Below are positions 1 through 64,000 of a stretch of DNA of 64,000 nucleotides, piece by piece. The notes beneath the pieces were generated by a model. It did not search any database, was not told the origin of the DNA, and saw only the letters and a program-made list of their open reading frames with translations. The position numbers and the translations under genes were made by a program. Source of the DNA: Halocalculus aciditolerans (lineage in GTDB: Archaea > Halobacteriota > Halobacteria > Halobacteriales > Halobacteriaceae); NCBI RefSeq assembly GCF_014647475.1, contig NZ_BMPG01000002.1:186001-250000 (forward strand), read 5' to 3'. Position 1 is the first letter of the stretch. Every line of letters begins with the position of its first letter.

Positions 1-2
1 AC

Positions 3-83
3 GCCGAAGCGGTCCTCGACCTCGTCGACGACGACCAGGACGAACAGACCAACGACCGCACGGTCGAGCTGGGGAGGCGGTGA
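3..83 (+). CDS. 3' end of an upstream viral/element gene (partial)
   Basis: An open frame runs in from the left edge and ends in TGA at 81-83, giving 26 visible residues that are strongly acidic and end in LGRR. The stop overlaps the GTG start of the next gene, the same tight spacing seen through the next 4 kb, so I read it as the tail of the preceding gene in the structural operon. Too little is visible to name it. Confidence 0.55.
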   Translation, partial: AEAVLDLVDDDQDEQTNDRTVELGRR

Positions 84-439
84 CGATGCACGTCACTCCC
101 GCCCCCTCGACCGACGACGTCCCGTTCAACGAACCCGTGACGGTGACGCTCGACGCCGGCCAGCAGGGGACGATTTCGTTCGAGCCGAAGCAGCGCTCGA
201 CGCAGTTCGTCCTCCCCATCTGCGCCGTCACGAAGCAACCGAACACGACCTACGAGGTTCGCACGGACGGCGAGAACGTGTACGGGCCGGCGGGCGTGCC
301 GCCGACCGACATCGACGACCTCGCCGTGACGTTCGTCCCGGCGCGGCGCTTCGAGCGCTCGCTGAAGGTCGTCATCTCGAACGTCTCGAACTCCACGCAC
401 ACCTACCACGTGCAGCCGGTCGGCTACGAGGTGGCCTAA
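80..439 (+). CDS. Small beta-rich structural-type protein
   Basis: A 119-residue protein with no signal peptide or membrane segment. It consists of alternating short hydrophobic strands and turns (VTVTLDAGQQGTISFE, then LKVVISNVSNSTHTYHV near the C-terminus), as expected of a small beta-sandwich virion protein. I recognise no named family. GTG at 80 overlaps the preceding stop; ATG at 86 is the alternative start. The gene overlaps its downstream neighbour by one base, so the two are probably co-translated. Its place before a repeat-containing fibre suggests a minor capsid, vertex or spike-base role, but that is inference. Confidence 0.65.
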   Translation: MTMHVTPAPSTDDVPFNEPVTVTLDAGQQGTISFEPKQRSTQFVLPICAVTKQPNTTYEVRTDGENVYGPAGVPPTDIDDLAVTFVPARRFERSLKVVISNVSNSTHTYHVQPVGYEVA

Positions 440-843
440 TGGGGCTTGAAACGAACACGCAGGTCCGCGAACTCGCCACCGTCGAGAACGCGTCAGGCGA
501 CTCCGTGCAGCCTGCGAGCGACGACTTCGTGCACTGGACCGACACCGGACGGAACGTGAAGGACGACCCCGTTCACCTCGGGGTTCGCGCCCCCGACCGC
601 GCTGACGTCGTCACCGTCCACGTCGCCGACTGGGACGGCTCCGGCACGGTCACGCTCCACTTCTGCGACGAGGAGTTCAACCCTGTCACCAGCCGCGGAG
701 CGAGCGATAATCCCGACTACGAGAGCGACGGCACGACCGACGTCTTCATCGAGACCTCGGTAGCGAGCCCGTATCTCAAAGTCGACGTCGAGGACACCAG
801 CGGGAACGAGAACAAGCCGAACGTGAGCGTGTACGCACGATGA
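439..843 (+). CDS. Small beta-rich structural-type protein, second of a pair
   Basis: A 134-residue acidic protein without membrane segments. After about 40 polar residues the pattern becomes strand-rich (VVTVHVADWDGSGTVTLHF, later SPYLKVDVEDTSGN), which resembles a compact beta-sandwich. A single cysteine lies near residue 74. Its ATG overlaps the stop of the preceding gene and its stop overlaps the ATG of the fibre gene, so it belongs to the same operon. The two adjacent small beta proteins may be partners in one virion substructure. No family is recognised, and the capsid or spike role is inferred only from context and fold pattern. Confidence 0.65.
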   Translation: MGLETNTQVRELATVENASGDSVQPASDDFVHWTDTGRNVKDDPVHLGVRAPDRADVVTVHVADWDGSGTVTLHFCDEEFNPVTSRGASDNPDYESDGTTDVFIETSVASPYLKVDVEDTSGNENKPNVSVYAR

Positions 844-1901
844 GCGACAGACCAAACACCGACCCACCGACGAAGGCCGACGTCGCGGCGACTATCGACG
901 ACTACGACACCCCGCTGCTGCTCGCGGCGCTCGCGAGTCCCTACGCGCTCAACGCCATCACCGATATGGACGTGCACGCCGCGGACCTCGTCGACGAGGG
1001 CACGACCCTCTACGACGCCGCGAACCGCGAGTTCGTGCAGTCCCGTCTCGGCGGCCCGGCTTCCTCGCTTTCGGCGTATCCGCTCGCCACTGGCGACCTC
1101 GACGACGACGTCGTCACGGCCGCGAAGGTCGCTGTCGACGCGGTTGCGAACGAGCACCTACAGGCCGACGCCGTCGACTCCGCCGAACTCGCGACCGACG
1201 CCGTCACGGCTGCGAAAGTCGCCGTCGACGCCGTCGCGAACGAGCACTTGGCGAACGACGCGGTCAACTCCGCCGAGCTCGCGACCGACGCCGTCCAGGC
1301 CGCGCACATCGCCGCGTCCGCGGTCGGCTCCGGTCAGTTGGCGACGAACGCAGTGACGACCGGCGCGCTCGCCGCCGACGCCGTCACCGGCTCCGAAATA
1401 GCCGCGGACGCCGTGGGGTCCGCCCACATCGCTCCCGACTCCGTCGGCAACAACCAGCTCGCCTTCGACGTCGCCACGCAGTCTGAGTTCGATTCGCACG
1501 CCCTTGACGCCGACGCGCACCACAATCGGCCGACCAGTACGCAGTCGGCGTCGTCCTCAACTGGCTACGATGATGGAGCAGCATGGACCTACGACCAACA
1601 GGTAAACGGCGACAAGACGTTCGCCATCGATTTCCATACGGCAGGGGACGGAGTCAAAATCGAACATCTCGTAGGACAATATGGCTATATTGATGAGTCA
1701 CGGGTCTATCTCGATGGCTCTCTTGTGGATACCCACAGCGGGTATTCAAGCCCTACAGCGTCGTACGAAACAACGTTCCAGTCGGGAACGATTACGCGCG
1801 TCGAAATCGATTTCAGCGGCGGATATAGCGGGTCGTATAGACAGCGGTTCGTGGTCACTCCCCGGAAGTACGCGGTCGGACCACACAGTCACTCAGTCTA
1901 A
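840..1901 (+). CDS. Repeat-containing fibre/spike protein, probable host-receptor binding
   Basis: A 353-residue protein in three parts. Residues 1-90 form an acidic head. Residues 92-211 are twelve decapeptide repeats of the type V-x-x-A-x-[IVL]-A-x-D-A, a pattern common in phage tail fibres and spikes that trimerise as elongated stalks. Residues about 240-353 are a strand- and aromatic-rich domain ending in HSHSV, the expected position of a receptor-binding tip. The DNA of the tip (from about 1540) is visibly less GC-rich than the repeat region, so the tip may have been exchanged horizontally. The fibre/spike role is inferred from architecture; no specific family is recognised. Confidence 0.7.
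   Translation: MSDRPNTDPPTKADVAATIDDYDTPLLLAALASPYALNAITDMDVHAADLVDEGTTLYDAANREFVQSRLGGPASSLSAYPLATGDLDDDVVTAAKVAVDAVANEHLQADAVDSAELATDAVTAAKVAVDAVANEHLANDAVNSAELATDAVQAAHIAASAVGSGQLATNAVTTGALAADAVTGSEIAADAVGSAHIAPDSVGNNQLAFDVATQSEFDSHALDADAHHNRPTSTQSASSSTGYDDGAAWTYDQQVNGDKTFAIDFHTAGDGVKIEHLVGQYGYIDESRVYLDGSLVDTHSGYSSPTASYETTFQSGTITRVEIDFSGGYSGSYRQRFVVTPRKYAVGPHSHSV
1113..1472 (+). repeat. Twelve tandem 30-bp units coding decapeptide repeats
   Basis: Twelve consecutive 30-bp units encode ten-residue repeats inside the fibre gene. The first three units and the next three form a nearly duplicated 90-bp block (VTAAKVAVDA, VANEHL..., V.SAELATDA appear twice in that order). Such tandem identity can change length by recombination. 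Confidence 0.85.
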
Positions 1902-1904
1902 TCC

Positions 1905-1949
1905 ATGACAAACACGACACACAGAGCCACAGGGCAGAGAATCAGATGA
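1905..1949 (+). CDS. Possible 14-residue leader peptide
   Basis: The 44-bp gap after the fibre gene holds one tiny frame, MTNTTHRATGQRIR. Its TGA overlaps the ATG of the next gene in the ATGA arrangement used elsewhere in this operon. It could be a translated coupling peptide, or simply a chance frame in a short gap. No protein evidence is available. Confidence 0.2.
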   Translation: MTNTTHRATGQRIR

Positions 1950-3103
1950 TGGACAGCAAGACGAAGAAGGCGCAGGCGGCATGGGCCGTGATGCTCCTGC
2001 TCCTCGGCCTCGTGGGGACGCTGAAGCGCCCACAGACGAGCGAGGGCGGGAACCCGGAACCCACCCCGGACACGGACACGTCGACGAACGAGAACGCCGA
2101 CAAGAACGACGACACGACGACGGAGGAGACGCCGAACCCGACGCCGGATAGCCCCGGCACACCGTCGACGCCTCCGAACGAGGAGGAGTCGCCTACTCAG
2201 ACGCCTGACGACTCAACGACGGCCGACGAGAAGGAGGAAGACGACGAGGAAAACGCGGAGAACGAACAACCCGCGTACACCTCACTGCCCGACAACTACG
2301 AAACCGGTCTCGGAGGGAGCTACTACGACTACACTCCAAAAGTCGGTGAGGATGGGGACGACGGCGGAAGCGACTCCGACGTCGCTTCGGGCGTCGCGAC
2401 CGCGGCCGCGGCCGTCGCGCTCCCGAACCTCTGGCAGCACGTCCCCGACGACGTCACCGACGTCGGAACGGCCGCGGGCGTCATCGCCACCGGCGCGCTC
2501 ACTGCGGACCAAGCGCGGAAGCTTCTCGCCGCTTCTCGCGGAGCGTCGGGCGCGACTGCGGTCGTCACCGACCCGCAGACGGTTCAGGACCTGCTGAACA
2601 TCCCAGACCTCCTGAAACGAACCGCCGACGGCGAGAGCGAGCTTCGGGACAACCTCGGCGATCCGTTTCAGGACGTCGTCGACGGCCTCGGCATCCCTGA
2701 CCCCTCACAGTGGCCGGGCTACTCCGGGCCGGGAAGCAACCTCCGAGAGAATCCGAGCGACGTCTACGACAACGACGTCATCGGCGACTCGTCGAGCGAC
2801 GACACCAGCTCATCGAGCGGCGGGAGTTCGTCGAGCGACGACGACGAGCCCGCGTACACCTCGCCGACCGACGGCTACGGAACCGGCCTCGGCGGCGGCT
2901 ACGACTACAACGCGGAGACTGGCGACGTATCGACTCCCGACGACTCCAACGACTCCGGCGGCGGAGGCGGTGGAGGCGGCGGGTCGAGCAGCAGCGACGA
3001 AGACGAGAGTACGACCGTGGACACCGACGACAACATCCCCACCGGCTACGAGCGCATCGGCGCACAACTGGATAGCACGAACTCCTACACGGGGGGCCTC
3101 TGA
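1946..3103 (+). CDS. Membrane-anchored, acidic, low-complexity protein
   Basis: A 385-residue protein. Residues about 10-28 form one hydrophobic segment (AAWAVMLLLLGLVGTL). Then come about 70 residues rich in Pro, Thr, Asp and Glu, a helical middle (about 145-240) rich in Ala, and a Gly/Ser/Asp-rich tail with a run of nine glycines. A motif of the type AYTS..D.Y.TGLGG.Y.Y occurs twice, near residues 111-131 and 303-323, flanking the helical middle. Two ATGs (1946, 1949) could start it. It is probably a surface or virion membrane protein; no family is recognised. It overlaps the following gene by one base. Confidence 0.65.
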   Translation: MMDSKTKKAQAAWAVMLLLLGLVGTLKRPQTSEGGNPEPTPDTDTSTNENADKNDDTTTEETPNPTPDSPGTPSTPPNEEESPTQTPDDSTTADEKEEDDEENAENEQPAYTSLPDNYETGLGGSYYDYTPKVGEDGDDGGSDSDVASGVATAAAAVALPNLWQHVPDDVTDVGTAAGVIATGALTADQARKLLAASRGASGATAVVTDPQTVQDLLNIPDLLKRTADGESELRDNLGDPFQDVVDGLGIPDPSQWPGYSGPGSNLRENPSDVYDNDVIGDSSSDDTSSSSGGSSSSDDDEPAYTSPTDGYGTGLGGGYDYNAETGDVSTPDDSNDSGGGGGGGGGSSSSDEDESTTVDTDDNIPTGYERIGAQLDSTNSYTGGL

Positions 3104-3279
3104 TGGGCGCGAACCCGCTCGGTGCGGTGGAGTCCGGTATCTCCATCGTGCTCCTGCTCGCGCTTATCTACGTCATCATCGAGGTCGCGGAAGCCGTGCC
3201 GGCCGCGGACTTCGAGACGCAAATCGACGACCGCGCCGAGGACGTCGTCGGCGGCCTGTGGGACGGAGGGAGTGCCTGA
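3103..3279 (+). CDS. Small single-span membrane protein
   Basis: A 58-residue protein whose first third is one transmembrane helix (SGISIVLLLALIYVIIEVAE, about residues 11-30), followed by a short acidic tail. Its ATG overlaps the stop of the preceding gene (TGATG), and two bases separate it from the next ATG. Runs of very small membrane proteins at the end of a structural operon are typical of archaeal viruses with a lipid membrane. A holin-like role is also possible. Nothing in the sequence decides between these. Confidence 0.65.
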   Translation: MGANPLGAVESGISIVLLLALIYVIIEVAEAVPAADFETQIDDRAEDVVGGLWDGGSA

Positions 3280-3281
3280 CG

Positions 3282-3572
3282 ATGGACGCGGTCTTTCAGG
3301 TCGTCGTTGGCGCGTCGAGCATCGTGACGGCCGGCGCGGCCGTCGGCGGCGCTCGCTGGGCGCGCGAGGCGGCCGGAGACGCACGACTCTCTCGGCGCGT
3401 CCTCGTCGGCGAGACCGACGTCGAGAGCGACGACGGCCTCGTCGGTCGCGTCCGCGATCTCGAAGACGAGCTGAACGCGGGCGGTCTCGACGACGCCGCC
3501 CGTGTCGCCATCGAGCAAGAGGCGGCGCGACTCCGCCGCGAACTCGTGAAGGAGGACGTTCTGAATGACTGA
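3282..3572 (+). CDS. Small membrane-anchored coiled-coil protein
   Basis: A 96-residue protein. A short N-terminal hydrophobic stretch (VFQVVVGASSIVTAGAAVGG) is a probable membrane anchor. A charged C-terminal half (about 50-90) follows, with heptad-like spacing (LVGRVRDLEDEL..., VAIEQEAARLRREL) consistent with a coiled coil. It overlaps the next gene by 8 bp. I chose ATG 3282 because it sits directly behind the preceding stop; a longer frame reading back into upstream genes has no support. The function is unknown; a virion or membrane-organising role is inferred from the operon. Confidence 0.6.
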   Translation: MDAVFQVVVGASSIVTAGAAVGGARWAREAAGDARLSRRVLVGETDVESDDGLVGRVRDLEDELNAGGLDDAARVAIEQEAARLRRELVKEDVLND

Positions 3573-3960
3573 CCCAGACCAGACCGGAGACAACGAGACG
3601 ACGTCAGCGATGACTCGCTTTCGGTGGACGAACGACGGCCTCGCCGCGGTGCTCATCGTTTCGGAGGTGGGAATCCTCGCCGGCGCGCTCTACACCGGCT
3701 ACCAGCTCCCCGACGAGTTCTGGTGGGTCGTCGAGTTCAGCGTCCTCCTCGCCGCCGCATGGGCCTTCGGCGACGCCGCGTTCGCGAACGTCGCCAAGGT
3801 CTTCGGTGGCGGTGGTCGCGACGGTCGTCCGCGACCTCGCCGGCGACGTCCGCCAGCGCGCGACATCGCCCGCGACGTCCAAGAGGAACGCGGACGAGAG
3901 CGGTCGCGGTCGGAACGCGCGAGAGAACAGGAGCGAGACGAGAACGGGAACTTCCGCTGA
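3565..3960 (+). CDS. Two-span membrane protein with basic C-terminal tail
   Basis: A 131-residue protein with two hydrophobic helices (about residues 25-45, LAAVLIVSEVGILAGALY, and 52-73, WVVEFSVLLAAAWAFG). A tail of about 45 residues follows, dominated by arginine ([10 protein letters not shown] and repeated RERSRSE). The strongly basic tail is unusual among the acidic haloarchaeal proteins around it and could bind nucleic acid on the inner membrane face. It is the last gene of the plus-strand structural run; the toxin gene that follows is on the opposite strand. No family is recognised. Confidence 0.6.
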   Translation: MTDPDQTGDNETTSAMTRFRWTNDGLAAVLIVSEVGILAGALYTGYQLPDEFWWVVEFSVLLAAAWAFGDAAFANVAKVFGGGGRDGRPRPRRRRPPARDIARDVQEERGRERSRSERAREQERDENGNFR

Positions 3961-3974
3961 TTCAGCGGGACCCG

Positions 3975-4376
3975 TTACTCGGCGTACTCTTCGACGTCGA
4001 CGACTTCTTTCGTTTTCTCGTGGGTCATGTCGTTGTCTCGGGAGACGACGGGCGCACTCAAGTCGCGACCGACGGCGAGAATCACGCCGTCCATCCCAGC
4101 GAGATAGGGACCACCGGGCTGGATATCTTCCGCGATCTCGGCGGCCATGTTCGCCAGACGTTCGTCGACGCCGACGACTTCGCCCCAGTCGAGCGTTTCA
4201 CGAGCGGCGTCCAAGTTGCCTTCCGGTCCGTTTCCGACACCGACGAGGACTTCGGCGTACGCGGGAGTCGGCATCACCCAGTCGGCTCCCGTTCCACCGT
4301 GGTTGTCGACGAACTCACGGGCGTTGTTCTTGTCGGCGAGGTAGTCGATGAGAAAGGTGGCATCGAGGACCTTCAC
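3975..4376 (-). CDS. vapC: PIN-domain ribonuclease toxin (VapC-like)
   Basis: A 133-residue single PIN domain, the usual length for VapC. The acidic active-site residues are visible: D5 in LDATFLID, E42 in AEVLVG, D96 in MDGVILAVG and D114/D116 in SRDNDMTH. VapC toxins cut RNA, often tRNA, in an Mg-dependent way and are held inactive by their partner. The ATG overlaps the stop of the upstream partner by 4 bp, so the pair is co-translated with the antitoxin first. It is transcribed against the flanking structural and recombinase genes, as expected of a maintenance cassette inside a mobile element. Confidence 0.85.
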   Translation of the reverse strand: MKVLDATFLIDYLADKNNAREFVDNHGGTGADWVMPTPAYAEVLVGVGNGPEGNLDAARETLDWGEVVGVDERLANMAAEIAEDIQPGGPYLAGMDGVILAVGRDLSAPVVSRDNDMTHEKTKEVVDVEEYAE

Positions 4377-4606
4377 AGGTCGGCGTCCTCTAGCTGCTTC
4401 ATGCGCTCCTTGCTCTTCTTCTTCGAGCGGCGACGTCCTTCCTCGATGCGTTCGTATTCCTCTTCAGGCATCACGTAGTCGTCCTCTGTCTCGGTGCTTT
4501 CGTCGATGAGACGGTTCACGACGTCGTCGATGTCCTCGTCGTCTTCTTCGAGCCGACGGAGCCGCTTCAGGGTGTGCTCGCTTAGTCCGTCGTCTGTGCT
4601 GCTCAT
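4373..4606 (-). CDS. vapB: Antitoxin partner of the PIN toxin (VapB-like)
   Basis: A 77-residue, highly charged protein directly upstream of the PIN toxin and overlapping it by 4 bp. The first half (LSEHTLKRLRRLEEDDEDIDDVVNRLI) looks like a small ribbon-helix-helix or helical DNA-binding head. The rest is an extended acidic and basic tail of the kind that wraps the toxin. The family resembles haloarchaeal antitoxins annotated DUF7557 or VapB-like, but that assignment rests on pattern and gene order only. Autoregulation from the 4607-4770 intergenic region is likely. Confidence 0.7.
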   Translation of the reverse strand: MSSTDDGLSEHTLKRLRRLEEDDEDIDDVVNRLIDESTETEDDYVMPEEEYERIEEGRRRSKKKSKERMKQLEDADL

Positions 4607-4713
4607 ACTCGTGTGTGGGCGTGCCAGTCGCTTAGTCCCTTCGCAGAGACCGAGGGTGAACTTGTCTGACTCCTCCCTGAGAGTCTGACGCCCCGTTCAT
4701 CTACGACCGTTCT

Positions 4714-4728
4714 CGTACATCCTGTACG
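4714..4728. promoter_or_regulatory. Inverted repeat upstream of the recombinase TATA box
   Basis: CGTACA and TGTACG form perfect 6-bp arms around a 3-bp spacer (CGTACATCCTGTACG), 13 bp upstream of a TATA-like element. This is a plausible operator, possibly for a repressor of the element. Confidence 0.45.
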
Positions 4729-4740
4729 TTTCGCCCGAAT

Positions 4741-4748
4741 TTTAAATA
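4741..4748 (+). promoter_or_regulatory. TATA box of the serine recombinase gene
   Basis: TTTAAATA lies about 25 bp before ATG 4771. With normal archaeal spacing the transcript would begin at or next to that ATG, giving a leaderless mRNA. This decides the start in favour of 4771 over GTG 4759. Confidence 0.6.
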
Positions 4749-4770
4749 CCTGCCCCCCGTGCACGAGTGC

Positions 4771-5427
4771 ATGGGAGAAATCGCCTGCTACTGCCGCGTC
4801 TCGACAGACGACCAGAGTCTCGAACGCCAGTTGACGAGTACCCAGGAGTACGCCGAACGCGAGTTCGGCGCGAGCCTCTCTGACCTCAGCATCTACCGCG
4901 ACAAAAGCACCGGCACGAACACCGACCGCTCCGGCTACCAAGAGATGATGACTGACGCGTCCGACGGAGACCTCGACGCCGTCGTCGTTCACAGCATCTC
5001 ACGCATCTGTCGGTCCATCAGCGACCTCGAACGGACAGCGTCGCGTCTCGAAAGCGACGGCGTCGAGCTCCACATCGTCAGCGAGGGCCTGACGCTCCGC
5101 CCCGAGGAGTCCGACCCGTACCAGACTGCGCTCTTCCAGTTGTTGGGCGTCTTCGCCGAACTCGAAGCAAACATGGCCCAGCAGCGGACGAAAGAAGGAA
5201 TCGCCGCGCGACAGGCGAACGACGACTACCACCACGGCCCCGCTCCTCTCGGGTTCTCGAAAGATGACGGTCGGCTCGTCGAGGCTGACGACTACCACGA
5301 CGTCGTCGCCGCGCTCGACATGGTCCAGAAAGACGAGCTCTCGAAGCGGAAGGCCGCTCGACGCCTCGACACCTCACGCGCCACCATCAACCGCGCGCTC
5401 GAACGAACCGACCTCTACGGATTGTAA
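4771..5427 (+). CDS. Small serine recombinase (resolvase/invertase type)
   Basis: A 218-residue protein. The resolvase catalytic domain begins at once, with the nucleophile serine (S11) in YCRVSTDDQ; the conserved arginine region is in IYRDKSTGTNTDRSGY, and the long helix EANMAQQRTKEGIAAR follows. The last 40 residues (SKRKAARRLDTSRATINRAL) form a helix-turn-helix. The length matches small resolvases and invertases, not large serine integrases. It could resolve element multimers or invert a segment. The start is ATG 4771, chosen from the TATA spacing. It stands alone between the toxin-antitoxin pair and the zinc-ribbon gene. Confidence 0.85.
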   Translation: MGEIACYCRVSTDDQSLERQLTSTQEYAEREFGASLSDLSIYRDKSTGTNTDRSGYQEMMTDASDGDLDAVVVHSISRICRSISDLERTASRLESDGVELHIVSEGLTLRPEESDPYQTALFQLLGVFAELEANMAQQRTKEGIAARQANDDYHHGPAPLGFSKDDGRLVEADDYHDVVAALDMVQKDELSKRKAARRLDTSRATINRALERTDLYGL

Positions 5428-5466
5428 CCCTTCGTTATTTGTCGCCGCACTGCCGCTAGCGGACGT

Positions 5467-6399
5467 ATGAGATGGATGTGTCGGGACTGCGGTCGGCCCC
5501 ATCCGAAGAACTCCCCACCGTGCAAGGACTGCGGTTCTATGGATTTCGTTCAGACGACCGAGCAGGTAGACGACCGCGATCTCGAACCCGGAGAGTTCGA
5601 GTGGCGGTGTAAGGAGTGCGGGACGCGCCATCCGAAGAATTCCCCGCCGTGTAAGAAATGCGGGTCGATGCGCTTCGAGAAGTCTCCTCTCCGGCTGAAC
5701 TCCTCGAACCCGTCCGTCCCCCGCCAGCGTGGGCAGAGCGTACAGAGCGGGAGCGAGAGTGAGAGCGCGTCGGGCGTCCCTTCATCGAGGCGCGCGCTCC
5801 TCGGCTACGGCGTCGCCGCCGGCGCGGTCCTACTCGGCGGCGGAGCGCTCATCTACGACAATGACTTCGCCAACCAAGAGGACGACACCAGCGCGTCGGT
5901 CGATAATGCTGAGAGCCCGTCAAACAACGATGCTGCCGCTAACACCTCGCCGACTGTCGACGACGTTCCCGGTCAAGCAGATTCTGCGAGCGATATTGAG
6001 TTCTCCACCGTCGAGGCGATGATGCGTAGCCAACTCAACAGCTCGCGTTCCAACAGTCTCACGGTAAAATCAGAGACAGACGACGCGTCTACGTACTATA
6101 CGCGCTATCTCGTGAAGAACGGGTATGAATCGATGGACTCAGATACGCTCGACCAGAGCTTTCAGGAATTTGGCCTACAGAATTGGTATGCCGTTCGAAA
6201 CAAATTCACGTTGGAGAGCGGTCGCGCCATCGATTACTACGAGAGCCCTGGTCAACTCGCGAGCGACATAATCGACGGATGGAGAGAGGATCCTGATATA
6301 CGTAATTCACTCGACTCGCCGGAGTACAGACACTACGGAGCCGATATTCACACCGCGACGAACGGTGACGTCTACGTGACCGTCGTCCTCTCAGACTAA
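5467..6399 (+). CDS. Double zinc-ribbon membrane protein with CAP-like C-terminal domain
   Basis: A 310-residue protein. Two near-identical zinc ribbons open it (CRDCGRPHPKNSPPCKDCGS, then a second C..C/C..C unit near residues 48-66). After a Ser-rich linker there is one hydrophobic segment (about 109-130, ALLGYGVAAGAVLLGGGALI) preceded by SRR, then a Ser/Asp/Asn-rich spacer. The C-terminal domain of about 120 residues ends like a CAP/SCP domain: a W-R-x-x-P segment, an S-P-E-Y-x-x-Y-G-A-D-I segment, and finally DVYVTVVLSD. The predicted arrangement is ribbons inside and CAP-like domain outside. The DNA of the C-terminal half is less GC-rich than its surroundings. The CAP assignment is my inference from the pattern. 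Confidence 0.6.
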   Translation: MRWMCRDCGRPHPKNSPPCKDCGSMDFVQTTEQVDDRDLEPGEFEWRCKECGTRHPKNSPPCKKCGSMRFEKSPLRLNSSNPSVPRQRGQSVQSGSESESASGVPSSRRALLGYGVAAGAVLLGGGALIYDNDFANQEDDTSASVDNAESPSNNDAAANTSPTVDDVPGQADSASDIEFSTVEAMMRSQLNSSRSNSLTVKSETDDASTYYTRYLVKNGYESMDSDTLDQSFQEFGLQNWYAVRNKFTLESGRAIDYYESPGQLASDIIDGWREDPDIRNSLDSPEYRHYGADIHTATNGDVYVTVVLSD

Positions 6400-6719
6400 C
6401 CGAGGACGTACCCCGCCCGCCGGGCGTCCGGGTACGGCACGATCTGGTCGGCGGCGACGTCGCCGTCGAGGTACATCCGACCCCAGACGGTCAGCTCGAA
6501 CGACCCGTGGTTCGGCGTCGACGGCTCGACGAGGCCGGCCTGAGAGAGCACGCGAAGGCGCTCGCGAACACCGATTTTCGAGACATCAAGGTCGTGGAAC
6601 TCAGTGCGTGAGAGAATGACCCGCGGCGACGACGACAACGCTCGCTCCGAGAGGTGTTCGAGGATTCGTTCGTCTACCGGGCGCATCCACTCGCCCTGAC
6701 GGCGAATCTGAGCCGGCAT
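6396..6719 (-). CDS. Winged-helix DNA-binding protein, PhiH1-repressor-like
   Basis: A 107-residue protein. WMRPVDERILEHLSE opens a winged-helix domain, followed by a recognition-helix region (SKIGVRERLRVLSQAGLVEPS) and the wing (SFELTVWGRMYLDGDV). This layout matches the haloarchaeal family related to the PhiH1 phage repressor. Its ATG overlaps the stop of the gene behind it by one base, so the two are one transcript; ATG at 6686 is an alternative start. It ends convergently with the CAP-like gene, overlapping by 4 bp. A role in keeping the element dormant is inferred. Confidence 0.75.
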   Translation of the reverse strand: MPAQIRRQGEWMRPVDERILEHLSERALSSSPRVILSRTEFHDLDVSKIGVRERLRVLSQAGLVEPSTPNHGSFELTVWGRMYLDGDVAADQIVPYPDARRAGYVLG

Positions 6720-7006
6720 TATGCCTCCGCGCCCCCGCCTTCCCCGTTCACTGGCTCTAACTGATTCGCGTCGAGTTCGCCACGAAGGTACTGCTCGCCC
6801 TGCTCCGTAATGACGTAGACGCCATTCCCGAGATGCTGAAGGAGACCGTGTTCTGAGAGTTTCTTCAACCGACGAGAGATACTAGACCGTGATATCTGAA
6901 AGTAGACTGTATCTTTGACATCAGAGGCGGAAACCGAGTCATGGGTTTCTGCCCATTCCAGTAGTCGGTCGTCCCATAGCGTCATCCACGACGCAGACTT
7001 TCTCAT
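6719..7006 (-). CDS. Winged-helix repressor-like protein (PhiH1 family)
   Basis: A 95-residue protein beginning MRKSASWMTLWDDRLLEW. The winged helix covers the whole chain: a first helix, the turn SASDVKDTVYFQISRSSISR, a recognition helix RRLKKLSEHGLL, and a wing NGVYVITEQGEQYLRGEL. A longer frame starts at 7081, but the added 25 residues lack domain character and would cover the promoter, so I chose 7006. The gene runs opposite to the 7238 operon. Between them lies a strongly dyadic control region, the usual layout of a lysogeny switch. The repressor role is inferred. Confidence 0.75.
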   Translation of the reverse strand: MRKSASWMTLWDDRLLEWAETHDSVSASDVKDTVYFQISRSSISRRLKKLSEHGLLQHLGNGVYVITEQGEQYLRGELDANQLEPVNGEGGGAEA

Positions 7007-7094
7007 TGTGCGTTTGTATGCACTAGTTCGGCCTATAGCGCCCGAATATAGTAGTTTTAGACGTATTGGGCATAGAGCCAACTAAGGAACAGAG

Positions 7095-7130
7095 TCAGAC
7101 GACCAGTGCATTTATGCACAGGAAGTCTGA
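7095..7130. promoter_or_regulatory. Nested dyad, candidate operator of the lysogeny switch
   Basis: Outer arms TCAGAC (7095-7100) and GTCTGA (7125-7130) and inner arms GTGCAT (7106-7111) and ATGCAC (7114-7119) share exactly the same centre (7112.5). A TATA-like TTTAT lies in the middle. It sits between the divergent repressor gene and the 7238 operon. Confidence 0.55.
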
Positions 7131-7221
7131 TAGTGGAGAGTACGAAGCCGCGACGGTTGGTTGAAGAAGACTCTGTTGGACGGTGTGAGACCGGGGCGCG
7201 GTGCAACGCGCCCCGTAGAGC

Positions 7222-7249
7222 GGTTTCGGTACGGAACATGACCGAAACC
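7222..7249. promoter_or_regulatory. Inverted repeat spanning the start codon of the 7238 gene
   Basis: GGTTTCGGT (7222-7230) and ACCGAAACC (7241-7249) are perfect 9-bp arms 10 bp apart, with ATG 7238 in the spacer. It could be an operator, or an mRNA hairpin that hides the start. Confidence 0.5.
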
Positions 7250-7705
7250 ACGACCGTGGGCCTGGAAGCCCACACGACGACGGACGTACCGGATTCTGAT
7301 AAGCGTAGCTACGCGGCCGCACCCGACTTCCCCAGCGGCCACGCTCCCGAGACGTCGACGGACGAGCGCGCGACCTGCGAGCGCTGCGGGACGCGGCCGG
7401 CGGTCGGCCTCGACGCCGAGACCGGCCAGAACCTCTGCTGGGAGTGCGCGAACAACAACGGCCCGCGACTCGTCGCCGACGGCGGTGTGACCGCGCCGTC
7501 CGTTCCGACGGCAGTGAGTCGGGAGGAGTTCTTCACCGCGGGCGAGCTCCCGAAGTGGGAGGGACCGTCTGCCGAACTGGACCGGCACGGCGAGCCGACG
7601 GGCGACTACTACGTCGCGTGCTCCGACTGCGAGCGCGAGGTACTCGTCGACGAGCGCTCGAACCTCACCCACGCCCCTGACTGCGAGGAAGCCGACGATG
7701 AGTGA
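7238..7705 (+). CDS. Small zinc-finger-containing element protein
   Basis: A 155-residue acidic protein with two cysteine pair sets. C-x2-C near residue 47 (CERCG) with C-x2-C near 68 (CWEC) forms a classical zinc ribbon, and C-x2-C near 129 (CSDCE) has a further Cys at DC near the end. No catalytic domain is seen. ATG 7238 was chosen because the frame upstream is poor and the inverted repeat is centred on it. It leads a tight operon (7238-9087) that ends with the integrase. The small Zn protein may be a DNA-binding or integration accessory factor; the function is unknown. Confidence 0.65.
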   Translation: MTETTTVGLEAHTTTDVPDSDKRSYAAAPDFPSGHAPETSTDERATCERCGTRPAVGLDAETGQNLCWECANNNGPRLVADGGVTAPSVPTAVSREEFFTAGELPKWEGPSAELDRHGEPTGDYYVACSDCEREVLVDERSNLTHAPDCEEADDE

Positions 7706-7853
7706 CGCGCTCCGCCGGAACGCCGCCGACGAGTGGCAGGCCGCCGACGCCGTCACCGACCCCGGCGCGCTCCTCGACACCGCGACCGTCTCGTTCGGCG
7801 TCGCTCGCGCTCGCTACAACCACGCGGCCGCAGAGGGGGCGAGCTACGAATGA
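7698..7853 (+). CDS. Very small element protein (51 residues)
   Basis: A 51-residue protein beginning MSDALRRNAADEWQ and ending AEGASYE. It is helical and alanine-rich, with no cysteine or membrane segment. Its ATG overlaps the end of the zinc protein gene by 8 bp, and its TGA overlaps the next ATG. Continuous overlap with both neighbours and haloarchaeal codon usage support it as real. No family is recognised. It is probably co-translated with the integrase operon. Confidence 0.5.
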   Translation: MSDALRRNAADEWQAADAVTDPGALLDTATVSFGVARARYNHAAAEGASYE

Positions 7854-8065
7854 CGGACGACGCCCCAGACCTCCCAGACACGAACACGCTCCGCGCCGTC
7901 GCCGACGACCTCGCCGACGCGCGCGACGCCATCGACGCGCTCCACCTTGGCGACGTCACTCGGACCGAAGGGGAGACTCTGCGCACCCTCCGCGACAAGC
8001 TTGACCACCAAGCGGTGAAGCTCGACCAGAAAGCCGACGCCGTCGACGACCGGAGGGACGCGTGA
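7850..8065 (+). CDS. Small helical element protein, possible integrase accessory
   Basis: A 71-residue, strongly charged protein that is almost wholly helical (LRAVADDLADARDAIDAL, then TLRDKLDHQAVKLDQKADAV). Its length and heptad-like hydrophobic spacing suggest a coiled-coil hairpin. It overlaps the gene before by 4 bp and the integrase GTG by 4 bp (GTGA). Its place directly before the integrase would suit an excisionase-like or chaperone role, but there is no motif to prove it. No named family is recognised. Confidence 0.55.
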   Translation: MTDDAPDLPDTNTLRAVADDLADARDAIDALHLGDVTRTEGETLRTLRDKLDHQAVKLDQKADAVDDRRDA

Positions 8066-9087
8066 ATCCGGAAGACCTCACGCCTCGCGAAGCCGTCAAC
8101 CGCTACGTCGACCGCCGCCGACCTGAGTCGACCGACCATAGCGCGAAGACGTACTGGTACCGGCTGAAACAGTTCGTAGAGTGGTGCGAAGAGAACGGCA
8201 TCGAGCGCGTTAGCGAACTCTCAGGGTGGACGTTCGAGAACTACGAGACCGCCCGCGCCGGCGACGGCGTCGCGAACGTCACGCTCAACGGAGAGATGGG
8301 CGATGTCCGCCTGTTCGTCCGCTACCTCGAACGCATCGAGGCCGTCGACGAAGGCCTCTCCGAGAAGGTTCACGTTCCCAGCGTTTCGCCTGACGAGGAG
8401 AGTTCCGACGTCAAGCTCGACACGCCCGAGGCTCGCGCCCTCCTCAGCTACTACCAACGCTATGAACACGGCTCACGCCGGCACGTCCTCCTCGCGATAC
8501 TCTGGGACACCGGCTGCCGCCTCGGCGCTCTCCGCGGCCTCGACGTCCGCGACTACCACCGTGACGAGCAGTACCTTTCCTTCCGGCACAGACCGGACGC
8601 GGAGACGCCGCTGAAGAAGAAGAGCATGGGGGAACGGCCCGTCGCCATTATGGACGACACGGCGGCCGCGATTAACGCGTACCTCACGAGTGATGACCGC
8701 TGGGAGACGCACGACGAACACGGTCGCGAGCCGCTGCTGTCGAGTCGGCAGGGACGTCCCTCCCAGAACACTGTCCGCGTCTGGACGTACCTCGCGACGC
8801 TCCCCTGCATCCACACGGAGTGTCCGCACGGTCGCGACCCCGACGACTGCCAGTTCACCGAGCGGAACCACGCGAGTAAGTGCCCGTCGTCGAGGAGCCC
8901 CCACCAAGTCCGAACAGGCTCGGTGACGTGGCAACTCGACCGCGGCATCCCGCCCGAGGTCGTCGCCGAACGCGTCAACGCCAGCGTCGCGACCATCAAG
9001 AAGCACTACGACAAGGCCACCGCCCGCGAGCGCATGGAGCACCGCCGCCGTCACTACGTCGACAACCTCGACCTCTACGAAGAATGA
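8062..9087 (+). CDS. Tyrosine recombinase / integrase
   Basis: A 341-residue phage-type integrase. Residues 1-95 form the SAM-like core-binding domain. The catalytic domain shows R153 (GCRLGALRGLD), a lysine cluster at 185-187, H281 and R284 (SPHQVRTG), and the nucleophile Y316 (IKKHYDKA). A cysteine insertion between the active-site boxes (C249, C254, C263, C274) probably binds zinc, a feature of many haloarchaeal integrases. The GTG start overlaps the preceding stop. As the last gene before a non-coding stretch, it should lie next to an attachment site in 9088-9479. Confidence 0.88.
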   Translation: MNPEDLTPREAVNRYVDRRRPESTDHSAKTYWYRLKQFVEWCEENGIERVSELSGWTFENYETARAGDGVANVTLNGEMGDVRLFVRYLERIEAVDEGLSEKVHVPSVSPDEESSDVKLDTPEARALLSYYQRYEHGSRRHVLLAILWDTGCRLGALRGLDVRDYHRDEQYLSFRHRPDAETPLKKKSMGERPVAIMDDTAAAINAYLTSDDRWETHDEHGREPLLSSRQGRPSQNTVRVWTYLATLPCIHTECPHGRDPDDCQFTERNHASKCPSSRSPHQVRTGSVTWQLDRGIPPEVVAERVNASVATIKKHYDKATARERMEHRRRHYVDNLDLYEE

Positions 9088-9479
9088 TACACGAAAAATC
9101 AGAATTCGAAAACGACCGCATCACGCCCCGAAACACGCCAATAGCCGCGTATTTCTACCCCCTCCGGCCCCATACTACATATAACTAAACCGGAAGGTAT
9201 TGCTGGGTTCCGGTTACCTGAGGTAAAGGCAAACAGCGACAGCGTTATTTTGGGGTAGTCGGCGCAGTACGTTTTTCTGATGTGGTAGCACGCGGGCGTG
9301 TACTCTTCTGGACAGAACACCACTGTTGAGTGTGTTTGGGGAGCTGTGGTGAGGGGGGTGTTCCAGTCAGGCTTTTACCCTGCTGTATGCGTGGTCGTTT
9401 TCACCTAAACACTTATGTCACTAGTCCATCCATTTCTGTCCGATGAGCAGGAACAACCCTGGGTGGTTCCCGTGAGCCG
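9088..9479. other. Intergenic region between integrase and cas6; probable element boundary
   Basis: These 392 bp hold no convincing gene. Much of the stretch 9095-9300 is AT-richer than its surroundings (for example around 9174-9200). The right attachment site should lie here, but the left end of the element is outside the window, so it cannot be paired. The last 100 bp should contain the cas promoter; a TATA-like stretch near 9405-9415 and an inverted repeat at 9450-9470 are the only signals I see. Confidence 0.5.
9450..9470 (+). promoter_or_regulatory. Inverted repeat 9 bp upstream of cas6
   Basis: Arms GGAACAACCC (9450-9459) and GGGTGGTTCC (9461-9470) pair with one mismatch around a single T, giving a strong potential hairpin or operator just before ATG 9480. 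It could control the cas operon at DNA or RNA level. Confidence 0.45.
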
Positions 9480-10289
9480 ATGAGGCTTCTCGTCCGATTA
9501 ACGGCACAGGCGGACGCAGAGTATTCGATCTCGTACCACCACAAGCTTCGTGGTCGGTTGTGGCGGGCGTTCGAGGGGACGGCGTTCGACGAGGAGCACG
9601 ACACTCCGAACCCGCGCGGGTGGTCGTTCTCGAATATTTTCCCGTGGGGTTCGATTTCGGAGGGCGACGAGCGGTCGTTGCTCGTCGCGTCTGCGCGGGA
9701 GCCCGTTCTCGCGGCAGTCGCGGAAGACCTCCGTGAGAACCCCGAGTTCAACGTCGGCGAGATGTCCTTCGAGGTCGACGGTCTCACCCAAGTCGATCCG
9801 GACGTCGGCGAACCGGGGACTCGGGGAACGATCGAGACGGCGACGGGTGTGTTCGTACGGCTGTTCGACGAGCACCGCGAGCGGTACGGAATCGACGGGG
9901 AGTACGAGGGGACGCCGACGTACTGGCAGCCCGAGCACACCGTCGAGCCGTTCGCGAACGCGGTAGAGGCGAACCTCCAGCACAAACACGATCAGTTCGC
10001 ACCGGACTACCTGCCCGGTCCGGAGGACGTCGACGGCGACCTCTTCGAGGGCTACGACCTGATCAAGACGTACGCGCTTCCCGTGACGGAAGGCGTCGAG
10101 ATCGAGGCGGTCGTGAGTAAGTGGAAGCTCGATTACCGTGTTCGCGACGACCACCACCGCCGCCACCTGAATCTCGCGTTAGATACGGGGATCGGCGGCC
10201 GGAACGCGCTCGGGTTCGGGTTCGTGAACGTCGTCGACCGGACGCGGCCCGGCGAGACCGAACTGGAGGGCGAGCATGCTTTCCCCTGA
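9480..10289 (+). CDS. cas6: Cas6 pre-crRNA endoribonuclease
   Basis: A 269-residue RAMP protein that cuts the CRISPR transcript within each repeat and, in type I-B, stays on the crRNA 3' handle. The glycine-rich loop that defines Cas6 is near the C-terminus (LDTGIGGRNALGFGFVNV). YHHKLRG near residues 19-25 supplies the likely catalytic histidine. The length fits archaeal Cas6b. It is the first gene of the cas operon and overlaps cas8b by 14 bp, so the whole set is probably one transcript starting upstream of 9480. An inverted repeat just ahead may regulate it. Confidence 0.93.
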   Translation: MRLLVRLTAQADAEYSISYHHKLRGRLWRAFEGTAFDEEHDTPNPRGWSFSNIFPWGSISEGDERSLLVASAREPVLAAVAEDLRENPEFNVGEMSFEVDGLTQVDPDVGEPGTRGTIETATGVFVRLFDEHRERYGIDGEYEGTPTYWQPEHTVEPFANAVEANLQHKHDQFAPDYLPGPEDVDGDLFEGYDLIKTYALPVTEGVEIEAVVSKWKLDYRVRDDHHRRHLNLALDTGIGGRNALGFGFVNVVDRTRPGETELEGEHAFP

Positions 10290-12411
10290 GGAGTTCGAGG
10301 AGGCGTACGATGCCGACGAACTCCGCGAGGAGCTTCCGGCGTCGCCGGTCGCGTCGCTTCGCGACCTCCAGTATCTCTACGGGACGCTCTACACGCTCGC
10401 GACGGCGGGCGGCGGGGAGTACGCGTCGTACCTCACGCCGGACGCGGCGGGCGACCTCGTCGACACCGCCGACAGTCTCGTCGTCGTTCGCGTCGACCTC
10501 TCCGGCGACGACCCCCGGCTCGCCGACGACGAGACCGGCCCCGTCGAGGTGACGCGGTACAGCGACGATCTCGTCGAGAAGGTCGCGCACTGTAAGTATC
10601 CCGCGGCGCGCGGCATCGATCACAGCGTCACGCATCAGGCCGGCCGGAACAGCGACCCGGAGAAGCTCGCGCGGTACGCGAACGAGCGGTTGACGAAGTG
10701 GGCGACCGACGACGTCGTGCAGGAGACCGCCGAGGAGCACGAGAACGGCTGGGTCGTCGACGCGCTCGCGGCGCTCGGCGAGAGCGAGGACGCCCTCGAC
10801 GAAATCGAGGACGGCGTGGAGCGCGAACTCGGCGGGGAGTCCGCGACGGCGCTCCTGACCGTTCGCGTGAAGACGGACCCAGCAGGCGACTACCGGTGGC
10901 CGGGCGAGGTCGACGTCTTCCAGGCGGCGATGCGCGCGCGGAAGCTCTCGAAGCTCGTCACGAAGAACAAGGCCGACGACTCCTCGGGGGACGCCGTCGA
11001 CCTCGTGACCGGACAGTCCGCGCGGACGGTCGGGACCGCGGAGGACCCGCAGAACTACTTCCTCGGCAAGCAACTGGAGAAGTTCCCGGGGCTCGACATC
11101 GAGGAGGCGTGGCGGACGCATCCGATCTCGGAGGACGCGGCGGTCACCGTGATGAACGCGGGGGCCTTCGTCGAGGCCTGTGCGTACCGGACGTTCGGCG
11201 CGAAGGTGTACGCGCTCCCGTACTTCTTCGGGACAGTGAATCCCGAGCGCGCGCAGTCGCTCTACCGCATCCTCTACGCGGCGGCGACGGCGGACGACGA
11301 GTCGCGCATCACCGCCATCGAGCGGGCGTATCAGTACAGGGAGGAGTGCTCGTTCGACGAGAACCGCCTGCGGTTCTACGTTTCCGCCGTGCTGCCGCAT
11401 CAGACCTCGCGGTACGACGTCGTCGGGGAGACGCTGAACGCCCGACTCCTCTATCCGGCCGTCGTCGCGAACGCCCATAGTCGAATCTTGGAGACGGCGG
11501 CGTTCCGCGACGGCGACGACGCGACGGCGGCGCTGCCGACGGCGAACTGGACGCTGCTCTCCGGAGACGGCGCGACCGAGCTTCTCGGACCCGTGACGTC
11601 CGGCTGGTACTTCGCGGAGACGTTCCCGCGGGGTGACGACGACACGGACGCGAGCGCGGACGACCCGCGGATCGAGGCGCTCGTCGACGTCCTCAGCGGC
11701 ACGTCGATTCCCGTCTCGTTCCTCCTCGACGCCTACGTGGACCGCATCGAGGCGGACGCGTCCGACGACGACGTCGAGGGGTTCCCGGTCTTCCGGGTGG
11801 CCTCGCAGTACGCACAGCTCTGCGCGCTCGCCGACGCCGGGGACGGCTTCCTCACCGGCGAGGGCGCGAAGAGACCGATCACCGAACCACCGACGTACGA
11901 GACACGAACCATGGGATCACGAGACGAAATCACTATTCCGGACGGCGGCTTCGCCGGCGAACAGAAACTCGCAGACTTCATCGACGACACGCCCGCGCTC
12001 GCGAACGACCAGCGCTGTGGCGTCTTCCTGCTCGGCGCGCTCGTCGGCGCGGTCGGGAACTACCAGGAGTGGCACGAGGACCGCTCGACGACGCTCGTCG
12101 ACCAGTTCCCCGTGAAGTCGATCACCGCGAATCGCGTGAAGAAGGTCACGCAGGACGCGATCGAGAAGACGCTCACCTACACCCGCCAGGAGAAGAAACG
12201 CGGCGGGCAGACGTATCCGGGAACGAAGTTCGACCACATCGTCGACCGCCTCCGCGAGCGCGTCATCAACCCCGACCCCGACGAGTGGGATCTGGAGAAG
12301 AACGACCTCCGGTTCTACTACGCGCTCGGCGTGACGTACGGGATGAACGACCGCTCGCTCTACGAGAGCGACGACACAGACGACGCGAACGCTGACCCCG
12401 AGGAGAACTAA
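10276..12411 (+). CDS. cas8b: Cas8b large subunit of the type I-B Cascade
   Basis: A 711-residue protein of the haloarchaeal Csh1/Cas8b family by length and position between cas6 and cas7. It recognises the PAM and helps open the target DNA. The recognisable block SVTHQAGRNSDPEKLARY is near residue 120. The helical C-terminal part (about 546-711) corresponds to the small-subunit region. ATG 10276 lies inside the end of cas6, and the stop is 2 bp before the cas7 ATG. In other type I-B systems the small subunit Cas11b is made from an internal start in this gene; see the separate entry at 11911. Confidence 0.9.
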   Translation: MLSPEEFEEAYDADELREELPASPVASLRDLQYLYGTLYTLATAGGGEYASYLTPDAAGDLVDTADSLVVVRVDLSGDDPRLADDETGPVEVTRYSDDLVEKVAHCKYPAARGIDHSVTHQAGRNSDPEKLARYANERLTKWATDDVVQETAEEHENGWVVDALAALGESEDALDEIEDGVERELGGESATALLTVRVKTDPAGDYRWPGEVDVFQAAMRARKLSKLVTKNKADDSSGDAVDLVTGQSARTVGTAEDPQNYFLGKQLEKFPGLDIEEAWRTHPISEDAAVTVMNAGAFVEACAYRTFGAKVYALPYFFGTVNPERAQSLYRILYAAATADDESRITAIERAYQYREECSFDENRLRFYVSAVLPHQTSRYDVVGETLNARLLYPAVVANAHSRILETAAFRDGDDATAALPTANWTLLSGDGATELLGPVTSGWYFAETFPRGDDDTDASADDPRIEALVDVLSGTSIPVSFLLDAYVDRIEADASDDDVEGFPVFRVASQYAQLCALADAGDGFLTGEGAKRPITEPPTYETRTMGSRDEITIPDGGFAGEQKLADFIDDTPALANDQRCGVFLLGALVGAVGNYQEWHEDRSTTLVDQFPVKSITANRVKKVTQDAIEKTLTYTRQEKKRGGQTYPGTKFDHIVDRLRERVINPDPDEWDLEKNDLRFYYALGVTYGMNDRSLYESDDTDDANADPEEN
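11911..12411 (+). CDS. Candidate internal start producing a Cas11b small subunit
   Basis: An in-frame ATG at codon 546 of cas8b begins MGSRDEITIPDGG and would give a 166-residue helical, basic-patched protein ending at the same stop. Independent translation of a Cas11 subunit from the 3' part of cas8b is established for several type I-B, I-C and I-D systems. The size and position fit here. I see no strong Shine-Dalgarno sequence directly upstream, so this remains a candidate. Confidence 0.4.
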   Translation: MGSRDEITIPDGGFAGEQKLADFIDDTPALANDQRCGVFLLGALVGAVGNYQEWHEDRSTTLVDQFPVKSITANRVKKVTQDAIEKTLTYTRQEKKRGGQTYPGTKFDHIVDRLRERVINPDPDEWDLEKNDLRFYYALGVTYGMNDRSLYESDDTDDANADPEEN

Positions 12412-12413
12412 CG

Positions 12414-13493
12414 ATGTCCGAAACCCAATCCGAATCCACTGCTGTCGAGAACCGCTCCGAGATTGTCTTCCTGTACGACGCCGTCGACGCGAACCCGAAC
12501 GAGAACCCGCTCAGCGGCGCGAACCGCCCGCGCATCGACCCCGGAACCCAGCAGGCCATCGTGACGGACGTCCGCCTGAAGCGGTACCTCCGCGACCAGC
12601 TCGACGACGACGGCCACGGCGTCTACATCCGGAACGTGCAGAACGAAGCGGGCTATCAGGCGACTCGCGTGGACCTCCTCGAAGACCGCCTGAAAGGCGT
12701 TGACCTCGACGACTACGACCCGGACGACGACGAGGACGCGGAGCGGCTTCGTGAGGACGTCTTCGGTGAGTTCCTCGACGAGAGCGCGGACGTCCGATAC
12801 TTCGGCGCGACGATGAGCGTCGACACCGACGACGACTACGAGGACCTCCTCCCCGACCACTTCACGGGGCCGGTGCAGTTCTCGCCGGGGAAGTCGATGC
12901 ACGCGGTGAACGAGAACGAGGAGTACGACAGCCTCACGAGCGTCATCGCGACGCAAGGCGAGAAAGAGCAGGGCGGGTTCGACCTCGACGACCACCGCAT
13001 CCAGTACGGGCTCATCAGGTTCCACGGGCTCGTCGACGAACACGGCGCGGAAGACACGAAGCTCACGTCCGAGGACGTCCGGCGGCTGGACACGCTCTGC
13101 TGGCGTGCGCTGAAGAATCAGACCGTGAGCCGGTCGAAAGTCGGACAGGAACCGCGACTCTACTGCCGCGTCGAGTACGCGGAGGAGAGCTACCACCTCG
13201 GTGGGTTGGACAAAGATCTCGCCCTCGACGAGTCGGAGTCGAAGGCCGAAGAGGACCTGCGGAACGTCCGCGACCTGACGCTCGCCGTCGACGACTTCGT
13301 CGACCGTCTCGGGAACGCGGAGAAACAGGTGAAACGCGTCCGCGTCGTCGCGAGCGACGTCCTCCAGTGCTCTTACGACGGCGACGTCGGCGGACCCGTC
13401 GTCCTCTACGACGCGCTCCGCGACGCCGTCGGCGAGGACACGGTGGACGTCGTCGACGTCTACGACGAGTACCCGGAGACGCTGGGAGCGTAG
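12414..13493 (+). CDS. cas7: Cas7 backbone subunit (Csh2)
   Basis: A 359-residue RAMP protein of the type I-B Cas7 family, the repeated backbone that coats the crRNA spacer. The N-terminal core strand reads SEIVFLYDAVDANPNENPL and is followed by VTDVRLKRYLRDQL, both typical of Csh2. The middle contains TGPVQFSPGKSMHAVNE, the family's central glycine-containing strand. It starts 2 bp after cas8b and ends 2 bp before the GTG of cas5, in line with stoichiometric expression from one transcript. It is longer than the compact bacterial Cas7 because of acidic insertions. Confidence 0.92.
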   Translation: MSETQSESTAVENRSEIVFLYDAVDANPNENPLSGANRPRIDPGTQQAIVTDVRLKRYLRDQLDDDGHGVYIRNVQNEAGYQATRVDLLEDRLKGVDLDDYDPDDDEDAERLREDVFGEFLDESADVRYFGATMSVDTDDDYEDLLPDHFTGPVQFSPGKSMHAVNENEEYDSLTSVIATQGEKEQGGFDLDDHRIQYGLIRFHGLVDEHGAEDTKLTSEDVRRLDTLCWRALKNQTVSRSKVGQEPRLYCRVEYAEESYHLGGLDKDLALDESESKAEEDLRNVRDLTLAVDDFVDRLGNAEKQVKRVRVVASDVLQCSYDGDVGGPVVLYDALRDAVGEDTVDVVDVYDEYPETLGA

Positions 13494-13495
13494 CC

Positions 13496-14383
13496 GTGGC
13501 GCAGGAATCGCTCGACGGCTGGTTCGACGAAGGCGAAGAGAGCGCAAGTCGTGGTGAGCGCGACGCTCTGGACCGTTCGTCCGAGCCGAGCGACGGGACC
13601 GCCGAGGCGTCGACGGCTTCGAGTTCGCACGAGTTCCCCGAGCGCTGTCTCTCCTTCACCGTTCGCGGTCCGTGGGGGCACTTCCGGCGCGTCGAAGGGA
13701 ACGTCGTGAAGCAGACGTATCGCGTCATCCCGCGGACGACGGTCGCGGGGCTGCTCGCGGCCGTGCTCGGCATCGGCCGCGACGACTACTACGAGCTGTT
13801 CGCCGAGGGCGCGTCGGCGGTCGCTATCGAGCCCGTCAGCGAGCTCCGAACGCTCAACATGCCGATGAACGCGCTCTCGACCGCGAAGAGCGACCTCACG
13901 TCGCTGAACGGGCGCGGGAAGGTTAGCGTGCGCCTCCCGAACCCGGCGAAGCTCCGCCAGCAACACAACTACGAAGTCCTCGTCGACCCCGCCTACCGCG
14001 TCGACGTCGCGCTCGCCGACGACGAGCGCTACCGGGAACTTCGCGAGACGCTCGACGCGGGGAAGTCTCACTACGTCCCGAGTCTCGGGCTCTCAGAGCA
14101 TCTCGCCGAGATCGACTACCACGGCGAGTACGCCGTCGAAGACGGTTCGAGCGAGGGCGTCGTCGACGTGGATTCGGCGGTGCCGAACGCCGTCGACAGC
14201 GTCGTTCCCGACCCCGGAACGCGGTGTCAGGTCGAGGAGTCACCGGCGTTTATGGAGACTGACGCTGGCGGCCGGACGACGACGGCGTTTACGGCGTACA
14301 CCTACAACCCTGATGCGGGTCCGCTCGCCGTGCGGGATGTCGAAACCTCGCTGGTGGACGGCCGGACAGTGGTGTTCGTCTGA
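13496..14383 (+). CDS. cas5: Cas5 crRNA 5'-handle-binding subunit
   Basis: A 295-residue Cas5b. GTG 13496, two bases after the cas7 stop, is the only close start. The first 45 residues are an acidic low-complexity extension; the RAMP fold then begins with CLSFTVRGPWGHFRRVEG, and the family block RTTVAGLLAAVLGIGRDDYY follows. LNMPMNALSTAKSDL near the middle and a late strand with LVDGRTVVFV complete it. It caps the 5' handle of crRNA in Cascade. The stop directly abuts the cas3 ATG. An internal start after the acidic extension cannot be excluded. Confidence 0.9.
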   Translation: MAQESLDGWFDEGEESASRGERDALDRSSEPSDGTAEASTASSSHEFPERCLSFTVRGPWGHFRRVEGNVVKQTYRVIPRTTVAGLLAAVLGIGRDDYYELFAEGASAVAIEPVSELRTLNMPMNALSTAKSDLTSLNGRGKVSVRLPNPAKLRQQHNYEVLVDPAYRVDVALADDERYRELRETLDAGKSHYVPSLGLSEHLAEIDYHGEYAVEDGSSEGVVDVDSAVPNAVDSVVPDPGTRCQVEESPAFMETDAGGRTTTAFTAYTYNPDAGPLAVRDVETSLVDGRTVVFV

Positions 14384-17029
14384 ATGGCGCTCGACCCAGC
14401 GAAGCGCTACTCTCACCCGCCCGAGGACGGCGACGGCGGAACACTCCTCCTCGACCACCTCCGGGACGTCGCGTTGCGCGTCGACCACGTCGTTCCGGCG
14501 GACGCGACGACGCCGAGCGGCGAGTCGCTCCGCGAAGTCGTCCGGCGTCTCGCGCTCGTCCACGACTTCGGGAAGGCGACGACGTGGTTCCAGCAGTATA
14601 TCGACGACGACCGCCGCGACCCGACGCCCGAGAGGAAGCGGTATCACGCGCCGCTCGGGTCGTTCGCCGCCTACGCCGTCCTCGATGGGGACGAGTTCGC
14701 CGACGAGACGCGCCTCGCCGGGTTCGTCGCCGTCGCGAAGCACCACGGCCGCCTCCCCGACGTCACTGACTACGTCTACAAGCGAACGACCGGCGACCTC
14801 GCCGACGACGCCGACCGGCTGGACGCGCTCGTCCACCAGGCGAAGGACATCTACGACGACGCCCCCGACGTCGCGACGACGGTCTTCGAGGACGCGACCG
14901 GGAGCGAAGACGAATGGGCGGCGTTCGCGCGGTCCCTGGTCAACGACGATTCCCTCCTCGAGGAGATCGCCGAACACGTCTCGACGGACGGACAAGAACT
15001 GACCGACGCGCTGTCCCCGTCCTGCTACGGGCTCGTCCTCCAGTGTTGGAGCGCGCTCGTGCTCGCCGACAAGACGAGCGCGGCCGGCGCGGACCGCGGC
15101 GAAGAGACGTACGGCGCGGAGTCGCCCGACTTGGAGACGCTGAACGGCCACATCGACGGCCTGCAAGCAGCGGCGAACCCCGACCCGGACGGGACGCGCG
15201 AGCAGCGACTCAACTACTGTCGCGCTCGCGCCCGCGAAGCGGTCGTCGAGAACGCCGCGTCGTTCGCCGAGGACGGCGGGGGTGGGGTCGCGACGCTCAC
15301 CCTTCCGACGGGCATGGGGAAGACGCTCACCGGGCTCTCCGCGGCGTTCACGATACGGGACGCGCTCGACGGCGACCGCGTCGTCTACGCGCTCCCCTTC
15401 ACCAGCGTCATCGACCAGGTCGTCGACGACGTCCGAGACATCTACGACGCCGACCTCGCGGGCCCCCTCCTCACCGCCCATCACCACCTCGAGAACGCGG
15501 CTATCGAGTACGACGGCGCGGACGACGCCGCAGACGGCGATAATGCGGCCGACAGAGCGGAGCGAGACGGTGACGTCGCGAAGATGCTCGGCGAAGCGTG
15601 GCGCGCCGGCCTGACGGTGTCGACGTTCGTCCAGCTCTTCGAGAGCCTCGCCGGCCCGCGGAACCGTCAGTCGATGAAGCTCCCCGCGCTCCAGAACGCC
15701 GTGGTAATTCTCGACGAACCGCAGAGCCTCCCGCTGGACTGGTGGAAGCTCGCGCCGCGGCTCGCCGAACTCCTCGTCGACCAGTACGACGCCACCGTGA
15801 TCGCGATGACCGCGACGCAGCCGCTGCTGTTCCGAGACAGCGTCGAGTCAGGAGGGGACGTCCCCGAACTCGTCGACGTCGACGACTACGACTACTTCGA
15901 CGCCGTCGAACGCGTCACCTACGAGTTCGACGACTCGGCCGAACGCTACATCGAATCACGGGCGGAGCCGAACTCCTACGCGGACGCCGCCGCGGAACTC
16001 CGCGCGCTCTCCGATGAGTCCGCGCTCGCCGTGACGAACACCATCGACAGCGCGCGCGAACTCACCGACGCCGTCACCGACGACGGTGGCTTCGTCGACG
16101 TCGCGGACGCGTACGCGGACGAACTGGACGCGGTCGGCGACGCCGACGCCGTCGAAGTCGGCGAAGTCGCCAAGCGCGTCCTCGACGACGGCCGCCGCCC
16201 CGTCCTCCACCTCTCGACGCGCCTCCGCCCCGTCGACCGACTCACCCTCGTCGAGACTGCGAAGCAACTCACAGAGAAAGACTGCGGGCTGCTCGTCGTC
16301 TCGACGCAGCTCATCGAAGCCGGCGTGGACATCAGCTTCGACCGCGTCTACCGCGACTTCGCGCCGCTCGACAGCATCGTGCAGGCCGCCGGGCGCTGCA
16401 ACCGCTCGTTCGAACGCGACCGCGGCACCGTCACCGTCTGGTGGCTCGACGCGCCGAACGACGACAGTCAGAAGACGCCCGCGGAAGCCGTCTACAACAC
16501 TGGCGGTGACGGAGGGGGGACGAAGCTCTTACCCGTCACCGCGAAGGCGGTCGAACAGACACGGAGTCGCGTCGAATCGTTCGACGAAACCGCGATGGCG
16601 AAAACCGCGGTCGAGAGATTCTACCGGATACTCCACGACGTCCGCGACGTCGGGACGCAAGCGTACGCCGACTACGTCGACGACGCGGACGCCGACGCAC
16701 TCGGCGACTGCTCCCTCATCGATCAGAAACCCACCGCCGACGTACTCGTCACCCGAACACCCGCCGAGCGCCGGCGTGTCGAAGCACTCAGAGAGGCGAA
16801 CCGAACGTTCGACTTTGACGCCCTCGACCGCCTCCGCGCGGAAACGAAGCCTATCCGGCTCTCGATTCCGCTCTACGACGACGAGACGAAGGACGCGATC
16901 CTCGACCTCCCTCCGGTCATCGAGGACGAAGGGCTGTACGCACTCGACACGCACCAGTACCGGGACCACTTCAACACCAGCACCGGGTTCACGGTCCCCG
17001 AGAGCACGGTCGCCCACCAGTTCCTATGA
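14384..17029 (+). CDS. cas3: Cas3 helicase-nuclease
   Basis: An 881-residue fused HD nuclease and superfamily 2 helicase that degrades Cascade-marked DNA. The HD domain is N-terminal, with HDFGKATTWFQQYI (H60, D61). The Walker A motif lies in LPTGMGKTLTGL (about 306-317) and the DEAD-type box reads VVILDEPQSLP (about 440). Motif VI is QAAGRCNRS (about 665). Domain order and length are normal for type I-B. It starts immediately after cas5, and its last bases overlap the cas4 ATG (ATGA). All nuclease and helicase motifs look intact, so interference should be possible. Confidence 0.94.
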   Translation: MALDPAKRYSHPPEDGDGGTLLLDHLRDVALRVDHVVPADATTPSGESLREVVRRLALVHDFGKATTWFQQYIDDDRRDPTPERKRYHAPLGSFAAYAVLDGDEFADETRLAGFVAVAKHHGRLPDVTDYVYKRTTGDLADDADRLDALVHQAKDIYDDAPDVATTVFEDATGSEDEWAAFARSLVNDDSLLEEIAEHVSTDGQELTDALSPSCYGLVLQCWSALVLADKTSAAGADRGEETYGAESPDLETLNGHIDGLQAAANPDPDGTREQRLNYCRARAREAVVENAASFAEDGGGGVATLTLPTGMGKTLTGLSAAFTIRDALDGDRVVYALPFTSVIDQVVDDVRDIYDADLAGPLLTAHHHLENAAIEYDGADDAADGDNAADRAERDGDVAKMLGEAWRAGLTVSTFVQLFESLAGPRNRQSMKLPALQNAVVILDEPQSLPLDWWKLAPRLAELLVDQYDATVIAMTATQPLLFRDSVESGGDVPELVDVDDYDYFDAVERVTYEFDDSAERYIESRAEPNSYADAAAELRALSDESALAVTNTIDSARELTDAVTDDGGFVDVADAYADELDAVGDADAVEVGEVAKRVLDDGRRPVLHLSTRLRPVDRLTLVETAKQLTEKDCGLLVVSTQLIEAGVDISFDRVYRDFAPLDSIVQAAGRCNRSFERDRGTVTVWWLDAPNDDSQKTPAEAVYNTGGDGGGTKLLPVTAKAVEQTRSRVESFDETAMAKTAVERFYRILHDVRDVGTQAYADYVDDADADALGDCSLIDQKPTADVLVTRTPAERRRVEALREANRTFDFDALDRLRAETKPIRLSIPLYDDETKDAILDLPPVIEDEGLYALDTHQYRDHFNTSTGFTVPESTVAHQFL

Positions 17030-17616
17030 TCGACGACACAGCCGGAGACGGTGACGACACCGCCCCCTCCGACGACCCCGTCGACCGCCTCCTCGCGTCC
17101 GCCCGCGACGAATCGATCGAGGACGACGTGCACGTCACCGGCGTGATGATGCAGTATTACGAGGTCTGTACGCGCGAACTCTGGTTCGACTCGCGGGACA
17201 TCGAAATCGACCGGGACAACGCCGCCGTCGCGCGCGGCACTCGCGTCGACGACGAAGCCTACAGCGAGAAACGCCGGCACGTCTCCATCGACGGCACCAT
17301 CGCCATCGACGTCCTCGACGACGGCCGCGTGATGGAAGTCAAGCCCTCCTCGGCGCTCGTCGACCCCGCGAAACTCCAACTCCTCTACTACCTCTGGTAC
17401 CTCAAGCACGTCACCGGCGTCGACCGCGACGGCGTCCTCGCACACCCCAGAGAACGCCGCCGCGAAGACGTCGAACTCACCCCCGAGAACGAGGAGTGGG
17501 TCGAAGACGCGATTCGCGGCGTCGTCGACGTCATCGAACGCGACAGCCCGCCCGCCCCCACCGAGAAGCCGTTCTGTGAATCCTGCGCCTACTACGACTT
17601 CTGCTGGAGCTGCTAA
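17026..17616 (+). CDS. cas4: Cas4 RecB-like nuclease of spacer acquisition
   Basis: A 196-residue PD-(D/E)xK nuclease that trims prespacers and helps define the PAM end and orientation. The active-site strand is GRVMEVKPSS with the upstream acidic IAIDVLDDG. Four cysteines that should hold an Fe-S cluster are visible: one near residue 48 (YEVCTREL) and the C-terminal set C184, C187, C193 and C196 in FCESCAYYDFCWSC. It overlaps cas3 by 4 bp and is followed 3 bp later by cas1, forming the adaptation module cas4-cas1-cas2. Confidence 0.93.
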   Translation: MIDDTAGDGDDTAPSDDPVDRLLASARDESIEDDVHVTGVMMQYYEVCTRELWFDSRDIEIDRDNAAVARGTRVDDEAYSEKRRHVSIDGTIAIDVLDDGRVMEVKPSSALVDPAKLQLLYYLWYLKHVTGVDRDGVLAHPRERRREDVELTPENEEWVEDAIRGVVDVIERDSPPAPTEKPFCESCAYYDFCWSC

Positions 17617-17619
17617 CCC

Positions 17620-18612
17620 ATGAACGACAACTTCCACGTGTTCAGCGACGGACGCATCGAACGCACCGACGACACCATCCGACTCGTCCGCGAAGACGGC
17701 GAGAAACAGTACCTCCCCATCGAGCGCGCCGAGGCCATCTACCTCCACGGCCAAGTCGACTACAACACCCGCCTCGTCTCCTTCCTCAACGAGCAGGGAA
17801 TCGCGATGCACGTCTTCGGCTGGAACGACTACTACGCCGGCTCCATCATGCCGAAACGCGGCCAGACCTCCGGCCAAACCGTCGTCGCCCAAGTCCGCGC
17901 CTACGACGACCCCGACCACCGCCTCACCATCGCGAAACGCTTCGTCGACGGCAGCATCCACAACATGCGCGCGAACGTCTCCTACTACCACAACCGAGAC
18001 CACGACTTCACGACCGCCCTCGACACCCTCGACGACCGACAAGCCGCCATCGACGACGCCACCGACGTCAACGAACTCATGGGCGTCGAAGCCGGCGCAC
18101 GCAGAGCCTACTACGCCACCTTCGACGACATCCTCCCCGACGACTTCGCCTTCCGCGGCCGCACCTACAACCCCCCGGACAACGAGACGAACAGCCTCAT
18201 CTCCTACGCCAACTCACTCGTCTACGCCAACACCGTCTCCGCCATCCGAGCCACCGCCCTCGACCCGACCGTCAGCTACCTCCACGAACCCGGCGAACGC
18301 CGCTACTCGCTCTCCCTCGACATCGCCGACATCTTCAAACCGATCCTCGCCGACCGCGTCATCTTCCGCCTCCTCAACCGCCGCCAACTCTCCACCGACG
18401 ACTTCGAATCCGACCTCAACGGCTGCCTCCTCACCGACGACGGCCGCGAAACCTTCACCCGAGCCCTCGAAGAAACCCTCGACCAAACCGTCCACCACCC
18501 CACCCTCGACCGAAACGTCAGCTACCAATATCTCCTCCGCCTCGAAGCCTACAAACTCAAAAAACACCTCCTCACCGGCGAAGAATACGTCCCCCTCAGG
18601 CGGTGGTGGTAA
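17620..18612 (+). CDS. cas1: Cas1 integrase of spacer acquisition
   Basis: A 330-residue Cas1, the catalytic subunit that inserts prespacers at the leader-repeat junction. The metal-binding residues are visible: Glu in MGVEAGARRAYYATF (about 154), His in LHEPGERRYSLSLDIAD (about 221) and Asp in the same block (about 232). The length is standard. Third-position C is used almost exclusively from here through cas2, more strictly than in cas8b or cas3. The stop overlaps the cas2 ATG by one base. Confidence 0.95.
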   Translation: MNDNFHVFSDGRIERTDDTIRLVREDGEKQYLPIERAEAIYLHGQVDYNTRLVSFLNEQGIAMHVFGWNDYYAGSIMPKRGQTSGQTVVAQVRAYDDPDHRLTIAKRFVDGSIHNMRANVSYYHNRDHDFTTALDTLDDRQAAIDDATDVNELMGVEAGARRAYYATFDDILPDDFAFRGRTYNPPDNETNSLISYANSLVYANTVSAIRATALDPTVSYLHEPGERRYSLSLDIADIFKPILADRVIFRLLNRRQLSTDDFESDLNGCLLTDDGRETFTRALEETLDQTVHHPTLDRNVSYQYLLRLEAYKLKKHLLTGEEYVPLRRWW

Positions 18613-18875
18613 TGCCCTACATCATCGCCGTCTACGACGTCGACGCCGACCGCACCCACCTCTTCCTCAAACTCTTCCGCCGCTACCTCACCCACATCCA
18701 GAACTCAGTCCTCGAAGGCTTCATCACCGACGGCCGCCTCCAACGCCTCCGCGGCGAAATAGAAGCCCTCCTCGAACCCCACGAATCCGTCCTCATCTAC
18801 GAAGTCTCCAGCGAAGACTACGTCGACCGCACCGTCTTCGGAACCGACCCCAAAGCAGACGACACCTTCCTCTAA
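18612..18875 (+). CDS. cas2: Cas2 structural subunit of the adaptation complex
   Basis: An 87-residue ferredoxin-like protein beginning MPYIIAVYDVDADRTH, with the conserved first-strand aspartate. FLKLFRRYLTHIQNSVLEG and SVLIYEVSS follow, which is a typical archaeal Cas2. A frame upstream adds three residues from GTG 18603, but ATG 18612 overlapping the cas1 stop is the natural start. Cas2 dimerises between two Cas1 dimers to set spacer length. It is the last gene of the operon; the CRISPR leader begins right after its stop. Confidence 0.94.
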   Translation: MPYIIAVYDVDADRTHLFLKLFRRYLTHIQNSVLEGFITDGRLQRLRGEIEALLEPHESVLIYEVSSEDYVDRTVFGTDPKADDTFL

Positions 18876-19035
18876 CCGTCGACCCCCCGGGGGTTCAGGG
18901 ACTACTAACGGTCGACGGAAACGCGGGCCGACCGGGCTCGCCGCGACGGGCCGCGTTCAGGGACTACTAACGGTCGACGGAAACACCCAAGGCAAACCCC
19001 ACAGTACAAGCCCTACACGCCCCGAATCGGGCATG
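18876..19035 (+). promoter_or_regulatory. CRISPR leader
   Basis: 160 bp between cas2 and the first repeat. It lies at the end of the array where repeats are identical, while repeats decay at the other end, so this is the leader side. It starts with CCGTCGACC, which can pair with GGTCGACGG in either of two 30-bp direct repeats, and includes the palindrome CCCCCGGGGG at 18884-18893. No clear TATA box is seen. Confidence 0.75.
18893..18984 (+). repeat. Two identical 30-bp direct repeats in the CRISPR leader
   Basis: Copies at 18893-18922 and 18955-18984 are identical over 30 bp (starting GTTCAGGGAC, ending GACGGAAAC) and separated by 32 bp. The sequence differs from the CRISPR repeat next door, but size and spacing resemble one repeat-spacer-repeat unit. 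Confidence 0.9.
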
Positions 19036-20175
19036 GTTACAGACGAACGCTAGAGCGGTTGAAGAGGCGTCCGCGAGAATTGCACGCTCGTAGGCGTCCT
19101 CGTTACAGACGAACGCTAGAGCGGTTGAAGAGAGGATGCGGCAGACGAGGGTTGGGGTTGCGCGTCCCGTTACAGACGAACGCTAGAGCGGTTGAAGATG
19201 CCAACACAAGCATCCGGTCATTCTCAGACGTCGTTACAGACGAACGCTAGAGCGGTTGAAGATCGTTGTGGTTAATCCACGTAACGGGCCCGTCGTCAGT
19301 TACAGACGAACGCTAGAGCGGTTGAAGACTCGGCGCGTTCGGCACAGTCAGACTGTCGTCAAGTTACAGACGAACGCTAGAGCGGTTGAAGGCTCAAGTT
19401 CGGCGTCGACGACGGGCGATGCGGCGTGTTACAGACGAACGCTAGAGCGGTTGAAGGCAGTACCATCCCGGATTCGTACCTCTACGGCGAACGTTACAGA
19501 CGAACGCTAGAGCGGTTGAAGGGAACTGGCGCTCGGTCAGGACCTTCTCTCGGCTATGTTACAGACGAACGCTAGAGCGGTTGAAGGTCTTCGCGCGCGT
19601 CTTCGAGGCAGACGATTGCGAGTTACAGACGAACGCTAGAGCGGTTGAAGTCTGATGCGGCCGACGCTCCGCGAGCTCGACGACCAGTTACAGACGAACG
19701 CTAGAGCGGTTGAAGTGTGATGCCGAGAAGCTGGCCGAGGAACGAGAGGACGGTTACAGACGAACGCTAGAGCGGTTGAAGTGCCGACGAGCACCTGCCG
19801 CGGGTGCTCGCACACCGCGTTACAGACGAACGCTAGAGCGGTTGAAGTGCCGACGAGCACCTGCCGCGGGTGCTCGCACACCGCGTTACAGACGAACGCT
19901 AGAGCGGTTGAAGCCTCGCTACCAGCGGTCTCGCCACCGCGGGCGTCCTCGGTTACAGACGAACGCTAGAGCGGTTGAAGCGCTCACGACCGTTCGACGG
20001 CTCACGACACGGTGCGTTACAGACGAACGTTAGAGCGGTTGAAGCGGTATGGGAGAAATCGACCTTCTCTCGCTCTCGGGTTACAGATGAACGCTAGAGC
20101 GGTTGAATCGGGACGTAAATCCCGAAGAGGAGGGCCTCGTTCCAGTGTTACAGACGAACGTTTGATGCGTTAGGG
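19036..20175 (+). CRISPR. Type I-B CRISPR array, 18 repeats and 17 spacers
   Basis: The repeat core is 29 nt (starts GTTACAGACG, ends GCGGTTGAAG) and recurs every 64-67 bp. Repeats 1-15 are identical; repeat 16 (20016) has one change, repeat 17 (20080) has two, and repeat 18 (20147) is degenerate after its first 14 bases. The leader is therefore on the left and transcription runs left to right. Spacers are 35-38 nt if the 29-nt core is used. The base following the core is A after repeats 1-5, G after 6-9, T after 10-13 and C after 14-17, so the true repeat is probably 30 nt. Spacers 12 and 13 (19782-19818, 19848-19884) are identical. Several spacers read through as protein-coding fragments, as expected for viral or plasmid targets. 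Confidence 0.98.
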
Positions 20176-20218
20176 ATCAGGCGTGCGTCGATATATCACG
20201 GTCTGTGGTACGGCGCCC

Positions 20219-20671
20219 TCAGGAGAATTGGTCTTCGACGCGTTCGTCGGCGTCTTCGGCGTCTTCGGTTATGGCTTGCTCGCGGAGTTCGCTCTCGGGG
20301 TTGTCGATGTAGTCGAGGGCGGTGTCGGTGAAGGCGCCGGTGTCGACGATGGAGTCGCGGTTGTAGGAGAGGATGACGCCGCTCCATTCGCCGAGTGGTA
20401 CTTGGAGGACGACGACGTCGTGGAACCAGCGTACGCTCATGTCGAGGTGGCCGAATCGTCCGAACTCTGGCTGTTCGATGTCGTCGTCGAAGCCTTTCAG
20501 GATGAGGTTTTTCGCTAACTCCTCTTCTTCCTCGGGGGAGAGGGCGTCGCTCAGGTCCGTTTGCTCGAAGACGACGTCGTACTCCTCGCCGTCGTACGCG
20601 ATGGCTCGGCGGAGCTGGCCGATGTCCGCGTCGTGGAGGTGGTCGATAAGGTTTCGAGCGCCTTCGTGCAT
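20219..20671 (-). CDS. Haloarchaeal protein of unknown function (DUF7522-like)
   Basis: A 150-residue acidic, soluble protein starting MHEGARNLIDHLHDADIGQLRRAIAYDGEEYDVVFEQ. A strand-rich middle (RWFHDVVVLQVPLGEWSGVILSY) is followed by a charged helical tail. The layout resembles small haloarchaeal proteins annotated DUF7522, with a roadblock-like alternation of helix and sheet; that family label is from memory and uncertain. ATG 20671 was preferred over two GTG codons just upstream. It ends about 45 bp from the decayed end of the CRISPR array. Confidence 0.7.
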   Translation of the reverse strand: MHEGARNLIDHLHDADIGQLRRAIAYDGEEYDVVFEQTDLSDALSPEEEEELAKNLILKGFDDDIEQPEFGRFGHLDMSVRWFHDVVVLQVPLGEWSGVILSYNRDSIVDTGAFTDTALDYIDNPESELREQAITEDAEDADERVEDQFS

Positions 20672-20713
20672 CACCACTCTCTTCGGAGAGGGGACGGTTA
20701 ACGTTGCCCCCCG

Positions 20714-21007
20714 TCAGTCGTCGATGTCGACGACGTCGTCGAGGTACTGTTGTTCCCACTCTTTTCGGTCTTCGAGCTCTCGTTCTCCGCGTTTGGTCAG
20801 CGTGTAGATGTTCGTTCGTTCGTCGCGTTTTCCCTTCTCGACGAGGCCTTTGTCGACGACTGCGTCGAGGTTCGGATAGAGTCGGCCGTGGTTGATCGAG
20901 GTTTCGTAGTAGTTCTCCAGTTCGTCTTTGATGTCGAGGCCGTTCGGTTCCGACATCCCGGCCGTCACGACGAGGAGGTCGCGCTGGAAGCCCGTCAGGT
21001 CGTGCAT
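20714..21007 (-). CDS. PadR-family transcriptional regulator
   Basis: A 97-residue protein. MHDLTGFQRDLLVVTAGM opens a PadR-type winged helix. DIKDELENYYETSINHGRLYPNLDAVVDKGLVEKG is the recognition helix and turn region, followed by the wing (NIYTLTKRGERELEDR) and a C-terminal helix for dimerisation. Haloarchaeal members of this family are short and lack the second PadR domain. ATG 21007 was chosen because the frame further upstream is proline- and arginine-rich shadow sequence. The target is unknown; it lies in a minus-strand group of small regulators. Confidence 0.85.
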   Translation of the reverse strand: MHDLTGFQRDLLVVTAGMSEPNGLDIKDELENYYETSINHGRLYPNLDAVVDKGLVEKGKRDERTNIYTLTKRGERELEDRKEWEQQYLDDVVDIDD

Positions 21008-21159
21008 GTTGTCCGAAAGGTTGACCGTCCGTCCCTTAGTTCCGGCGGCCACTCGCCTGAATCTGCCGGGAGAATATCGGCTCTCAGACCTGTCTGCGTC
21101 GAGTGGGTTCGCCGGTTCGACGCCGACCGACACTCCCTCGACGGCGTGTGGTTCGGGTG

Positions 21160-21417
21160 TCAGGAGAGTCGGGGGTCGTGGGGGTCGAGGGCGGTGCGGC
21201 CCTCGGTGGTCAGCCGGTAGACGACTTCGTCGGTGACGGGTTCGATGAGGCCGCGTTCGGCGAGCGCGGCGATTCTGGACTCGGCGTACGAGGTGTGGAC
21301 GCCCGTTCGGTTCGCGATGATGGCGGCGTACTCGGCTCCGTTGTCTTGGAGGAACTCGAGTATCGCTCTGTCCGCTGACCGGAGCCGTCCGCTGTTGGTC
21401 TGTTGGGCGTCGCTCAT
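21160..21417 (-). CDS. Winged-helix regulator (PhiH1-repressor/MarR-like)
   Basis: An 85-residue protein beginning MSDAQQTNSGRLRSADRAILEFLQDNGAEYAAIIANRTGVH. It has a compact winged helix with recognition helix SYAESRIAALAERGLIEPV and a wing ending YRLTTEGRTAL. A longer frame begins at 21450, but ATG 21417 sits about 30 bp downstream of a TATA-like TTGTTATG, fitting a leaderless transcript. A 12-bp palindrome lies between them and is a natural site for autoregulation. The regulated genes are not evident. Confidence 0.75.
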   Translation of the reverse strand: MSDAQQTNSGRLRSADRAILEFLQDNGAEYAAIIANRTGVHTSYAESRIAALAERGLIEPVTDEVVYRLTTEGRTALDPHDPRLS

Positions 21418-21432
21418 CACCAACATCTGTGT

Positions 21433-21444
21433 TGTGGTACCACA
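21433..21444. promoter_or_regulatory. Palindrome between promoter and start of the 21417 regulator
   Basis: TGTGGTACCACA is a perfect 12-bp palindrome 16 bp upstream of the ATG, overlapping the expected transcription start zone. It is likely an operator for the regulator's own gene. Confidence 0.4.
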
Positions 21445-21525
21445 TAACAATTGTGGTGGTCTTGGAGAGAATCGTGACAGTTCTCGATGGGCGGCGGTCG
21501 AGCGCCCCGCGGAGGCGGGCCAGTC

Positions 21526-21942
21526 TCAGCCCTCCCTCGGGCCGCCCTGTTTCTCCGCGCGGAGCGGGTTCCGTGACGCGAGCGAGCACGGGAAGGCCGG
21601 ATGCTCGGCGAAGTGCCGCACGAGCATGTGTCGACGACTGCCCGTGATTCCCGCGGCCTGCACGTCGTCCGCGCCGAACGCTCGCGGCAGCCGTTCGAAG
21701 AGCCGTCGGGCGTCGTCGAAGGAGTCGAAGACCGTGGAGTTCCCCGTGGAGTCGGCGGCGCGCCGCTCCACGACGTAACTCCCGTCCTCGCGGTGCTCGC
21801 AGGCCGTGCGGAAGAACTCCTCGCGCTCGACGAGCGCGTCGCCGACGGCGTCCGTCAACTCCTGTGCGGCGCTCCGCGAGAGTTCGACGTGCTCGCCGTC
21901 GACCGAGAGAACGATACTGCCCCCGTCGCTGTCGACCGTCAA
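21526..21942 (-). CDS. Haloarchaeal protein of unknown function (DUF7528-like), unusual start
   Basis: A 138-residue protein. It has an N-terminal strand pair (SIVLSVDGEHVELSRSAAQEL), a helix with EREEFFRTACEHREDGSYVVERR, then SRRHMLVRHFAEHPAFPCSL near the end, a layout I associate with DUF7528. No ATG or GTG begins the frame: TTG at 21942 is the best start. The frame continues upstream without a stop for about 50 coding-like residues (rich in Ser, Asp, Glu) to a TAA near 22092. The true N-terminus is therefore uncertain. The function is unknown. Confidence 0.65.
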   Translation of the reverse strand: MTVDSDGGSIVLSVDGEHVELSRSAAQELTDAVGDALVEREEFFRTACEHREDGSYVVERRAADSTGNSTVFDSFDDARRLFERLPRAFGADDVQAAGITGSRRHMLVRHFAEHPAFPCSLASRNPLRAEKQGGPREG

Positions 21943-22089
21943 CGCGACGTCGTCGCCGGCGGCGTCGACGGCCGGAACGGTGTCGGGCTCCGAGTCGCTG
22001 GAAGTGGATTCACTGGGGGCCGAGAACTCGACCAGGAGAGTGAGTACTCCGTGCCATACCCGACTCGACGCCCCAGTCAGGTAAAGAAG

Positions 22090-23343
22090 TTACGGCGACA
22101 CAGGCGCGACCCGTCCGCCCGCGTCGCGAACGTCGAGGAGCGACCCGTCGTCACTCGTCGTGGTCGTCGTCTCGCTTGCTGTCGTTCCGTCTGTCGTCGT
22201 CTCGTTCGCCGCCGACTCAGCGCTCGTGGTCTTCGTGGTGTCTGTGGCTTCCGTCGTCGAGTCGACGACCGACGGTACGGCGTCCGTGACTGAGCCCGTG
22301 AGCGCCGTCGTGTCGGACGTTTCGCGCTCGGTCGTCAACGGCTCCGTCGTCGTCGTTGTGGACTGCGTCCCGTTCTCCGGACCGACCTCCTCTTTCACTT
22401 CCTGGAAGATGTAGGTGCGAATGATCTCCGTGTACGCCGCGTTCTGCAGGGGGAGGCGGAGGTCGTTCACGCCGGGGAGCGGGGAGTCGACGACGGCGTA
22501 GAAGTCCATATTGAACTCCGTCGTCTGATTCTGCCGGAGGTGGCTCACCCACCACTCGTCTAAGCGCTGGTTCCGGATGTTCGTCGTCGCGGTGACGACC
22601 TGCGTGCCGCGCGGCGGAACCAGAATCTCCTCCTCGGTCGCGCCGCTCCCGACCGCGACGTCGTTCATCGTGATGTTGTAGCCGAGCTTCGTGAACGTCA
22701 CCGGGACGCGGTGGGGGTTGTAGACGACGAACCGGGTCTCCAGCGGCGTCGTCTCGTTCGTCACCGCACCCCACGTCGCGTTCGTCTGATTGACGTAGAG
22801 GAGCGGGTCGCCCGTCGGGCCGGGTATCGGGCGCGTCTCCGTGGAGTTGAACTGGTCGGTGATGTTCGTCGTGACGTACTGCGGGCTCGTCTGGTACGTC
22901 GTCGTGCGACCGAGCAGGCCGGAGTGAACTTCCGCCGTCACCACGACCGACGTGTTCTCGCCGTTCCGGACGTGCGACACCCACCACGGCGGAATCCGGT
23001 CGTTCTTCAGGTACGTCGTGAGGTTGATGGTGCTGTTTCCGGGCGTGACGCCGACGCCGTGCTTCGTCCCCGTCGCCACCGTCACGTCGTTCATGTCGAT
23101 ACGGTAGTCGACGGTCGTATCGCCGAGCCGAACTCCGACCGGGTTCGGGTTGTGCACGACGAGGTCCGAGTAGACCGTCGTGTCCGTCTCGTTGACCGGG
23201 CCGAAGGCGTTGTCGAGGCGAGCGACCCCCGGCACGCCGACGACGCCGGTCACCGTCGCCCCGCCCACCACGAGACCGACGCCGAACACCACCGTCAGCG
23301 CGGTCTTCAGCGTCGAACCGAAGAGGAGCACGCGAACGTCCAT
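22090..23343 (-). CDS. Membrane-anchored protein with two LEA2 (WHy) domains
   Basis: A 417-residue protein. An N-terminal hydrophobic helix (residues about 13-38, TALTVVFGVGLVVGGATVTG) anchors it, with the rest outside. Two repeats of the LEA14/LEA2 type follow: the first around VYSDLVVHNPNPVGVRLGDT, the second around LETRFVVYNPHRVPVTFTKL. Each has the N-P-x-x-V beta core and a later PPWWVSH or DEWWVSH segment. Many N-x-T/S sites suggest glycosylation. The last 80 residues are a Thr/Ser/Glu-rich stalk. LEA2 domains are linked to desiccation or osmotic protection; a cell-surface role here is inferred. Confidence 0.8.
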   Translation of the reverse strand: MDVRVLLFGSTLKTALTVVFGVGLVVGGATVTGVVGVPGVARLDNAFGPVNETDTTVYSDLVVHNPNPVGVRLGDTTVDYRIDMNDVTVATGTKHGVGVTPGNSTINLTTYLKNDRIPPWWVSHVRNGENTSVVVTAEVHSGLLGRTTTYQTSPQYVTTNITDQFNSTETRPIPGPTGDPLLYVNQTNATWGAVTNETTPLETRFVVYNPHRVPVTFTKLGYNITMNDVAVGSGATEEEILVPPRGTQVVTATTNIRNQRLDEWWVSHLRQNQTTEFNMDFYAVVDSPLPGVNDLRLPLQNAAYTEIIRTYIFQEVKEEVGPENGTQSTTTTTEPLTTERETSDTTALTGSVTDAVPSVVDSTTEATDTTKTTSAESAANETTTDGTTASETTTTTSDDGSLLDVRDAGGRVAPVSP

Positions 23344-23389
23344 ACCTCACGTGGAGGCGCGAGCAAACGAAAACGTCCCGGTACGAGTC

Positions 23390-23475
23390 GCGCCGCGTCT
23401 GTCGAACCGCGGCGCACCCAGAGCCGGCTCGCCAGACGACGAGGTATCGGGACGAATCGGTTCGCTTGTCGTCGA
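23390..23475. repeat. Dispersed repeat copy D: conserved-loop hairpin plus 42-bp module
   Basis: The hairpin has arms GCGCCGCG (23390-23397) and CGCGGCGC (23408-23415) around loop TCTGTCGAAC. On the minus strand, 23420-23475 matches the 33-bp units found at 42139 (shared GATACCTCGTCGTCTGGCGA). The copy lies upstream of the LEA2 gene, in its promoter or leader zone. Confidence 0.6.
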
Positions 23476-23522
23476 GGCGTGGACCGCGTGTTTTTATGGG
23501 TGTTCGGGGGTGACTGGCGGAT

Positions 23523-23705
23523 ATGTCTGATACAGCGACGGCGACCGACAAGCGAACCGGCATCGCACTCGTCTTCGGCTTGCTCGCGGCGGCGTCCGCG
23601 GCGTACCTCCTCGTCGGCGGCACGCAGCTCGGTCGGGCGTACGGGATGGGGCTCGCGCTCGTCTTCGCGGCGCTCTCCGTCGCGGCCGTTCACGCGTACG
23701 AATAG
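23523..23705 (+). CDS. Small two-span membrane protein
   Basis: A 60-residue protein with two hydrophobic helices: IALVFGLLAAASAAYLLVGG (about 13-32) and YGMGLALVFAALSVAAVHAY (about 40-59), joined by a short loop. The N-terminus is polar (MSDTATATDKRTG). It resembles small haloarchaeal membrane families such as DUF7525. It is followed 37 bp later by the 23743 gene on the same strand. The function is unknown; the size suggests an accessory or regulatory membrane peptide. Confidence 0.65.
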   Translation: MSDTATATDKRTGIALVFGLLAAASAAYLLVGGTQLGRAYGMGLALVFAALSVAAVHAYE

Positions 23706-23742
23706 AACAACCGTTAAATCGCCCGCGGCCGTACGTCAACGT

Positions 23743-23967
23743 ATGACGGAGTACACCGAGGAGGAGCAGGCGATCCTCGAGTACCTCCAGGACAGTGCGG
23801 CGTCCGGGGACCGCTACTTCCGTGCGAAGAAAATCGCGAAACACCTCGGGTTGACCGCGAAACAGGTCGGCGTCCGCCTCCCGCGACTCGCGGAGAAGGC
23901 CGAGGACGTCGACATCGAGAAGTGGGGGCGGTCGAAGTCGACGACGTGGAAGGTCGAACCGGTCTGA
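23743..23967 (+). CDS. Small winged-helix-like haloarchaeal protein (DUF7123-like)
   Basis: A 74-residue protein beginning MTEYTEEEQAILEYLQDSAAS, then RYFRAKKIAKHLGLTAKQVGVRLPRLAE, which reads as helix, helix-turn-helix and recognition helix. It ends with a wing strand (SKSTTWKVEPV). Conserved haloarchaeal proteins of this size are annotated DUF7123 and are presumed DNA-binding. TTAAATC about 30 bp upstream of ATG 23743 is a plausible TATA element, consistent with a short or absent leader. No target is known. Confidence 0.8.
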   Translation: MTEYTEEEQAILEYLQDSAASGDRYFRAKKIAKHLGLTAKQVGVRLPRLAEKAEDVDIEKWGRSKSTTWKVEPV

Positions 23968-24073
23968 TTCTCCGTGGTTTTTCGGTGCGCTCTCGTGTTC
24001 GGTCGGGTTCGGTCGCCCTCGGGGTTCGGGGGTGACCGGCGGGTTTTTCCACTCGCCGGCGGAACCCGGGAGT

Positions 24074-24520
24074 ATGACTGTTCGAGTGGAGCGGACGTTC
24101 GACGTGCCGGCGTCGCGGGATGCGGTCTGGGCGTTCATCTCGGACCCGGCGAAGCGCGCGTCCGCGATTAGCGTCGTGGACCGCTACGAGGACCGCGGGG
24201 ACGCGTTCATCTGGTTCGTGAAACTCCCGGTCATCGGGACGACCGTGGAGTTCGAGACGCACGACGTCGACGTGCGCGAGAACGAGTACGTGAAGTTCGA
24301 GGGGAAGTCGCGCGTCGCGAACGTCGTGGGCGAGCACGAGCTCGAAGACACCGAGGGCGGCTGTCGGCTGACGAACCGCTTCGTCGTGCAGGGGAAGCTC
24401 CCGGGCGTGGAGCGGTTCTTCGAGAAGAACCTCGACGCGGAGCTCGACCGGCTGGAGCGAGAGCTCGTGGAGTCGGTCGGAGACGAGAGCGAAGACGAGG
24501 CGGACGGGAGCGACGCATGA
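24074..24520 (+). CDS. SRPBCC-family (polyketide cyclase/START-like) protein
   Basis: A 148-residue protein. MTVRVERTFDVPASRDAVWAFISDP is the hallmark opening of the SRPBCC fold, a hydrophobic-cavity ligand-binding domain. It is followed by IWFVKLPVIGTTVEFETHDV and the closing helix ERFFEKNLDAELDRLERELVE. An acidic tail completes it. ATG 24074 was chosen over 24032 because the added residues lack domain character. It overlaps the amidohydrolase gene by 4 bp, so the two are co-translated. The ligand is unknown. Confidence 0.85.
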   Translation: MTVRVERTFDVPASRDAVWAFISDPAKRASAISVVDRYEDRGDAFIWFVKLPVIGTTVEFETHDVDVRENEYVKFEGKSRVANVVGEHELEDTEGGCRLTNRFVVQGKLPGVERFFEKNLDAELDRLERELVESVGDESEDEADGSDA

Positions 24521-25311
24521 GGCTCGCGCTCGCACAGCTCGACGTGGAGAACGCGGCGGTGTCGGCGAACGTCGAGCGCGCCGTCGACGCCATCGAGGCG
24601 GCGGCCGCAGCGGGCGCGGACCTCGTCGCTCTCCCCGAGATATTCAACGTCGGGTACTTCGCGTTCGACTCGTACGCTCGCGAGGCGGAGGCGCTCGACG
24701 GCCCGACGCTCACGCGGATACGGGAAGTCGCCGCGGACGAGGGCGTCGGGGTGCTCGCGGGGAGTATCGTGGAGGACCTCGCGGCGAGCGAGGGCGGGCC
24801 GGCGGAGGACGGCCTCGCGAACACGTCGGTGCTCTTCGGCCGGGACGGCGACCGGCTGTTGACGTATCGGAAACGCCACCTCTTCGGGTACGGGTCCGCG
24901 GAGACGGAGCTCCTCACGCCCGGCGAAACACCCGGCGTCGCGGAGTTCGAGGGGTTCACAGTCGGTGTGACGACCTGCTACGACCTCCGGTTCCCCGAAC
25001 TCTACCGCGACTACGTAGCGCGCGGCGTCACGCTCACGCTCGTCCCGTCGGCGTGGCCGTATCCGCGCGTCGAACACTGGAAGACGCTGCCGCGCGCCCG
25101 CGCCATCGAGAACCTCTCCTACGTCGCCGCGGTGAACGGGAGCGGGAGTTACGAGGAGGCGTCGCTCCTCGGCCGCTCCACGGTCTACGACCCGTGGGGG
25201 ACGCCGGTGTCGACGACGGACGACCAGCCGGACGTCGTCTACGCCGACGTCGACCCGGAGACGGTCGCCGACGTCCGCGAGGAGTTCCCGGCGGTCGCCG
25301 ACCGACGCTAG
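24517..25311 (+). CDS. Carbon-nitrogen hydrolase (nitrilase/omega-amidase superfamily)
   Basis: A 264-residue nitrilase-fold enzyme with the full catalytic triad: E41 in LPEIFNVGY, K119 in YRKRHLFGY, and nucleophile C154 in TTCYDLRFPE. The sequence around the cysteine and the Glu-rich C-terminus are closest in pattern to omega-amidases such as Nit2, which hydrolyse alpha-ketoglutaramate and related amides, but the substrate cannot be fixed. It is translationally coupled to the SRPBCC gene. It ends 3 bp before the stop of the convergent HTH regulator of the hut operon. Confidence 0.9.
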   Translation: MRLALAQLDVENAAVSANVERAVDAIEAAAAAGADLVALPEIFNVGYFAFDSYAREAEALDGPTLTRIREVAADEGVGVLAGSIVEDLAASEGGPAEDGLANTSVLFGRDGDRLLTYRKRHLFGYGSAETELLTPGETPGVAEFEGFTVGVTTCYDLRFPELYRDYVARGVTLTLVPSAWPYPRVEHWKTLPRARAIENLSYVAAVNGSGSYEEASLLGRSTVYDPWGTPVSTTDDQPDVVYADVDPETVADVREEFPAVADRR

Positions 25312-25314
25312 AAG

Positions 25315-25953
25315 TCAGGCGAATCCGGCGGCCACGGCGGCGTCTACGAGTTTCGCTTCCGCTTTCCGGAGGTGCTCGCCGGCGGTGCGCCGGTCGATGC
25401 CGATTCCGTCGGCGATTTCGGCGACGGTGGTCCTCCGAGGTTGTTCGTAGTAGCCGCCGTCGTAGGCGGCGGTGAACACCGCTCGCTGTCGCGGGGTGAG
25501 CGAGACGTCGGGCGGGACGGGCGAGCGGGACGCGAGGGAGGGCGCGCGTTCGCGTTTTTCGAGGACGTCGACGTCGAAGCGCTCTCCGAGCGCGCGGTAG
25601 GCGTCGGCGAGGTCGCCGGCGTCGAGCGCGAGGACGTGGACGACGCGCGCGCCGCCCGCGTAGGTTATCGGGGGGACGACGACGCAGCCGGCGTCCGCGA
25701 TGGGGGCTTCGACGCCCGCGATGGTGTCGCGGAGGCAGGTCTCCGTCACGAGGAGGCGGTCGCCCTCGGACGTGGTTTCGGCGGCGACGCCGACGGCGTC
25801 ACGGACCGCGTCGACGGCGAGGCTGTCCGCGCCCGCGCCGACGCGGAGGAGGTCGCGGTGGTCGGTACACCAGAGCGTGATGGTCGCGTCCGTCCCCGCC
25901 GTCGCCGCCGCGTACGGCGAGTCGCCCGCGACCCGGAACGTCGCCTCGAACAC
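25315..25953 (-). CDS. Bacterio-opsin-activator-type HTH regulator, likely of the hut operon
   Basis: About 212 residues. The C-terminal HTH_10 domain is clear (LTPRQRAVFTAAYDGGYYEQPRRTTVAEIADGIGIDRRTAGEHLRKAE). The N-terminal 150 residues resemble the sensor half of small Bat-type regulators, beginning VFEATFRVAGDSPY. GTG 25953 fits a TATA-like TTTATC about 25 bp upstream and a leaderless mRNA; GTG 25974 is the alternative and would add seven residues. It is divergent from hutU with about 80 bp between starts, so it is the natural candidate to sense histidine or urocanate and control hutUGIH. Confidence 0.82.
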   Translation of the reverse strand: MFEATFRVAGDSPYAAATAGTDATITLWCTDHRDLLRVGAGADSLAVDAVRDAVGVAAETTSEGDRLLVTETCLRDTIAGVEAPIADAGCVVVPPITYAGGARVVHVLALDAGDLADAYRALGERFDVDVLEKRERAPSLASRSPVPPDVSLTPRQRAVFTAAYDGGYYEQPRRTTVAEIADGIGIDRRTAGEHLRKAEAKLVDAAVAAGFA

Positions 25954-26036
25954 ACCGCTAACGACGCGCCGCACCGATAAAGAACCCCGCGTACGCTGGC
26001 CGTACGTCCTTGTGGCGGGCGGCCGACTACCGCGGT

Positions 26037-27821
26037 ATGGACAGGACGCGACGGTTCGACGTCGGCGACCCGAGCGAGCAGTGGCTCGACTATCAGGGCG
26101 CGCCGACCGGAACGGACATCGAATGCGAGGGCTGGCGGCAGGAGGCCGCGCTTCGAATGCTGAACAACAACCTCGACCCGGAGGTCGGCGAGGACCCCGA
26201 GAACCTCGTCGTCTACGGCGGCACGGGACGCGCGGCGCGCTCCTGGGACGCCTACGACGCCATCCTCGCGGAGCTCCGTGAGCTCGACGACGACGAGACG
26301 CTCCTCGTGCAGTCGGGGAAGCCGGTCGGCGTCTTCCGGACGCACGAGATGGCCCCGCGCGTGCTCATCGCGAACTCCAACTTAGTGGGTAAGTGGGACG
26401 ACTGGACGCACTTCCACGAGCTGGAGGCGAAGGGGCTCATCATGTACGGGCAGATGACGGCGGGGTCGTGGGCGTACATCGGGACACAGGGCATCATCCA
26501 GGGGACGTACGAGACGCTCGCGGAGCTGGCGAGCCAGGAGTACGACGCGAGTTCTCTCGAAGGTCGTATCGTGGCGACGGGCGGCCTCGGCGGGATGGGG
26601 GGTGCACAGCCGCTCGCGGTGACGATGAACGGCGGCGTCTGCATCGCCGCCGAAGTGGACGAGTCACGCATCGAGCGCCGCCTCGACACGGGCTACTGCA
26701 TGGAGCGAGCGGACGACCTCGACGACGCCATCGAGAAGGCGGAAGCGGCCGCGGACGCGGGCGACCCGTACTCCGTCGCCGTGCACGTGAACGCCGCGGA
26801 CATGCTCGAAGGGATGCTCGAACGCGGGTTCACCCCCGACGTCGTCACCGACCAGACGAGCGCGCACGACGAACTGGAGGGCTACTACCCGAGCGGGTAC
26901 ACCGTCGAGGAAGCCGACGCCCTCCGCGACGACGACCCCGAGCGGTACGTCGAGGAGAGCCTGGACACGATGGAGCGCCACGTCCGCGCCATCCTCGACC
27001 TCCAGGACGCGGGCGCGGTCGCGTTCGAGTACGGGAACAACATCCGCGGACAGGTCGAAGAACACCGCGAGATGGCGGACGCGTTCGACTTCCCCGGGTT
27101 CGTTCCGGCGTATATCCGCCCGCTCTTCTGCCGCGGGAAGGGCCCGTTCCGCTGGGTGGCGCTCTCCGGCGACGAGGCCGACATCCACCGCACCGACGAA
27201 GCAGTGAAAGAGCTCTTCCCGGAGAAGGAGGATCTCACGCGGTGGATCGACCTCGCACAGGAGCAGGTACAGTTCCAGGGGCTCCCCTCCAGAGTCTGTT
27301 GGCTCGGCTACCAGGCGGCCGATGCGTCGGAGACGCGCCGGGACGGAGGCGGCGACGCCGCCGGAGCGGAACGACTCACGGAGCGCGCGCGGTTCGCGCT
27401 CCGCATCAACGACCTCGTCGCAGAGGGGGAGATTTCCGCGCCCATCGTGGTGACGCGCGACCACCTCGACGCGGGGAGCGTCGCGAGCCCGCACCGGGAG
27501 ACGGAGGCGATGCGGGACGGCTCGGACGCGATTGCGGACTGGCCGATTCTGAACGCGCTCCTGAATACGGCGGCGGGCGCGGACATCGTGAGCGTGCACG
27601 ACGGCGGCGGGGTCGGCATCGGGAACGCCCTGCACGCGAACAACCACGTCGTCCTCGACGGGTCGGACCTCGCGGCGAAGAAGGCCCGGCGTGTGTTCAC
27701 GACCGACCCGGGGATGGGCGTGATTCGGCACGCGGACGCCGGCTACGAGGAGGCGTTCGACGAGGCCGAAGAATCGAGCGTCGCCGTGCCGATGCGCGAC
27801 CGAACGGAGGGCGGCGAGTGA
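26037..27821 (+). CDS. hutU: Urocanate hydratase
   Basis: A 594-residue enzyme that converts urocanate to imidazolone propionate using tightly bound NAD. Family blocks are visible: [20 protein letters not shown] near the start, [37 protein letters not shown] for NAD binding, and [20 protein letters not shown] late in the chain with the active-site cysteine. The length is slightly above the bacterial 555 because of acidic insertions. ATG 26037 was chosen over 26010, whose added residues lie in the promoter zone. It is the first gene of the hut operon; its stop overlaps the hutG GTG. Confidence 0.96.
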
Positions 27822-28744
27822 GCGGCTTCGCCGACCCGCCGGCGTGGTCGGGGTCGTCGAGCGACCCGAACGACGTCCAGTTCGGCGACGTCGTCGAGGG
27901 GACGGCGCTCGCGGACGCCGACAGCTACGACCGCGTGCTCGTCGGCGAGCCCTACGACGGCGCGGTCATCGGTCGGACGGGCGCGCGCGACGGCCCCGCG
28001 GCGATTCGCGAGTCGCTCGCCGCCGCGAAAGCCTACCACTTCGAGCACGGCACGGTCGCTTCAGTTGGCGACCTCGGCGACGTCCGACCTCCCGAGGGGG
28101 ACGTCGCGCACGTACAGGAAACGGTCGCGGATGTCGCGGCGGAGGTCCACGCGCTCGACGCGACGCCGGTCTTCCTCGGCGGCGACAACTCGCTCACGTA
28201 CGGGAACGTCCGCCCGCTCCTCGACGACGGGGCAGTGGGCGTCGTCAGTCTCGACGCCCACCTCGACTGCCGCGAAGTCGGCGACGAGCCGAGTTCGGGG
28301 ACGCCGTACCGCCAGCTGTTCGACGCGGGCCTCGACGCGCTCGCCGTCGTCGGCGCGCGGCACTTCGAGACGACGGGAGCCTACCACGCCTTCCTCCGCG
28401 AGCAGGGCGGCCGCGTCCTCACCGCGAGCGAAGTCGGCGAGAGCGTCGAGGACGCCGCGCAGGCGGCGCTCGCCACCGTCGCGGACGTCGACACGCTCTA
28501 CGTGAGCCTCGACGTCGACGTTCTGGACGGCGCGCTCGCGCCCGGAGTGTCCGCGCCGACGCCCGGCGGGCTCACGGCGCGCGAGGTGTTCGCGCTCCTC
28601 CGCGCGTTCGCCGCGGACGACCGCGTCGCCGGGTTCGAAGTCGTCGAGACCGCGCCCCGCCTCGACTCGAACGGCCACACGACGAAGACGGCCGCGCGCG
28701 CCGTCGCACACTTCCTCAGCGCGCACACACACCACCATGCCTGA
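27818..28744 (+). CDS. hutG: Formimidoylglutamase
   Basis: A 308-residue ureohydrolase-fold enzyme that splits N-formimidoyl-L-glutamate to glutamate and formamide. Manganese ligands lie in the arginase-family blocks: [23 protein letters not shown], and [25 protein letters not shown]. The GTG start at 27818 overlaps the hutU stop by 4 bp. The chain ends in a His-rich tail (HTHHHA), and its stop lies inside the start of hutI. With hutU, hutI and hutH beside it, formimidoylglutamase is more likely than agmatinase or arginase. Confidence 0.94.
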
Positions 28745-30017
28745 GAACACTACCGAACACGGCCAGAGCCGCACTGACCCGTTTGTCGAACCGGGTCACA
28801 CCGGATACACACTCGTCTATGACGCCGCCGACCTCGTCGTCGGCCCGGCCGACGCGGACAGTCCGAATCGCCTCCGCCGCATCGAGGGCGGCGCGCTCGT
28901 CGTCGCGGACGGGCGCGTCGTCGCCGTCGGCGACACCGCCGACGTGACGCGGGAGTATCCGGCCGAGAACGCCGACACCGCGGTCGACGCGTCGGGGAAG
29001 GCGGTGACTCCGGGGTTCGTCGACCCGCACACGCACGCGCTCTTCGCGGGCGACCGCAGCGACGAGTTCGCGCGGAAACTCCGCGGGGAGAGCTACCAGG
29101 AGATTCTCGCGGGCGGCGGCGGCATCCTCAAGACTGTGCGCGCGGTCCGCGACGCGAGCACCGAAGAACTCGCCGCGAACCTCACCGAGCACCTCGACCG
29201 GATGCTCGCGTTCGGGACGACGACCGTCGAGGTCAAATCCGGCTACGGCCTCGACACGGAGACGGAGCTCCGGATGCTCGACGCCATCGACAGCGCCGCC
29301 GGCGCACACCCCGTGGACGTCGTCCCGACGTTCATGGGCGCACACGCCGTTCCCGAAGGGACGGACGCCGACGACTACGTCGACGCGGTCGTCGAGGAGC
29401 AGTTGCCTGCCGTCGCCGAGCAGGGCGTCGCCGAGTTCTGCGACGTCTTCTGCGACGAGGGCGCGTTCACCGCAGCACAGTCGCGTCGCGTGCTGGAAGC
29501 CGGCGTCGAGCGCGGCTTGACGCCGAAGATCCACGCCGAGGAGTTCGCGCGCATCGGCGGGAGCGAGGTCGGTGCCGACGTCGGCGCGGCGTCCGCCGAC
29601 CACCTCCTGAACGCCACAGATGAAGACGCGGCCGCGCTGGCGGAAGCGGGCGTGACGCCCGTGCTCCTGCCGGGGACGGCGTTCGGACTCGGCGCGGACT
29701 ACGCCGACCCGTCGCTGTTCGACGAGCCGGCCATCGCGTCGGACTTCAACCCGAACTGTTACGCGCGGAGCATGGGGTTCGCGGCGACGCTCGCGTGCGT
29801 CGGAATGGGGATGACTCCCGAGGACGCGCTCGTCGCGGCGACGCGGAACGCCGCGCGCGCCGTCGACCGCGACGACGGTCTCGGCACGCTCCAACCGGGC
29901 GCGCCCGGGGACTGCCTCGTCCTCGACGCGCCGAGCTTCGTCCACGTCCCCTACGAGTTCGGCGAGAGCACGGTCGAGACGGTCGTCAAGAACGGAGGTG
30001 TCGTCTATGAGCGCTGA
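28737..30017 (+). CDS. hutI: Imidazolonepropionase
   Basis: A 426-residue amidohydrolase that opens imidazolone propionate to formimidoylglutamate. The metal-binding HxH is in [16 protein letters not shown]. Further ligands lie in [38 protein letters not shown] and the later Asp block. About 28 residues precede the usual family start ([11 protein letters not shown]). This extension is encoded over the end of hutG and a palindromic repeat at 28775-28798, and no internal start removes it. It overlaps hutG by 8 bp and hutH by 11 bp. Confidence 0.94.
28775..28798. repeat. Dispersed conserved-loop hairpin inside the 5' end of hutI
   Basis: Arms TGACCCG (28775-28781) and CGGGTCA (28792-28798) surround the loop TTTGTCGAAC. 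The same loop, with different complementary arms, occurs at 23398-23407 and, as its reverse complement, at 44812-44821. Here it encodes part of the hutI N-terminal extension. Confidence 0.6.
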
Positions 30018-31590
30018 GGTCGTGCTCGACGGCGACTCACTGACGCCCGAGGACGTCGTCGCCGTCGCCCGCCAGAACGCATCGGTCGAAGTCGCCGACG
30101 ACGCCCGCGCGGCCGTTCGCGACTCCCGCGAGCGCGTCGAGGACATCGTGGAGAGCGGACAGGCCGTCTACGGCCTCAACACCGGGTTCGGCCAGCTCGT
30201 GAACACGCGCATCGAGAGAGAGGAGATGCGGGAGCTCCAGGCGAACCTCGTGCGCTCGCACGCCTCGGGCGCGGGCCGCGAACTCGACATCGAGGAGGTC
30301 CGCGCGATGCTCGTCGGCCGGCTGAACGCGCTCGTGAAGGGGTATTCGGGCGTCCGCGAGTCCGTCGTGGACGCGCTTTGTGCGCTCCTGAACGAGGGCG
30401 TGACGCCGGTCGTGCGCTCGCGGGGGAGCCTCGGAGCGTCCGGCGACCTCGCGCCGCTCGCACACCTCGCGCTCGTCCTCATCGGCGAAGGCGAGGCGGA
30501 CGTCGAGACGGGCGGTGAGACGGAGCGCCTGCCCGGCGGGGACGCGCTCGCCGCGGTCGGCCTCGAACCGCTGGACCTCGCGCCGAAGGAGGGCCTCGCG
30601 CTCATCAACGGCACGCCGCTCTCGGCGGGTATCGCGTCGTTCGTCGTCGTGGACGGCGAGCGGGCGGCGCGCGCGGCGGACGCCGCCGGGGCGCTCACGA
30701 CCGAAGTGACGATGTCGACGACGGCGAACTGCGACCCCGCCATCCACGACGCGCGGCCGCACGCCGGCCAGTCGACGGTCGCCGAGACCGTCCGGGCGCT
30801 CACGGCGGAGTCGGAGGTCGTCGAGTCCCATCGGAACTGCGACCGCGTGCAGGACGCCTACTCGATTCGGTGCCTGCCGCAGGTCCACGGCGCGGTCCGC
30901 GACGCCCTCCAACACCTCCGCGAGGCCGTGGAAGTCGAACTCAACAGCGCGACGGACAACCCGCTCGTGTTCGACGCCGCCGACGTCGACGAGCGCGCGG
31001 TCGGCACGAGCGCGGGCGCGGTGCTCTCCGGCGGGAACTTCCACGGCGAACCGCTCGCGCTCCGCCTCGACTACGCCACGTCGGCGCTCTGTGAACTCGC
31101 CGCTATCTCGGAGCGCCGCACGGACCGCCTCCTCAACCCGAACGTCCAGGAACACCACCTGCCGGCGTTCCTCGCGGCGGAGCCGGGGCGGCACTCGGGC
31201 TTCATGATTCCGCAGTACACGGCGGCGGCGCTCCTGAACGAGATTCGGAGCCTCGGCCGCCCGTCGATGGACAACACGCCCGTGAGCGGCGGGCAGGAAG
31301 ACCACGTGAGCATGAGCCTCCAGTCCGCGTACCACGCGCGGACCGCCGTGGAGAACACCCACACCGTCCTCGGCGTGGAACTCCTCTGCGGCGCGCAGGC
31401 GGTCGAATACCTCCCCGGCGACCTCGCGCTCGGCCGCGGCACGGAGGCCGTCTACGACACCCTGCGCGCGGTCGTCGAGACGCTGGACGCGGACCGCGCG
31501 CTCTCCCCCGACATGGACGCCGCCGCCGACATCGTCGCGCGCGGCGTGCTCGACGACGCCATCGACGACGCGGTCGACGGCTTCAAATAA
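30007..31590 (+). CDS. hutH: Histidine ammonia-lyase
   Basis: A 527-residue enzyme that deaminates histidine to urocanate, the first step of the pathway. The A-S-G triad that forms the MIO cofactor is at residues 144-146 (SLGASGDLAP). Other family blocks are VYGLNTGFGQLVNTRI, ALINGTPLSAGIA, QDAYSIRCLPQVHGAVRD and SGGNFHGEPLALRLDY. ATG 30007, inside the end of hutI, was preferred to a start three codons earlier. It is the last gene of the operon and ends 26 bp before a convergent gene. All four genes needed to reach glutamate are present and look intact. Confidence 0.96.
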   Translation: MSAEVVLDGDSLTPEDVVAVARQNASVEVADDARAAVRDSRERVEDIVESGQAVYGLNTGFGQLVNTRIEREEMRELQANLVRSHASGAGRELDIEEVRAMLVGRLNALVKGYSGVRESVVDALCALLNEGVTPVVRSRGSLGASGDLAPLAHLALVLIGEGEADVETGGETERLPGGDALAAVGLEPLDLAPKEGLALINGTPLSAGIASFVVVDGERAARAADAAGALTTEVTMSTTANCDPAIHDARPHAGQSTVAETVRALTAESEVVESHRNCDRVQDAYSIRCLPQVHGAVRDALQHLREAVEVELNSATDNPLVFDAADVDERAVGTSAGAVLSGGNFHGEPLALRLDYATSALCELAAISERRTDRLLNPNVQEHHLPAFLAAEPGRHSGFMIPQYTAAALLNEIRSLGRPSMDNTPVSGGQEDHVSMSLQSAYHARTAVENTHTVLGVELLCGAQAVEYLPGDLALGRGTEAVYDTLRAVVETLDADRALSPDMDAAADIVARGVLDDAIDDAVDGFK

Positions 31591-31615
31591 GTACGGGAGG
31601 GGGCGTCGAGCGGAG

Positions 31616-32383
31616 TTAGGAGGGGTAGTCGGGGTCGCGTTTTTCGAGGAAGGCGGCGACGCCCTCGTCGTGCTCGGGGGTGTCCATCGCCTGCGTCTGG
31701 AGGGCGGCTTCGCGCTCGTTCGCGTCCCGCCAGCCGCGCGCGAGGTTCCCGTGGATGGCTTCTTTTGTTAGGCCGATAGTGCGCGTGGGGCGCGCGGCGA
31801 GCGTCGAGAGGATGGCTTCGACGGTCTCGTCGAGTTCGTCGGCAGGGACGGCGTCGTTGACGAGGCCGAGGGTCGCCGCCTCGTCGGCGGAGACGAACTC
31901 GCCAGTGAACGCGAGGCGTTTCGCCGCGCGGAGGCCGACGAGCCGCGGGAGGAGGTGCGTGCCGCCGGTGTCGGGGATGAGGCCGACGCGGACGAACGCA
32001 CAGGAGAACCGGGCGTCGGCGGTCGCGTACGCGAAGTCAGCGACCGCGGCGAGCGCGAGCCCCGCACCGACCGCGTCGCCGTTCACCCGCGCGACAATCG
32101 GAACAGAAGAGGATAACGCGGCTTCGACGATGCGGCCGAAGGTGTCGAGCACGCGCTCGTAGCCCTCGCGCGTCCGCTCGTCGCGCTCCGCCATCCACTG
32201 GACGTCGCCGCCCGCGCAGAACGCGTCGCCCTCGCCCGTGAGGACGACGGCGTCGTGTGATTCGACGTCGACGCCGTCGACGGCGTCCGCGAGGTCGCGC
32301 GCCACGTCGGTCGTCATCGCGTTCTTCACGTCGGGTCGGTCGAACGTCACCCACCGCACGCCGTCCTCGTCGGTGATTCGCAT
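31616..32383 (-). CDS. Enoyl-CoA hydratase/isomerase family protein
   Basis: A 255-residue crotonase-fold enzyme. It opens MRITDEDGVRWVTFDRPDVKNAM, and the oxyanion-hole blocks are GDAFCAGGDVQWM and VNGDAVGAGLALAAVADFAYA. A later block ARFSCAFVRVGLIPDTGGTHLLPRLVG is typical, with Pro-Asp after the second catalytic region. The exact substrate cannot be told; fatty-acid or branched-chain acyl-CoA breakdown is likely. ATG 32383 was chosen because upstream residues have shadow composition. It is convergent with hutH and in no obvious operon. Confidence 0.9.
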   Translation of the reverse strand: MRITDEDGVRWVTFDRPDVKNAMTTDVARDLADAVDGVDVESHDAVVLTGEGDAFCAGGDVQWMAERDERTREGYERVLDTFGRIVEAALSSSVPIVARVNGDAVGAGLALAAVADFAYATADARFSCAFVRVGLIPDTGGTHLLPRLVGLRAAKRLAFTGEFVSADEAATLGLVNDAVPADELDETVEAILSTLAARPTRTIGLTKEAIHGNLARGWRDANEREAALQTQAMDTPEHDEGVAAFLEKRDPDYPS

Positions 32384-32526
32384 ACCCGGCTCGTTCGAGA
32401 CACCGCCCCCTAAGCGTTCGCGTCCCCGGCCCCGCGGACGCGATGACGCAGCGGTGTGTCGAGCCGCGATACCCGACTGGGTGGCCGTAACCGCTATTGT
32501 ACCGTCCGCCTTCGGCTCCAACCACG

Positions 32527-32724
32527 ATGTCGAGCGAACCGTCCGGTTCGGGCCTCAGCGACCTCTTCGTGGAGGTCACGGGGACCGACGAAGTCGTCGA
32601 AGAACAGGTCGAAGCGCAAAAACGGGTGAGCGAGGACGACGTCGACGTGGCCGCCGCGGCGGACGACGGCCTCCAGGACGCCGTGGCGAACGGCAACGAC
32701 GACCTCGCCGCGCAGTTCGACTGA
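32527..32724 (+). CDS. Small acidic haloarchaeal protein
   Basis: A 65-residue, strongly acidic protein (MSSEPSGSGLSDLFVEVTGTDEVVEEQVEAQKRVSE, ending DDLAAQFD). It has no cysteine and no membrane segment. It is probably helical around residues 17-37 and disordered elsewhere. Conserved small haloarchaeal proteins with this SGLSDLFVEVTG opening exist, but no function is known to me. ATG 32527 follows a short spacer after the divergent hydratase gene. A 22-bp duplicated segment begins just after its stop. Confidence 0.65.
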   Translation: MSSEPSGSGLSDLFVEVTGTDEVVEEQVEAQKRVSEDDVDVAAAADDGLQDAVANGNDDLAAQFD

Positions 32725-32730
32725 GAGTAG

Positions 32731-32786
32731 GTGTCGGACGGCGAGTGGCCGTTCGAATCTGAACGTGTCGGACGGCGAGTGGCCGT
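32731..32786 (+). repeat. 22-bp direct repeat
   Basis: Identical 22-bp copies (GTGTCGGACG...GTGGCCGT) at 32731-32752 and 32765-32786, offset by 34 bp, lie in the gap between the small acidic gene and the nuclease gene. The duplicated segment has no reading-frame function here. Confidence 0.85.
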
Positions 32787-32870
32787 CGGAGCGCACGGTT
32801 CCAGCCGGCGAATCGCGGGACGGGCGTGCGACCGAACGCCCTTTCCGTGTCGGTCGCGGACTCACTGGCG

Positions 32871-33617
32871 ATGCGGGTCGAGAACTCCTTCATCGGGGTG
32901 GACGGCGTCGGTGAACGCACGGAGCGGAAGCTCTGGGAGCAGGGCGTCACGCACTGGGACGATTTCGACGCGGACCTCCTCGGTTCGAAGACGGGCGCGG
33001 CGGTCGCCGACTACATCGACGAGGGCACGACGCGTCTCGACGCGGGCGACGCGCGGTTCTTCGCGGACAGCCTCCCGGACAGCGAACACTGGCGGCTCTA
33101 CGAGAATTTTCGTACTAGCACGGCGTTCTTCGACATCGAGACGACGGGGCTGGACGCGGCGTCGAGCGTCGTCACGACGGTCTCCGTGACGGTTGACGGG
33201 GAGACGACGACGCTCGTCCGCGGCCAGGACCTCACCGGGGAGAACCTCCGCGCGCTCTTTGATGACGCCGCGCTCCTCGTCTCCTTCAACGGGAAGCGCT
33301 TCGACGTGCCGTTCCTCGAACACCACTTCGACGTCGCGCTCGCCGACCGCCCGCACGTCGACTTGATGTACCTCGCGAAGCGCGTCGGGCTCTCCGGCGG
33401 GCTGAAGGCCATCGAGCCGGAGCTCGGCATCCACCGCGACGACGACGTCGACGGCCGCGAAGCCGTCCGGCTCTGGCGGCAGTACGAGAATCACGGGGAC
33501 GACGCCGCGCTCGACCGCCTCGTCGCCTACAACCGCGACGACACCGAGCACCTCGAAACGATACTGGACGAGGTCGCGGGTCGCGTGCGCGCCGAGACGT
33601 TCGACCCCTACCTCTGA
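32871..33617 (+). CDS. RNase H-like 3'-5' exonuclease (YprB/DEDD type)
   Basis: A 248-residue protein. The first 75 residues (MRVENSFIGVDGVGERTERKLWEQG) resemble a helix-hairpin-helix region. The exonuclease core follows: motif I in TAFFDIETTGLD, motif II in LVSFNGKRFDVPFLEHHF, and motif III in VAYNRDDTEHLETIL. The pattern fits the RNase_H_2 or YprB family of predicted DNA or RNA exonucleases. ATG 32871 begins the HhH domain and was preferred to 32826. The cellular substrate is unknown; repair or RNA turnover is likely. Confidence 0.85.
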   Translation: MRVENSFIGVDGVGERTERKLWEQGVTHWDDFDADLLGSKTGAAVADYIDEGTTRLDAGDARFFADSLPDSEHWRLYENFRTSTAFFDIETTGLDAASSVVTTVSVTVDGETTTLVRGQDLTGENLRALFDDAALLVSFNGKRFDVPFLEHHFDVALADRPHVDLMYLAKRVGLSGGLKAIEPELGIHRDDDVDGREAVRLWRQYENHGDDAALDRLVAYNRDDTEHLETILDEVAGRVRAETFDPYL

Positions 33618-33670
33618 CTCCATCCGGCTGAACCACAGCGTTTTCACGCCTCCTCGCCGAACCTCCGCGC

Positions 33671-34000
33671 ATGGCTGCTCCACCGCCGACATCTGACGAC
33701 GACGACGACCCGGCGGCGCTCGCGTTCGGCATCGCCGCCGTGGAGACGCACATCGAGGGCGCGGACATCGAGTGGCCGGCGACGAGCGAGGAAATCGTCG
33801 CCGCGACCGGCGACCCCGACATCCCCTACAACCCCCACGGCAGCACCGTTCGCCTCGGCGAGATACTCGATCAGACCCGCCAGTCCACGTTCGACTCGCG
33901 CCGCGACCTCCTCAACGCCCTCCACCCCCGCTTCGAGGAGTACCGCCGCTCGCGCTCCGGCGGCATCCTCGGTCAACTCCGCTCTCTCCTCCCCTTCTGA
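33671..34000 (+). CDS. Haloarchaeal protein of unknown function (DUF5789-like)
   Basis: A 109-residue acidic protein. After a disordered start (PPPTSDDDDD) it reads AAVETHIEGADIEWPATSEEIVAATGDPDIPY, then VRLGEILDQTRQSTFDSRRDLLNAL, and ends in a short basic and hydrophobic tail (GGILGQLRSLLPF). The spacing of the P-A-T-S-E-E-I and helix-forming segments resembles DUF5789, a small haloarchaeal family of unknown role. No catalytic residues or membrane segment. It appears to be a single gene with its own start after a 53-bp gap. Confidence 0.65.
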   Translation: MAAPPPTSDDDDDPAALAFGIAAVETHIEGADIEWPATSEEIVAATGDPDIPYNPHGSTVRLGEILDQTRQSTFDSRRDLLNALHPRFEEYRRSRSGGILGQLRSLLPF

Positions 34001-34200
34001 CGCCGAGCGCGCCGACGCGTTCAGCTATTTCGTCTGCACCGACGGGTGACTGTCGTCGTCGACGGCGACGGTGACGCTCGCGTTCGGATCGTATGGATGC
34101 CGCGAGCTGCGTCCGCCGCGCCTCGCTGAGCGGTACGGAGCGGCGGCTGTATCGCGTGCGAAGTACGCTCTACGCTCACGGCGGCGGACGAGAAGGAGCG

Positions 34201-34788
34201 TTACAGGGAGGAGGCGGGGACCCACCGGCCCGCGCCGGACCGCCACGCGGAGGAGCGAGCCTGGAGGGTGTCGTCGCGTTCGCGGAGTTCGACGACGGCG
34301 TCGAAGAGGGGTTCGAAGGTGGCGACGAGCGCGGCGTCGCGGTCGACGGGGAGGTGGACGTGGACGCTGCCGTCGGCGGCTTGGACGCGGTTCGTGACGG
34401 CGTGGACGAAGCGGAAGAGCGTGAGTTCGTCGTCAGCGCTCTCCGCGGGGTCGGGGAGGCCGTCGATGCAGACGTGGAGGCCGTCGCGGTCGTTCGTGTC
34501 GAGGTTGGTGACGGCGTCGGAGAGCGCCATGCCGAGTTCGGAGAGGGAGAGGTCGTCGAACACGCCGCTGCCGGTGTCGGCGTACCAGGCGTCGGTGTCC
34601 GCGCAGGCCCCGCTGGTGGTCGCGCCGCGGACGCGGTGGCCGGTCTCGGTGCGTTCGGCGAGTGCCTGACAGGCGGGGCCGTGACCGCTCGGGACGTCGC
34701 CGACGACGAGAAGGGATCGTGGAGCGTCGACCTGGCGGTCGGCGCTAGCCGTCTGGCCGACCGAACCGCCCGCGACGTCTCCGTTCAC
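34201..34788 (-). CDS. Haloarchaeal RecA-fold-like protein of unknown function
   Basis: A 195-residue protein. SLLVVGDVPSGHGPACQALAE looks like a degenerate P-loop region: the usual GKT/S ending is missing, so ATP hydrolysis is doubtful. The remainder (GVFDDLSLSELGMALSDAVTNLDTN, HVCIDGLPDPAESADDELTLFRFVHAVTNRVQ) follows the KaiC/RecA-like helix-sheet order seen in haloarchaeal families such as DUF7504. These families often accompany chemosensory or two-component proteins, none of which are adjacent. ATG 34788 is the furthest upstream start. The function is unassigned. Confidence 0.6.
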   Translation of the reverse strand: MNGDVAGGSVGQTASADRQVDAPRSLLVVGDVPSGHGPACQALAERTETGHRVRGATTSGACADTDAWYADTGSGVFDDLSLSELGMALSDAVTNLDTNDRDGLHVCIDGLPDPAESADDELTLFRFVHAVTNRVQAADGSVHVHLPVDRDAALVATFEPLFDAVVELRERDDTLQARSSAWRSGAGRWVPASSL

Positions 34789-34849
34789 GAATTGTAGGTT
34801 GTAGGACTGGTTGATAACTGTTGCGGCCAGTACGTTTGAGTAACCCTTG

Positions 34850-34915
34850 ATATCCGGGACGAGCCGGCGCGCCAGCCGGCGAGATACCGGTGCGAGTCGG
34901 TCGTGGATACCGGGG
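34850..34915. repeat. Dispersed repeat copy C
   Basis: Read on the minus strand, this intergenic segment matches the 42-bp module found at 42139, 44828 and 23420. Shared blocks are GGTATCTCGCCGGCTG and CGCCGGCTCGT. It contains two GCCGGC palindromes 12 bp apart. It fills most of the gap between the genes ending at 34201 and 34919. Confidence 0.55.
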
Positions 34916-34918
34916 GGT

Positions 34919-35161
34919 TCAGACTTTGCTCCCGAGTTCGTCGGGGTCCATCTCCCAGAGTTCGCGGGCGAGGCCGTCGACGGGGCCGCGGTTGCGTTCG
35001 GCGGTGTCGAAGCCGGCGTTCTGGAGTTCGCGGCGGACGGCGTTGTACGTCGTGTCGTCGCAGTGTTCGACGATCTCCCGGATGGACCAGTTGTACTGGT
35101 CGTAGAGGAGTTCGTACGTGTCGATGCTAGCGGTCGTGGGGAGGTCTCGACGGCTTGGCAT
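34919..35161 (-). CDS. Small protein with an HTH-like segment, function unknown
   Basis: An 80-residue protein beginning MPSRRDLPTTASIDTYELLYDQYNWS. The segment SIREIVEHCDDTTYNAVRRELQNAGF reads as a helix-turn-helix, and the C-terminal WEMDPDELGSKV is acidic. It resembles short haloarchaeal DNA-binding proteins, but I cannot name a family. It sits immediately beside a dispersed repeat, and its start faces an AT-richer stretch (35260-35340) that probably holds promoters. Confidence that it is a gene is moderate and rests on coding-like composition. Confidence 0.6.
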   Translation of the reverse strand: MPSRRDLPTTASIDTYELLYDQYNWSIREIVEHCDDTTYNAVRRELQNAGFDTAERNRGPVDGLARELWEMDPDELGSKV

Positions 35162-35395
35162 TGTGGGTCACCTGTGTCGCGGGTGCCGCGTGGGTCGACG
35201 CGGCGGCTGGGTCACACGCCCCGGCAGGTCTCGGAACCGACCGACGACCACATTGTTCCGGGAGTGCACAACGTGTAGAAAACAAGCCGTATGGATAAAG
35301 TTAGCGGCCGTGCTTCTCGAAAACTATACCGCAGAGCCCTGCCGAGGCCGAACGGCGAACAAATTTATTACGGCAGGAAACTCATGAAATAATGA

Positions 35396-35412
35396 GGTCG
35401 GACGCTCCGACC
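35396..35412 (+). promoter_or_regulatory. Hairpin at the expected 5' end of the 35421 mRNA
   Basis: GGTCGGA and TCCGACC form a perfect 7-bp stem with loop CGC, 8 bp upstream of ATG 35421. A TATA-like AAATTTATTA at 35361-35370 would start transcription near 35392, so the hairpin would be the very 5' end of the transcript. It could equally be a DNA operator. Confidence 0.45.
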
Positions 35413-35420
35413 GAGACACC

Positions 35421-35627
35421 ATGACCCCCCTCGACGACTCCCCCGCGACCGAGATGAAGCGCTGTCAGGAATGCGGCTCCCGCGTCAGCCCGCACTGGCG
35501 GAAGGTCTTCGGCAACAACGAGGACGAGGTCTTCGGCTGCCCGGACTGCACGACCTCCTCCGAGCGCCGCTGCGGCCACACGCGCGCCGGCTCCGACTCC
35601 GACACCGAACTCGGAGCCGTCGTCTGA
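35421..35627 (+). CDS. Small zinc-ribbon protein (DUF7563-like)
   Basis: A 68-residue protein. CQECGSRVSPHWRKVFGNNE provides the first C-x2-C; CPDCTT near residue 42 and a further C in RRCGH complete a probable zinc site. The tail is disordered and acidic. Haloarchaeal proteins of this type are annotated DUF7563 and are of unknown function; DNA or RNA binding is plausible. ATG 35421 follows a TATA element and a short hairpin. About 150 bp of sequence without a gene separates it from the convergent membrane protein. Confidence 0.75.
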   Translation: MTPLDDSPATEMKRCQECGSRVSPHWRKVFGNNEDEVFGCPDCTTSSERRCGHTRAGSDSDTELGAVV

Positions 35628-35777
35628 ACCGCCTCCGACGCCCTCCCTCCCGCTCTTTCCCTCCGACCACTCTCCACGCCCGCGAGCGACGCCGTCGCTG
35701 CCGCTGAACGCGCTATCCTGCGAGCGAGCGGCTCGCCGCTTCACATTCACTGACTCCGACGGAATCGTCTCGCTCCC

Positions 35778-37010
35778 TTAGAGGACGGTGCCGACGACCG
35801 CGCCGACGCCGCCGGCGAGGACGAGCGCGAGGCTGGCGGCGGCGACGGGGAGGACGAGGTCGCGGTCGATGCTGGCGGCCATCCCGACTTTGACGGCGAC
35901 GCTGGCGGCCATCGCGCCGACGACGGCGACGACGGCGGTGGTCGCGTCGATGCTCCCGCCCTCGAAGAGCGTGACCGCGGCCGTGGTGGCGGAAGCGCTG
36001 GAGACGGTTCCCGAGAGGATGCTGGTTGCGACGAAGCCGGCCGCGCCGAACGTCTCTCTCACGAAGCCGGAGACGCCGAGGACGAGAACGAAGAGGCCGC
36101 CGAACTTCGCGACGTTCCGCGGGTCGAACGGCGTCTCGAAGGAGACGTCGAAGCCGGCGTCCCAGTCGGTGAGGAACCAGGCGATAGCGAGCGCGGCGGC
36201 GGTCATCGCGACGAGCGGCGCGCCGAGGCGGACGGCGAGCGAGGGGGCGAGGCTCGCGGCGATGACGAGGTTCCGCGCGACCATCGCGGCGTTCGCGATG
36301 AGGACGACGCCGGTGGCGGCGCGGACGCCGTACCGGCCAGCGCCGACGCGGGGCGCGACGCTCCCGACGACGGCGGTCGAGGAGACGAGGCCGCCGACGA
36401 AGCCGGAGACGGCGACGCCGCGGCCGTCGTAGGTCGCGAGCAGGATGTAGTTCACGTAGCCGATTGCGCCGACGGCGAGGACGAACAGCCACGCCTCGCG
36501 GGGGTCGACGCCGTAGACGACGGTGGTGTCGGGGAGGACGGGGTAGACGACGAGGCCGAGCAGCGCGAGCTGGGCGGTCGATTTAATCTCGTCGTTGTCG
36601 AGGCGGTCGACGAAGCCGTCGAGCTCGCGCTTGAGCGTGAGGAGGAGGGTGGTGACGACGACGGCGGCGACGGCGTGAAACGCGTGGCCGGTGCCGATGA
36701 GGACGCCGGCGACGTAGACGACGACGATGGACGCGGAAGTGGTCGCGCCGAGCGTCTCGTCGTCGAGGTAGGAGCGGACGGTGAGGCCGACCGCCTGTAG
36801 GAGGACGAGCGCGGCGGTGAGCGGGAGGAGGACGTCGGTGTGCACGGTGACGGCGAGCGCGCCGAGGAGGCCGACGATGGGGAAGGTGCGCGCGCCCGCG
36901 GTCTTCCCGGCCCACTCGCGTTCGAGGCCGACGAAGAGGCCGAGACCGGCGGCTACCGCGAGGACCGTGACCTGGTCGACGGAGCCGGAGAGCGGGACGT
37001 CGCCGAGCAT
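35778..37010 (-). CDS. MgtC/DUF4010 integral membrane protein
   Basis: A 410-residue protein with about twelve hydrophobic helices. The N-terminal part matches the MgtC/SapB family (GLGLFVGLEREWAGKTAGARTFPIVGLLGAL). The C-terminal part (from about 170) matches DUF4010, with GFVGGLVSSTAVVGSVAPR and ILSGTVSSASATTAAVTLF. This fused architecture is common in archaea and bacteria and is thought to act in Mg2+ homeostasis or transport, but the transported species is unknown. ATG 37010 gives the full first helix. It starts divergently from nothing close; a PfkB kinase follows on the same strand. Confidence 0.85.
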   Translation of the reverse strand: MLGDVPLSGSVDQVTVLAVAAGLGLFVGLEREWAGKTAGARTFPIVGLLGALAVTVHTDVLLPLTAALVLLQAVGLTVRSYLDDETLGATTSASIVVVYVAGVLIGTGHAFHAVAAVVVTTLLLTLKRELDGFVDRLDNDEIKSTAQLALLGLVVYPVLPDTTVVYGVDPREAWLFVLAVGAIGYVNYILLATYDGRGVAVSGFVGGLVSSTAVVGSVAPRVGAGRYGVRAATGVVLIANAAMVARNLVIAASLAPSLAVRLGAPLVAMTAAALAIAWFLTDWDAGFDVSFETPFDPRNVAKFGGLFVLVLGVSGFVRETFGAAGFVATSILSGTVSSASATTAAVTLFEGGSIDATTAVVAVVGAMAASVAVKVGMAASIDRDLVLPVAAASLALVLAGGVGAVVGTVL

Positions 37011-37047
37011 CTCGATAGCTATACTTGCAGGAATGGTTCCCTAGTAA

Positions 37048-38100
37048 TTAAGTCTGTTCGCGGAGGTGCGTGCGGAGTTCGTCCGCCGACCCCGTCTGAC
37101 CGCTGCCGACGTAGTGGGTCGCACAGACGTTCCCGAGCGCGAGCGCGTCCGTCGACGACCAGCCCGCGCCGAGCGCCGCGGCGAGCGCGCCGGAGAACCG
37201 GTCGCCGCCGCCGACGTACCGCTCGACGCGCTCGACCCGCGGATTCTCGACCGCCGTCACGCCGTCCTCCGTCACCGCGATTGCCGCGTCCGTCCCGTGC
37301 TCCACGGCCGCGTCGAGCCCGGCGCGCTCCCGAATCGCCGCGAGCGCGTCCGCTCGTTCGTCCGGCCGCGCTCCCTTCCGCGTGCCGCCCGCCGCGTCGT
37401 CTGCCGCGGCGACGCCGTCGGCGAGGAACGCGCGCTCGTTCTCGTTCACCGAGAGCACCGTCTCCCCGTCGACCGCCGCGAGCGCGTCGAGGAATTCCGG
37501 GACTTCCTCGGTGTCGCAGATGGTCACGTCGCCCGGGTCGACGACGAGCGTCCCGTCGACGCGGCCCGCGAGCGCGCGCACCGACGCGGAGCCGTCCGGA
37601 AGCGACGCCCAGTTCCCGAAGACGACGGCGTCCGCCGACAGCGCGTCCGCGAGCGCCGGCGCGCGGTCGAGCGCCTCGCCGAGCGACCACCGCTGGATGT
37701 CCGACGACTCCTCCGTCAACATCACCGCCGTGTCCGAGAACTCGAGCACCTGCACGTCCGCCGGACTCCCGAAGGAGTGCGTCTCGAACGCGAGCGTATC
37801 GAACACCGCCGCGTCGAGGTGGCCGAACAGCGTCGTCGGCGCGCCGAGCGCGTGCGTCTGTCGCGCCGCGTTCACCGACTGGCCGCCCGGGTCCGTCGTC
37901 CGGTGGTCGACGCGGAAGGATTTCCCCGTCCCCTCGGCGATACGCGTCCCGAACGCCTCGCCGGATTCGACCGTTCCGTCGGCGTCCTCCACGCCGAACC
38001 GCCGGTCGACGCTCCCGTCCGGTAACGCCGTCACCGACGCGTCGAGCCCGCCGGCGAGTCGGTCCGCGAGCCCCGCCGCGTCCAGTGGCTCCGTGTTCAT
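37048..38100 (-). CDS. PfkB-family carbohydrate kinase
   Basis: A 350-residue sugar kinase. The family's N-terminal glycine motif appears as DPGGQSVNAARQTHALG and the C-terminal signature as GGGDRFSGALAAALGAGW, with the catalytic aspartate in GGGD. VDPGDVTICDTEEVPEFLDAL and SVNENERAFL complete the ATP-binding half. The usual G-A-G-D is replaced by G-G-G-D. The substrate cannot be told; fructose, ribose, nucleoside or ketodeoxygluconate kinases all share this fold. It stands between the MgtC-like gene and the phosphatase, all on the minus strand. Confidence 0.85.
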   Translation of the reverse strand: MNTEPLDAAGLADRLAGGLDASVTALPDGSVDRRFGVEDADGTVESGEAFGTRIAEGTGKSFRVDHRTTDPGGQSVNAARQTHALGAPTTLFGHLDAAVFDTLAFETHSFGSPADVQVLEFSDTAVMLTEESSDIQRWSLGEALDRAPALADALSADAVVFGNWASLPDGSASVRALAGRVDGTLVVDPGDVTICDTEEVPEFLDALAAVDGETVLSVNENERAFLADGVAAADDAAGGTRKGARPDERADALAAIRERAGLDAAVEHGTDAAIAVTEDGVTAVENPRVERVERYVGGGDRFSGALAAALGAGWSSTDALALGNVCATHYVGSGQTGSADELRTHLREQT

Positions 38101-38131
38101 ACGCGTTCCACTCGCCCCGCGGTAAAACCGC

Positions 38132-38815
38132 CTACGCCTCGTCGAGGATGCGCTCGACCGCCGCGAGGAAGCCGTCGGCGTACTCGGCGTCGAGGACGGC
38201 GTCCGCCGCGGCCTTCGCCGCCTCGTCGGCGTTCCCGACCGCGTACCCCGTCCCCACCTCCGCGAGCATCTCGACGTCGTTCTGCGAGTCGCCGACCGCG
38301 ACGAACGCCGAGAGCCCGTAATCGAGCGCCGCCGCGACGTCTCGGAGCGCGCGGCCCTTGTTCATCCCCGGCGACTTCACGTGGTAGGCGAAGCCCGTGT
38401 CGACCACGTGGAGGCCGTGGCGCGCCGCGAGCTCTTCTAGCGGACCGAGCGGCTGCTCTCGCGCCACCGCGACCTCCGTCTCCCGCCACTTGTTCACGAG
38501 GTCGACGCGCCCCCAACCCGTCCCGTAGCCCGCCTCGACGTACTCGTCGACGACGCGCTGGGCGGCCTCCCGGTCGCCGTGATAGGTGATCTCGTCCTCG
38601 GCGAGGCCGACGCCGCCGTTCTCCGCGACGACGCGCGGCGGCACGCCGATGTACTGACAGAGCGCCACCGGATACGGGAGCGCCTTCCCCGTCGCCACCA
38701 CGACCGGCGCGTCCCACTCTCGGAGCACGTCGAGCACGCGACCGTCGATGGAGCTGTCCGCGCGGCTCAGCGTCCCGTCGATGTCCACGGCGAGCGGCGG
38801 CACCGACCCGCCCAT
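38132..38815 (-). CDS. Phosphoglycolate phosphatase (HAD family, archaeal type)
   Basis: A 227-residue HAD phosphatase that removes phosphate from 2-phosphoglycolate. Motif I is LAVDIDGTLSRADSS with the nucleophile Asp, motif II is VVVATGK, a lysine lies in VKSPGMNKGRAL, and motif IV is VGDSQNDVEMLAEVG. The cap of about 70 residues is of the Cof/PGPase type seen in archaea. The ATG at 38815 overlaps the stop of the thioesterase gene; a longer upstream frame is a shadow of other genes. It is co-transcribed with the thioesterase. Confidence 0.88.
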   Translation of the reverse strand: MGGSVPPLAVDIDGTLSRADSSIDGRVLDVLREWDAPVVVATGKALPYPVALCQYIGVPPRVVAENGGVGLAEDEITYHGDREAAQRVVDEYVEAGYGTGWGRVDLVNKWRETEVAVAREQPLGPLEELAARHGLHVVDTGFAYHVKSPGMNKGRALRDVAAALDYGLSAFVAVGDSQNDVEMLAEVGTGYAVGNADEAAKAAADAVLDAEYADGFLAAVERILDEA

Positions 38816-39267
38816 CACTCGCCCCCCGCGTCCGCATCCCCGCCCGCCTCCGCCTTGGCGTCGCTTCGCAGGCGGCGCTCCCGGTCGGACTCGACTCGGA
38901 GCTCCGGGACTTCCATCGGCGACCCGTCCTCGTCGACGGCGACGAACGTGAAGTAGGACTCCGTCGTCAGCTCGCGCTTCCCCGTCCGCGGGTTCTCCGC
39001 GAACACGCGGATGCGGACGCCGACGCTCGTCCGCCCGGTCCGATACGCGTACGACGCGATGTCGCCGACGGGGACGGGGCGCTTGAAGTCCATCCGCTCG
39101 ATGCCCGCCGTCACGCACGTCCGGCCGGCGAGCCGCATCGCCGACATCGCCCCCGTCTCGTCCATCCACTTCATCACGTTCCCGCCGTGACAGCTCCCGT
39201 GGTTGTTCGCGTGATTCGGCTGCACTCGCTCCCGGTTCGCGATGAACGTGTCTTCCAGTGACGGCAT
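38815..39267 (-). CDS. Acyl-CoA thioesterase (hotdog fold)
   Basis: A 150-residue single-hotdog protein of the YciA/BFIT type. VQPNHANNHGSCHGGNVMKWMDETGAMSAMRLAG carries the family's N-H-x-x-G...G-G and M-D-E features on the central helix. VTAGIERMDFKRPVPVGDI gives the catalytic strand. A disordered acidic tail ends it (EAGGDADAGGE). ATG 39267 starts the domain, and upstream residues were dropped. It probably hydrolyses medium or long acyl-CoA. The gene is coupled to the following phosphatase by a one-base overlap. Confidence 0.87.
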   Translation of the reverse strand: MPSLEDTFIANRERVQPNHANNHGSCHGGNVMKWMDETGAMSAMRLAGRTCVTAGIERMDFKRPVPVGDIASYAYRTGRTSVGVRIRVFAENPRTGKRELTTESYFTFVAVDEDGSPMEVPELRVESDRERRLRSDAKAEAGGDADAGGE

Positions 39268-39333
39268 ACCCGCGACTTCTCCCGCCCCCAGTATAAGCGC
39301 GTTCGCTGTCTCCCCCACTCGGCCGGCCCGACC

Positions 39334-40437
39334 TCAGACTCGCCAGTCGCGCTCCGTGTGGTTGAGGCGCTCGCAGCCGTCCTCGGTGACGACGACGAGG
39401 TCCTCGATGCGGACGCCCCACTCGCCCTCGACGTAGACGCCGGGCTCGACGGAGAACACCATTCCTTCCGCTAGTTCGCGGTCGTTGCCCGCGACGATGT
39501 AGGGTTCCTCGTGGACTTCGAGGCCGACGCCGTGGCCCGTGCGATGGATGAATTCGTCGCCGTAGCCCGCGTCCGCGATGACGTCGCGCGCCGCGGCGTC
39601 TACGGCCGCACACGTCACGCCGGGTTCGGCGGCGTCCACGGCGGCCTGCTGGGCCTCCCGGACGACTTCGTGGGCCTCCCGGTATTCCGCCGGCGGCGTG
39701 CCGTCGAAGACGAGGGTGCGCGTCTGGTCGCTCGGGTAGCCGTCCACTCTCGTGCCGAAGTCGAGGACGACGGGGTCGCCCGCGCGGATCTCGCGGTCGC
39801 TGTGGTGATGGTGCGGGCGCGCGCCGTTCGGCCCGCTTCCCACGATAGTGGCGAACGACGTGCCGCTCCCGCCGTTCGCGTCGAGGCGCTGGCCGATCCA
39901 CTCGGCGAGTTCGTCCTCCGTCATCCCTATCGCGTCGCTCCCGAGCGCGCGGAGGTCGTCGACGACGGCGTCCGCGACCTCGCCCGCGCGCCGCATCGCC
40001 GCGAGTTCGGCGTCGTCCTTCCGCACGCGGAGCGGGCCGAGCACCGCGTCGGCGAGCGCCCACTCGGCGTCGTCGACGGCCTCGCGGAGGTCCTGCGTGA
40101 ACCGCGCCCACATCGTCGGGTCGACGAATATCGTTCGCTCGTGGAGGTCGAGGTCGTCCGCGATAGCGCGCACCGCCGCGACGGGGTCGTCGCCGTCCGC
40201 CCACGTCCGCACGTCCGCGACGCCGACCTCGGCGCGGACCTGGTCGCCGTAGAGCGCCGGCACGAGCAGCGTCGTCGCCTCCGGGGTGAGAACGAGGAAG
40301 AAGTGCCGCTCGCCCGGCTCCTCCGCGAAGCCGGTGAGGTAGGTGAGGTTCGGACTCGGGAAGCACACGACGGCCTCGTCGTCGCCGAGGCGGTCCCGGC
40401 AGGCGCGGCGGCGCGCGTCGAACGCGGAATCGGTCAT
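39334..40437 (-). CDS. M24-family metallopeptidase (Xaa-Pro aminopeptidase-like)
   Basis: A 367-residue creatinase/prolidase-type peptidase. The N-terminal 125 residues (FPSPNLTYLTGFAEEPGERHFFLVL) form the creatinase-like domain. The catalytic pita-bread domain carries its two-metal ligands: Asp in VVLDFGTRVDGYPSDQTRT, His in GHGVGLEVHEEPYI, and Glu in FSVEPGVYVEG and GVRIEDLVVV. The poly-His stretch HHHHS near residue 205 is also typical. It probably removes N-terminal residues next to proline. ATG 40437 was chosen over 40521, as the extra residues are Arg-rich shadow. Confidence 0.93.
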   Translation of the reverse strand: MTDSAFDARRRACRDRLGDDEAVVCFPSPNLTYLTGFAEEPGERHFFLVLTPEATTLLVPALYGDQVRAEVGVADVRTWADGDDPVAAVRAIADDLDLHERTIFVDPTMWARFTQDLREAVDDAEWALADAVLGPLRVRKDDAELAAMRRAGEVADAVVDDLRALGSDAIGMTEDELAEWIGQRLDANGGSGTSFATIVGSGPNGARPHHHHSDREIRAGDPVVLDFGTRVDGYPSDQTRTLVFDGTPPAEYREAHEVVREAQQAAVDAAEPGVTCAAVDAAARDVIADAGYGDEFIHRTGHGVGLEVHEEPYIVAGNDRELAEGMVFSVEPGVYVEGEWGVRIEDLVVVTEDGCERLNHTERDWRV

Positions 40438-40612
40438 ACGCGTCCGAAGGGCGACCCGCGCCTTAGTTCGTCGCCATCCGCCCCGCCGCCCCCTCGCGCG
40501 CCGAAACGCGGCAAACGACACCGACTAAGTCGGTCGAAACCGGCCGCGAGATAGCGTGTGTCTCGGAACGGAGATGAACTGAGCGCGCCTACAGTGCGGC
40601 GGTGAAGTAGTA

Positions 40613-41053
40613 ATGGTGAACCGTTCGTTCGACGAGATGGACCGCCTGTTCGACCGCATGGACCGCATGATGATGGACGTCCGCGAGCGCTTCGACGCGA
40701 CCGCGAACGCGCCCGCCGTCGACGCGCGACCCGGAGCGATGGACGCCGACGCGAGCCGCCTGCACGCGACCTGGCACGCGGAGGCGGACGAACACGTCCT
40801 CGTGCTCGACGTCCCCGGCTTCGAGAAGTCGGACTTCGACGTCCGCGTGGACGACGGGACGCTCGCGGTCACCGCCGAGCGCGAAGTCGACGACCCCGCC
40901 GCGGGCGCGTGGAGCACGCGCCGCGTCCACGAACGCCTCACCCTCCCGAGCGACGCGACCGGCGACGGCGTCACCGCCACCTACCGCAACGGCGTGCTCG
41001 AACTCCGCTTCCCCCGCAGCGACTCCACCGGCACGCGAATCGACGTCGAATAA
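40613..41053 (+). CDS. hsp20: Hsp20/alpha-crystallin small heat-shock protein
   Basis: A 146-residue chaperone. The N-terminal region (FDEMDRLFDRMDRMMMDVRERFDAT) is Met- and Asp-rich. The alpha-crystallin domain follows (HATWHAEADEHVLVLDVPGFEKSDFDVRVDDGTLAVTAEREV) and ends with the conserved GVLELRFPR strand. The I-x-I tail motif is replaced by a short TRIDVE end. Small heat-shock proteins hold unfolding proteins in ATP-independent fashion. It is transcribed alone; the 160 bp after it contain no gene. Confidence 0.92.
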   Translation: MVNRSFDEMDRLFDRMDRMMMDVRERFDATANAPAVDARPGAMDADASRLHATWHAEADEHVLVLDVPGFEKSDFDVRVDDGTLAVTAEREVDDPAAGAWSTRRVHERLTLPSDATGDGVTATYRNGVLELRFPRSDSTGTRIDVE

Positions 41054-41214
41054 GCACGGCGAATACGCGCCACGCACACTCCCGCCCCGAACGCCCTCCA
41101 ACCCCATACCACGCGCGCCGTCTGACGCCGGGCTGACGCCGGTCGCCCGACCGGCGTTCTCGGTGACGGCTCCACCCCATCACGCTTTTGCCGACCCGAC
41201 GACCACCTTCGACC

Positions 41215-41466
41215 ATGAGCACCAGTTCTTCTCTGCGGTCGTGGCTCGACGGACGGTCACAGCACGTCATCGGCGGCCTCCTCGGAGCCGCGGGCGCGCT
41301 CCACTTCGCCCTCTGGACGCAGGACTCGGCCTTCCTCGCCGACCTCCAAGCCGGCCAGCTCGCGACCGCAGCAGCCGCCGTCCAAACCTACCTCGCCGCA
41401 CACCCCGCCTACCCCGTCTTCTTCGTCCTCGGAATCATCGTCCTCCTCCGCGCCTCCCGGTCGTAA
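41215..41466 (+). CDS. Small membrane protein, function unknown
   Basis: An 83-residue protein with hydrophobic segments at about 20-37 (VIGGLLGAAGALHFALW) and 60-78 (YPVFFVLGIIVLLRAS), and an Ala-rich amphipathic stretch between them (QAGQLATAAAAVQTYLAAH). ATG 41215 follows a short AT-richer spot (GCTTTTGCC, 41184-41192) that may be a weak promoter. No family is recognised. Its strand and spacing do not tie it to the DUF457 hydrolase 119 bp downstream. Confidence 0.6.
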   Translation: MSTSSSLRSWLDGRSQHVIGGLLGAAGALHFALWTQDSAFLADLQAGQLATAAAAVQTYLAAHPAYPVFFVLGIIVLLRASRS

Positions 41467-41585
41467 CGCGACGACGCCGCTCTCCGGTCTCTCGCCGATA
41501 GACCTGTACACTCGCCCGGCCACTCGCCGGACGAGAGCGTGTTCCCCATACATTCATACGCCCGCACGCCGTGCGTCTGACACAG

Positions 41586-42068
41586 ATGTATCGGACGGGC
41601 CACTACGGCGTCTCGCTCCTCGTCTACGCGCCCGTCTTGGGCGTCCTCCTCCTCCTCGACCGGCGAGCGTTCGCCGCCGCCGGCCTCATCGGCATGCTCG
41701 CGCTCGCCCGCGTCCCCGACTACGACCAGTCGATTCCCTTCGTCCGCCACCGCGGCCCGACGCACACCTTCGCGTTCGCGTGGCTCGTCGGCGTCCTCCT
41801 CGCCCTCGCCGGCGCTGCCGTCGCCCCAAACACCACCCTCGACCGCGTCGCCCTCGGCGGCTTCGGCCTCCTCGTCGGCGTCCTCGGCATCACCGCCCAC
41901 CTCGCCGGCGACATCCTCACCCCCGCCGGCATCGAACCCCTCTGGCCCTTCTCCCGCCGCAACTATTCCCTCCACGTCGCCACCGCCGACAACCCCATCG
42001 CCAACTACGGCCTCCTCGCCGCCGGCATCGCCGCCACCGTCGGCGTCGCCCTCTCCACCGCCGCTTAA
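41586..42068 (+). CDS. Metal-dependent membrane hydrolase (YdjM/DUF457 family)
   Basis: A 160-residue protein with four hydrophobic segments. The family's metal-ligand layout is visible: His in MYRTGHYGVSLLVYAP, Asp in VPDYDQSIPFVRHRGPTHTFAFAWL with the H-R-G-x-x-H motif, and a later HLAGDILTPAGIEPLWPF. These proteins are predicted membrane-bound Zn-dependent hydrolases, some induced by DNA damage in bacteria, with unknown substrates. ATG 41586 was chosen because it begins the conserved block. It is followed by an ArsR-type regulator 47 bp later on the same strand. Confidence 0.88.
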   Translation: MYRTGHYGVSLLVYAPVLGVLLLLDRRAFAAAGLIGMLALARVPDYDQSIPFVRHRGPTHTFAFAWLVGVLLALAGAAVAPNTTLDRVALGGFGLLVGVLGITAHLAGDILTPAGIEPLWPFSRRNYSLHVATADNPIANYGLLAAGIAATVGVALSTAA

Positions 42069-42115
42069 CTCGATTTCAGCACACGCTCTTTACCCCGGCG
42101 TCCGAACGACCGCGT

Positions 42116-43150
42116 ATGACCGACACCCCACCCTCCGGCGAACCGACTCGTACGGACACCTCGTCGTCTAGCGAACCGACTCGTACGGATACCTCGCCGG
42201 CTGACGCGTCGGCTCGTACGGATACCTCGTCGTCTGGCGAATCGACTCGTCCGGACATTCTCGACTGTCCGGACTGCCTCGACCCGGCGGACGCGTTCGC
42301 GCTCCTCGGGAACGAGACGCGCCTCGACATCCTCCGGGCGCTCTGGCGGGCGGACGACCGCCCCGTGGCCTTCTCCGACCTCCGGCGAGCGGTCGGGATG
42401 CGCGACTCCGCGCAGTTCAACTACCACCTCGGGAGGCTCACCGACCAGTTCGTGACGAAGACCGCGGACGGCTACGACTTCCGGTACGCCGGCGAGAAGG
42501 TCGTGCGCGCCGTGCTCGCCGGGACGTTCACGGACCGGCGGGAGTTCTCGCTCGCCGCGCCCGGTCGCTGTCACGACTGCGGCGGCGACCTCGTCGCGTC
42601 CTACGACGACGAGCGGTTCACCATCGCCTGCGCGGACTGCGCGGCGACGTTCGGCCGCGACCCCTTCCCGCCCGGTGGGCTCGCCGACCGCGACCCCGAC
42701 GAGGTGCTCGCGGCGTTCGACCAGCACGTCCGCCACCGCCACTGCCTCGCCGCCGACGGCGTCTGCCCCGAATGCGGCGGCCGCACCGAGACAGAGCTAC
42801 GCGACGGCGACGACGCGCTCGGCACCGAATACTGCGTCTCGCACTGCTGCCGGCAGTGCAATCACTGCGTGCACTCGCCCGTCGGCCTGAGCCTCCTCGA
42901 CAACTCGCGCGTCGTCGGCTTCTGCGGCGACCACGGCGTCGAACTCACCGACCACCCCTACTGGACGCTCGCGTGGTGCGTGCGCGACGACACCACGACC
43001 GTCGAATCCCGCGACCCGCTCCGCGTGACGGTCGGCATCCCGCTCGGCGACGAACGCCTCGACGTCACGCTCGACGACGACCTCCGCGTGCTCGACACGA
43101 CGCGGACGTCGCGCGGCGCGGACGCGGGCGGGCTCGCGGAACCGACATGA
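42116..43150 (+). CDS. ArsR-type winged-helix regulator with zinc-ribbon-like region
   Basis: A 344-residue protein. Residues 9-50 are tandem 11-residue units (EPTRTDTSSSS, EPTRTDTSPAD, ASARTDTSSSG) encoded by a dispersed DNA repeat, an odd low-complexity N-terminus. The winged helix begins at DCLDPADAFALLGNETRLDILRALW and ends near RYAGEKVVRAVLAG. Two C-x2-C pairs follow (CHDCGG, CADCAA), then C-rich blocks CPECGG and CCRQCNHCVHS. It resembles the haloarchaeal DUF7351/ArsR family. It could sense a ligand or metal; the target is unknown. Confidence 0.8.
   Translation: MTDTPPSGEPTRTDTSSSSEPTRTDTSPADASARTDTSSSGESTRPDILDCPDCLDPADAFALLGNETRLDILRALWRADDRPVAFSDLRRAVGMRDSAQFNYHLGRLTDQFVTKTADGYDFRYAGEKVVRAVLAGTFTDRREFSLAAPGRCHDCGGDLVASYDDERFTIACADCAATFGRDPFPPGGLADRDPDEVLAAFDQHVRHRHCLAADGVCPECGGRTETELRDGDDALGTEYCVSHCCRQCNHCVHSPVGLSLLDNSRVVGFCGDHGVELTDHPYWTLAWCVRDDTTTVESRDPLRVTVGIPLGDERLDVTLDDDLRVLDTTRTSRGADAGGLAEPT
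42139..42270 (+). repeat. Dispersed repeat copy A: 33-bp tandem units inside a coding sequence
   Basis: Units start at 42139, 42172, 42205 and a diverged one at 42238, each 33 bp (11 codons). They share CGACTCGTACGGATACCTCG with minor changes. The same sequence lies in non-coding DNA at 23420-23475, 34850-34915 and 44828-44870, so the coding copy seems to be an expansion of a dispersed element. Confidence 0.75.
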
Positions 43151-43198
43151 GAGGCCGATACCTCTCTGGTTAAGTACGAACTCACGCATAGTCGGTGT

Positions 43199-44695
43199 AT
43201 GGACGGTTTGCCAGCAGCGACGCTCGACGCCCTCCCCTTCAGCGTCGCCGTCATCGGCCCCGACGGGACGATACGGTTCACGAACGAGGCGTGGAGCGAG
43301 TTCGAAGCCGAGGCCGGCGCGACCGCTGGCGGAGTCGGATCGGACTACTTCCGGGGTATCGACACCTCCGAGGGCGAAGCGTCGGCGTCGGTCGCGGGAA
43401 TCCGCGGCATCCTCGACGGCGAACGCGACCGCTTCGCCTACGAGTACCCGTGTCACTCCCCGACCGACCGCCGGTGGTTCCTGATGCAGGCGGTCTCCGT
43501 CGACCTCGACGCCGACCGCGGCGTCGCCGTCGCCCACCTCGACATCACGGACCGGAAAGTCGCGGAGCTGGAAGCCGAACGCACGGCCGCAGAGCGGGAC
43601 GCGGAGCGCGAAACCCTCCAGCGCGTCCTCGACCGCGTTACCGGCCTCTACGCGGACGTCACGCGCCTGCTCGTCGAGGCGTCCGACCGCGAGGACCTCG
43701 TCGCGTCCGTCTGCGACCGCTTCGTCGACGGGCCCTATCGAGCGGCGACGTGGTTCGCGACGGCGAGCATCGGCGGGGGCGTCCAGGAGGCCGCGGCCGC
43801 CGGCCCCGACATCGACGACCCCGAGGCGGCGGACGCGGCCGAGAGCGCGCTCGACCGCGGCGGCGTGAGCGTCCACGAGACCGGCGACCTCGCGGTCGCG
43901 ACCATCCCCGTCGCCGCCGACGGCCGGTCGTTCGGCGCGTTCTGCGTGTACGCCGACCCGACGACGTTCGACGACCGCGAACGCACCCTCCTCGCGGCGC
44001 TCGGCCGGATGACGGGGAACGCCCTGCTCGCCATCGAACGCCGCCACCTCCTCGTCGGCGGCACGCCCGCCGTCCTCGAGTTCGAAGTCGACGACGGCGA
44101 CCTCACCGTCGCCGCGCTCGCCGCGCGCACGAACGCGACGTGGGAGTTCCGCGGCGCGGTCGGCGACGAAGCCGCGTCCTTCTACACCGTCGACGCGTCG
44201 AGCGAGACCGTCGACGCCGTCGACCCGCCCGAGCACACGTCGCTCGCCGTGCAGGAGGGCGGCGCGGACTCCTCCTTCGTCGAAGTCGTCACGGACGACC
44301 CGCTCCCCGAGCGCGTCGCCGACCACGGCGCGTCCCTCCGCGACCTCTCCGTCACTCCCGACGGCACCGCCGCCATCACCGTCGAAGCCCCCGACCAGAA
44401 CGCCGCGCGCAGCGTCTTCGAAGCCTTCGAGCAGACCCACGACGGCGTGACGCTCACCGGCTACCAGGAGGACGCGAGCCGCGCCAGCGCGGACGCCCCG
44501 GCCGCCGACGTCGGCCTCACCGACCGCCAGCGCGAGGCCGTCCGCCGCGCCTACCTCGGCGGCTACTACGACGACCCCCGCCGCCTCTCCGGCGACGACC
44601 TCGCCGAAGCCATGAACGTCTCCCGACCCACCTTCCACCAGCACCTCCGCGCCGCCGAACGCAAAATCATCTCCCACCACCTCGACACGAACTAG
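43199..44695 (+). CDS. PAS-GAF-like sensor with bacterio-opsin-activator HTH
   Basis: A 498-residue regulator. An N-terminal PAS domain opens with LDALPFSVAVIGPDGTIRFTNEAWSEF and ends DITDRKVAELEAER. A helical linker leads to a GAF-like region (about 165-285, LVASVCDRFVDGPYRAATWF). A Bat-type middle domain follows, then the C-terminal HTH_10 (LTDRQREAVRRAYLGGYYDDPRRLSGDDLAEAMNVSRPTFHQHLRAAERK). This order is typical of the large Bat family, which senses redox, light or small molecules. No chromophore cysteine is obvious. It is probably transcribed alone from a promoter directly before ATG 43199. Confidence 0.88.
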   Translation: MDGLPAATLDALPFSVAVIGPDGTIRFTNEAWSEFEAEAGATAGGVGSDYFRGIDTSEGEASASVAGIRGILDGERDRFAYEYPCHSPTDRRWFLMQAVSVDLDADRGVAVAHLDITDRKVAELEAERTAAERDAERETLQRVLDRVTGLYADVTRLLVEASDREDLVASVCDRFVDGPYRAATWFATASIGGGVQEAAAAGPDIDDPEAADAAESALDRGGVSVHETGDLAVATIPVAADGRSFGAFCVYADPTTFDDRERTLLAALGRMTGNALLAIERRHLLVGGTPAVLEFEVDDGDLTVAALAARTNATWEFRGAVGDEAASFYTVDASSETVDAVDPPEHTSLAVQEGGADSSFVEVVTDDPLPERVADHGASLRDLSVTPDGTAAITVEAPDQNAARSVFEAFEQTHDGVTLTGYQEDASRASADAPAADVGLTDRQREAVRRAYLGGYYDDPRRLSGDDLAEAMNVSRPTFHQHLRAAERKIISHHLDTN

Positions 44696-44804
44696 TCGAG
44701 CCCGCAGCGTTTTCTTCTCACCCTCGTTCACTCGGGTACGAACGGCCCCCTCTCGGGGGGAGCGCCCGTTCGACGGCGAGGCGCACGAACGCCGCGTTAC
44801 GGTA

Positions 44805-44920
44805 TGACCCGGTTCGGCAGACGGGTCGATTCCGGTATCTCGCCGGCTGACGCGTCGCCTCGTACCGGTGTCGTCTGTACCCACCGTCTCGCCGGATACC
44901 GTCGGTCGCGGCGGCTCTCT
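44805..44920. repeat. Dispersed repeat copy B: hairpin plus module, in a 291-bp gap
   Basis: The gap 44696-44986 holds no gene. TGACCCG (44805-44811) and CGGGTC (44822-44827) surround GTTCGGCAGA, whose reverse complement TCTGCCGAAC matches the loop at 23398 and 28782. The next 40 bp (GGTATCTCGCCGGCTGACGC) match the 33-bp units at 42172. A further inverted fragment lies at 44886-44905. Confidence 0.6.
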
Positions 44921-44986
44921 TGGTCGCCGCACACGTTCGGCCGCGTAACGGACGAGTTTTTCAACGCCGAGCGACTCCGCTCGGGT

Positions 44987-45568
44987 ATGACGCCGACGAC
45001 GGACGGCCAGTTCCGCGTACTCGACGTCCGGGGGGAGACCGCACGCCTCGCGGACTGCGAGACCCACGAACCCGTCGACGTGACGCTCGACGGCGACGCC
45101 GTCCGCCCCGGCTACCGGGTCGACGCGGCGCTCGCGTGGGAGGACGGCACCGCGCGCTTCGAGACGCTCGACGTCGTCGAACGCACGCTCCTCGGGTACG
45201 CCGACGGCGTGACCAACCTCTTCGAGGTCGCACTCGACGTCTGGGAGGAAGCGAAACGCGAGGGGCTCGGCGTGAACGCCCGCACGACCTACGACACCGA
45301 CAGCGAGCCGAACGGCGCGGTCTACACGTTCGCCGAACAGCCCGGCGAGCGCGACGTCTTCGCCGACCTCCGCGCGGGCGCACTCCCCCTCGAACCCCTC
45401 GTCGACCGCCTCCAGGAGCACGCCGACCCGCCTCACGAGGTCTTCGTCCTCCGCCCCGCCACCCACGACTTCGTCCTCGTCTACCTCGTCGCGTCCAAGG
45501 AGAGCGTGCTCGCGAACACCGTCCGCGACACCTACGACCTCCCGCGGCCGTCGGAGCCCGAACCCTGA
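44987..45568 (+). CDS. Haloarchaeal protein of unknown function (DUF6663-like)
   Basis: A 193-residue protein. The N-terminal beta region (GQFRVLDVRGETARLADCETHEPVDVTLDGDAVRPGYRVDAALAW) looks like a small OB-like barrel. A second domain follows (TLLGYADGVTNLFEVALDVWEEAKREGLGVNARTTYDTDSEPNG), with conserved FAEQPGERDVF and VFVLRPATHDFVLVYLVASKES. I associate this layout with DUF6663, whose role is unknown. ATG 44987 begins the conserved domain; the longer frame upstream covers the dispersed repeat. Its 3' end overlaps the convergent ketopantoate reductase by 37 bp. Confidence 0.75.
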   Translation: MTPTTDGQFRVLDVRGETARLADCETHEPVDVTLDGDAVRPGYRVDAALAWEDGTARFETLDVVERTLLGYADGVTNLFEVALDVWEEAKREGLGVNARTTYDTDSEPNGAVYTFAEQPGERDVFADLRAGALPLEPLVDRLQEHADPPHEVFVLRPATHDFVLVYLVASKESVLANTVRDTYDLPRPSEPEP

Positions 45569-46515
45569 GTCGCGAGCCGCACGAGGTCCGCGAGCGTCCG
45601 ATTCACCGGCGTCTCGACGCCGTACGCGTCGCCGCGCCGCGCGATTTCGCCGTTCAACGCCTCGATCTCGGTCGCTCTCCCGCGCTGGAGGTCCTGCCGC
45701 ATCGACGACGCGTTTGACGCCGTTCGCTCGGCGACCTCGCGGGTTCGCTCGACCGCGACCGCCGGGTCGAACTCGACGCCCTCCGCGGCCGCGACCCGCA
45801 CGCCCTCCCGCACCGCCGTATCGAGGACGCGCTCGCCCGCGCCGCCGCTCCCCGACCCGTCTCCCGCGCTCTCTCGCGCCGTCGCGTCGGGGTCGACGAG
45901 CGCGCCGTTCGGGACGTCCGCGAGCGCCGTCGCCGGGTTGATGCCGGCGTTCACGAGGACTTTCGCCCACACGGCCCGCTCCGGCGCGTCCGTCACTGTC
46001 GTCTCGACGCCCGCCGCCGTCAGGTCGTCCGCGTAGCTCTCGACGCGCGCGCCGTTCGCGGCGAAGAACCGGCCGAGCACCGTCTCGCCGACGCCCGCGT
46101 GCCGCACCGCGCCCGGCTCCGGGACGTACGCGCCGTGCGACGTCGTCCCGACGACGACGCGCTCCTCCGGGACGAACCCCGCCACGGTCTCCGCGTTCCC
46201 CAGCCCGTTCTGGAAGGTGAGCACGTCCGTCGAGATGCCGAGCAGCGGCGCGGCGTCCCGTAACGCCCGCTCCGTGTCGTAAGCCTTCACGCAGAGCACG
46301 AGCGCCGTCGGCGCTTCGACCGCGCCCGGATCGCGCGCCGTCGCCAGCGGGACGCGCGTCTCCTCGTCGTCCGGCCCGACGACGCGGAGCCCGTCGCGCT
46401 CGACGGCGTCGAGGTGGTCGCCCCGCCCGACGAGCACGACGTCCGCGCCGCTCGCCGCGAGCCGGCCCGCGAACAGTGACCCCATCGACCCCGCACCGAA
46501 GACGGCGTATCGCAT
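45532..46515 (-). CDS. panE: 2-dehydropantoate 2-reductase (ketopantoate reductase)
   Basis: A 327-residue NADPH-dependent reductase of the pantothenate/CoA pathway. The Rossmann motif is at the very start (MRYAVFGAGSMGSLFAGRLA). The catalytic lysine lies in RAVWAKVLVNAGINPATAL, and the C-terminal helical block ASSMRQDLQRGRATEIEALNG with its Glu closes the active site. A Gly/Ser-rich insertion (ESAGDGSGSGGAG) sits in the middle. ATG 46515 starts the Rossmann fold; upstream residues were dropped. Archaeal homologues supply pantoate for CoA. The gene is convergent with the DUF6663-like gene. Confidence 0.93.
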   Translation of the reverse strand: MRYAVFGAGSMGSLFAGRLAASGADVVLVGRGDHLDAVERDGLRVVGPDDEETRVPLATARDPGAVEAPTALVLCVKAYDTERALRDAAPLLGISTDVLTFQNGLGNAETVAGFVPEERVVVGTTSHGAYVPEPGAVRHAGVGETVLGRFFAANGARVESYADDLTAAGVETTVTDAPERAVWAKVLVNAGINPATALADVPNGALVDPDATARESAGDGSGSGGAGERVLDTAVREGVRVAAAEGVEFDPAVAVERTREVAERTASNASSMRQDLQRGRATEIEALNGEIARRGDAYGVETPVNRTLADLVRLATQGSGSDGRGRS

Positions 46516-46576
46516 TACCCTGACTCTCGGCGGCCGTGACGAAAAAGGCATACGGCCTCCCGCAGAACCCTACGCC

Positions 46577-47470
46577 GTGCCACGGTCTCTCACGAGCACT
46601 GCCGGACCGCTCGCCGCCGCCGGCCTCTGGGGCGGCATGTACGTCGTCAGCGTCTACGGCTTTCGCACCGTCCCGCCCGTGACGCTCGCGTTCGCCCGCG
46701 TCGACGTCGCCGCCGTCGTGCTCTACGCCCTCGTCTCCCTCCGCACGCCCGACCGCGAGTTCACCCGCGACGACTGGCGGCGGTTCGCCGCGCTCGCCCT
46801 CTGGGTCGCCGTCACCCTCGTCCTCCAGTTCGTCGGCACCGCACGGACCAACGCCAGTCAGGGCGCGCTCCTCACCGTCCTCACTCCCGTCTTCACCGTC
46901 GTCCTCGGCGTCCTCGTCCTCGACGAATCCCTCACGGTTCGCCGCGTCGCCGGCATCGCGCTCGCCGCGGTCGGCACCTTCGTCGTCCTCGCCGGCCAGT
47001 ACGACCTCACCCGGATTCCGACCGCCAGCCTCCTCGGCGTCGCCGCCCTCGTCGCCTCCGCCTTCACGTGGGCCGGCTACACGGTCTACGGCGCGGACCT
47101 CGTCCGCACCTACTCCGCCCTCGAAACCGCCACCTACTCCGCCATCATCGCCGTCCCCCTCCTCGCGCTCGCCGCCGCCGCCGAACTCGCGCTCACCCCC
47201 GCCTCCCTCGACGGCCTCCGCCTCACCCTCGTCAACGTCGCCGTCGTCTGCTACCTCGGCGTCGCCGCCACCGCCGCCGCGTGGACCTTCTGGTACGCCG
47301 GCTTCGACACCTACGACGCCGGCGCGCTCGCCGCCTTCTTCTTCCTCCAACCCGCCGTCGGCGCGCTCCTCGGCGCGCTCTTCCTCGACGAGTCCCTCGG
47401 CGCGCTCTTCGTCGCCGGCGCGATACCCATGGCGCTCGGCGTCTACCTCGCCAGCACCAGCCGCGAATAG
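46577..47470 (+). CDS. EamA/DMT-family transporter
   Basis: A 297-residue membrane protein with ten hydrophobic helices in two five-helix EamA repeats (first about 5-140, second about 150-295). Typical blocks are AGLWGGMYVVSVYGFRTVPPVTLAFARV, ASQGALLTVLTPVFTVVLGVLVLDESL, and later AAFFFLQPAVGALLGALFLDESLG. Such proteins export or import small metabolites; the substrate is not predictable. The GTG start at 46577 is divergent from panE with about 60 bp between starts, so the two may share a control region. Confidence 0.9.
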   Translation: MPRSLTSTAGPLAAAGLWGGMYVVSVYGFRTVPPVTLAFARVDVAAVVLYALVSLRTPDREFTRDDWRRFAALALWVAVTLVLQFVGTARTNASQGALLTVLTPVFTVVLGVLVLDESLTVRRVAGIALAAVGTFVVLAGQYDLTRIPTASLLGVAALVASAFTWAGYTVYGADLVRTYSALETATYSAIIAVPLLALAAAAELALTPASLDGLRLTLVNVAVVCYLGVAATAAAWTFWYAGFDTYDAGALAAFFFLQPAVGALLGALFLDESLGALFVAGAIPMALGVYLASTSRE

Positions 47471-47533
47471 CCTAAAGCGCCGCGTTGGCCGTCGCTCGTC
47501 GGCCGGAGAAAGAGGTGAGAAACGCGAAGCCGC

Positions 47534-48166
47534 TTAGGCTTCTTCGTCTTCTTCGACGTCGACGGAGGTCGCTTCTTCCTCGTGGACCTCCTCGGGGTGC
47601 GCTTCGAGCGTCGTCTTCTGGATCTCCGCGCGGCGGAGCGGGTAGACGGTCTTCGCTTCGCTGTAGATGGCGGAGGAGAGACGGCCCTCGACGACGGAGT
47701 CGATGAGCTGCTCGAACGTGCGGTCCTCGGCGGCTTCCTCGACGAGGTCGATCATGATGCGGCGGATGGCCTTCTGCTGGCTCTGGTCCGCCTGCTTCGT
47801 CGTGAACGCGGCCGGCTGGAGTTCGACGCGGTAGTCGTCGGTCGTGCGCACGACGACGACGGTCTCGATCTTCGAGGAGCCGCGGCGAACGAGGCTGCGC
47901 TGGTAGTCGCGGGTGAGCTCGGACTTCACGAACTCCGCGTACGCGGTGTCCGAACCGACGTCAGTCACCTGGAAGGTGAGCTTGACGTTGTTCTCGCCGG
48001 ACTCGTCCGTGACGTCGCCGAGCGTCGCCTCGATGGTTCGGTCGAGGACTTTCTCTGGTTCGTCAGCGACGGTCTCACCGAGCTCCGCGCGGTCGAACTG
48101 CTCGGGCGCGAGGATGGTGTACCACCGCTTCTGCTGATTCTTCTTCGAAACGGAACGTTCACTCAT
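47534..48166 (-). CDS. rps3ae: Ribosomal protein S3Ae (eS1)
   Basis: A 210-residue archaeal and eukaryotic ribosomal protein of the small subunit platform. MSERSVSKKNQQKRWYTILAPEQFD is the family's opening. VKLTFQVTDVGSDTAYAEFVKSELTRDYQRSLVRRGSSKIE is the core, and AEIQKTTLEAHPEE is near the end, followed by an acidic haloarchaeal tail. It overlaps pcc1 by 8 bp and is the last gene of the rps15-recJ-like-pcc1-rps3ae cluster, an order kept in haloarchaea. Confidence 0.96.
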   Translation of the reverse strand: MSERSVSKKNQQKRWYTILAPEQFDRAELGETVADEPEKVLDRTIEATLGDVTDESGENNVKLTFQVTDVGSDTAYAEFVKSELTRDYQRSLVRRGSSKIETVVVVRTTDDYRVELQPAAFTTKQADQSQQKAIRRIMIDLVEEAAEDRTFEQLIDSVVEGRLSSAIYSEAKTVYPLRRAEIQKTTLEAHPEEVHEEEATSVDVEEDEEA

Positions 48167-48404
48167 AGTTAGTGTTCTTGGGTTGGTCTGCGAGCTGTCC
48201 TACTTCGACTGCGACTGTGAGATTCACGACGTAGTCGTCCAGGGTGGTGCGGAGTCCGCCGGTCGAATCGCGCTCGATGGTCGTGACGACCGCGTCGCCG
48301 TCGACGCGCGTCGTCATCTCCGAGGTGTTGTCCGCGCGGACCGCGGCCGCGACGCGCTCGGGGTGAGCGACTTCGGTGCGGACGGTCGCCGTCCGAGCGG
48401 TCAT
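48159..48404 (-). CDS. pcc1: KEOPS complex subunit Pcc1
   Basis: An 81-residue protein beginning MTARTATVRTEVAHPERVAAAVRADNTSEM and ending in a short helix after LRTTLDDYVVNLTVAVEVG. This is the compact beta-beta-alpha fold of Pcc1, which dimerises the KEOPS complex that makes t6A on tRNA. ATG 48404 overlaps the stop of the RecJ-like gene by 4 bp, and the 3' end overlaps rps3ae. Its location between two ribosomal genes and a DHH nuclease is the conserved haloarchaeal arrangement. Confidence 0.92.
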   Translation of the reverse strand: MTARTATVRTEVAHPERVAAAVRADNTSEMTTRVDGDAVVTTIERDSTGGLRTTLDDYVVNLTVAVEVGQLADQPKNTNYE

Positions 48405-49504
48405 AGTGCCCCCCGGACGGCCTCGGCGTCCACGTCCTCGGTCGTCCACGCGAGCGCGGGCGTGCCGGCGACGACGTCGACGTCCACGACGTCCGCGAGA
48501 ACGCCGTGTGCGTCGACGTCGTCGGCGTGCGTCGCGACGGCCGCCCCGTCGTCTCCGACCGCGATGGCGGTCGGCTCGCGACTCCGGTAGTCGCGTACGA
48601 GGCGCGCCGTCTGCCGCAGCGGCGCGTCCGCTGCGTCGAACGTGACACAGCCGCTGTAGCGCGCGGGGGCTTCGCGGCGAAGCCGGCCGTGCACGGCGCG
48701 CGCGGTCTCCCGCCACGCGTCCAGCACCGCCGGCGTGTCCCCGTGGCCGAGGACGAACGCCACGCCCAGTCCGGGCGCGGTCGCCGCCACGGCGTCCAGG
48801 ACGTCCGCGTACCCTTCGAGGGTCGCGAACGGCCCGTCCGGGAGGACGTGCGGGCGGAGCGCCGCCTCGATAGCGGTCGCCGCCCGCTCGCCGGCCGGCG
48901 ACTCCGTCACGTCCAGCGCGACTCGCGACGCGAGCCGCCGCCGCGCGGAGTCGTCGAGCTCCGCAGGCAACGCGAGCTCCGCGAGGAGCGCGCCCGCCTG
49001 CGCCTCGTCGCCCGACACGTCGCCGTGCAGGCGGAGCGAATGCGCGAGCCCGTCCGCGACGTCCGCCGTCGGCACGCAGAGCCCCGGCCGCCGGTCGATA
49101 TCGCCGTCGACCGCGTCGAGAGGCGCGCCCTCCGGCGGCCGCCCCGCCGCGACTGCGCCCGCGAGCGCCAACGCCGCGTCCGGCTCCGCGCCGAGCGCCG
49201 ACGCCGACTCGAACGCCGACGCCGACGCGCTCGACGCCTCGTCGCTCCGGACCGACGCGTCACCCGCGTCGAACCCGACCGCGACGCACACGCCGTCGTC
49301 CACGCCGTCGAACCGGCGCTCGGCCTCAACCGGCGTCTCCACCACCGACACCTGGAACGGAAGCCCCGACGCCTCGCACGCGCCCGCCAGCACACCGGCC
49401 GCCGCCAGACAGTCGCCGTCCGCACGCGCCGCTACGCGAACGAACGACGCGCCCGACAGCGCCCCGTGAACTTCCGACCGCGCGCGACGACTCGAGGCCG
49501 CCAT
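48401..49504 (-). CDS. RecJ-like DHH-family protein (haloarchaeal)
   Basis: A 367-residue protein in the position where haloarchaeal genomes carry a gene annotated exonuclease RecJ. The N-terminal half reads FVRVAARADGDCLAAAGVLAGAC, a degenerate DHH motif I in which the usual D-x-D is partly kept. VGFDAGDASVRSDE corresponds to motif II. Alanine-rich insertions are long. The second half (PARYSGCVTFDAADAPLRQTARLVRDYRSREPTAIAVGDDG) resembles the DHHA1 end. Motif erosion makes catalysis uncertain; it may be a structural partner in replication like the inactive archaeal RecJ forms. The gene overlaps pcc1 by 4 bp. Confidence 0.8.
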   Translation of the reverse strand: MAASSRRARSEVHGALSGASFVRVAARADGDCLAAAGVLAGACEASGLPFQVSVVETPVEAERRFDGVDDGVCVAVGFDAGDASVRSDEASSASASAFESASALGAEPDAALALAGAVAAGRPPEGAPLDAVDGDIDRRPGLCVPTADVADGLAHSLRLHGDVSGDEAQAGALLAELALPAELDDSARRRLASRVALDVTESPAGERAATAIEAALRPHVLPDGPFATLEGYADVLDAVAATAPGLGVAFVLGHGDTPAVLDAWRETARAVHGRLRREAPARYSGCVTFDAADAPLRQTARLVRDYRSREPTAIAVGDDGAAVATHADDVDAHGVLADVVDVDVVAGTPALAWTTEDVDAEAVRGAL

Positions 49505-49507
49505 CGA

Positions 49508-49972
49508 TTACTCCAGCAGGTCGACCGCGTTCTCGTACGAGTACTTGAAGTCCTCGTCGACCTGGTCACCGCGGTAGTAATCGACCAGCCGCCGGATCTT
49601 CGACTCCGTGTTCTGGAGCGCGCGCCGGTTCTGGTGGTCCTGCCCGTTCTCCTCCACGTGCTCGCGGAGGCGAACAGCCTTCTCCAGGAGGTTCCGGAGG
49701 TCCTCTGGAACGTCAGCCGCAGCGTCGTTCTCCTCGAGAATCGTCGTGACCTTCTTCCCCGTCGCGAGCTTCACGTTCGGAATCGGCGTCCCCTGGACGC
49801 CCTCGTCGCGGAGCTTCATCCCGATCTGACTCGGGTCGAAGCCCTGCTCCGCGAGCTCCACGACGCGCTCCTCGACGGCGTCTTCATCTACGTCACTCCA
49901 CTCCGGTGGTTCGTCTGCCGCCGGCTTGTCCGACCCGGACGCACCGCGACGGCGAGTATGCATTCGTGCCAT
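49508..49972 (-). CDS. rps15: Ribosomal protein S15 (uS15)
   Basis: A 154-residue archaeal uS15, longer than the bacterial one because of the N-terminal extension MARMHTRRRGASGSDKPAADEPPEWSDV. The core shows QGFDPSQIGMKLRDEGVQGTPIPNVKLATGKKV and the RNA-binding helices RLREHVEENGQDHQNRRALQNTESKIRRLVDYYRG. ATG 49972 was chosen since MARMHTRRRG is the conserved family start. It leads the four-gene minus-strand cluster and is preceded by about 230 bp that probably hold the promoter and a long leader. Confidence 0.96.
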   Translation of the reverse strand: MARMHTRRRGASGSDKPAADEPPEWSDVDEDAVEERVVELAEQGFDPSQIGMKLRDEGVQGTPIPNVKLATGKKVTTILEENDAAADVPEDLRNLLEKAVRLREHVEENGQDHQNRRALQNTESKIRRLVDYYRGDQVDEDFKYSYENAVDLLE

Positions 49973-50049
49973 AGCTAGTGATTGGAACGTCACGAACCGC
50001 AACGGCACCATACCCACGCGGGGCTGTGCCGGCACTACCGCATTCCCAA

Positions 50050-50067
50050 GCCGCCCAAGCGGGCGGC
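50050..50067 (-). promoter_or_regulatory. Hairpin in the rps15 upstream region
   Basis: GCCGCCC (50050-50056) and GGGCGGC (50061-50067) form a perfect 7-bp stem with a 4-nt loop, 78 bp upstream of the rps15 ATG. If the rps15 transcript starts upstream of this, the hairpin could be an S15 autoregulatory site; otherwise it is a DNA feature of unknown use. Confidence 0.3.
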
Positions 50068-50206
50068 GATGTCGGAACTACGGCCGTGCGTTCCCTACCA
50101 CCTAGCCAGCGTCTCCGCAACTAAAGGATTGCTACTCGACCCGCCCGGACTCGTCCCGATTCGAGAGGTTTATACACACCCCACGGCTACCAGAGAGTGT
50201 CGACGC

Positions 50207-50278
50207 GGGCTCGTAGATCAGTGGTAGATCACTCCCTTGGCATGGGAGAGGCCCCGGGTTCAAATCCCGGCGAGTCCA
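50207..50278 (+). tRNA. tRNA-Ala (anticodon GGC)
   Basis: A 72-nt cloverleaf. The acceptor arms GGGCTCG and CGAGTCC pair with one G-U; the anticodon stem CTCCC/GGGAG encloses loop TTGGCAT with GGC at 50239-50241; the T arm CCGGG/CCCGG encloses TTCAAAT. The discriminator is A and CCA is not encoded. A TATA-like TTTATACA lies about 35 bp upstream. The tRNA 3' end is intact and no integrase lies beside it, so it is not being used as an attachment site here. Confidence 0.97.
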
Positions 50279-50403
50279 CTAACATTTCTGACAGTTCCTG
50301 TGGTTCTATCAGCGTCGCCAATCGTTCCACGGCGTGTACTTCTCCTGTCTCGATTCCGGCTTGCATCCGTCGGCGGCGGCGCGTGTATGCATCAGAAGCC
50401 CTT

Positions 50404-50421
50404 TGACTGACTAGCCAGTCA
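50404..50421. promoter_or_regulatory. Near-perfect 18-bp palindrome upstream of the TetR-MATE pair
   Basis: TGACTGACTAGCCAGTCA pairs in eight of nine positions. It lies 25 bp before ATG 50446, where transcription should start, and is a natural TetR operator that would silence both the regulator and the efflux gene. Confidence 0.5.
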
Positions 50422-50445
50422 CGTCTTAGTAGTTGGTTAGTTCGT

Positions 50446-51042
50446 ATGGCGAGTGACCCACCGAGAGACGAGATTATGGAGGCGACGTATCGCGCGCTCT
50501 GCAAGCACGGGTACGCGGCGGTGACGATGGAGGATATCGCTGCGGAGTCGGAGAAGAGCAAGGCGGCGCTGCACTACCACTACGAGAGCAAGCACGACCT
50601 CCTGGTGGCGTTCTTGGAGGATTTGCTGTCGTCGTTCACGGCGGAGTTGGACGCGGTGGAGGGGTCGTCGGCGACGGAGCGGTTCCGCGCGCTGGTGGGG
50701 CTGTTCTTAGAGTCGGAGGAGGAGGAGTCGGATCGGCGGTTCGAGACGGCGGTGTTGGAGATGAAGGCGCAGGGGCCGTACGACGAGGCGTTCCGGGAGC
50801 GGTTGGACGAGTTCGATGCGGCGCTGTCGGAGCGGTTCGCGGACGTGTTCGCGGCGGGCGTCGAGTCGGGTGAGTTCCGCGAGGACCTCGACGTCGACGC
50901 GGCGGCGGATTTCGTGGTGACGGTGTTGAACGGCGCGCATACGCGACAGGTGGCGGTCGAGCGGCCGGTCGAGCAGACGCGGGCGGCGCTGGAGCGGTAT
51001 CTCGACGAGAGCGTGCGTCGAACGGCGGAGGTGGAGCAGTGA
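50446..51042 (+). CDS. TetR-family repressor
   Basis: A 198-residue protein. The HTH is at residues about 8-55 (IMEATYRALCKHGYAAVTMEDIAAESEKSKAALHYHYESKHDLL), the classic TetR DNA-binding head. The rest is an all-helical ligand domain. Its ATG is 25 bp after a palindrome, and the stop overlaps the GTG of the MATE transporter, so regulator and pump form one unit. By analogy with AcrR-type repressors it probably senses a pump substrate. Third positions favour G in this gene, unlike the C-rich neighbours. Confidence 0.9.
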   Translation: MASDPPRDEIMEATYRALCKHGYAAVTMEDIAAESEKSKAALHYHYESKHDLLVAFLEDLLSSFTAELDAVEGSSATERFRALVGLFLESEEEESDRRFETAVLEMKAQGPYDEAFRERLDEFDAALSERFADVFAAGVESGEFREDLDVDAAADFVVTVLNGAHTRQVAVERPVEQTRAALERYLDESVRRTAEVEQ

Positions 51043-52469
51043 ACCCGCGAGGGGCGCTGGCGAAGCTCCGGCAGGAGGTCGCGCGGGCGTTCAACCAGGA
51101 GGACCTCGACTTGACGACGGGGGGGATCGCGAAGCCGCTGGCGTACCTGTCGCTGCCGATCGTCGTCACGAACCTCTTCCAGACGGCGTACAATCTCGCG
51201 GACACGTTCTGGGTGGGGCGGTACAGTACGGAGGCGCTGGCGGCGATCAGTTTCGCGTTCCCGCTGGTCTTCCTCCTCATCTCGCTGGGGATGGGGTTGT
51301 CGGTGGCGGGGAGCGTGATGGTCGCGCAGAACGTGGGTGCGGGGAAGGACCGGGAGGCGGAGTACGCGGCCTCGCAGACGGTGGTGTTCTCCGTCGCGGT
51401 GTCCGTCGTGATGGGGATTCTGGGGTTCTTCGTCGTCGACGACCTCCTGACGATATTCGGCGCGGCCCCGGACGTCTATCCGCTGGCCGTGGAGTACATG
51501 CAGGTCATCTCGCTCGGCCTCGTCTTCATGTTCGGGTTTCTAATGTTCATCTCGCTGATGCGGGGGTACGGGAACACGGTGACGCCGATGGTGGTGATGT
51601 TCTTCTCCGTCCTGTTGAACATCATCCTCGACCCGTTCCTCATCTTCGGCTGGTGGGTGTTCCCGCGGCTGGGACTTGAGGGCGCGGCCATCGCGACGGT
51701 GTTCTCGCGTGCGCTCGCGTTCGTCGCCGGGCTCGCCGTCCTCTTCGCGGGGTCGCGCGGCCTCGAAATCCACCTCGCCGACATGCGGCCGGACCTCGGC
51801 TTCGCGCGCCGCATCCTCCGCATCGGCCTGCCGGCGTCCGTGGAGGGGACGGGACGCGCGCTCTCCATCAACCTCATGCTCATCGTCGTCGGCCTGTTCC
51901 CGACGACGGTGGTGGCGGCGTTCGGTATCGGGACGCGCGTGCTCTCCGTGGTGTTCATGCCGGCAATCGCGGTGGCGCGCGGCGTGGAGACGATGAGCGG
52001 GCAGAACATCGGCGCGGACCAGTACGACCGCGCCGCGGAAGCGACGTGGTTCGCGGCGCGAGCGACGTTCGTCCTGCTGTCGCTCGTCGGCGTCGTCGGC
52101 TGGATCTGGGCCGAACCCATCATCGCCGTCTTCACCTCTGACCCGGACGTCGTCGCGGTCGGCGTGACCTTCATGCGGTACATCGCGCCGACCTTCGGCT
52201 TCATGGGCATCATGCGTTCGTACAACGGGAGCTTCCGCGGGGCGGGGAAGACGCTCACCGCCGCGGCCATCTCGGTCGGCGTGCTCGGCGTCCTCCGACT
52301 CCCCTTTGCATTCTTCGCCTCGCAGTCCATCGGCGCGGCGGGCATCTGGCTCTCCTTCGCGCTCTCGAACGTCCTGGGCGCGGCCGTCGCGTACGCGTGG
52401 TACCAGCGCGGCACCTGGCGGGGCGTCGACCTCTCTCGCGGTCCCGGCCCCGCGCCGAGCGACGACTGA
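51039..52469 (+). CDS. MATE-family efflux transporter
   Basis: A 476-residue protein with twelve hydrophobic helices in two MatE repeats. Family blocks include IAKPLAYLSLPIVVTNLFQTAYNLADTFWVGRY at the start of repeat one, GLSVAGSVMVAQNVGAGKDREAEYAASQ, and in repeat two AIAVARGVETMSGQNIGADQYDRAAEATW. MATE pumps expel drugs or toxic metabolites using H+ or Na+. The GTG start at 51039 overlaps the TetR stop by 4 bp, so it is probably derepressed by the pump's own substrates. Confidence 0.94.
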   Translation: MNPRGALAKLRQEVARAFNQEDLDLTTGGIAKPLAYLSLPIVVTNLFQTAYNLADTFWVGRYSTEALAAISFAFPLVFLLISLGMGLSVAGSVMVAQNVGAGKDREAEYAASQTVVFSVAVSVVMGILGFFVVDDLLTIFGAAPDVYPLAVEYMQVISLGLVFMFGFLMFISLMRGYGNTVTPMVVMFFSVLLNIILDPFLIFGWWVFPRLGLEGAAIATVFSRALAFVAGLAVLFAGSRGLEIHLADMRPDLGFARRILRIGLPASVEGTGRALSINLMLIVVGLFPTTVVAAFGIGTRVLSVVFMPAIAVARGVETMSGQNIGADQYDRAAEATWFAARATFVLLSLVGVVGWIWAEPIIAVFTSDPDVVAVGVTFMRYIAPTFGFMGIMRSYNGSFRGAGKTLTAAAISVGVLGVLRLPFAFFASQSIGAAGIWLSFALSNVLGAAVAYAWYQRGTWRGVDLSRGPGPAPSDD

Positions 52470-52549
52470 CGGCTGCTCTCGTTTTCCACGCCGACTCGGC
52501 GGCTTCGGCGACCAGAAACGTTACGCGCGCCGGGCCCGGAGACGAGCGT

Positions 52550-54076
52550 ATGCGAGGTGTCTTGCTCTCCGCGCTCGTCGTCGTCGCGCTCGCTGTCGGG
52601 GCGACTTCCGGCGCGGCGGCCGGTGCGGCGACCGACGCTGACGCGCCCGCCGTCGACGCCGACGGTCACGCGCGGGCGAACGCGACGAACGCGACGGTCG
52701 GCTACTTCAACGGCTACTGGTACGACGACCCGGTGCGCGTCGACCAGTCCGACGGCCTGAACGAGTCGGAGCGCGAACGCTACGTCTCCGTGACGATGGC
52801 GCGCGTCGAGCACGTCCGCGACGCGAATTTCGAGCGCTACGTCCCCGTCGACGTCGTTTCGCGGAGCGAGTACGCCGCGAACCAATCAGGTGGAAACGCG
52901 ACGTACAACGCGTGGAACGACCAGGTCTGGCAGTCGCTCTGGATCGTCGGCGAGGACACGAACTCCTCGGCGGCGCTCTCCGCGTTCTACGGCTCGAACG
53001 TCCTCGGGTTCTACGACTCGGAAGCTGACTCTATCAAGCTCGTCACGAACGACCCGGACGAGGTCTACTTCGACAACGCGACGCTCGCCCACGAACTCGT
53101 GCACGCGCTCCAGGACCAGCGGTACAACCTGAGTCGCGCGAAGTACGGCGGCGACACGCAGGACGCCCAGCTGGCGACGAGCGGGCTGGTCGAGGGCGAA
53201 GCGCGCTACGTCGAGGACCGGTACGTCGAGCAGTGCGGCGAGACGTGGACGTGCCCGGCGAACCCGCCGTCGGCGAACGGCGGGACGGGCGGCGGTGACG
53301 TCAACTACGGCGTGCAGTGGGTCGTCTACTTCCCCTACGCCGACGGGCCGGGCTACGTCGCGTCGCTGCGCGAGCGGGGCGGCTGGGACGCCGTCGACGC
53401 CGCGTGGGAGCGCCCGCCGAACGACACGACGGCCATCATCCACCACGTCGGCAGCGTGCCCTCGAACGTCTCGGTTAGCGACGAGGCGACCGGCGGCTGG
53501 GAGACCTTCCCCCGACAGGGCTCCGATACGGTCGGCGAGGCGTCCATCTACTCGATGTTCTGGTACCAGTCGTACACCACTGACGCCGGCGTCGTCGACA
53601 CCGGGAGCCTCTACGAGAACCAGGGGCCCTACGACTCCTTCAACTACTCCAGTGCGCCCTCCGCGGGCTGGGCGGGCGACAGCGTCGTCCCCTATCGGAA
53701 TCCGACCGTCGGCGAGGACGGCTACGTCTGGGTGACCGAGTGGGACTCCGAGCGGGACGCGAGCCAGTTCGCGAGCGCGTACCGCGACGTCCTCGACGCG
53801 CACGACGCCGAGCAGGTGAGCGCGCGGACGTGGGTCGTGTCGGGCGGCGACCCGTTCGCCGACGCCTACCGCCTCCACGTCGACGGCACGCGCGTCGTCG
53901 TCGTGAACGGCCCGGACGTCGACGCCGTCGACGCCATCCGACCGGGGCTCGCGTCCGAGGAGGCGAACGCGACGACGATGTCGCGGACCACGCGCGCCTC
54001 TTCCCCCGGCTTCGGCGTTCTCGCCGGGCTCGCCGCGGCGCTCGGCGTACTCTCTCTCCTCCGCCGTCGCCGCTGA
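52550..54076 (+). CDS. Hvo_1808-family surface protein with metalloprotease-like motif and PGF-CTERM
   Basis: A 508-residue exported protein. A signal peptide covers residues 1-25 (VLLSALVVVALAVGATSGAAA). The domain contains NATLAHELVHALQDQRYNL with the zinc motif HELVH, and a later GLVEGEARYVEDRYVEQCG could supply the third ligand Glu. Many N-x-S/T sites suggest glycosylation. The C-terminus ends SSPGFGVLAGLAAALGVLSLLRRRR, a PGF-CTERM sorting signal that archaeosortase would process for lipid attachment. Haloarchaeal proteins of this type are called the Hvo_1808 family. Proteolytic activity is unproven. Confidence 0.85.
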   Translation: MRGVLLSALVVVALAVGATSGAAAGAATDADAPAVDADGHARANATNATVGYFNGYWYDDPVRVDQSDGLNESERERYVSVTMARVEHVRDANFERYVPVDVVSRSEYAANQSGGNATYNAWNDQVWQSLWIVGEDTNSSAALSAFYGSNVLGFYDSEADSIKLVTNDPDEVYFDNATLAHELVHALQDQRYNLSRAKYGGDTQDAQLATSGLVEGEARYVEDRYVEQCGETWTCPANPPSANGGTGGGDVNYGVQWVVYFPYADGPGYVASLRERGGWDAVDAAWERPPNDTTAIIHHVGSVPSNVSVSDEATGGWETFPRQGSDTVGEASIYSMFWYQSYTTDAGVVDTGSLYENQGPYDSFNYSSAPSAGWAGDSVVPYRNPTVGEDGYVWVTEWDSERDASQFASAYRDVLDAHDAEQVSARTWVVSGGDPFADAYRLHVDGTRVVVVNGPDVDAVDAIRPGLASEEANATTMSRTTRASSPGFGVLAGLAAALGVLSLLRRRR

Positions 54077-54145
54077 CCGCCTAGTCCATCTTCGTGATGG
54101 AATCCACTACTGATATACCGGGCGGGCGAGTAGCCGGGAGTAACC

Positions 54146-54904
54146 GTGACGAACACGCAGGTTACGCTCGCTCAGATCGACAACTACGGGCCGTGGACGG
54201 TCACCCCGAACCCGCGGAAGGAAGTCGACCTCCAGACGCTCCAGTCCCGCCTCTACGCCGACCTCTCACAGCTCGTCGGGATGCACGGCGGCTACGTCTT
54301 CTTCACGCGCTTCGACAACATGGTCGCCATCACGAACGGCCTCGACTTAGAGGACCACGCGCGCATCCAGGAGTCCATCGGGAACCGCTACCCCGTCACG
54401 CTCAGCTTCGGCATCGGCACGTCGACGTCGCCGCGCGACGCGCTCGTCGACGCCACCGCACTCCTCCAGGAGGCCGGGAGCGCACAGGACGCCGAGCGCG
54501 CCGAAGTCCTCGCCGGCCAGACCACGGAGCCGACGCCCGCGGAAGACGACGACGTCCACCTCGCGCACTTCGACGTGAACGACGCGACCGGCGAGTACAC
54601 CGACGAACTCGACGCCTACTCCACCTTCATCCACATCGAGCAGGCGTACGCGAGCCTGATGCGCTACCTCCACGACGCCCACGACGGCCTCGCCTTCTTC
54701 GTCGGCGGCGACAACGTCATCGCCGTCGTCCCCGACCTCGAACGCGCCGCCTACGAGGACGCCATCCGCCACGTCCGAGAGGACGTCGACATGGACCTCA
54801 AAGTCGGCGTCGGCTCCGGCGTCACCGCCCAGGACGCCGGGATGGCCGCGAAACACGCCCTCGAAATCTGCCGGGAGGACGGCACGCACGTCGAAGGCCT
54901 GTAG
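54146..54904 (+). CDS. GTP cyclohydrolase IIa (archaeal, GCH III type)
   Basis: A 252-residue enzyme that opens GTP to a formylated pyrimidine for riboflavin and F420 synthesis. MTNTQVTLAQIDNYGPWTVTPNPRKEVDLQTLQSRLYADLS is the family signature start. FTRFDNMVAITNGLDLEDH and FFVGGDNVIAVVPD carry the nucleotidyl-cyclase-like metal and GTP sites. GTG 54146 lies about 30 bp after a TATA-like GATATACC (54113-54120), fitting a leaderless mRNA. It is a single gene before polymerase IV. Confidence 0.95.
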   Translation: MTNTQVTLAQIDNYGPWTVTPNPRKEVDLQTLQSRLYADLSQLVGMHGGYVFFTRFDNMVAITNGLDLEDHARIQESIGNRYPVTLSFGIGTSTSPRDALVDATALLQEAGSAQDAERAEVLAGQTTEPTPAEDDDVHLAHFDVNDATGEYTDELDAYSTFIHIEQAYASLMRYLHDAHDGLAFFVGGDNVIAVVPDLERAAYEDAIRHVREDVDMDLKVGVGSGVTAQDAGMAAKHALEICREDGTHVEGL

Positions 54905-54961
54905 CACTACTTTCACCCCGGCATCCGAACCTTTTCGCGGTTCCGCGTTCTTTCACTCGGT

Positions 54962-56275
54962 ATGGAGCGGGCCGACACTCTCCCCGGCACGCCCGACGAC
55001 GCGGAGCGCATCGTCCTCCACGTCGACATGGACTGTTTCTATGCGTCCTGCGAGCGCCGCCGGAACCCCGAGCTGCGGGGCGAGCCCGTCGTCGTCGGCA
55101 TGGGCTACGAGGAGGGCGAGACCATCGGCGCGGTCGCCACGGCGTCCTACGAGGCGCGCGAGTACGGCGTCGAATCCGCTCAGGCGATCTCGCAGGCCCT
55201 GGAGAAGCTCCCGCGGCGCGCGAACGCGGGAGGCGACGCGACAGCCGCCGACGCTGACGACAACCCTGGCGACCCTGACACGGGAATCTACGTCCCCGTC
55301 GACCACGACTACTACACGGAGGTCGGACAGGAAGTGAAAGAGATCGTCCACGACCTCGGCGACACCGTCCGCGAGGTGAGCATCGACGAGGCGTACCTCG
55401 ACGTGACGGAGTCGACGGCGTGGGGGGTAGCGGAGGGGTTCGCGCGCCACGTCAAACAGCGAATCGCCCGGGAAGTCGGCGTTCCGGCCTCGGTCGGCGT
55501 CGCGCCGAACATGAGCACGGCGAAGCTCGCGAGCGACGCGGACAAGCCCGACGGTCTCGTCGTCGTTCCGCCCGGTGAAGTCGAGGATTTCCTCCGGCCC
55601 ATCGACATCGCGGACGTGCACGGCGTCGGGCCGGTGCGCGCGCGGGAGTTCCGCGCGATGGGTATCGAGACGGCAGGGGACCTCGCGGACGCCGACCCCT
55701 ACGAGCTCGTCGAGCGCTTCGGCGAGCGCGGACGCGAACTCTACGACCGCGCTCGCGGCCGCGACCCGCGGCCCGTGGAGCCGCGCGGGAAGCCGAAGAG
55801 CCTCAGCCGCGAGTCCGCGTTCCCCGAGCCGACCGACGACACGGAGCGAATCCGCGAGCAGGTGCGCGCGCTCGCCGACGCCGTCGCGGAGCGCGCGACC
55901 CAGAAGGACGCGCTCTACCGAACCATCGGCATCAAGGTCGTCACGCCGCCCTACGACGTGAACACGCGCGCGGACAGCCTCCCCGGCCCCGTCGACGACC
56001 CCGACCTCCTCCGGGACACCGCCCTCGACCTCCTCACCGAGTTCGACGGCGAGCGCGTGCGGAAAGTCGGCGTGCGCGTCTCGAAGCTCTCCTTCACGAG
56101 CGGCGAGCAGGCGAGCCTCACCGGCTTCGAGACCGCCGCCGACGCGTCTGCTGACGCGACCACGGGGACAGCCGACGATGCGGCCGACGCACGAGACGAC
56201 GCCTCCACGCCGGAGGACGCGGAGGGCGACTCCGCGCCGGTCGACGGGCAGGCGGACTTCTCCGATTTCGCGTAA
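54962..56275 (+). CDS. dinB: DNA polymerase IV (translesion, Y family)
   Basis: A 437-residue Y-family polymerase. Catalytic acids lie in HVDMDCFYASCERRRNPEL (motif I) and VSIDEAYLDVTES (motif III). The steric gate region, the HhH block IADVHGVGPVRAREFRAMGIETAGDLAD and the little-finger domain are present. The C-terminal 60 residues are acidic, and the last eight (QADFSDFA) are a PCNA-binding PIP box. A 20-residue acidic insertion (near 92-108) is a haloarchaeal addition. It copies past damaged bases at low fidelity. Confidence 0.96.
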   Translation: MERADTLPGTPDDAERIVLHVDMDCFYASCERRRNPELRGEPVVVGMGYEEGETIGAVATASYEAREYGVESAQAISQALEKLPRRANAGGDATAADADDNPGDPDTGIYVPVDHDYYTEVGQEVKEIVHDLGDTVREVSIDEAYLDVTESTAWGVAEGFARHVKQRIAREVGVPASVGVAPNMSTAKLASDADKPDGLVVVPPGEVEDFLRPIDIADVHGVGPVRAREFRAMGIETAGDLADADPYELVERFGERGRELYDRARGRDPRPVEPRGKPKSLSRESAFPEPTDDTERIREQVRALADAVAERATQKDALYRTIGIKVVTPPYDVNTRADSLPGPVDDPDLLRDTALDLLTEFDGERVRKVGVRVSKLSFTSGEQASLTGFETAADASADATTGTADDAADARDDASTPEDAEGDSAPVDGQADFSDFA

Positions 56276-56307
56276 GCGTCACGTCGTTCGCCCCCGAAGG
56301 ACGATGT

Positions 56308-56583
56308 ATGAATCACCTCGTCGCCGCGGGCGCGGACCGCTGGCACCTCGACCGGCACGCCCAGCTCGTCGTCTACGAAGCCGAGGACGGCGGAGGGCTC
56401 CTGACGATTTACGACTGTGCCGCCGCGCAGAAACCGCCGAGTCTGCAAGAGCGCGGCCACCTCGTCCGCGTCGACGCCGCCCACGAGCTCACGCACACGC
56501 CGACGGGCTACGTCGTGAAGCTGCGCGAAGAATCAGTGCTGGAGCGGCAGGGCGACGACCACTACGTCGTCCGCGCCGACTAG
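56308..56583 (+). CDS. HAH_0734-family small protein
   Basis: A 91-residue soluble protein ([39 protein letters not shown], then [27 protein letters not shown]). It is beta-rich with conserved histidines and no membrane segment. Haloarchaea carry it next to tpiA under the name HAH_0734 family; the function is unknown. Its stop overlaps the end of the convergent tpiA gene by 4 bp. It starts 32 bp after dinB and could be read with it. Confidence 0.8.
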
Positions 56584-57224
56584 ACGTCCGTGACGAGGTC
56601 GCGGAGGGCGGCCGCGGGGTCGTCGGCTTTGGCGACGCCGGACGCGAGCAGGACGCCGGTGGAGCCGAGGTCGCGGGCGGCGGCGACGTCCTCGCCGGTC
56701 GAGATGCCCGCGCCGCAGTACACGTCGACGGCGTCGTCGACGGCGCGGGCGGCGGCGACGGCGTCCTCGACGACGTCGGGGTCGGCCTGGCTCACGGGCG
56801 TGCCGGTGCCGATGAGTTCGGGGGGTTCGACGGCGACGGCGTCCGGGCCGAGCGCCGCGGCCGCGGCGACCTGGTCGGGGTTGTTCGCGCAGACGACCGT
56901 GTCGAGGCCGGCGCGCTCCGCGGCGGCGAGCGAGCCGTCGATGTCCGCGAGTTTCAGGCGGCGCTCGGAGTGATTCAGGAGCGTGCCCGCCGCGCCCGCC
57001 TCGGCGGCGCGCTCCGCCAGCGAACTGCCCGTGTGACTCCCGTGACCGACGGGCGAGACGTGTTGCGCCCACGTCTCCACGCCGGTCTCGGCGACCGCCG
57101 CGAGGTCCGCCGTCTGCGGCGCGACCGCGATTGTCGCGTCCGTCTCCGCGTCGACGTCGGCGGCGGCCTCAGCGATGGCTACCGGGTCACGGGGATACGC
57201 CTTCAGGTTGATCAGGATGAACAT
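56580..57224 (-). CDS. tpiA: Triosephosphate isomerase (archaeal short type)
   Basis: A 214-residue archaeal TIM, about 35 residues shorter than bacterial forms. The start [21 protein letters not shown] includes the Asn and Lys of the active site (NLK). The catalytic His is in [11 protein letters not shown]-like context at [11 protein letters not shown], the catalytic Glu in [16 protein letters not shown], and the phosphate loop in [15 protein letters not shown]. It interconverts dihydroxyacetone phosphate and glyceraldehyde 3-phosphate. It is convergent with the HAH_0734 gene. Confidence 0.96.
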
Positions 57225-57327
57225 ACCCGGTCTTCGACGGACGACCCCTTGAGCGTGGGGGAATCACGGTGCTACGTGCTGGCGTGCGTCTACGGAGGTA
57301 TTTATTCGTCCACGACGGAGCGCCGGT

Positions 57328-57960
57328 ATGCGCAGTGGACTGTCGCTCCAGCCGGCCGCAGAGAACGCCATCACCCCCTACAACCCGCTCGTCGTAGCGC
57401 TCGTGCTCGTCGCCGCCGGCGCGGCGCTCGGCGCGCTCTTCCTCGTCCGCGAGGCGCGCGACGCCCACGGTCCGGACGACCGCCAGTCCTTCGCGTGGCT
57501 CTTCGGGCTCGTCGGCGGCGTCGCCCTCCTCGTCTCCGGCGAGATCTTCTGGGCGAACTGGGCGGGCTTCCCCGCGAGCCAGTACACGGAACTCTTCGGC
57601 GTCGCGCAGACGCTCTACGCGCTCGTGATGCTTTCCGCCGCCTTCACCGTCTACCACGACATCGACGTCCGCCCGTTCGCGTGGGTGACCGCCGTCGCCG
57701 GCGTCCTCCTCCTCCAGGGCGCTCGTGCCATCCTCAGCTTCGGGCTGACGCTCTCCCCGACCGTCTCCGCCGCTATCTGGCTCTCAGCCGGTCTCGGCGC
57801 ACTCGTCCTCCTCCCCGCCGCCTACGCCGACGCGGAATCGACCGCCCGCACCGCCCTCGTCTATCTGGCCGCCGCGCTCTTCGTCGTGCTCGCCGCCGCG
57901 AGCCTCGGAATGGGCGTCGAAGCCCACTACGGCCATATCGCAGAAGCAGTCGCGAACTAG
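57328..57960 (+). CDS. DUF981-family membrane protein
   Basis: A 210-residue protein with six hydrophobic helices. Family-typical segments are FAWLFGLVGGVALLVSGEIFWANW, YTELFGVAQTLYALVMLSAAFTVYHDIDVRP and LSAGLGALVLLPAAYADAES. DUF981 proteins are archaeal and bacterial membrane proteins of unknown function. ATG 57328 is about 100 bp from the divergent tpiA start. Its stop overlaps the stop of the convergent aMBF1 gene by 4 bp. Confidence 0.87.
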   Translation: MRSGLSLQPAAENAITPYNPLVVALVLVAAGAALGALFLVREARDAHGPDDRQSFAWLFGLVGGVALLVSGEIFWANWAGFPASQYTELFGVAQTLYALVMLSAAFTVYHDIDVRPFAWVTAVAGVLLLQGARAILSFGLTLSPTVSAAIWLSAGLGALVLLPAAYADAESTARTALVYLAAALFVVLAAASLGMGVEAHYGHIAEAVAN

Positions 57961-58484
57961 TCCTTCCGCTTCACCATGTCGCCGAGCGTGAGGCCGCCGG
58001 ACTCGCCGCCGCCCGACCACTCCTCCTCGTCGCTCGACGCCTCGGTGAGCGTGATGTCGAGTTTCTTCTCGAGTTTCCGCTGGACCTTCGAGTTCGGGAG
58101 CATGTCGCCGTGCTCCAGCTTCCGGATGAGGCTCGCTTTCTCGTTGATCTCCATCGCGAGCTCCTCCTGGCTGAGCCCCTCGGACTCCCGAGCCTGTTTG
58201 ATTCGCTGGTCGTAGTCCGACGCGAGCTCGTCCATCTCGTCGAACATATCGCGGCGGCGCTTCGAGGAGCCGCCGGACGACGAGCCAGCGGACGAAGAAG
58301 AACTAGACCCCGACTTCCCGCCAGAAGACGACGTGGAGTACTTCGTGCTCGACGAAGAGGACGACTGAGTCTTCACCTCGGTCCCGAACTGCGCGCAGTC
58401 GTCGCACACCTCGATCTCCGCGCCTTCGACCTTCACGGTCTTCGGGCTGGCGACGTCCTTGCCGCACATCTCACACTGAGCCAT
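57957..58484 (-). CDS. Multiprotein bridging factor aMBF1
   Basis: A 175-residue archaeal MBF1. The N-terminal zinc ribbon is MAQCEMCGKDVASPKTVKVEGAEIEVCDDCAQFG with two C-x2-C pairs. A Ser/Gly-rich linker (about 42-75), longer than usual, leads to the Cro-type HTH (RIKQARESEGLSQEELAMEINEKASLIRKLEHGDMLPNSKVQRKLEKKL). aMBF1 links to TBP or translation depending on the organism. ATG 58484 is the conserved start. It is divergent from the three-gene secreted protein cluster, with about 150 bp between them. Confidence 0.95.
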   Translation of the reverse strand: MAQCEMCGKDVASPKTVKVEGAEIEVCDDCAQFGTEVKTQSSSSSSTKYSTSSSGGKSGSSSSSSAGSSSGGSSKRRRDMFDEMDELASDYDQRIKQARESEGLSQEELAMEINEKASLIRKLEHGDMLPNSKVQRKLEKKLDITLTEASSDEEEWSGGGESGGLTLGDMVKRKD

Positions 58485-58635
58485 ACCTTCTCTACCTCTC
58501 GCCCGTTCATAAATGGCACGCCGCGCCGGGCCGATTCGGGGTGTCCGGGGCCGCGACGAGTCGTATGGTGGACGCCGCGATACTTTTATCATTTGGCTTA
58601 TCCTCACTCTGAGGTATGGTCGGAGCGCACTCGCG

Positions 58636-60402
58636 ATGACGGCGAAGGAAAAGCGAGGGCTGTCGCCCGTCCTCGACGTCGTGCTCCTCGTTCTCCTCCT
58701 CGTTCTCCTCCTCGTCGTCACGCAGGCGCTCCTCGTCCCCGTTCTCAACCACCAGGTCGAGCAGGCGCACGAGCAGCGCGCGGCCGCGGAGCTGAGCGAC
58801 TTCGACGCCGCCGCCTCCGCCGTCGCGACGCTCGGACGCCCGCGGTCGGTCTCCATCGACCTCGGGACGACGTACCCGCGCCGTCCCGGTCTCCTCAACC
58901 CGCCGCCGGCGACGGGAACCGTCGCGGCGAGACCACTCGGGGAAGTCGCCGTCTCGAACGTCGCGGCGGCCGGACAGGCCCGCGACTACCTCACCGGCAC
59001 CGTCACGTACAACTCGAGCGTCGTGACGTACACGCCGTCGTACAACGAGTACACGAGCGCGCCGACGACGTACTACGAGAACGGCATGCTCTTCAATCGG
59101 TACGCCGGTGAGACGCGGCTCGTGACGAGCGCGAGCGCGCTCGTCTCCAGGCGCACCATCTCCCTCCGTCTCCTCACCGGGAACCTCTCGGCGACGTCGA
59201 CCGAACCGACGACGCTCACGGTGTCGCCGGTCAGTGCGCCCGCGAACACCGTCCCGGTGACGAACACCGGCGACGGCCCGCTGACGCTCCGCCTCCCCAC
59301 GAATCTCGACGAGGAGACGTGGCGCTCCGTTCTCCGCGACCAGCTCGCCGAGAACGGCGGCTACGTCACGGGCCTCGCCGTCGAGCAGGGGAGCGACGGG
59401 GCGTCGAACACGCTCGTCCTCGCGTTCGAGGAGGGCGAGACGTACCAGCTCGCCGCGAGTCAGGTCACGGTGAACGACGAGACGCAGAGCGAGCCGTCGG
59501 CGCGCGCGAAACCGAAGTACGCCGTCGACACGTACGGTAACGGCACGACCGTCCAGCCGGGCGACGGGCAGGACGTCACGGTCGTCGTCCGCGACCGCTA
59601 CAACAACCCCGTGCCGAACGCGACGGTCACCGCGAGCCAGCCGGGGAACGGCGTCGTCACCGTGAAAGGCGACCCGTCGAGCACGTCGACCACCACGGAC
59701 GCGCGGGGCCGCGCGACCTTCCGCTACACCGCGCCCGACTCGTACACCGGCCCGGTGGAGGAGTTCGACGTCTCCATCGTTCAGCCCGACGGCGAGCAGG
59801 CGTCGAAAGCCGAGACCGTCCCGTTCGTCGTCCGCCAGCAGCGCCCGTTCAACATCGAAATCGTCGACGGGACCGTCACGTCGAACGCGCCCGCGGCGCG
59901 CGTCACGCTCGTCGGCACCGCCATCACGTACGGCGGCGGCGCAGACGACCCCCGCGTCCCCGTCTCCGTCGAGATGCACGTCGGGAGCGGTCGGGACGCC
60001 ACGACCGTCGAGCCCTGGCCGGAGAACGTCAACGACGGGTTCATGGCGGACGGCGGCCAGCGCTACTACTCCATCACGAATCAGGCGGACGGCGTTCGCC
60101 TCTCCGTCACCGCGACCGCCGACGGGAACAGGGTGAGCTCCGACACCTCGCAGAACCGCCACCCCGACATGGTGAAGGTCTTACTCGACGGCGACGACGT
60201 TCCCGCTATCAGCGGCTACGGCGACCAGGACGACGCCGAGGCGTTCCTCCGGCCGTACATGGACGCGGACGGGAGAATCGAACTCAAGGATAATCAGGCC
60301 ATCTTCCTCTTCGAGCTCGGGACGACGGACCCGAACAGCGCGGCCGCCGACTACCAGGACGCCGTCGTCGTCGTGACGTTCCTGAACGCGGAGGGGAGCT
60401 AA
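58636..60402 (+). CDS. Exported pilin-like protein with Ig-like domain, paralogue 1
   Basis: A 588-residue protein. GLSPVLDVVLLVLLLVLLLVV (about 8-28) is an N-terminal membrane helix of the archaeal type IV pilin-like kind, without an obvious signal peptidase I site. A beta-rich region contains TTYPRRPGLLNPPPATGT and YTPSYNEYTSAPTTYY. Residues about 310-400 form an Ig-like (Big_1) domain (PGDGQDVTVVVRDRYNNPVPNATVT). The tail is unique to this copy. ATG 58636 was chosen because the stretch before it holds a TATA-like TTTTATCA (58585). It overlaps paralogue 2 by one base. Confidence 0.78.
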   Translation: MTAKEKRGLSPVLDVVLLVLLLVLLLVVTQALLVPVLNHQVEQAHEQRAAAELSDFDAAASAVATLGRPRSVSIDLGTTYPRRPGLLNPPPATGTVAARPLGEVAVSNVAAAGQARDYLTGTVTYNSSVVTYTPSYNEYTSAPTTYYENGMLFNRYAGETRLVTSASALVSRRTISLRLLTGNLSATSTEPTTLTVSPVSAPANTVPVTNTGDGPLTLRLPTNLDEETWRSVLRDQLAENGGYVTGLAVEQGSDGASNTLVLAFEEGETYQLAASQVTVNDETQSEPSARAKPKYAVDTYGNGTTVQPGDGQDVTVVVRDRYNNPVPNATVTASQPGNGVVTVKGDPSSTSTTTDARGRATFRYTAPDSYTGPVEEFDVSIVQPDGEQASKAETVPFVVRQQRPFNIEIVDGTVTSNAPAARVTLVGTAITYGGGADDPRVPVSVEMHVGSGRDATTVEPWPENVNDGFMADGGQRYYSITNQADGVRLSVTATADGNRVSSDTSQNRHPDMVKVLLDGDDVPAISGYGDQDDAEAFLRPYMDADGRIELKDNQAIFLFELGTTDPNSAAADYQDAVVVVTFLNAEGS

Positions 60403-62060
60403 TGCGGGGCCGATTCCTGAGCCGCGCGCAGACGGAGCTTCTCGGCGCGATACTCGTGTTCGGCGTCGCCATCACAGTGCTCGTCTCCCTGCAGGTGTTC
60501 GCGGTGCCGCTCACGAACGAGCGCGTCGAGTTCTCGCACAACCTCGACGTGCAGGGCGACGTCGGCGAAGTGTCCACGGCGGTGTTCCGAGCGTCGACGA
60601 CGGGCGTCGAGAACGTCGTGACCTTCGACTACGGGACGACGTACCCGAGCCGAGCGTTCCTCCGAAACCCGCCGCCGGCGTCCGGATCGCTCTCCACGAC
60701 CGACCTCGGACGGGTGACGCTCTCGCACGTCTCCGCGAGCGGTGAGGCGAACGACTACGTCTCCGATACGACCTACTCGTTCCGGACGACGGGGCTGACG
60801 TACCGCCCGAGCTACAACGAGTACGCGAACGCGCCGACGACGCGCTACGAGTATCCGGTGACGTACAACGTCTTCGCGAACGGGAACTCGTCCGTCGTCG
60901 GGGAGAGCGGGCTCGTTCGCGGGGACCGCATCACGCTCACGCTCGTCTCCGGGAACTTCTCCCGGGCGCAGGTCGCGCCGGGGGCCGTGCACGTCGTCCC
61001 CGTGAGCGCGCCCGCGCAGTCGACGACCGTGACGAACGCCGGCGACGACCCGATGACGCTCCGTCTCCCCACGCACCTCGATGAGGAGACCTGGGAGTCC
61101 GTTCTCGCCGACCAGCGCGTCGAGAACGGCGGGCACGTCACGGGCCTCGCCGTCGAGGAGGGGAGCGGTGACGCGCCGAACACGCTCGTCCTCACGTTCG
61201 AGGAAGACGAGACGTACCAGCTCCGGCTCGCCCGCGTCGCGGTGGACTACGCGCCGCAGTCGTCGCCGAGCGCCGCGTACCTCGTCGAAACGAGCGGCGA
61301 CCGCTCCGTCGTCGGCCCGGGCGGCGAGCAGCGCGTCGTCGTGCAAGCCCGCGACAGGTACAACAACCCCGTGAGCGGCGCGCGCGTCGAGGTCGCCCAG
61401 ACGGACCTCGGCGCGAACAAGGGGACGGTGACGAACGGCGCGCGGTCCGGCGACCGGCGCACCGCCTACACCGGTGAAGACGGCTACGCGACGTTCTACT
61501 ACACCGCGCCGCAGTCCGGACTCACCGGCGTCAGTCACGCGAACTTCACGCTCAGACTCGACGACGCGTCCAGCGACGCCGAGACCGTCCCGCTGTCCAT
61601 GGAACTCCGCAGTTCGACCATCATCGACGTTAGCGAACCCGACACCGACGCGGAGCTGACGGTCGTCGAGCTCGCGGCGACTGCGGAGGACGCGAGCGGG
61701 AGTAGTTCCTCGCGTGCGTCCGCCGAGCAGGTGACGCTCCGCGATTACGAGTTCACGTCCGGCAGCGGCGTCACCGACGTCTCCGTTCGCATCACGCGCA
61801 CGACGCGGACGGGTCCGCCGTGGCAGCGAGTGCGGGAAATCGCGTCCCGCGACCACATCGCCGCCAAGGGGAACGAGACGCTCGGCTTCGACGGATCGTA
61901 CGCCCCGAGCTCGACGGTGGTCACCGTGACCGTGACCGCGACGGATAACGCGGGAGACACGGTGACCTGCAGGGGAGAGATTTCCCGAACCGGCCCGTCC
62001 GGTCGCATCTCCGTCGATAACGGCGGGTTCACCTGTACCCACAGCGGGAGGTCGAACTGA
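60402..62060 (+). CDS. Exported pilin-like protein with Ig-like domain, paralogue 2
   Basis: A 552-residue protein with the same plan as its neighbours. SRAQTELLGAILVFGVAITVLVSL (about 7-30) is the pilin-like N-helix. Shared blocks are TTYPSRAFLRNPPPASGS, YRPSYNEYANAPTTRYEY, PMTLRLPTHLDEETWESVL and the Ig-like RVVVQARDRYNNPVSGARVEV. A C-terminal extension of about 120 residues (VTLRDYEFTSGSGVTDVSVRI, two late cysteines in TVTCRGEI and GGFTCTHS) may form a disulphide-linked cap. The ATG overlaps the preceding stop, and its stop overlaps paralogue 3, so the three are co-translated. Confidence 0.78.
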   Translation: MRGRFLSRAQTELLGAILVFGVAITVLVSLQVFAVPLTNERVEFSHNLDVQGDVGEVSTAVFRASTTGVENVVTFDYGTTYPSRAFLRNPPPASGSLSTTDLGRVTLSHVSASGEANDYVSDTTYSFRTTGLTYRPSYNEYANAPTTRYEYPVTYNVFANGNSSVVGESGLVRGDRITLTLVSGNFSRAQVAPGAVHVVPVSAPAQSTTVTNAGDDPMTLRLPTHLDEETWESVLADQRVENGGHVTGLAVEEGSGDAPNTLVLTFEEDETYQLRLARVAVDYAPQSSPSAAYLVETSGDRSVVGPGGEQRVVVQARDRYNNPVSGARVEVAQTDLGANKGTVTNGARSGDRRTAYTGEDGYATFYYTAPQSGLTGVSHANFTLRLDDASSDAETVPLSMELRSSTIIDVSEPDTDAELTVVELAATAEDASGSSSSRASAEQVTLRDYEFTSGSGVTDVSVRITRTTRTGPPWQRVREIASRDHIAAKGNETLGFDGSYAPSSTVVTVTVTATDNAGDTVTCRGEISRTGPSGRISVDNGGFTCTHSGRSN

Positions 62061-63205
62061 TGCGTGACCTGAGCGGCGGGGAGCGCGGGCAGGCGGTCGT
62101 GGTGGGCGTCGTGGTGTTCCTCGGGTTCATCGTCGCGCTCGCCGCGCTCTATCAGCTGCAGGTGGTGCCGCTGCAGACGCTGCAGCACGAGTACGCACAC
62201 GAGCAGGCGGTGGACGAGGACCTCACGGCGCTGAACGCGCAGCTAGTGCGGGCGGCGACGGAGGGGGAGCCGACGGCGACGACGGTGGCGGTCGGGCAGG
62301 ACTACTCGTCGTCGCTGTTGTTCCGGACGCCGCCGCCGCTCTCCGGGCGGCTCACGGCGCAGTCCGCGGGGTCGGTGAGCGTCTCGAACGTCGACGTGAC
62401 GGAGGAGGCGCGAAAATCGCCGGCGGGCAACGCGTACGGCCCGTACGAGACGAACACGGTGACGTACACGCCGCAGTACGTGCAGTATTCGAACGCGCCG
62501 GACACCGTGCTGTCGGGCGGGCAGGTCCTCGACCGCTACCCGAACGGGGAGACCACGCGGGTGTCGGGGTCGTCGTTCGTGTCCGGGCGGCAGGTGACGC
62601 TCGTGACGGTCACGGGCTCGCCGGGCGAGGCGGAGGGACTCCGACAGACGGTGACGGCGGTGCCGGCGAGCGCCGCGACGGACGCCGTTTCGGTGACGAA
62701 CACGCCGGACGAGCGGGTGACGATTCGCGTGCCGACGGTGCGCTCGCAGGAAGCCTGGGACGCGACACTCGACGCCCAGACCGTGGCGAACGGCGGCCAC
62801 GTCGTCTCCAAGACGGTTTCTGACGGCGTGTTGACGGTGGTGCTCGAACCGGGCGTGACGTACGACCTCCGGCTGGCGCGCGTCGACCTCGGCGGAGGCG
62901 AGTCGGCGTCGGAGCCGGCGGTCGACGTCGGCGTCGTGTCCGGGGGCGCGCGGTCGGTGCCGCCGGGCGGGAGTCAACGCGTCGTCGTCGAAGCCTACGA
63001 CCGCTTCGGGAATCCCGTGAGCGGCGTTCGCATCGCCGCGAACACGCCCAGCGGCTGGCCGGGACGCGTGCGTTCGACCGACCGCCTCGGCGGGAGTCGA
63101 ACGGTCGCCGTGACGGGCGAAAACGGACGGGCGTCCTTCGTCGTGAAGTCGTCGGAGACCGACGTCGTGAACACGGGCTCGGTGACGTACACGGTTCAGT
63201 CCTGA
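62060..63205 (+). CDS. Exported pilin-like protein with Ig-like domain, paralogue 3
   Basis: A 381-residue protein and the shortest copy. ERGQAVVVGVVVFLGFIVALAALY (about 8-31) is the N-helix. QDYSSSLLFRTPPPLSGR, YTPQYVQYSNAPDTVLSGG and the Ig-like RVVVEAYDRFGNPVSGVRI match the two upstream paralogues, and it ends soon after the Ig-like domain (SVTYTVQS). Third positions lean to G here, unlike paralogues 1 and 2, so it may have a different recent history. As a group the three could form a surface filament or adhesive layer; no pilin peptidase or ATPase gene is in the window. Confidence 0.75.
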   Translation: MRDLSGGERGQAVVVGVVVFLGFIVALAALYQLQVVPLQTLQHEYAHEQAVDEDLTALNAQLVRAATEGEPTATTVAVGQDYSSSLLFRTPPPLSGRLTAQSAGSVSVSNVDVTEEARKSPAGNAYGPYETNTVTYTPQYVQYSNAPDTVLSGGQVLDRYPNGETTRVSGSSFVSGRQVTLVTVTGSPGEAEGLRQTVTAVPASAATDAVSVTNTPDERVTIRVPTVRSQEAWDATLDAQTVANGGHVVSKTVSDGVLTVVLEPGVTYDLRLARVDLGGGESASEPAVDVGVVSGGARSVPPGGSQRVVVEAYDRFGNPVSGVRIAANTPSGWPGRVRSTDRLGGSRTVAVTGENGRASFVVKSSETDVVNTGSVTYTVQS

Positions 63206-63278
63206 CGCGGCCACTCGGGCAGAACCACGGACTACCGGTCAGCGCGAGAAGCGGGACGGAGGAGACTTCCTGTGCGTG

Positions 63279-63899
63279 TTAGCTCTCGAGGTCGCGCCAC
63301 GCGCCCCAGAAGCGCTGGAAGGCGGTGAGGTGGCCGACGACGGCGAAGAGGCCGAGGAGCCAGGCGACGACGCTGACGCCGGCGACGGCGGGGACGACGA
63401 GGGAGAGGACGCCGACGGCACCGACGAGCGCGAGGCGGTCGGCGCGGCCGAGCAGGCCGCCGTACTGGCGTTCGAGGCCGACGGCCTGAATCTGCGTGCC
63501 GAGGTAGGAGGTCATGAGGACGCCGGTGACGGCGGCGAAGCCGAGGGCGTACTGGGCGATGCCGGCGGCGAGGCCGGCGAGGATGACGACGTCCGCGTAG
63601 CGGTCGAGGACGTGGTCGAGGAGGTCGCCGCCGGGGCTATCCGCTTCGAGTTCGCGGGCGAGCGCGCCGTCGAGGAGGTCGAGCCACCCATTAAGAAAGA
63701 CGAGGAGCGCGCCGAGCGCGTAGAACCAGACGTCGTCGCCGCCGGCGGGGCCGCCCCAGTAGAACGCGCCGCCGGCGGCGACGGCGAGGAGGAAGGCGAT
63801 GAAGCTCACGCCGTCGGGGGTGAGGCCGAGGCGGGCGCTCGCGGCGACGAACGGGCGGAGGAGGCGGGAGGCGAGCGGGCGGAACTGGTCGAGCGTCAT
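63279..63899 (-). CDS. CDP-alcohol phosphatidyltransferase
   Basis: A 206-residue membrane enzyme that joins a CDP-activated lipid to an alcohol, probably in archaeal phospholipid synthesis. The signature D-G-x2-A-R-x8-G-x3-D-x3-D is present as DLLDGALARELEADSPGGDLLDHVLDRYAD, with six hydrophobic helices around it. The particular alcohol (serine, inositol phosphate or glycerol phosphate) is not determined. The ATG overlaps the stop of the gene behind it by 3 bp. Confidence 0.9.
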   Translation of the reverse strand: MTLDQFRPLASRLLRPFVAASARLGLTPDGVSFIAFLLAVAAGGAFYWGGPAGGDDVWFYALGALLVFLNGWLDLLDGALARELEADSPGGDLLDHVLDRYADVVILAGLAAGIAQYALGFAAVTGVLMTSYLGTQIQAVGLERQYGGLLGRADRLALVGAVGVLSLVVPAVAGVSVVAWLLGLFAVVGHLTAFQRFWGAWRDLES

Positions 63900-64000
63900 A
63901 GGTACCCCGTGAAGTCGACGTCGCCGGCGCTCGGCTCGCGTTCGCCCGCGACGACGGCGTCGATCTCTCGCGCAACGCCCTCCGGTGTCCGGTCGGTCGT
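63896..64000 (-). CDS. 3' end of a gene upstream of the phosphatidyltransferase (partial)
   Basis: Thirty-four residues are visible, ending EREPSAGDVDFTGYL before TGA at 63896-63898, which overlaps the next ATG. This tail and its position match the C-terminus of haloarchaeal adenylate-kinase-family (Fap7-like) proteins, as I remember them, but the kinase core lies outside the window. It is certainly coding and coupled to the phosphatidyltransferase gene; the identity is tentative. Confidence 0.6.
   Translation of the reverse strand, partial: TTDRTPEGVAREIDAVVAGEREPSAGDVDFTGYL

Follow-up and report, generated by a model that had tools for sequence, protein, structure and literature searches.

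Last repeat base of a haloarchaeal type I-B CRISPR array sorts into four blocks, consistent with inheritance from the leader-proximal repeat

In Escherichia coli type I-E, the last repeat base is derived from the invader (cited in PMC4326828). The protospacer-adjacent motif (PAM) TTC also ends in C, so that a PAM origin of the last repeat base is conceivable in type I-B too. Repeat polymorphism has been reported mainly at the trailer repeat, and a changed leader-proximal repeat may be passed to later repeats (review PMC8047081). The array described here lies in a 64,000-nt stretch of the Halocalculus aciditolerans genome (contig NZ_BMPG01000002.1), hereafter the window. It resembles the haloarchaeal type I-B arrays of Haloferax volcanii and Haloarcula hispanica in its 30-nt repeat with a TTGAAGC end, its spacers of mostly 34–38 nt and its gene order Cas6-Cas8b-Cas7-Cas5-Cas3-Cas4-Cas1-Cas2. 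However, base 30 of its repeat is not a constant C but passed through C, T, G and A in blocks. Two features recall E. coli: the base that closes the repeat borders on the spacer and, in most arrays, is identical with the final base of the PAM. Here, in contrast, it is very probably inherited and may differ from the viral base at −1. As in the cases reviewed in PMC8047081, a changed leader-proximal repeat appears to have been passed to later repeats, but the changes in the window recur at one end base, giving several blocks.

The locus is a complete type I-B system, with cas8b, Cas1b and full sets of effector and adaptation genes adjoining the array. The cas operon (9480..18875, forward strand throughout) comprises cas6 (9480-10289), cas8b (10276-12411), cas7 (12414-13493), cas5 (inside the open reading frame 13367-14383), cas3 (14384-17029), cas4 (17026-17616), cas1 (17620-18612) and cas2 (18609-18875), identified by matches to the NCBIfam models TIGR01877, TIGR02591, TIGR02590, TIGR02592, TIGR00372, TIGR03641 and TIGR01573 and to the cas3 core and HD models. 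The leader (18876..19035, forward strand) extends from cas2 to repeat 1 and can be aligned with the leaders of the genome's two other arrays. Because the operon and the leader lie to the left of the array, repeat 1 (R1) is leader-proximal and, together with the core mutations in R16 and R17 on the right, this identifies it as the youngest. The repeat fits the 30-nt haloarchaeal form GTTnCAGACGAAC...GTTGAAGC, and the 8-nt 5′ handle of the crRNA predicted from the sequence is GTTGAAGN, the −1 base of which varies among repeats. A tyrosine-recombinase-like gene (8062-9087) lies just 5′ of cas6; it scored slightly under the cut-off for Pfam Phage_integrase and far under that for XerC/D.

Direct reading of the 17 repeats bore out the four-block sorting of base 30 claimed in the original prediction, the order from leader to trailer being A5-G4-T4-C4 (positions 19065 to 20109). 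All four blocks are on the forward strand. The A-block (19036..19362), the youngest, holds repeats 1–5 and their spacers, with repeats starting at 19036, 19102, 19169, 19233 and 19299 and A at 19065, 19131, 19198, 19262 and 19328. The G-block (19363..19621) holds repeats 6–9 and their spacers (repeat starts 19363, 19428, 19493 and 19558; G at 19392, 19457, 19522 and 19587), and the T-block (19622..19884) holds repeats 10–13 and their spacers (repeat starts 19622, 19687, 19753 and 19819; T at 19651, 19716, 19782 and 19848). The C-block (19885..20146), the oldest, holds repeats 14–17 and their spacers (repeat starts 19885, 19952, 20016 and 20080; C at 19914, 19981, 20045 and 20109), and a degenerate 18th repeat (20147..20176, forward strand) stands at the trailer end. 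The 29-nt core is identical in repeats 1–15, as had been stated, and changes are found at the old end, namely C15>T in R16 and C9>T plus G29>T in R17. The T-block includes units 12 and 13 (R12 and R13, each with its spacer; 19753-19884), which form an exact 66-nt tandem duplication of repeat and spacer, in agreement with the duplication of spacers 12 and 13 reported earlier. Units 5 and 6 of the sister array L001 in the same genome are likewise duplicated.

Perfectly blocked arrangements make up 24 of the 214,414,200 possible ones, so that recomputation (shuffling P = 1.1e-7) matched the previous estimate of about 1 in 10 million; with the duplicated R13 removed, P was 4.8e-7. At base 31, where the spacer begins, the array reads GGTTCCCGTCGGGCGGG without clear sorting, and the block pattern thus ends at base 30; a sorting of base 31 that was suggestive on first look was rejected as weak. 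Adjacent spacers shared their first base at frequencies of 0.257 (lag 1) and 0.275 (lag 2), which are not above expectation, and frequent 31-nt duplications are therefore not indicated.

Base 30 was compared across 141 arrays with 3003 repeats, among which arrays from related species are non-independent. Because part of this set had been picked for non-C bases, rates are quoted, unless stated otherwise, from the unbiased subset, namely the arrays found by a scan of GTDB genomes. Of the 2132 interior repeats in the unbiased haloarchaeal arrays, 1998 had C at base 30, 104 had T, 18 had A and 12 had G, and L001 and L002, which share the window's genome and have different cores, carry C in every interior repeat, with exceptions only at the trailer end. 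The near universality of C indicates that the repeat is 30 nt long and usually C-ending, and that the C-block of the window is likely ancestral. The proposed time order from C through T and G to A thus fits the terminal C that almost every haloarchaeal type I-B repeat carries, those of L001 and L002 included.

Non-C bases occurred in about 20 other arrays, and in the clear cases they were blocked leader-ward, the trailer end usually carrying C. Among these arrays are L192 (T29-G35-C17; 81 repeats), L191 (A13-T11-C2), L216 of Halocatena salina (T17-A18-C9), L214 (C26-T5-G9-C6), L218 (C22-G18-C12), L219 of Halosegnis marinus (A11-C11), L215 of Haloarcula marismortui (T23-C2), L105 of Haloferax elongans (A4-C20) and L084 of Halomarina halobia (A10-C3). 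Tabulating base 30 in related arrays, the check that had been suggested, thus revealed blocks rather than unsorted bases, with isolated deviations scattered at base 30 in some short or degenerate arrays such as L201. The 26 genomes of the family include no other member of the window's genus. Base 30 reverts to C in L218, L214 and L212, so that temporal order is readable from position and not from base identity. L219 and L220 (G514:C2) lie on one Halosegnis marinus plasmid and have a common spacer at the A-to-C boundary at two places, suggesting a duplicated array.

Along the window array, variants occupy the contiguous blocks that inheritance from the leader-proximal repeat requires, and no evidence contradicting inheritance was found. 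Considering these results, we propose the following scenario. Acquisition would copy base 30 from the leader-proximal repeat, which would have changed at this base three times, from C to T, from T to G and from G to A; younger repeats would have inherited each new base, and the blocks would thus represent spacer cohorts in time. The copying step, which the original prediction had also put forward, is supported by the blocked arrays of relatives and by the viral −1 bases of T-block spacers described below. We hold the explanation as a whole, comprising a 30-nt repeat, C as the first base 30, copying from the leader-proximal repeat and three inherited changes, with high confidence.

Base 30 is the most changeable position of the repeat. 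The unbiased arrays showed six inherited changes at base 30 and 20 at the other 29 positions together (Poisson P 8e-5), positions 1 and 23 being the next most changeable with four inherited changes each. The survey rate at base 30 was 6 in 2198 neighbour pairs, or 0.27% per acquisition (unbiased set). In the window array, about 15 acquisitions brought three changes, an excess (P 9e-6 taken as a single array, about 1e-3 corrected for 141 arrays) that a uniform mutation rate explains poorly. Changes look commoner after the loss of C, with 10 in 499 acquisitions from non-C repeats (8/392 in selected arrays, 0/94 in unbiased arrays and 2/13 in the window genome) and 5 in 2052 from C (unbiased), though the comparison is approximate, as a non-C/C boundary was the criterion by which the selected arrays had been picked. 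We take repeat positions 23 and 30 to be the −8 and −1 bases, respectively, of the crRNA handle. In Haloferax, the −8 base of the handle may be any base and the −1 base tolerates C, U and A but not G, changes from C to U and from C to A retaining interference and a change from C to G abolishing it (PMC4326828). This tolerance at −8 and −1 makes weak constraint one reason for changeability. The frequent changes at base 30 are probably due to its double role: it would lie at the second cut made by Cas1-Cas2 and would also form position −1 of the handle, where some substitutions are tolerated. However, although G at −1 abolished interference in Haloferax volcanii, G-blocks of 35, 18, 10 and 9 repeats exist in L192, L218, L196 and L214, respectively, and plain neutrality is thus not established.

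An alternative to ordinary mutation competes with the preferred explanation on the origin of the changes and not on their inheritance. Cas1-Cas2 may at times cut after base 29 and so duplicate only 29 nt, the first base of the spacer becoming base 30 and being fixed in younger repeats by subsequent 30-nt duplications. Such capture would account for repeated changes at the end base, and in the scenario proposed above, too, some changes may come from a second cut made one base short, with the incoming spacer supplying base 30. Spacers acquired together with a change at base 30 fell short of their array mean by 0.61 ± 0.23 nt (n = 25, permutation P = 0.01), while neighbouring spacers (±1 to 3) were not shorter and changes at other positions gave +0.15 ± 0.21; in the window, two of the three transitions have 34-nt spacers, the array mean being 35.4. 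Furthermore, the singleton G repeat of L061, changed from C, has a viral match, HGPV-1, with G at −1, though this agreement has a chance of about 1 in 3 and the match is without a PAM. However, likelihood modelling with a separate length distribution for each array allowed a capture fraction of 0 to about 0.8 and disfavoured the view that all events were captures; because the likelihood fails to separate the models, the spacer-length result (P 0.01) is not claimed as evidence of capture. Nor do the new bases clearly track the first bases of spacers, T being the commonest new base and G the commonest in spacers. We thus regard capture as possible but the less favoured origin. On the question of how the changes arose, ordinary mutation under weak constraint receives somewhat the larger share of our belief and base capture somewhat the smaller. 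It is only tentatively suggested that in haloarchaeal type I-B systems the second cut occasionally falls one base short, whereupon incoming DNA would replace the end base of the repeat and the new base would be inherited. If so, a single letter left by invaders would persist in the repeat and at position −1 of all later guide RNAs. The HGPV-1 match is that of spacer 25 of L061/L206 in Haloferax sulfurifontis, which agrees with Halogeometricum pleomorphic virus 1 at 34 of 35 bases, no TTC PAM being present.

The blocks could also have been built by recombination of arrays with a common core and different bases at position 30, since duplications of units and arrays do occur (units 12 and 13; L219 and L220). 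Four donors would be required, however, and the 29-nt core was absent from the genome's other arrays and from 392 genomes of the order, making this origin very unlikely.

A PAM origin would mean that every protospacer supplies base 30 through its PAM, as in type I-E of E. coli (PMC4326828), and that the blocks reflect shifts in PAM preference. It draws on the identity of the usual C with the last base of TTC and on the invader-derived last repeat base of E. coli. The window's own spacers yielded no viral source in BLAST of phage records, which returned no halovirus, or in scans of viral contigs, and the PAM test thus rests on relatives. Further scans of viral contigs with transition spacers gave no match; spacer 12/13 shares 21 nt with an IMG/VR contig, but this was set aside as chance, the match spanning only 24 of 36 bases. 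Exact matches of transition spacers in five haloarchaeal records (BLAST against plasmids), at places without annotated genes, were taken as the arrays themselves. Seven T-block spacers with viral protospacers were available from L215 and L224, the latter from the window's own family. One matched HJTV-4 at 35/35 bases with TTC upstream, four matched ChaoS9 at 91–97% with TTC, TCC, GGG and AGG upstream, one matched HATV-3 at 87% with TTC, and one matched HSTV-1 at 86% with TTC. The −1 base was C in five of the seven, G in two and T in none, and an exact TTC adjoined the spacer start in four; in addition, C-block spacer 45 of L214 has TTC in virus BJ1. As the viral −1 base was never T, base 30 is neither PAM- nor protospacer-derived in the tested T-block arrays, in line with the original prediction that it is not part of the protospacer, and TTC directly at the spacer start places the repeat-spacer joint exactly after base 30. 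A PAM origin is thus refuted for L215 and L224 and, as it would further require three PAM switches in 17 acquisitions, is highly improbable for the window. The idea that random spacer ends fell into this order by chance, in favour of which it can be said that the pattern was picked after looking, is refuted by similar blocking in about 20 other arrays and, with P about 1e-7, has a negligible probability. Base 30 is part of the 30-nt unit that is duplicated, both in this array and in its relatives; it was first C and comes from neither the PAM nor the protospacer.

Natural sequence shows that in type I-B the old repeat, and not the PAM, can supply the final base of a new repeat, a distinction that C-ending repeats and TTC PAMs normally mask. 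The blocks provide a built-in clock mark by which spacer cohorts are separable without strain comparisons, and they draw attention to the base at the repeat-spacer joint, which changes more readily than any other in the repeat. This base is also the guide-RNA position at which G reportedly abolishes interference in Haloferax, and spacer cohorts may therefore differ in activity. The guides of the G-block (four spacers, repeats 6–9), with G at −1, might be inactive, and those of the A-, T- and C-blocks should function, judging by the Haloferax result. To judge by the long G-blocks of other species (35, 18, 10 and 9 repeats), G may not be ruinous everywhere.

The leader of the window array carries a putative off-target integration (18893..18984, forward strand). 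Two identical 30-nt direct copies (18893-18922 and 18955-18984) flank a 32-nt insert (18923-18954). The insert is identical to a segment of a host type II/IV secretion ATPase gene (G000:C7:54565-54596), and in the leader alignment the sister leader of L001 has one copy of the 30-nt segment without the insert. The site thus shows a repeat-length target duplication, a spacer-length insert from elsewhere and an empty counterpart in the sister leader, and likely records a natural event in which Cas1-Cas2 integrated a piece of self DNA off target. As the target duplication is exactly of repeat length, it independently supports a 30-nt duplication; the 30-nt repeat of the original prediction is thereby upheld by this site, by the C-ending family repeat in the survey and by spacers starting after base 30. 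Off-target spacer integration yielding new CRISPR-like loci is known from work in E. coli, where a spacer-length insert likewise lies within repeat-length target duplications, whereas the present case is apparently natural, lies in the leader of an archaeal array and carries an insert from a host gene.
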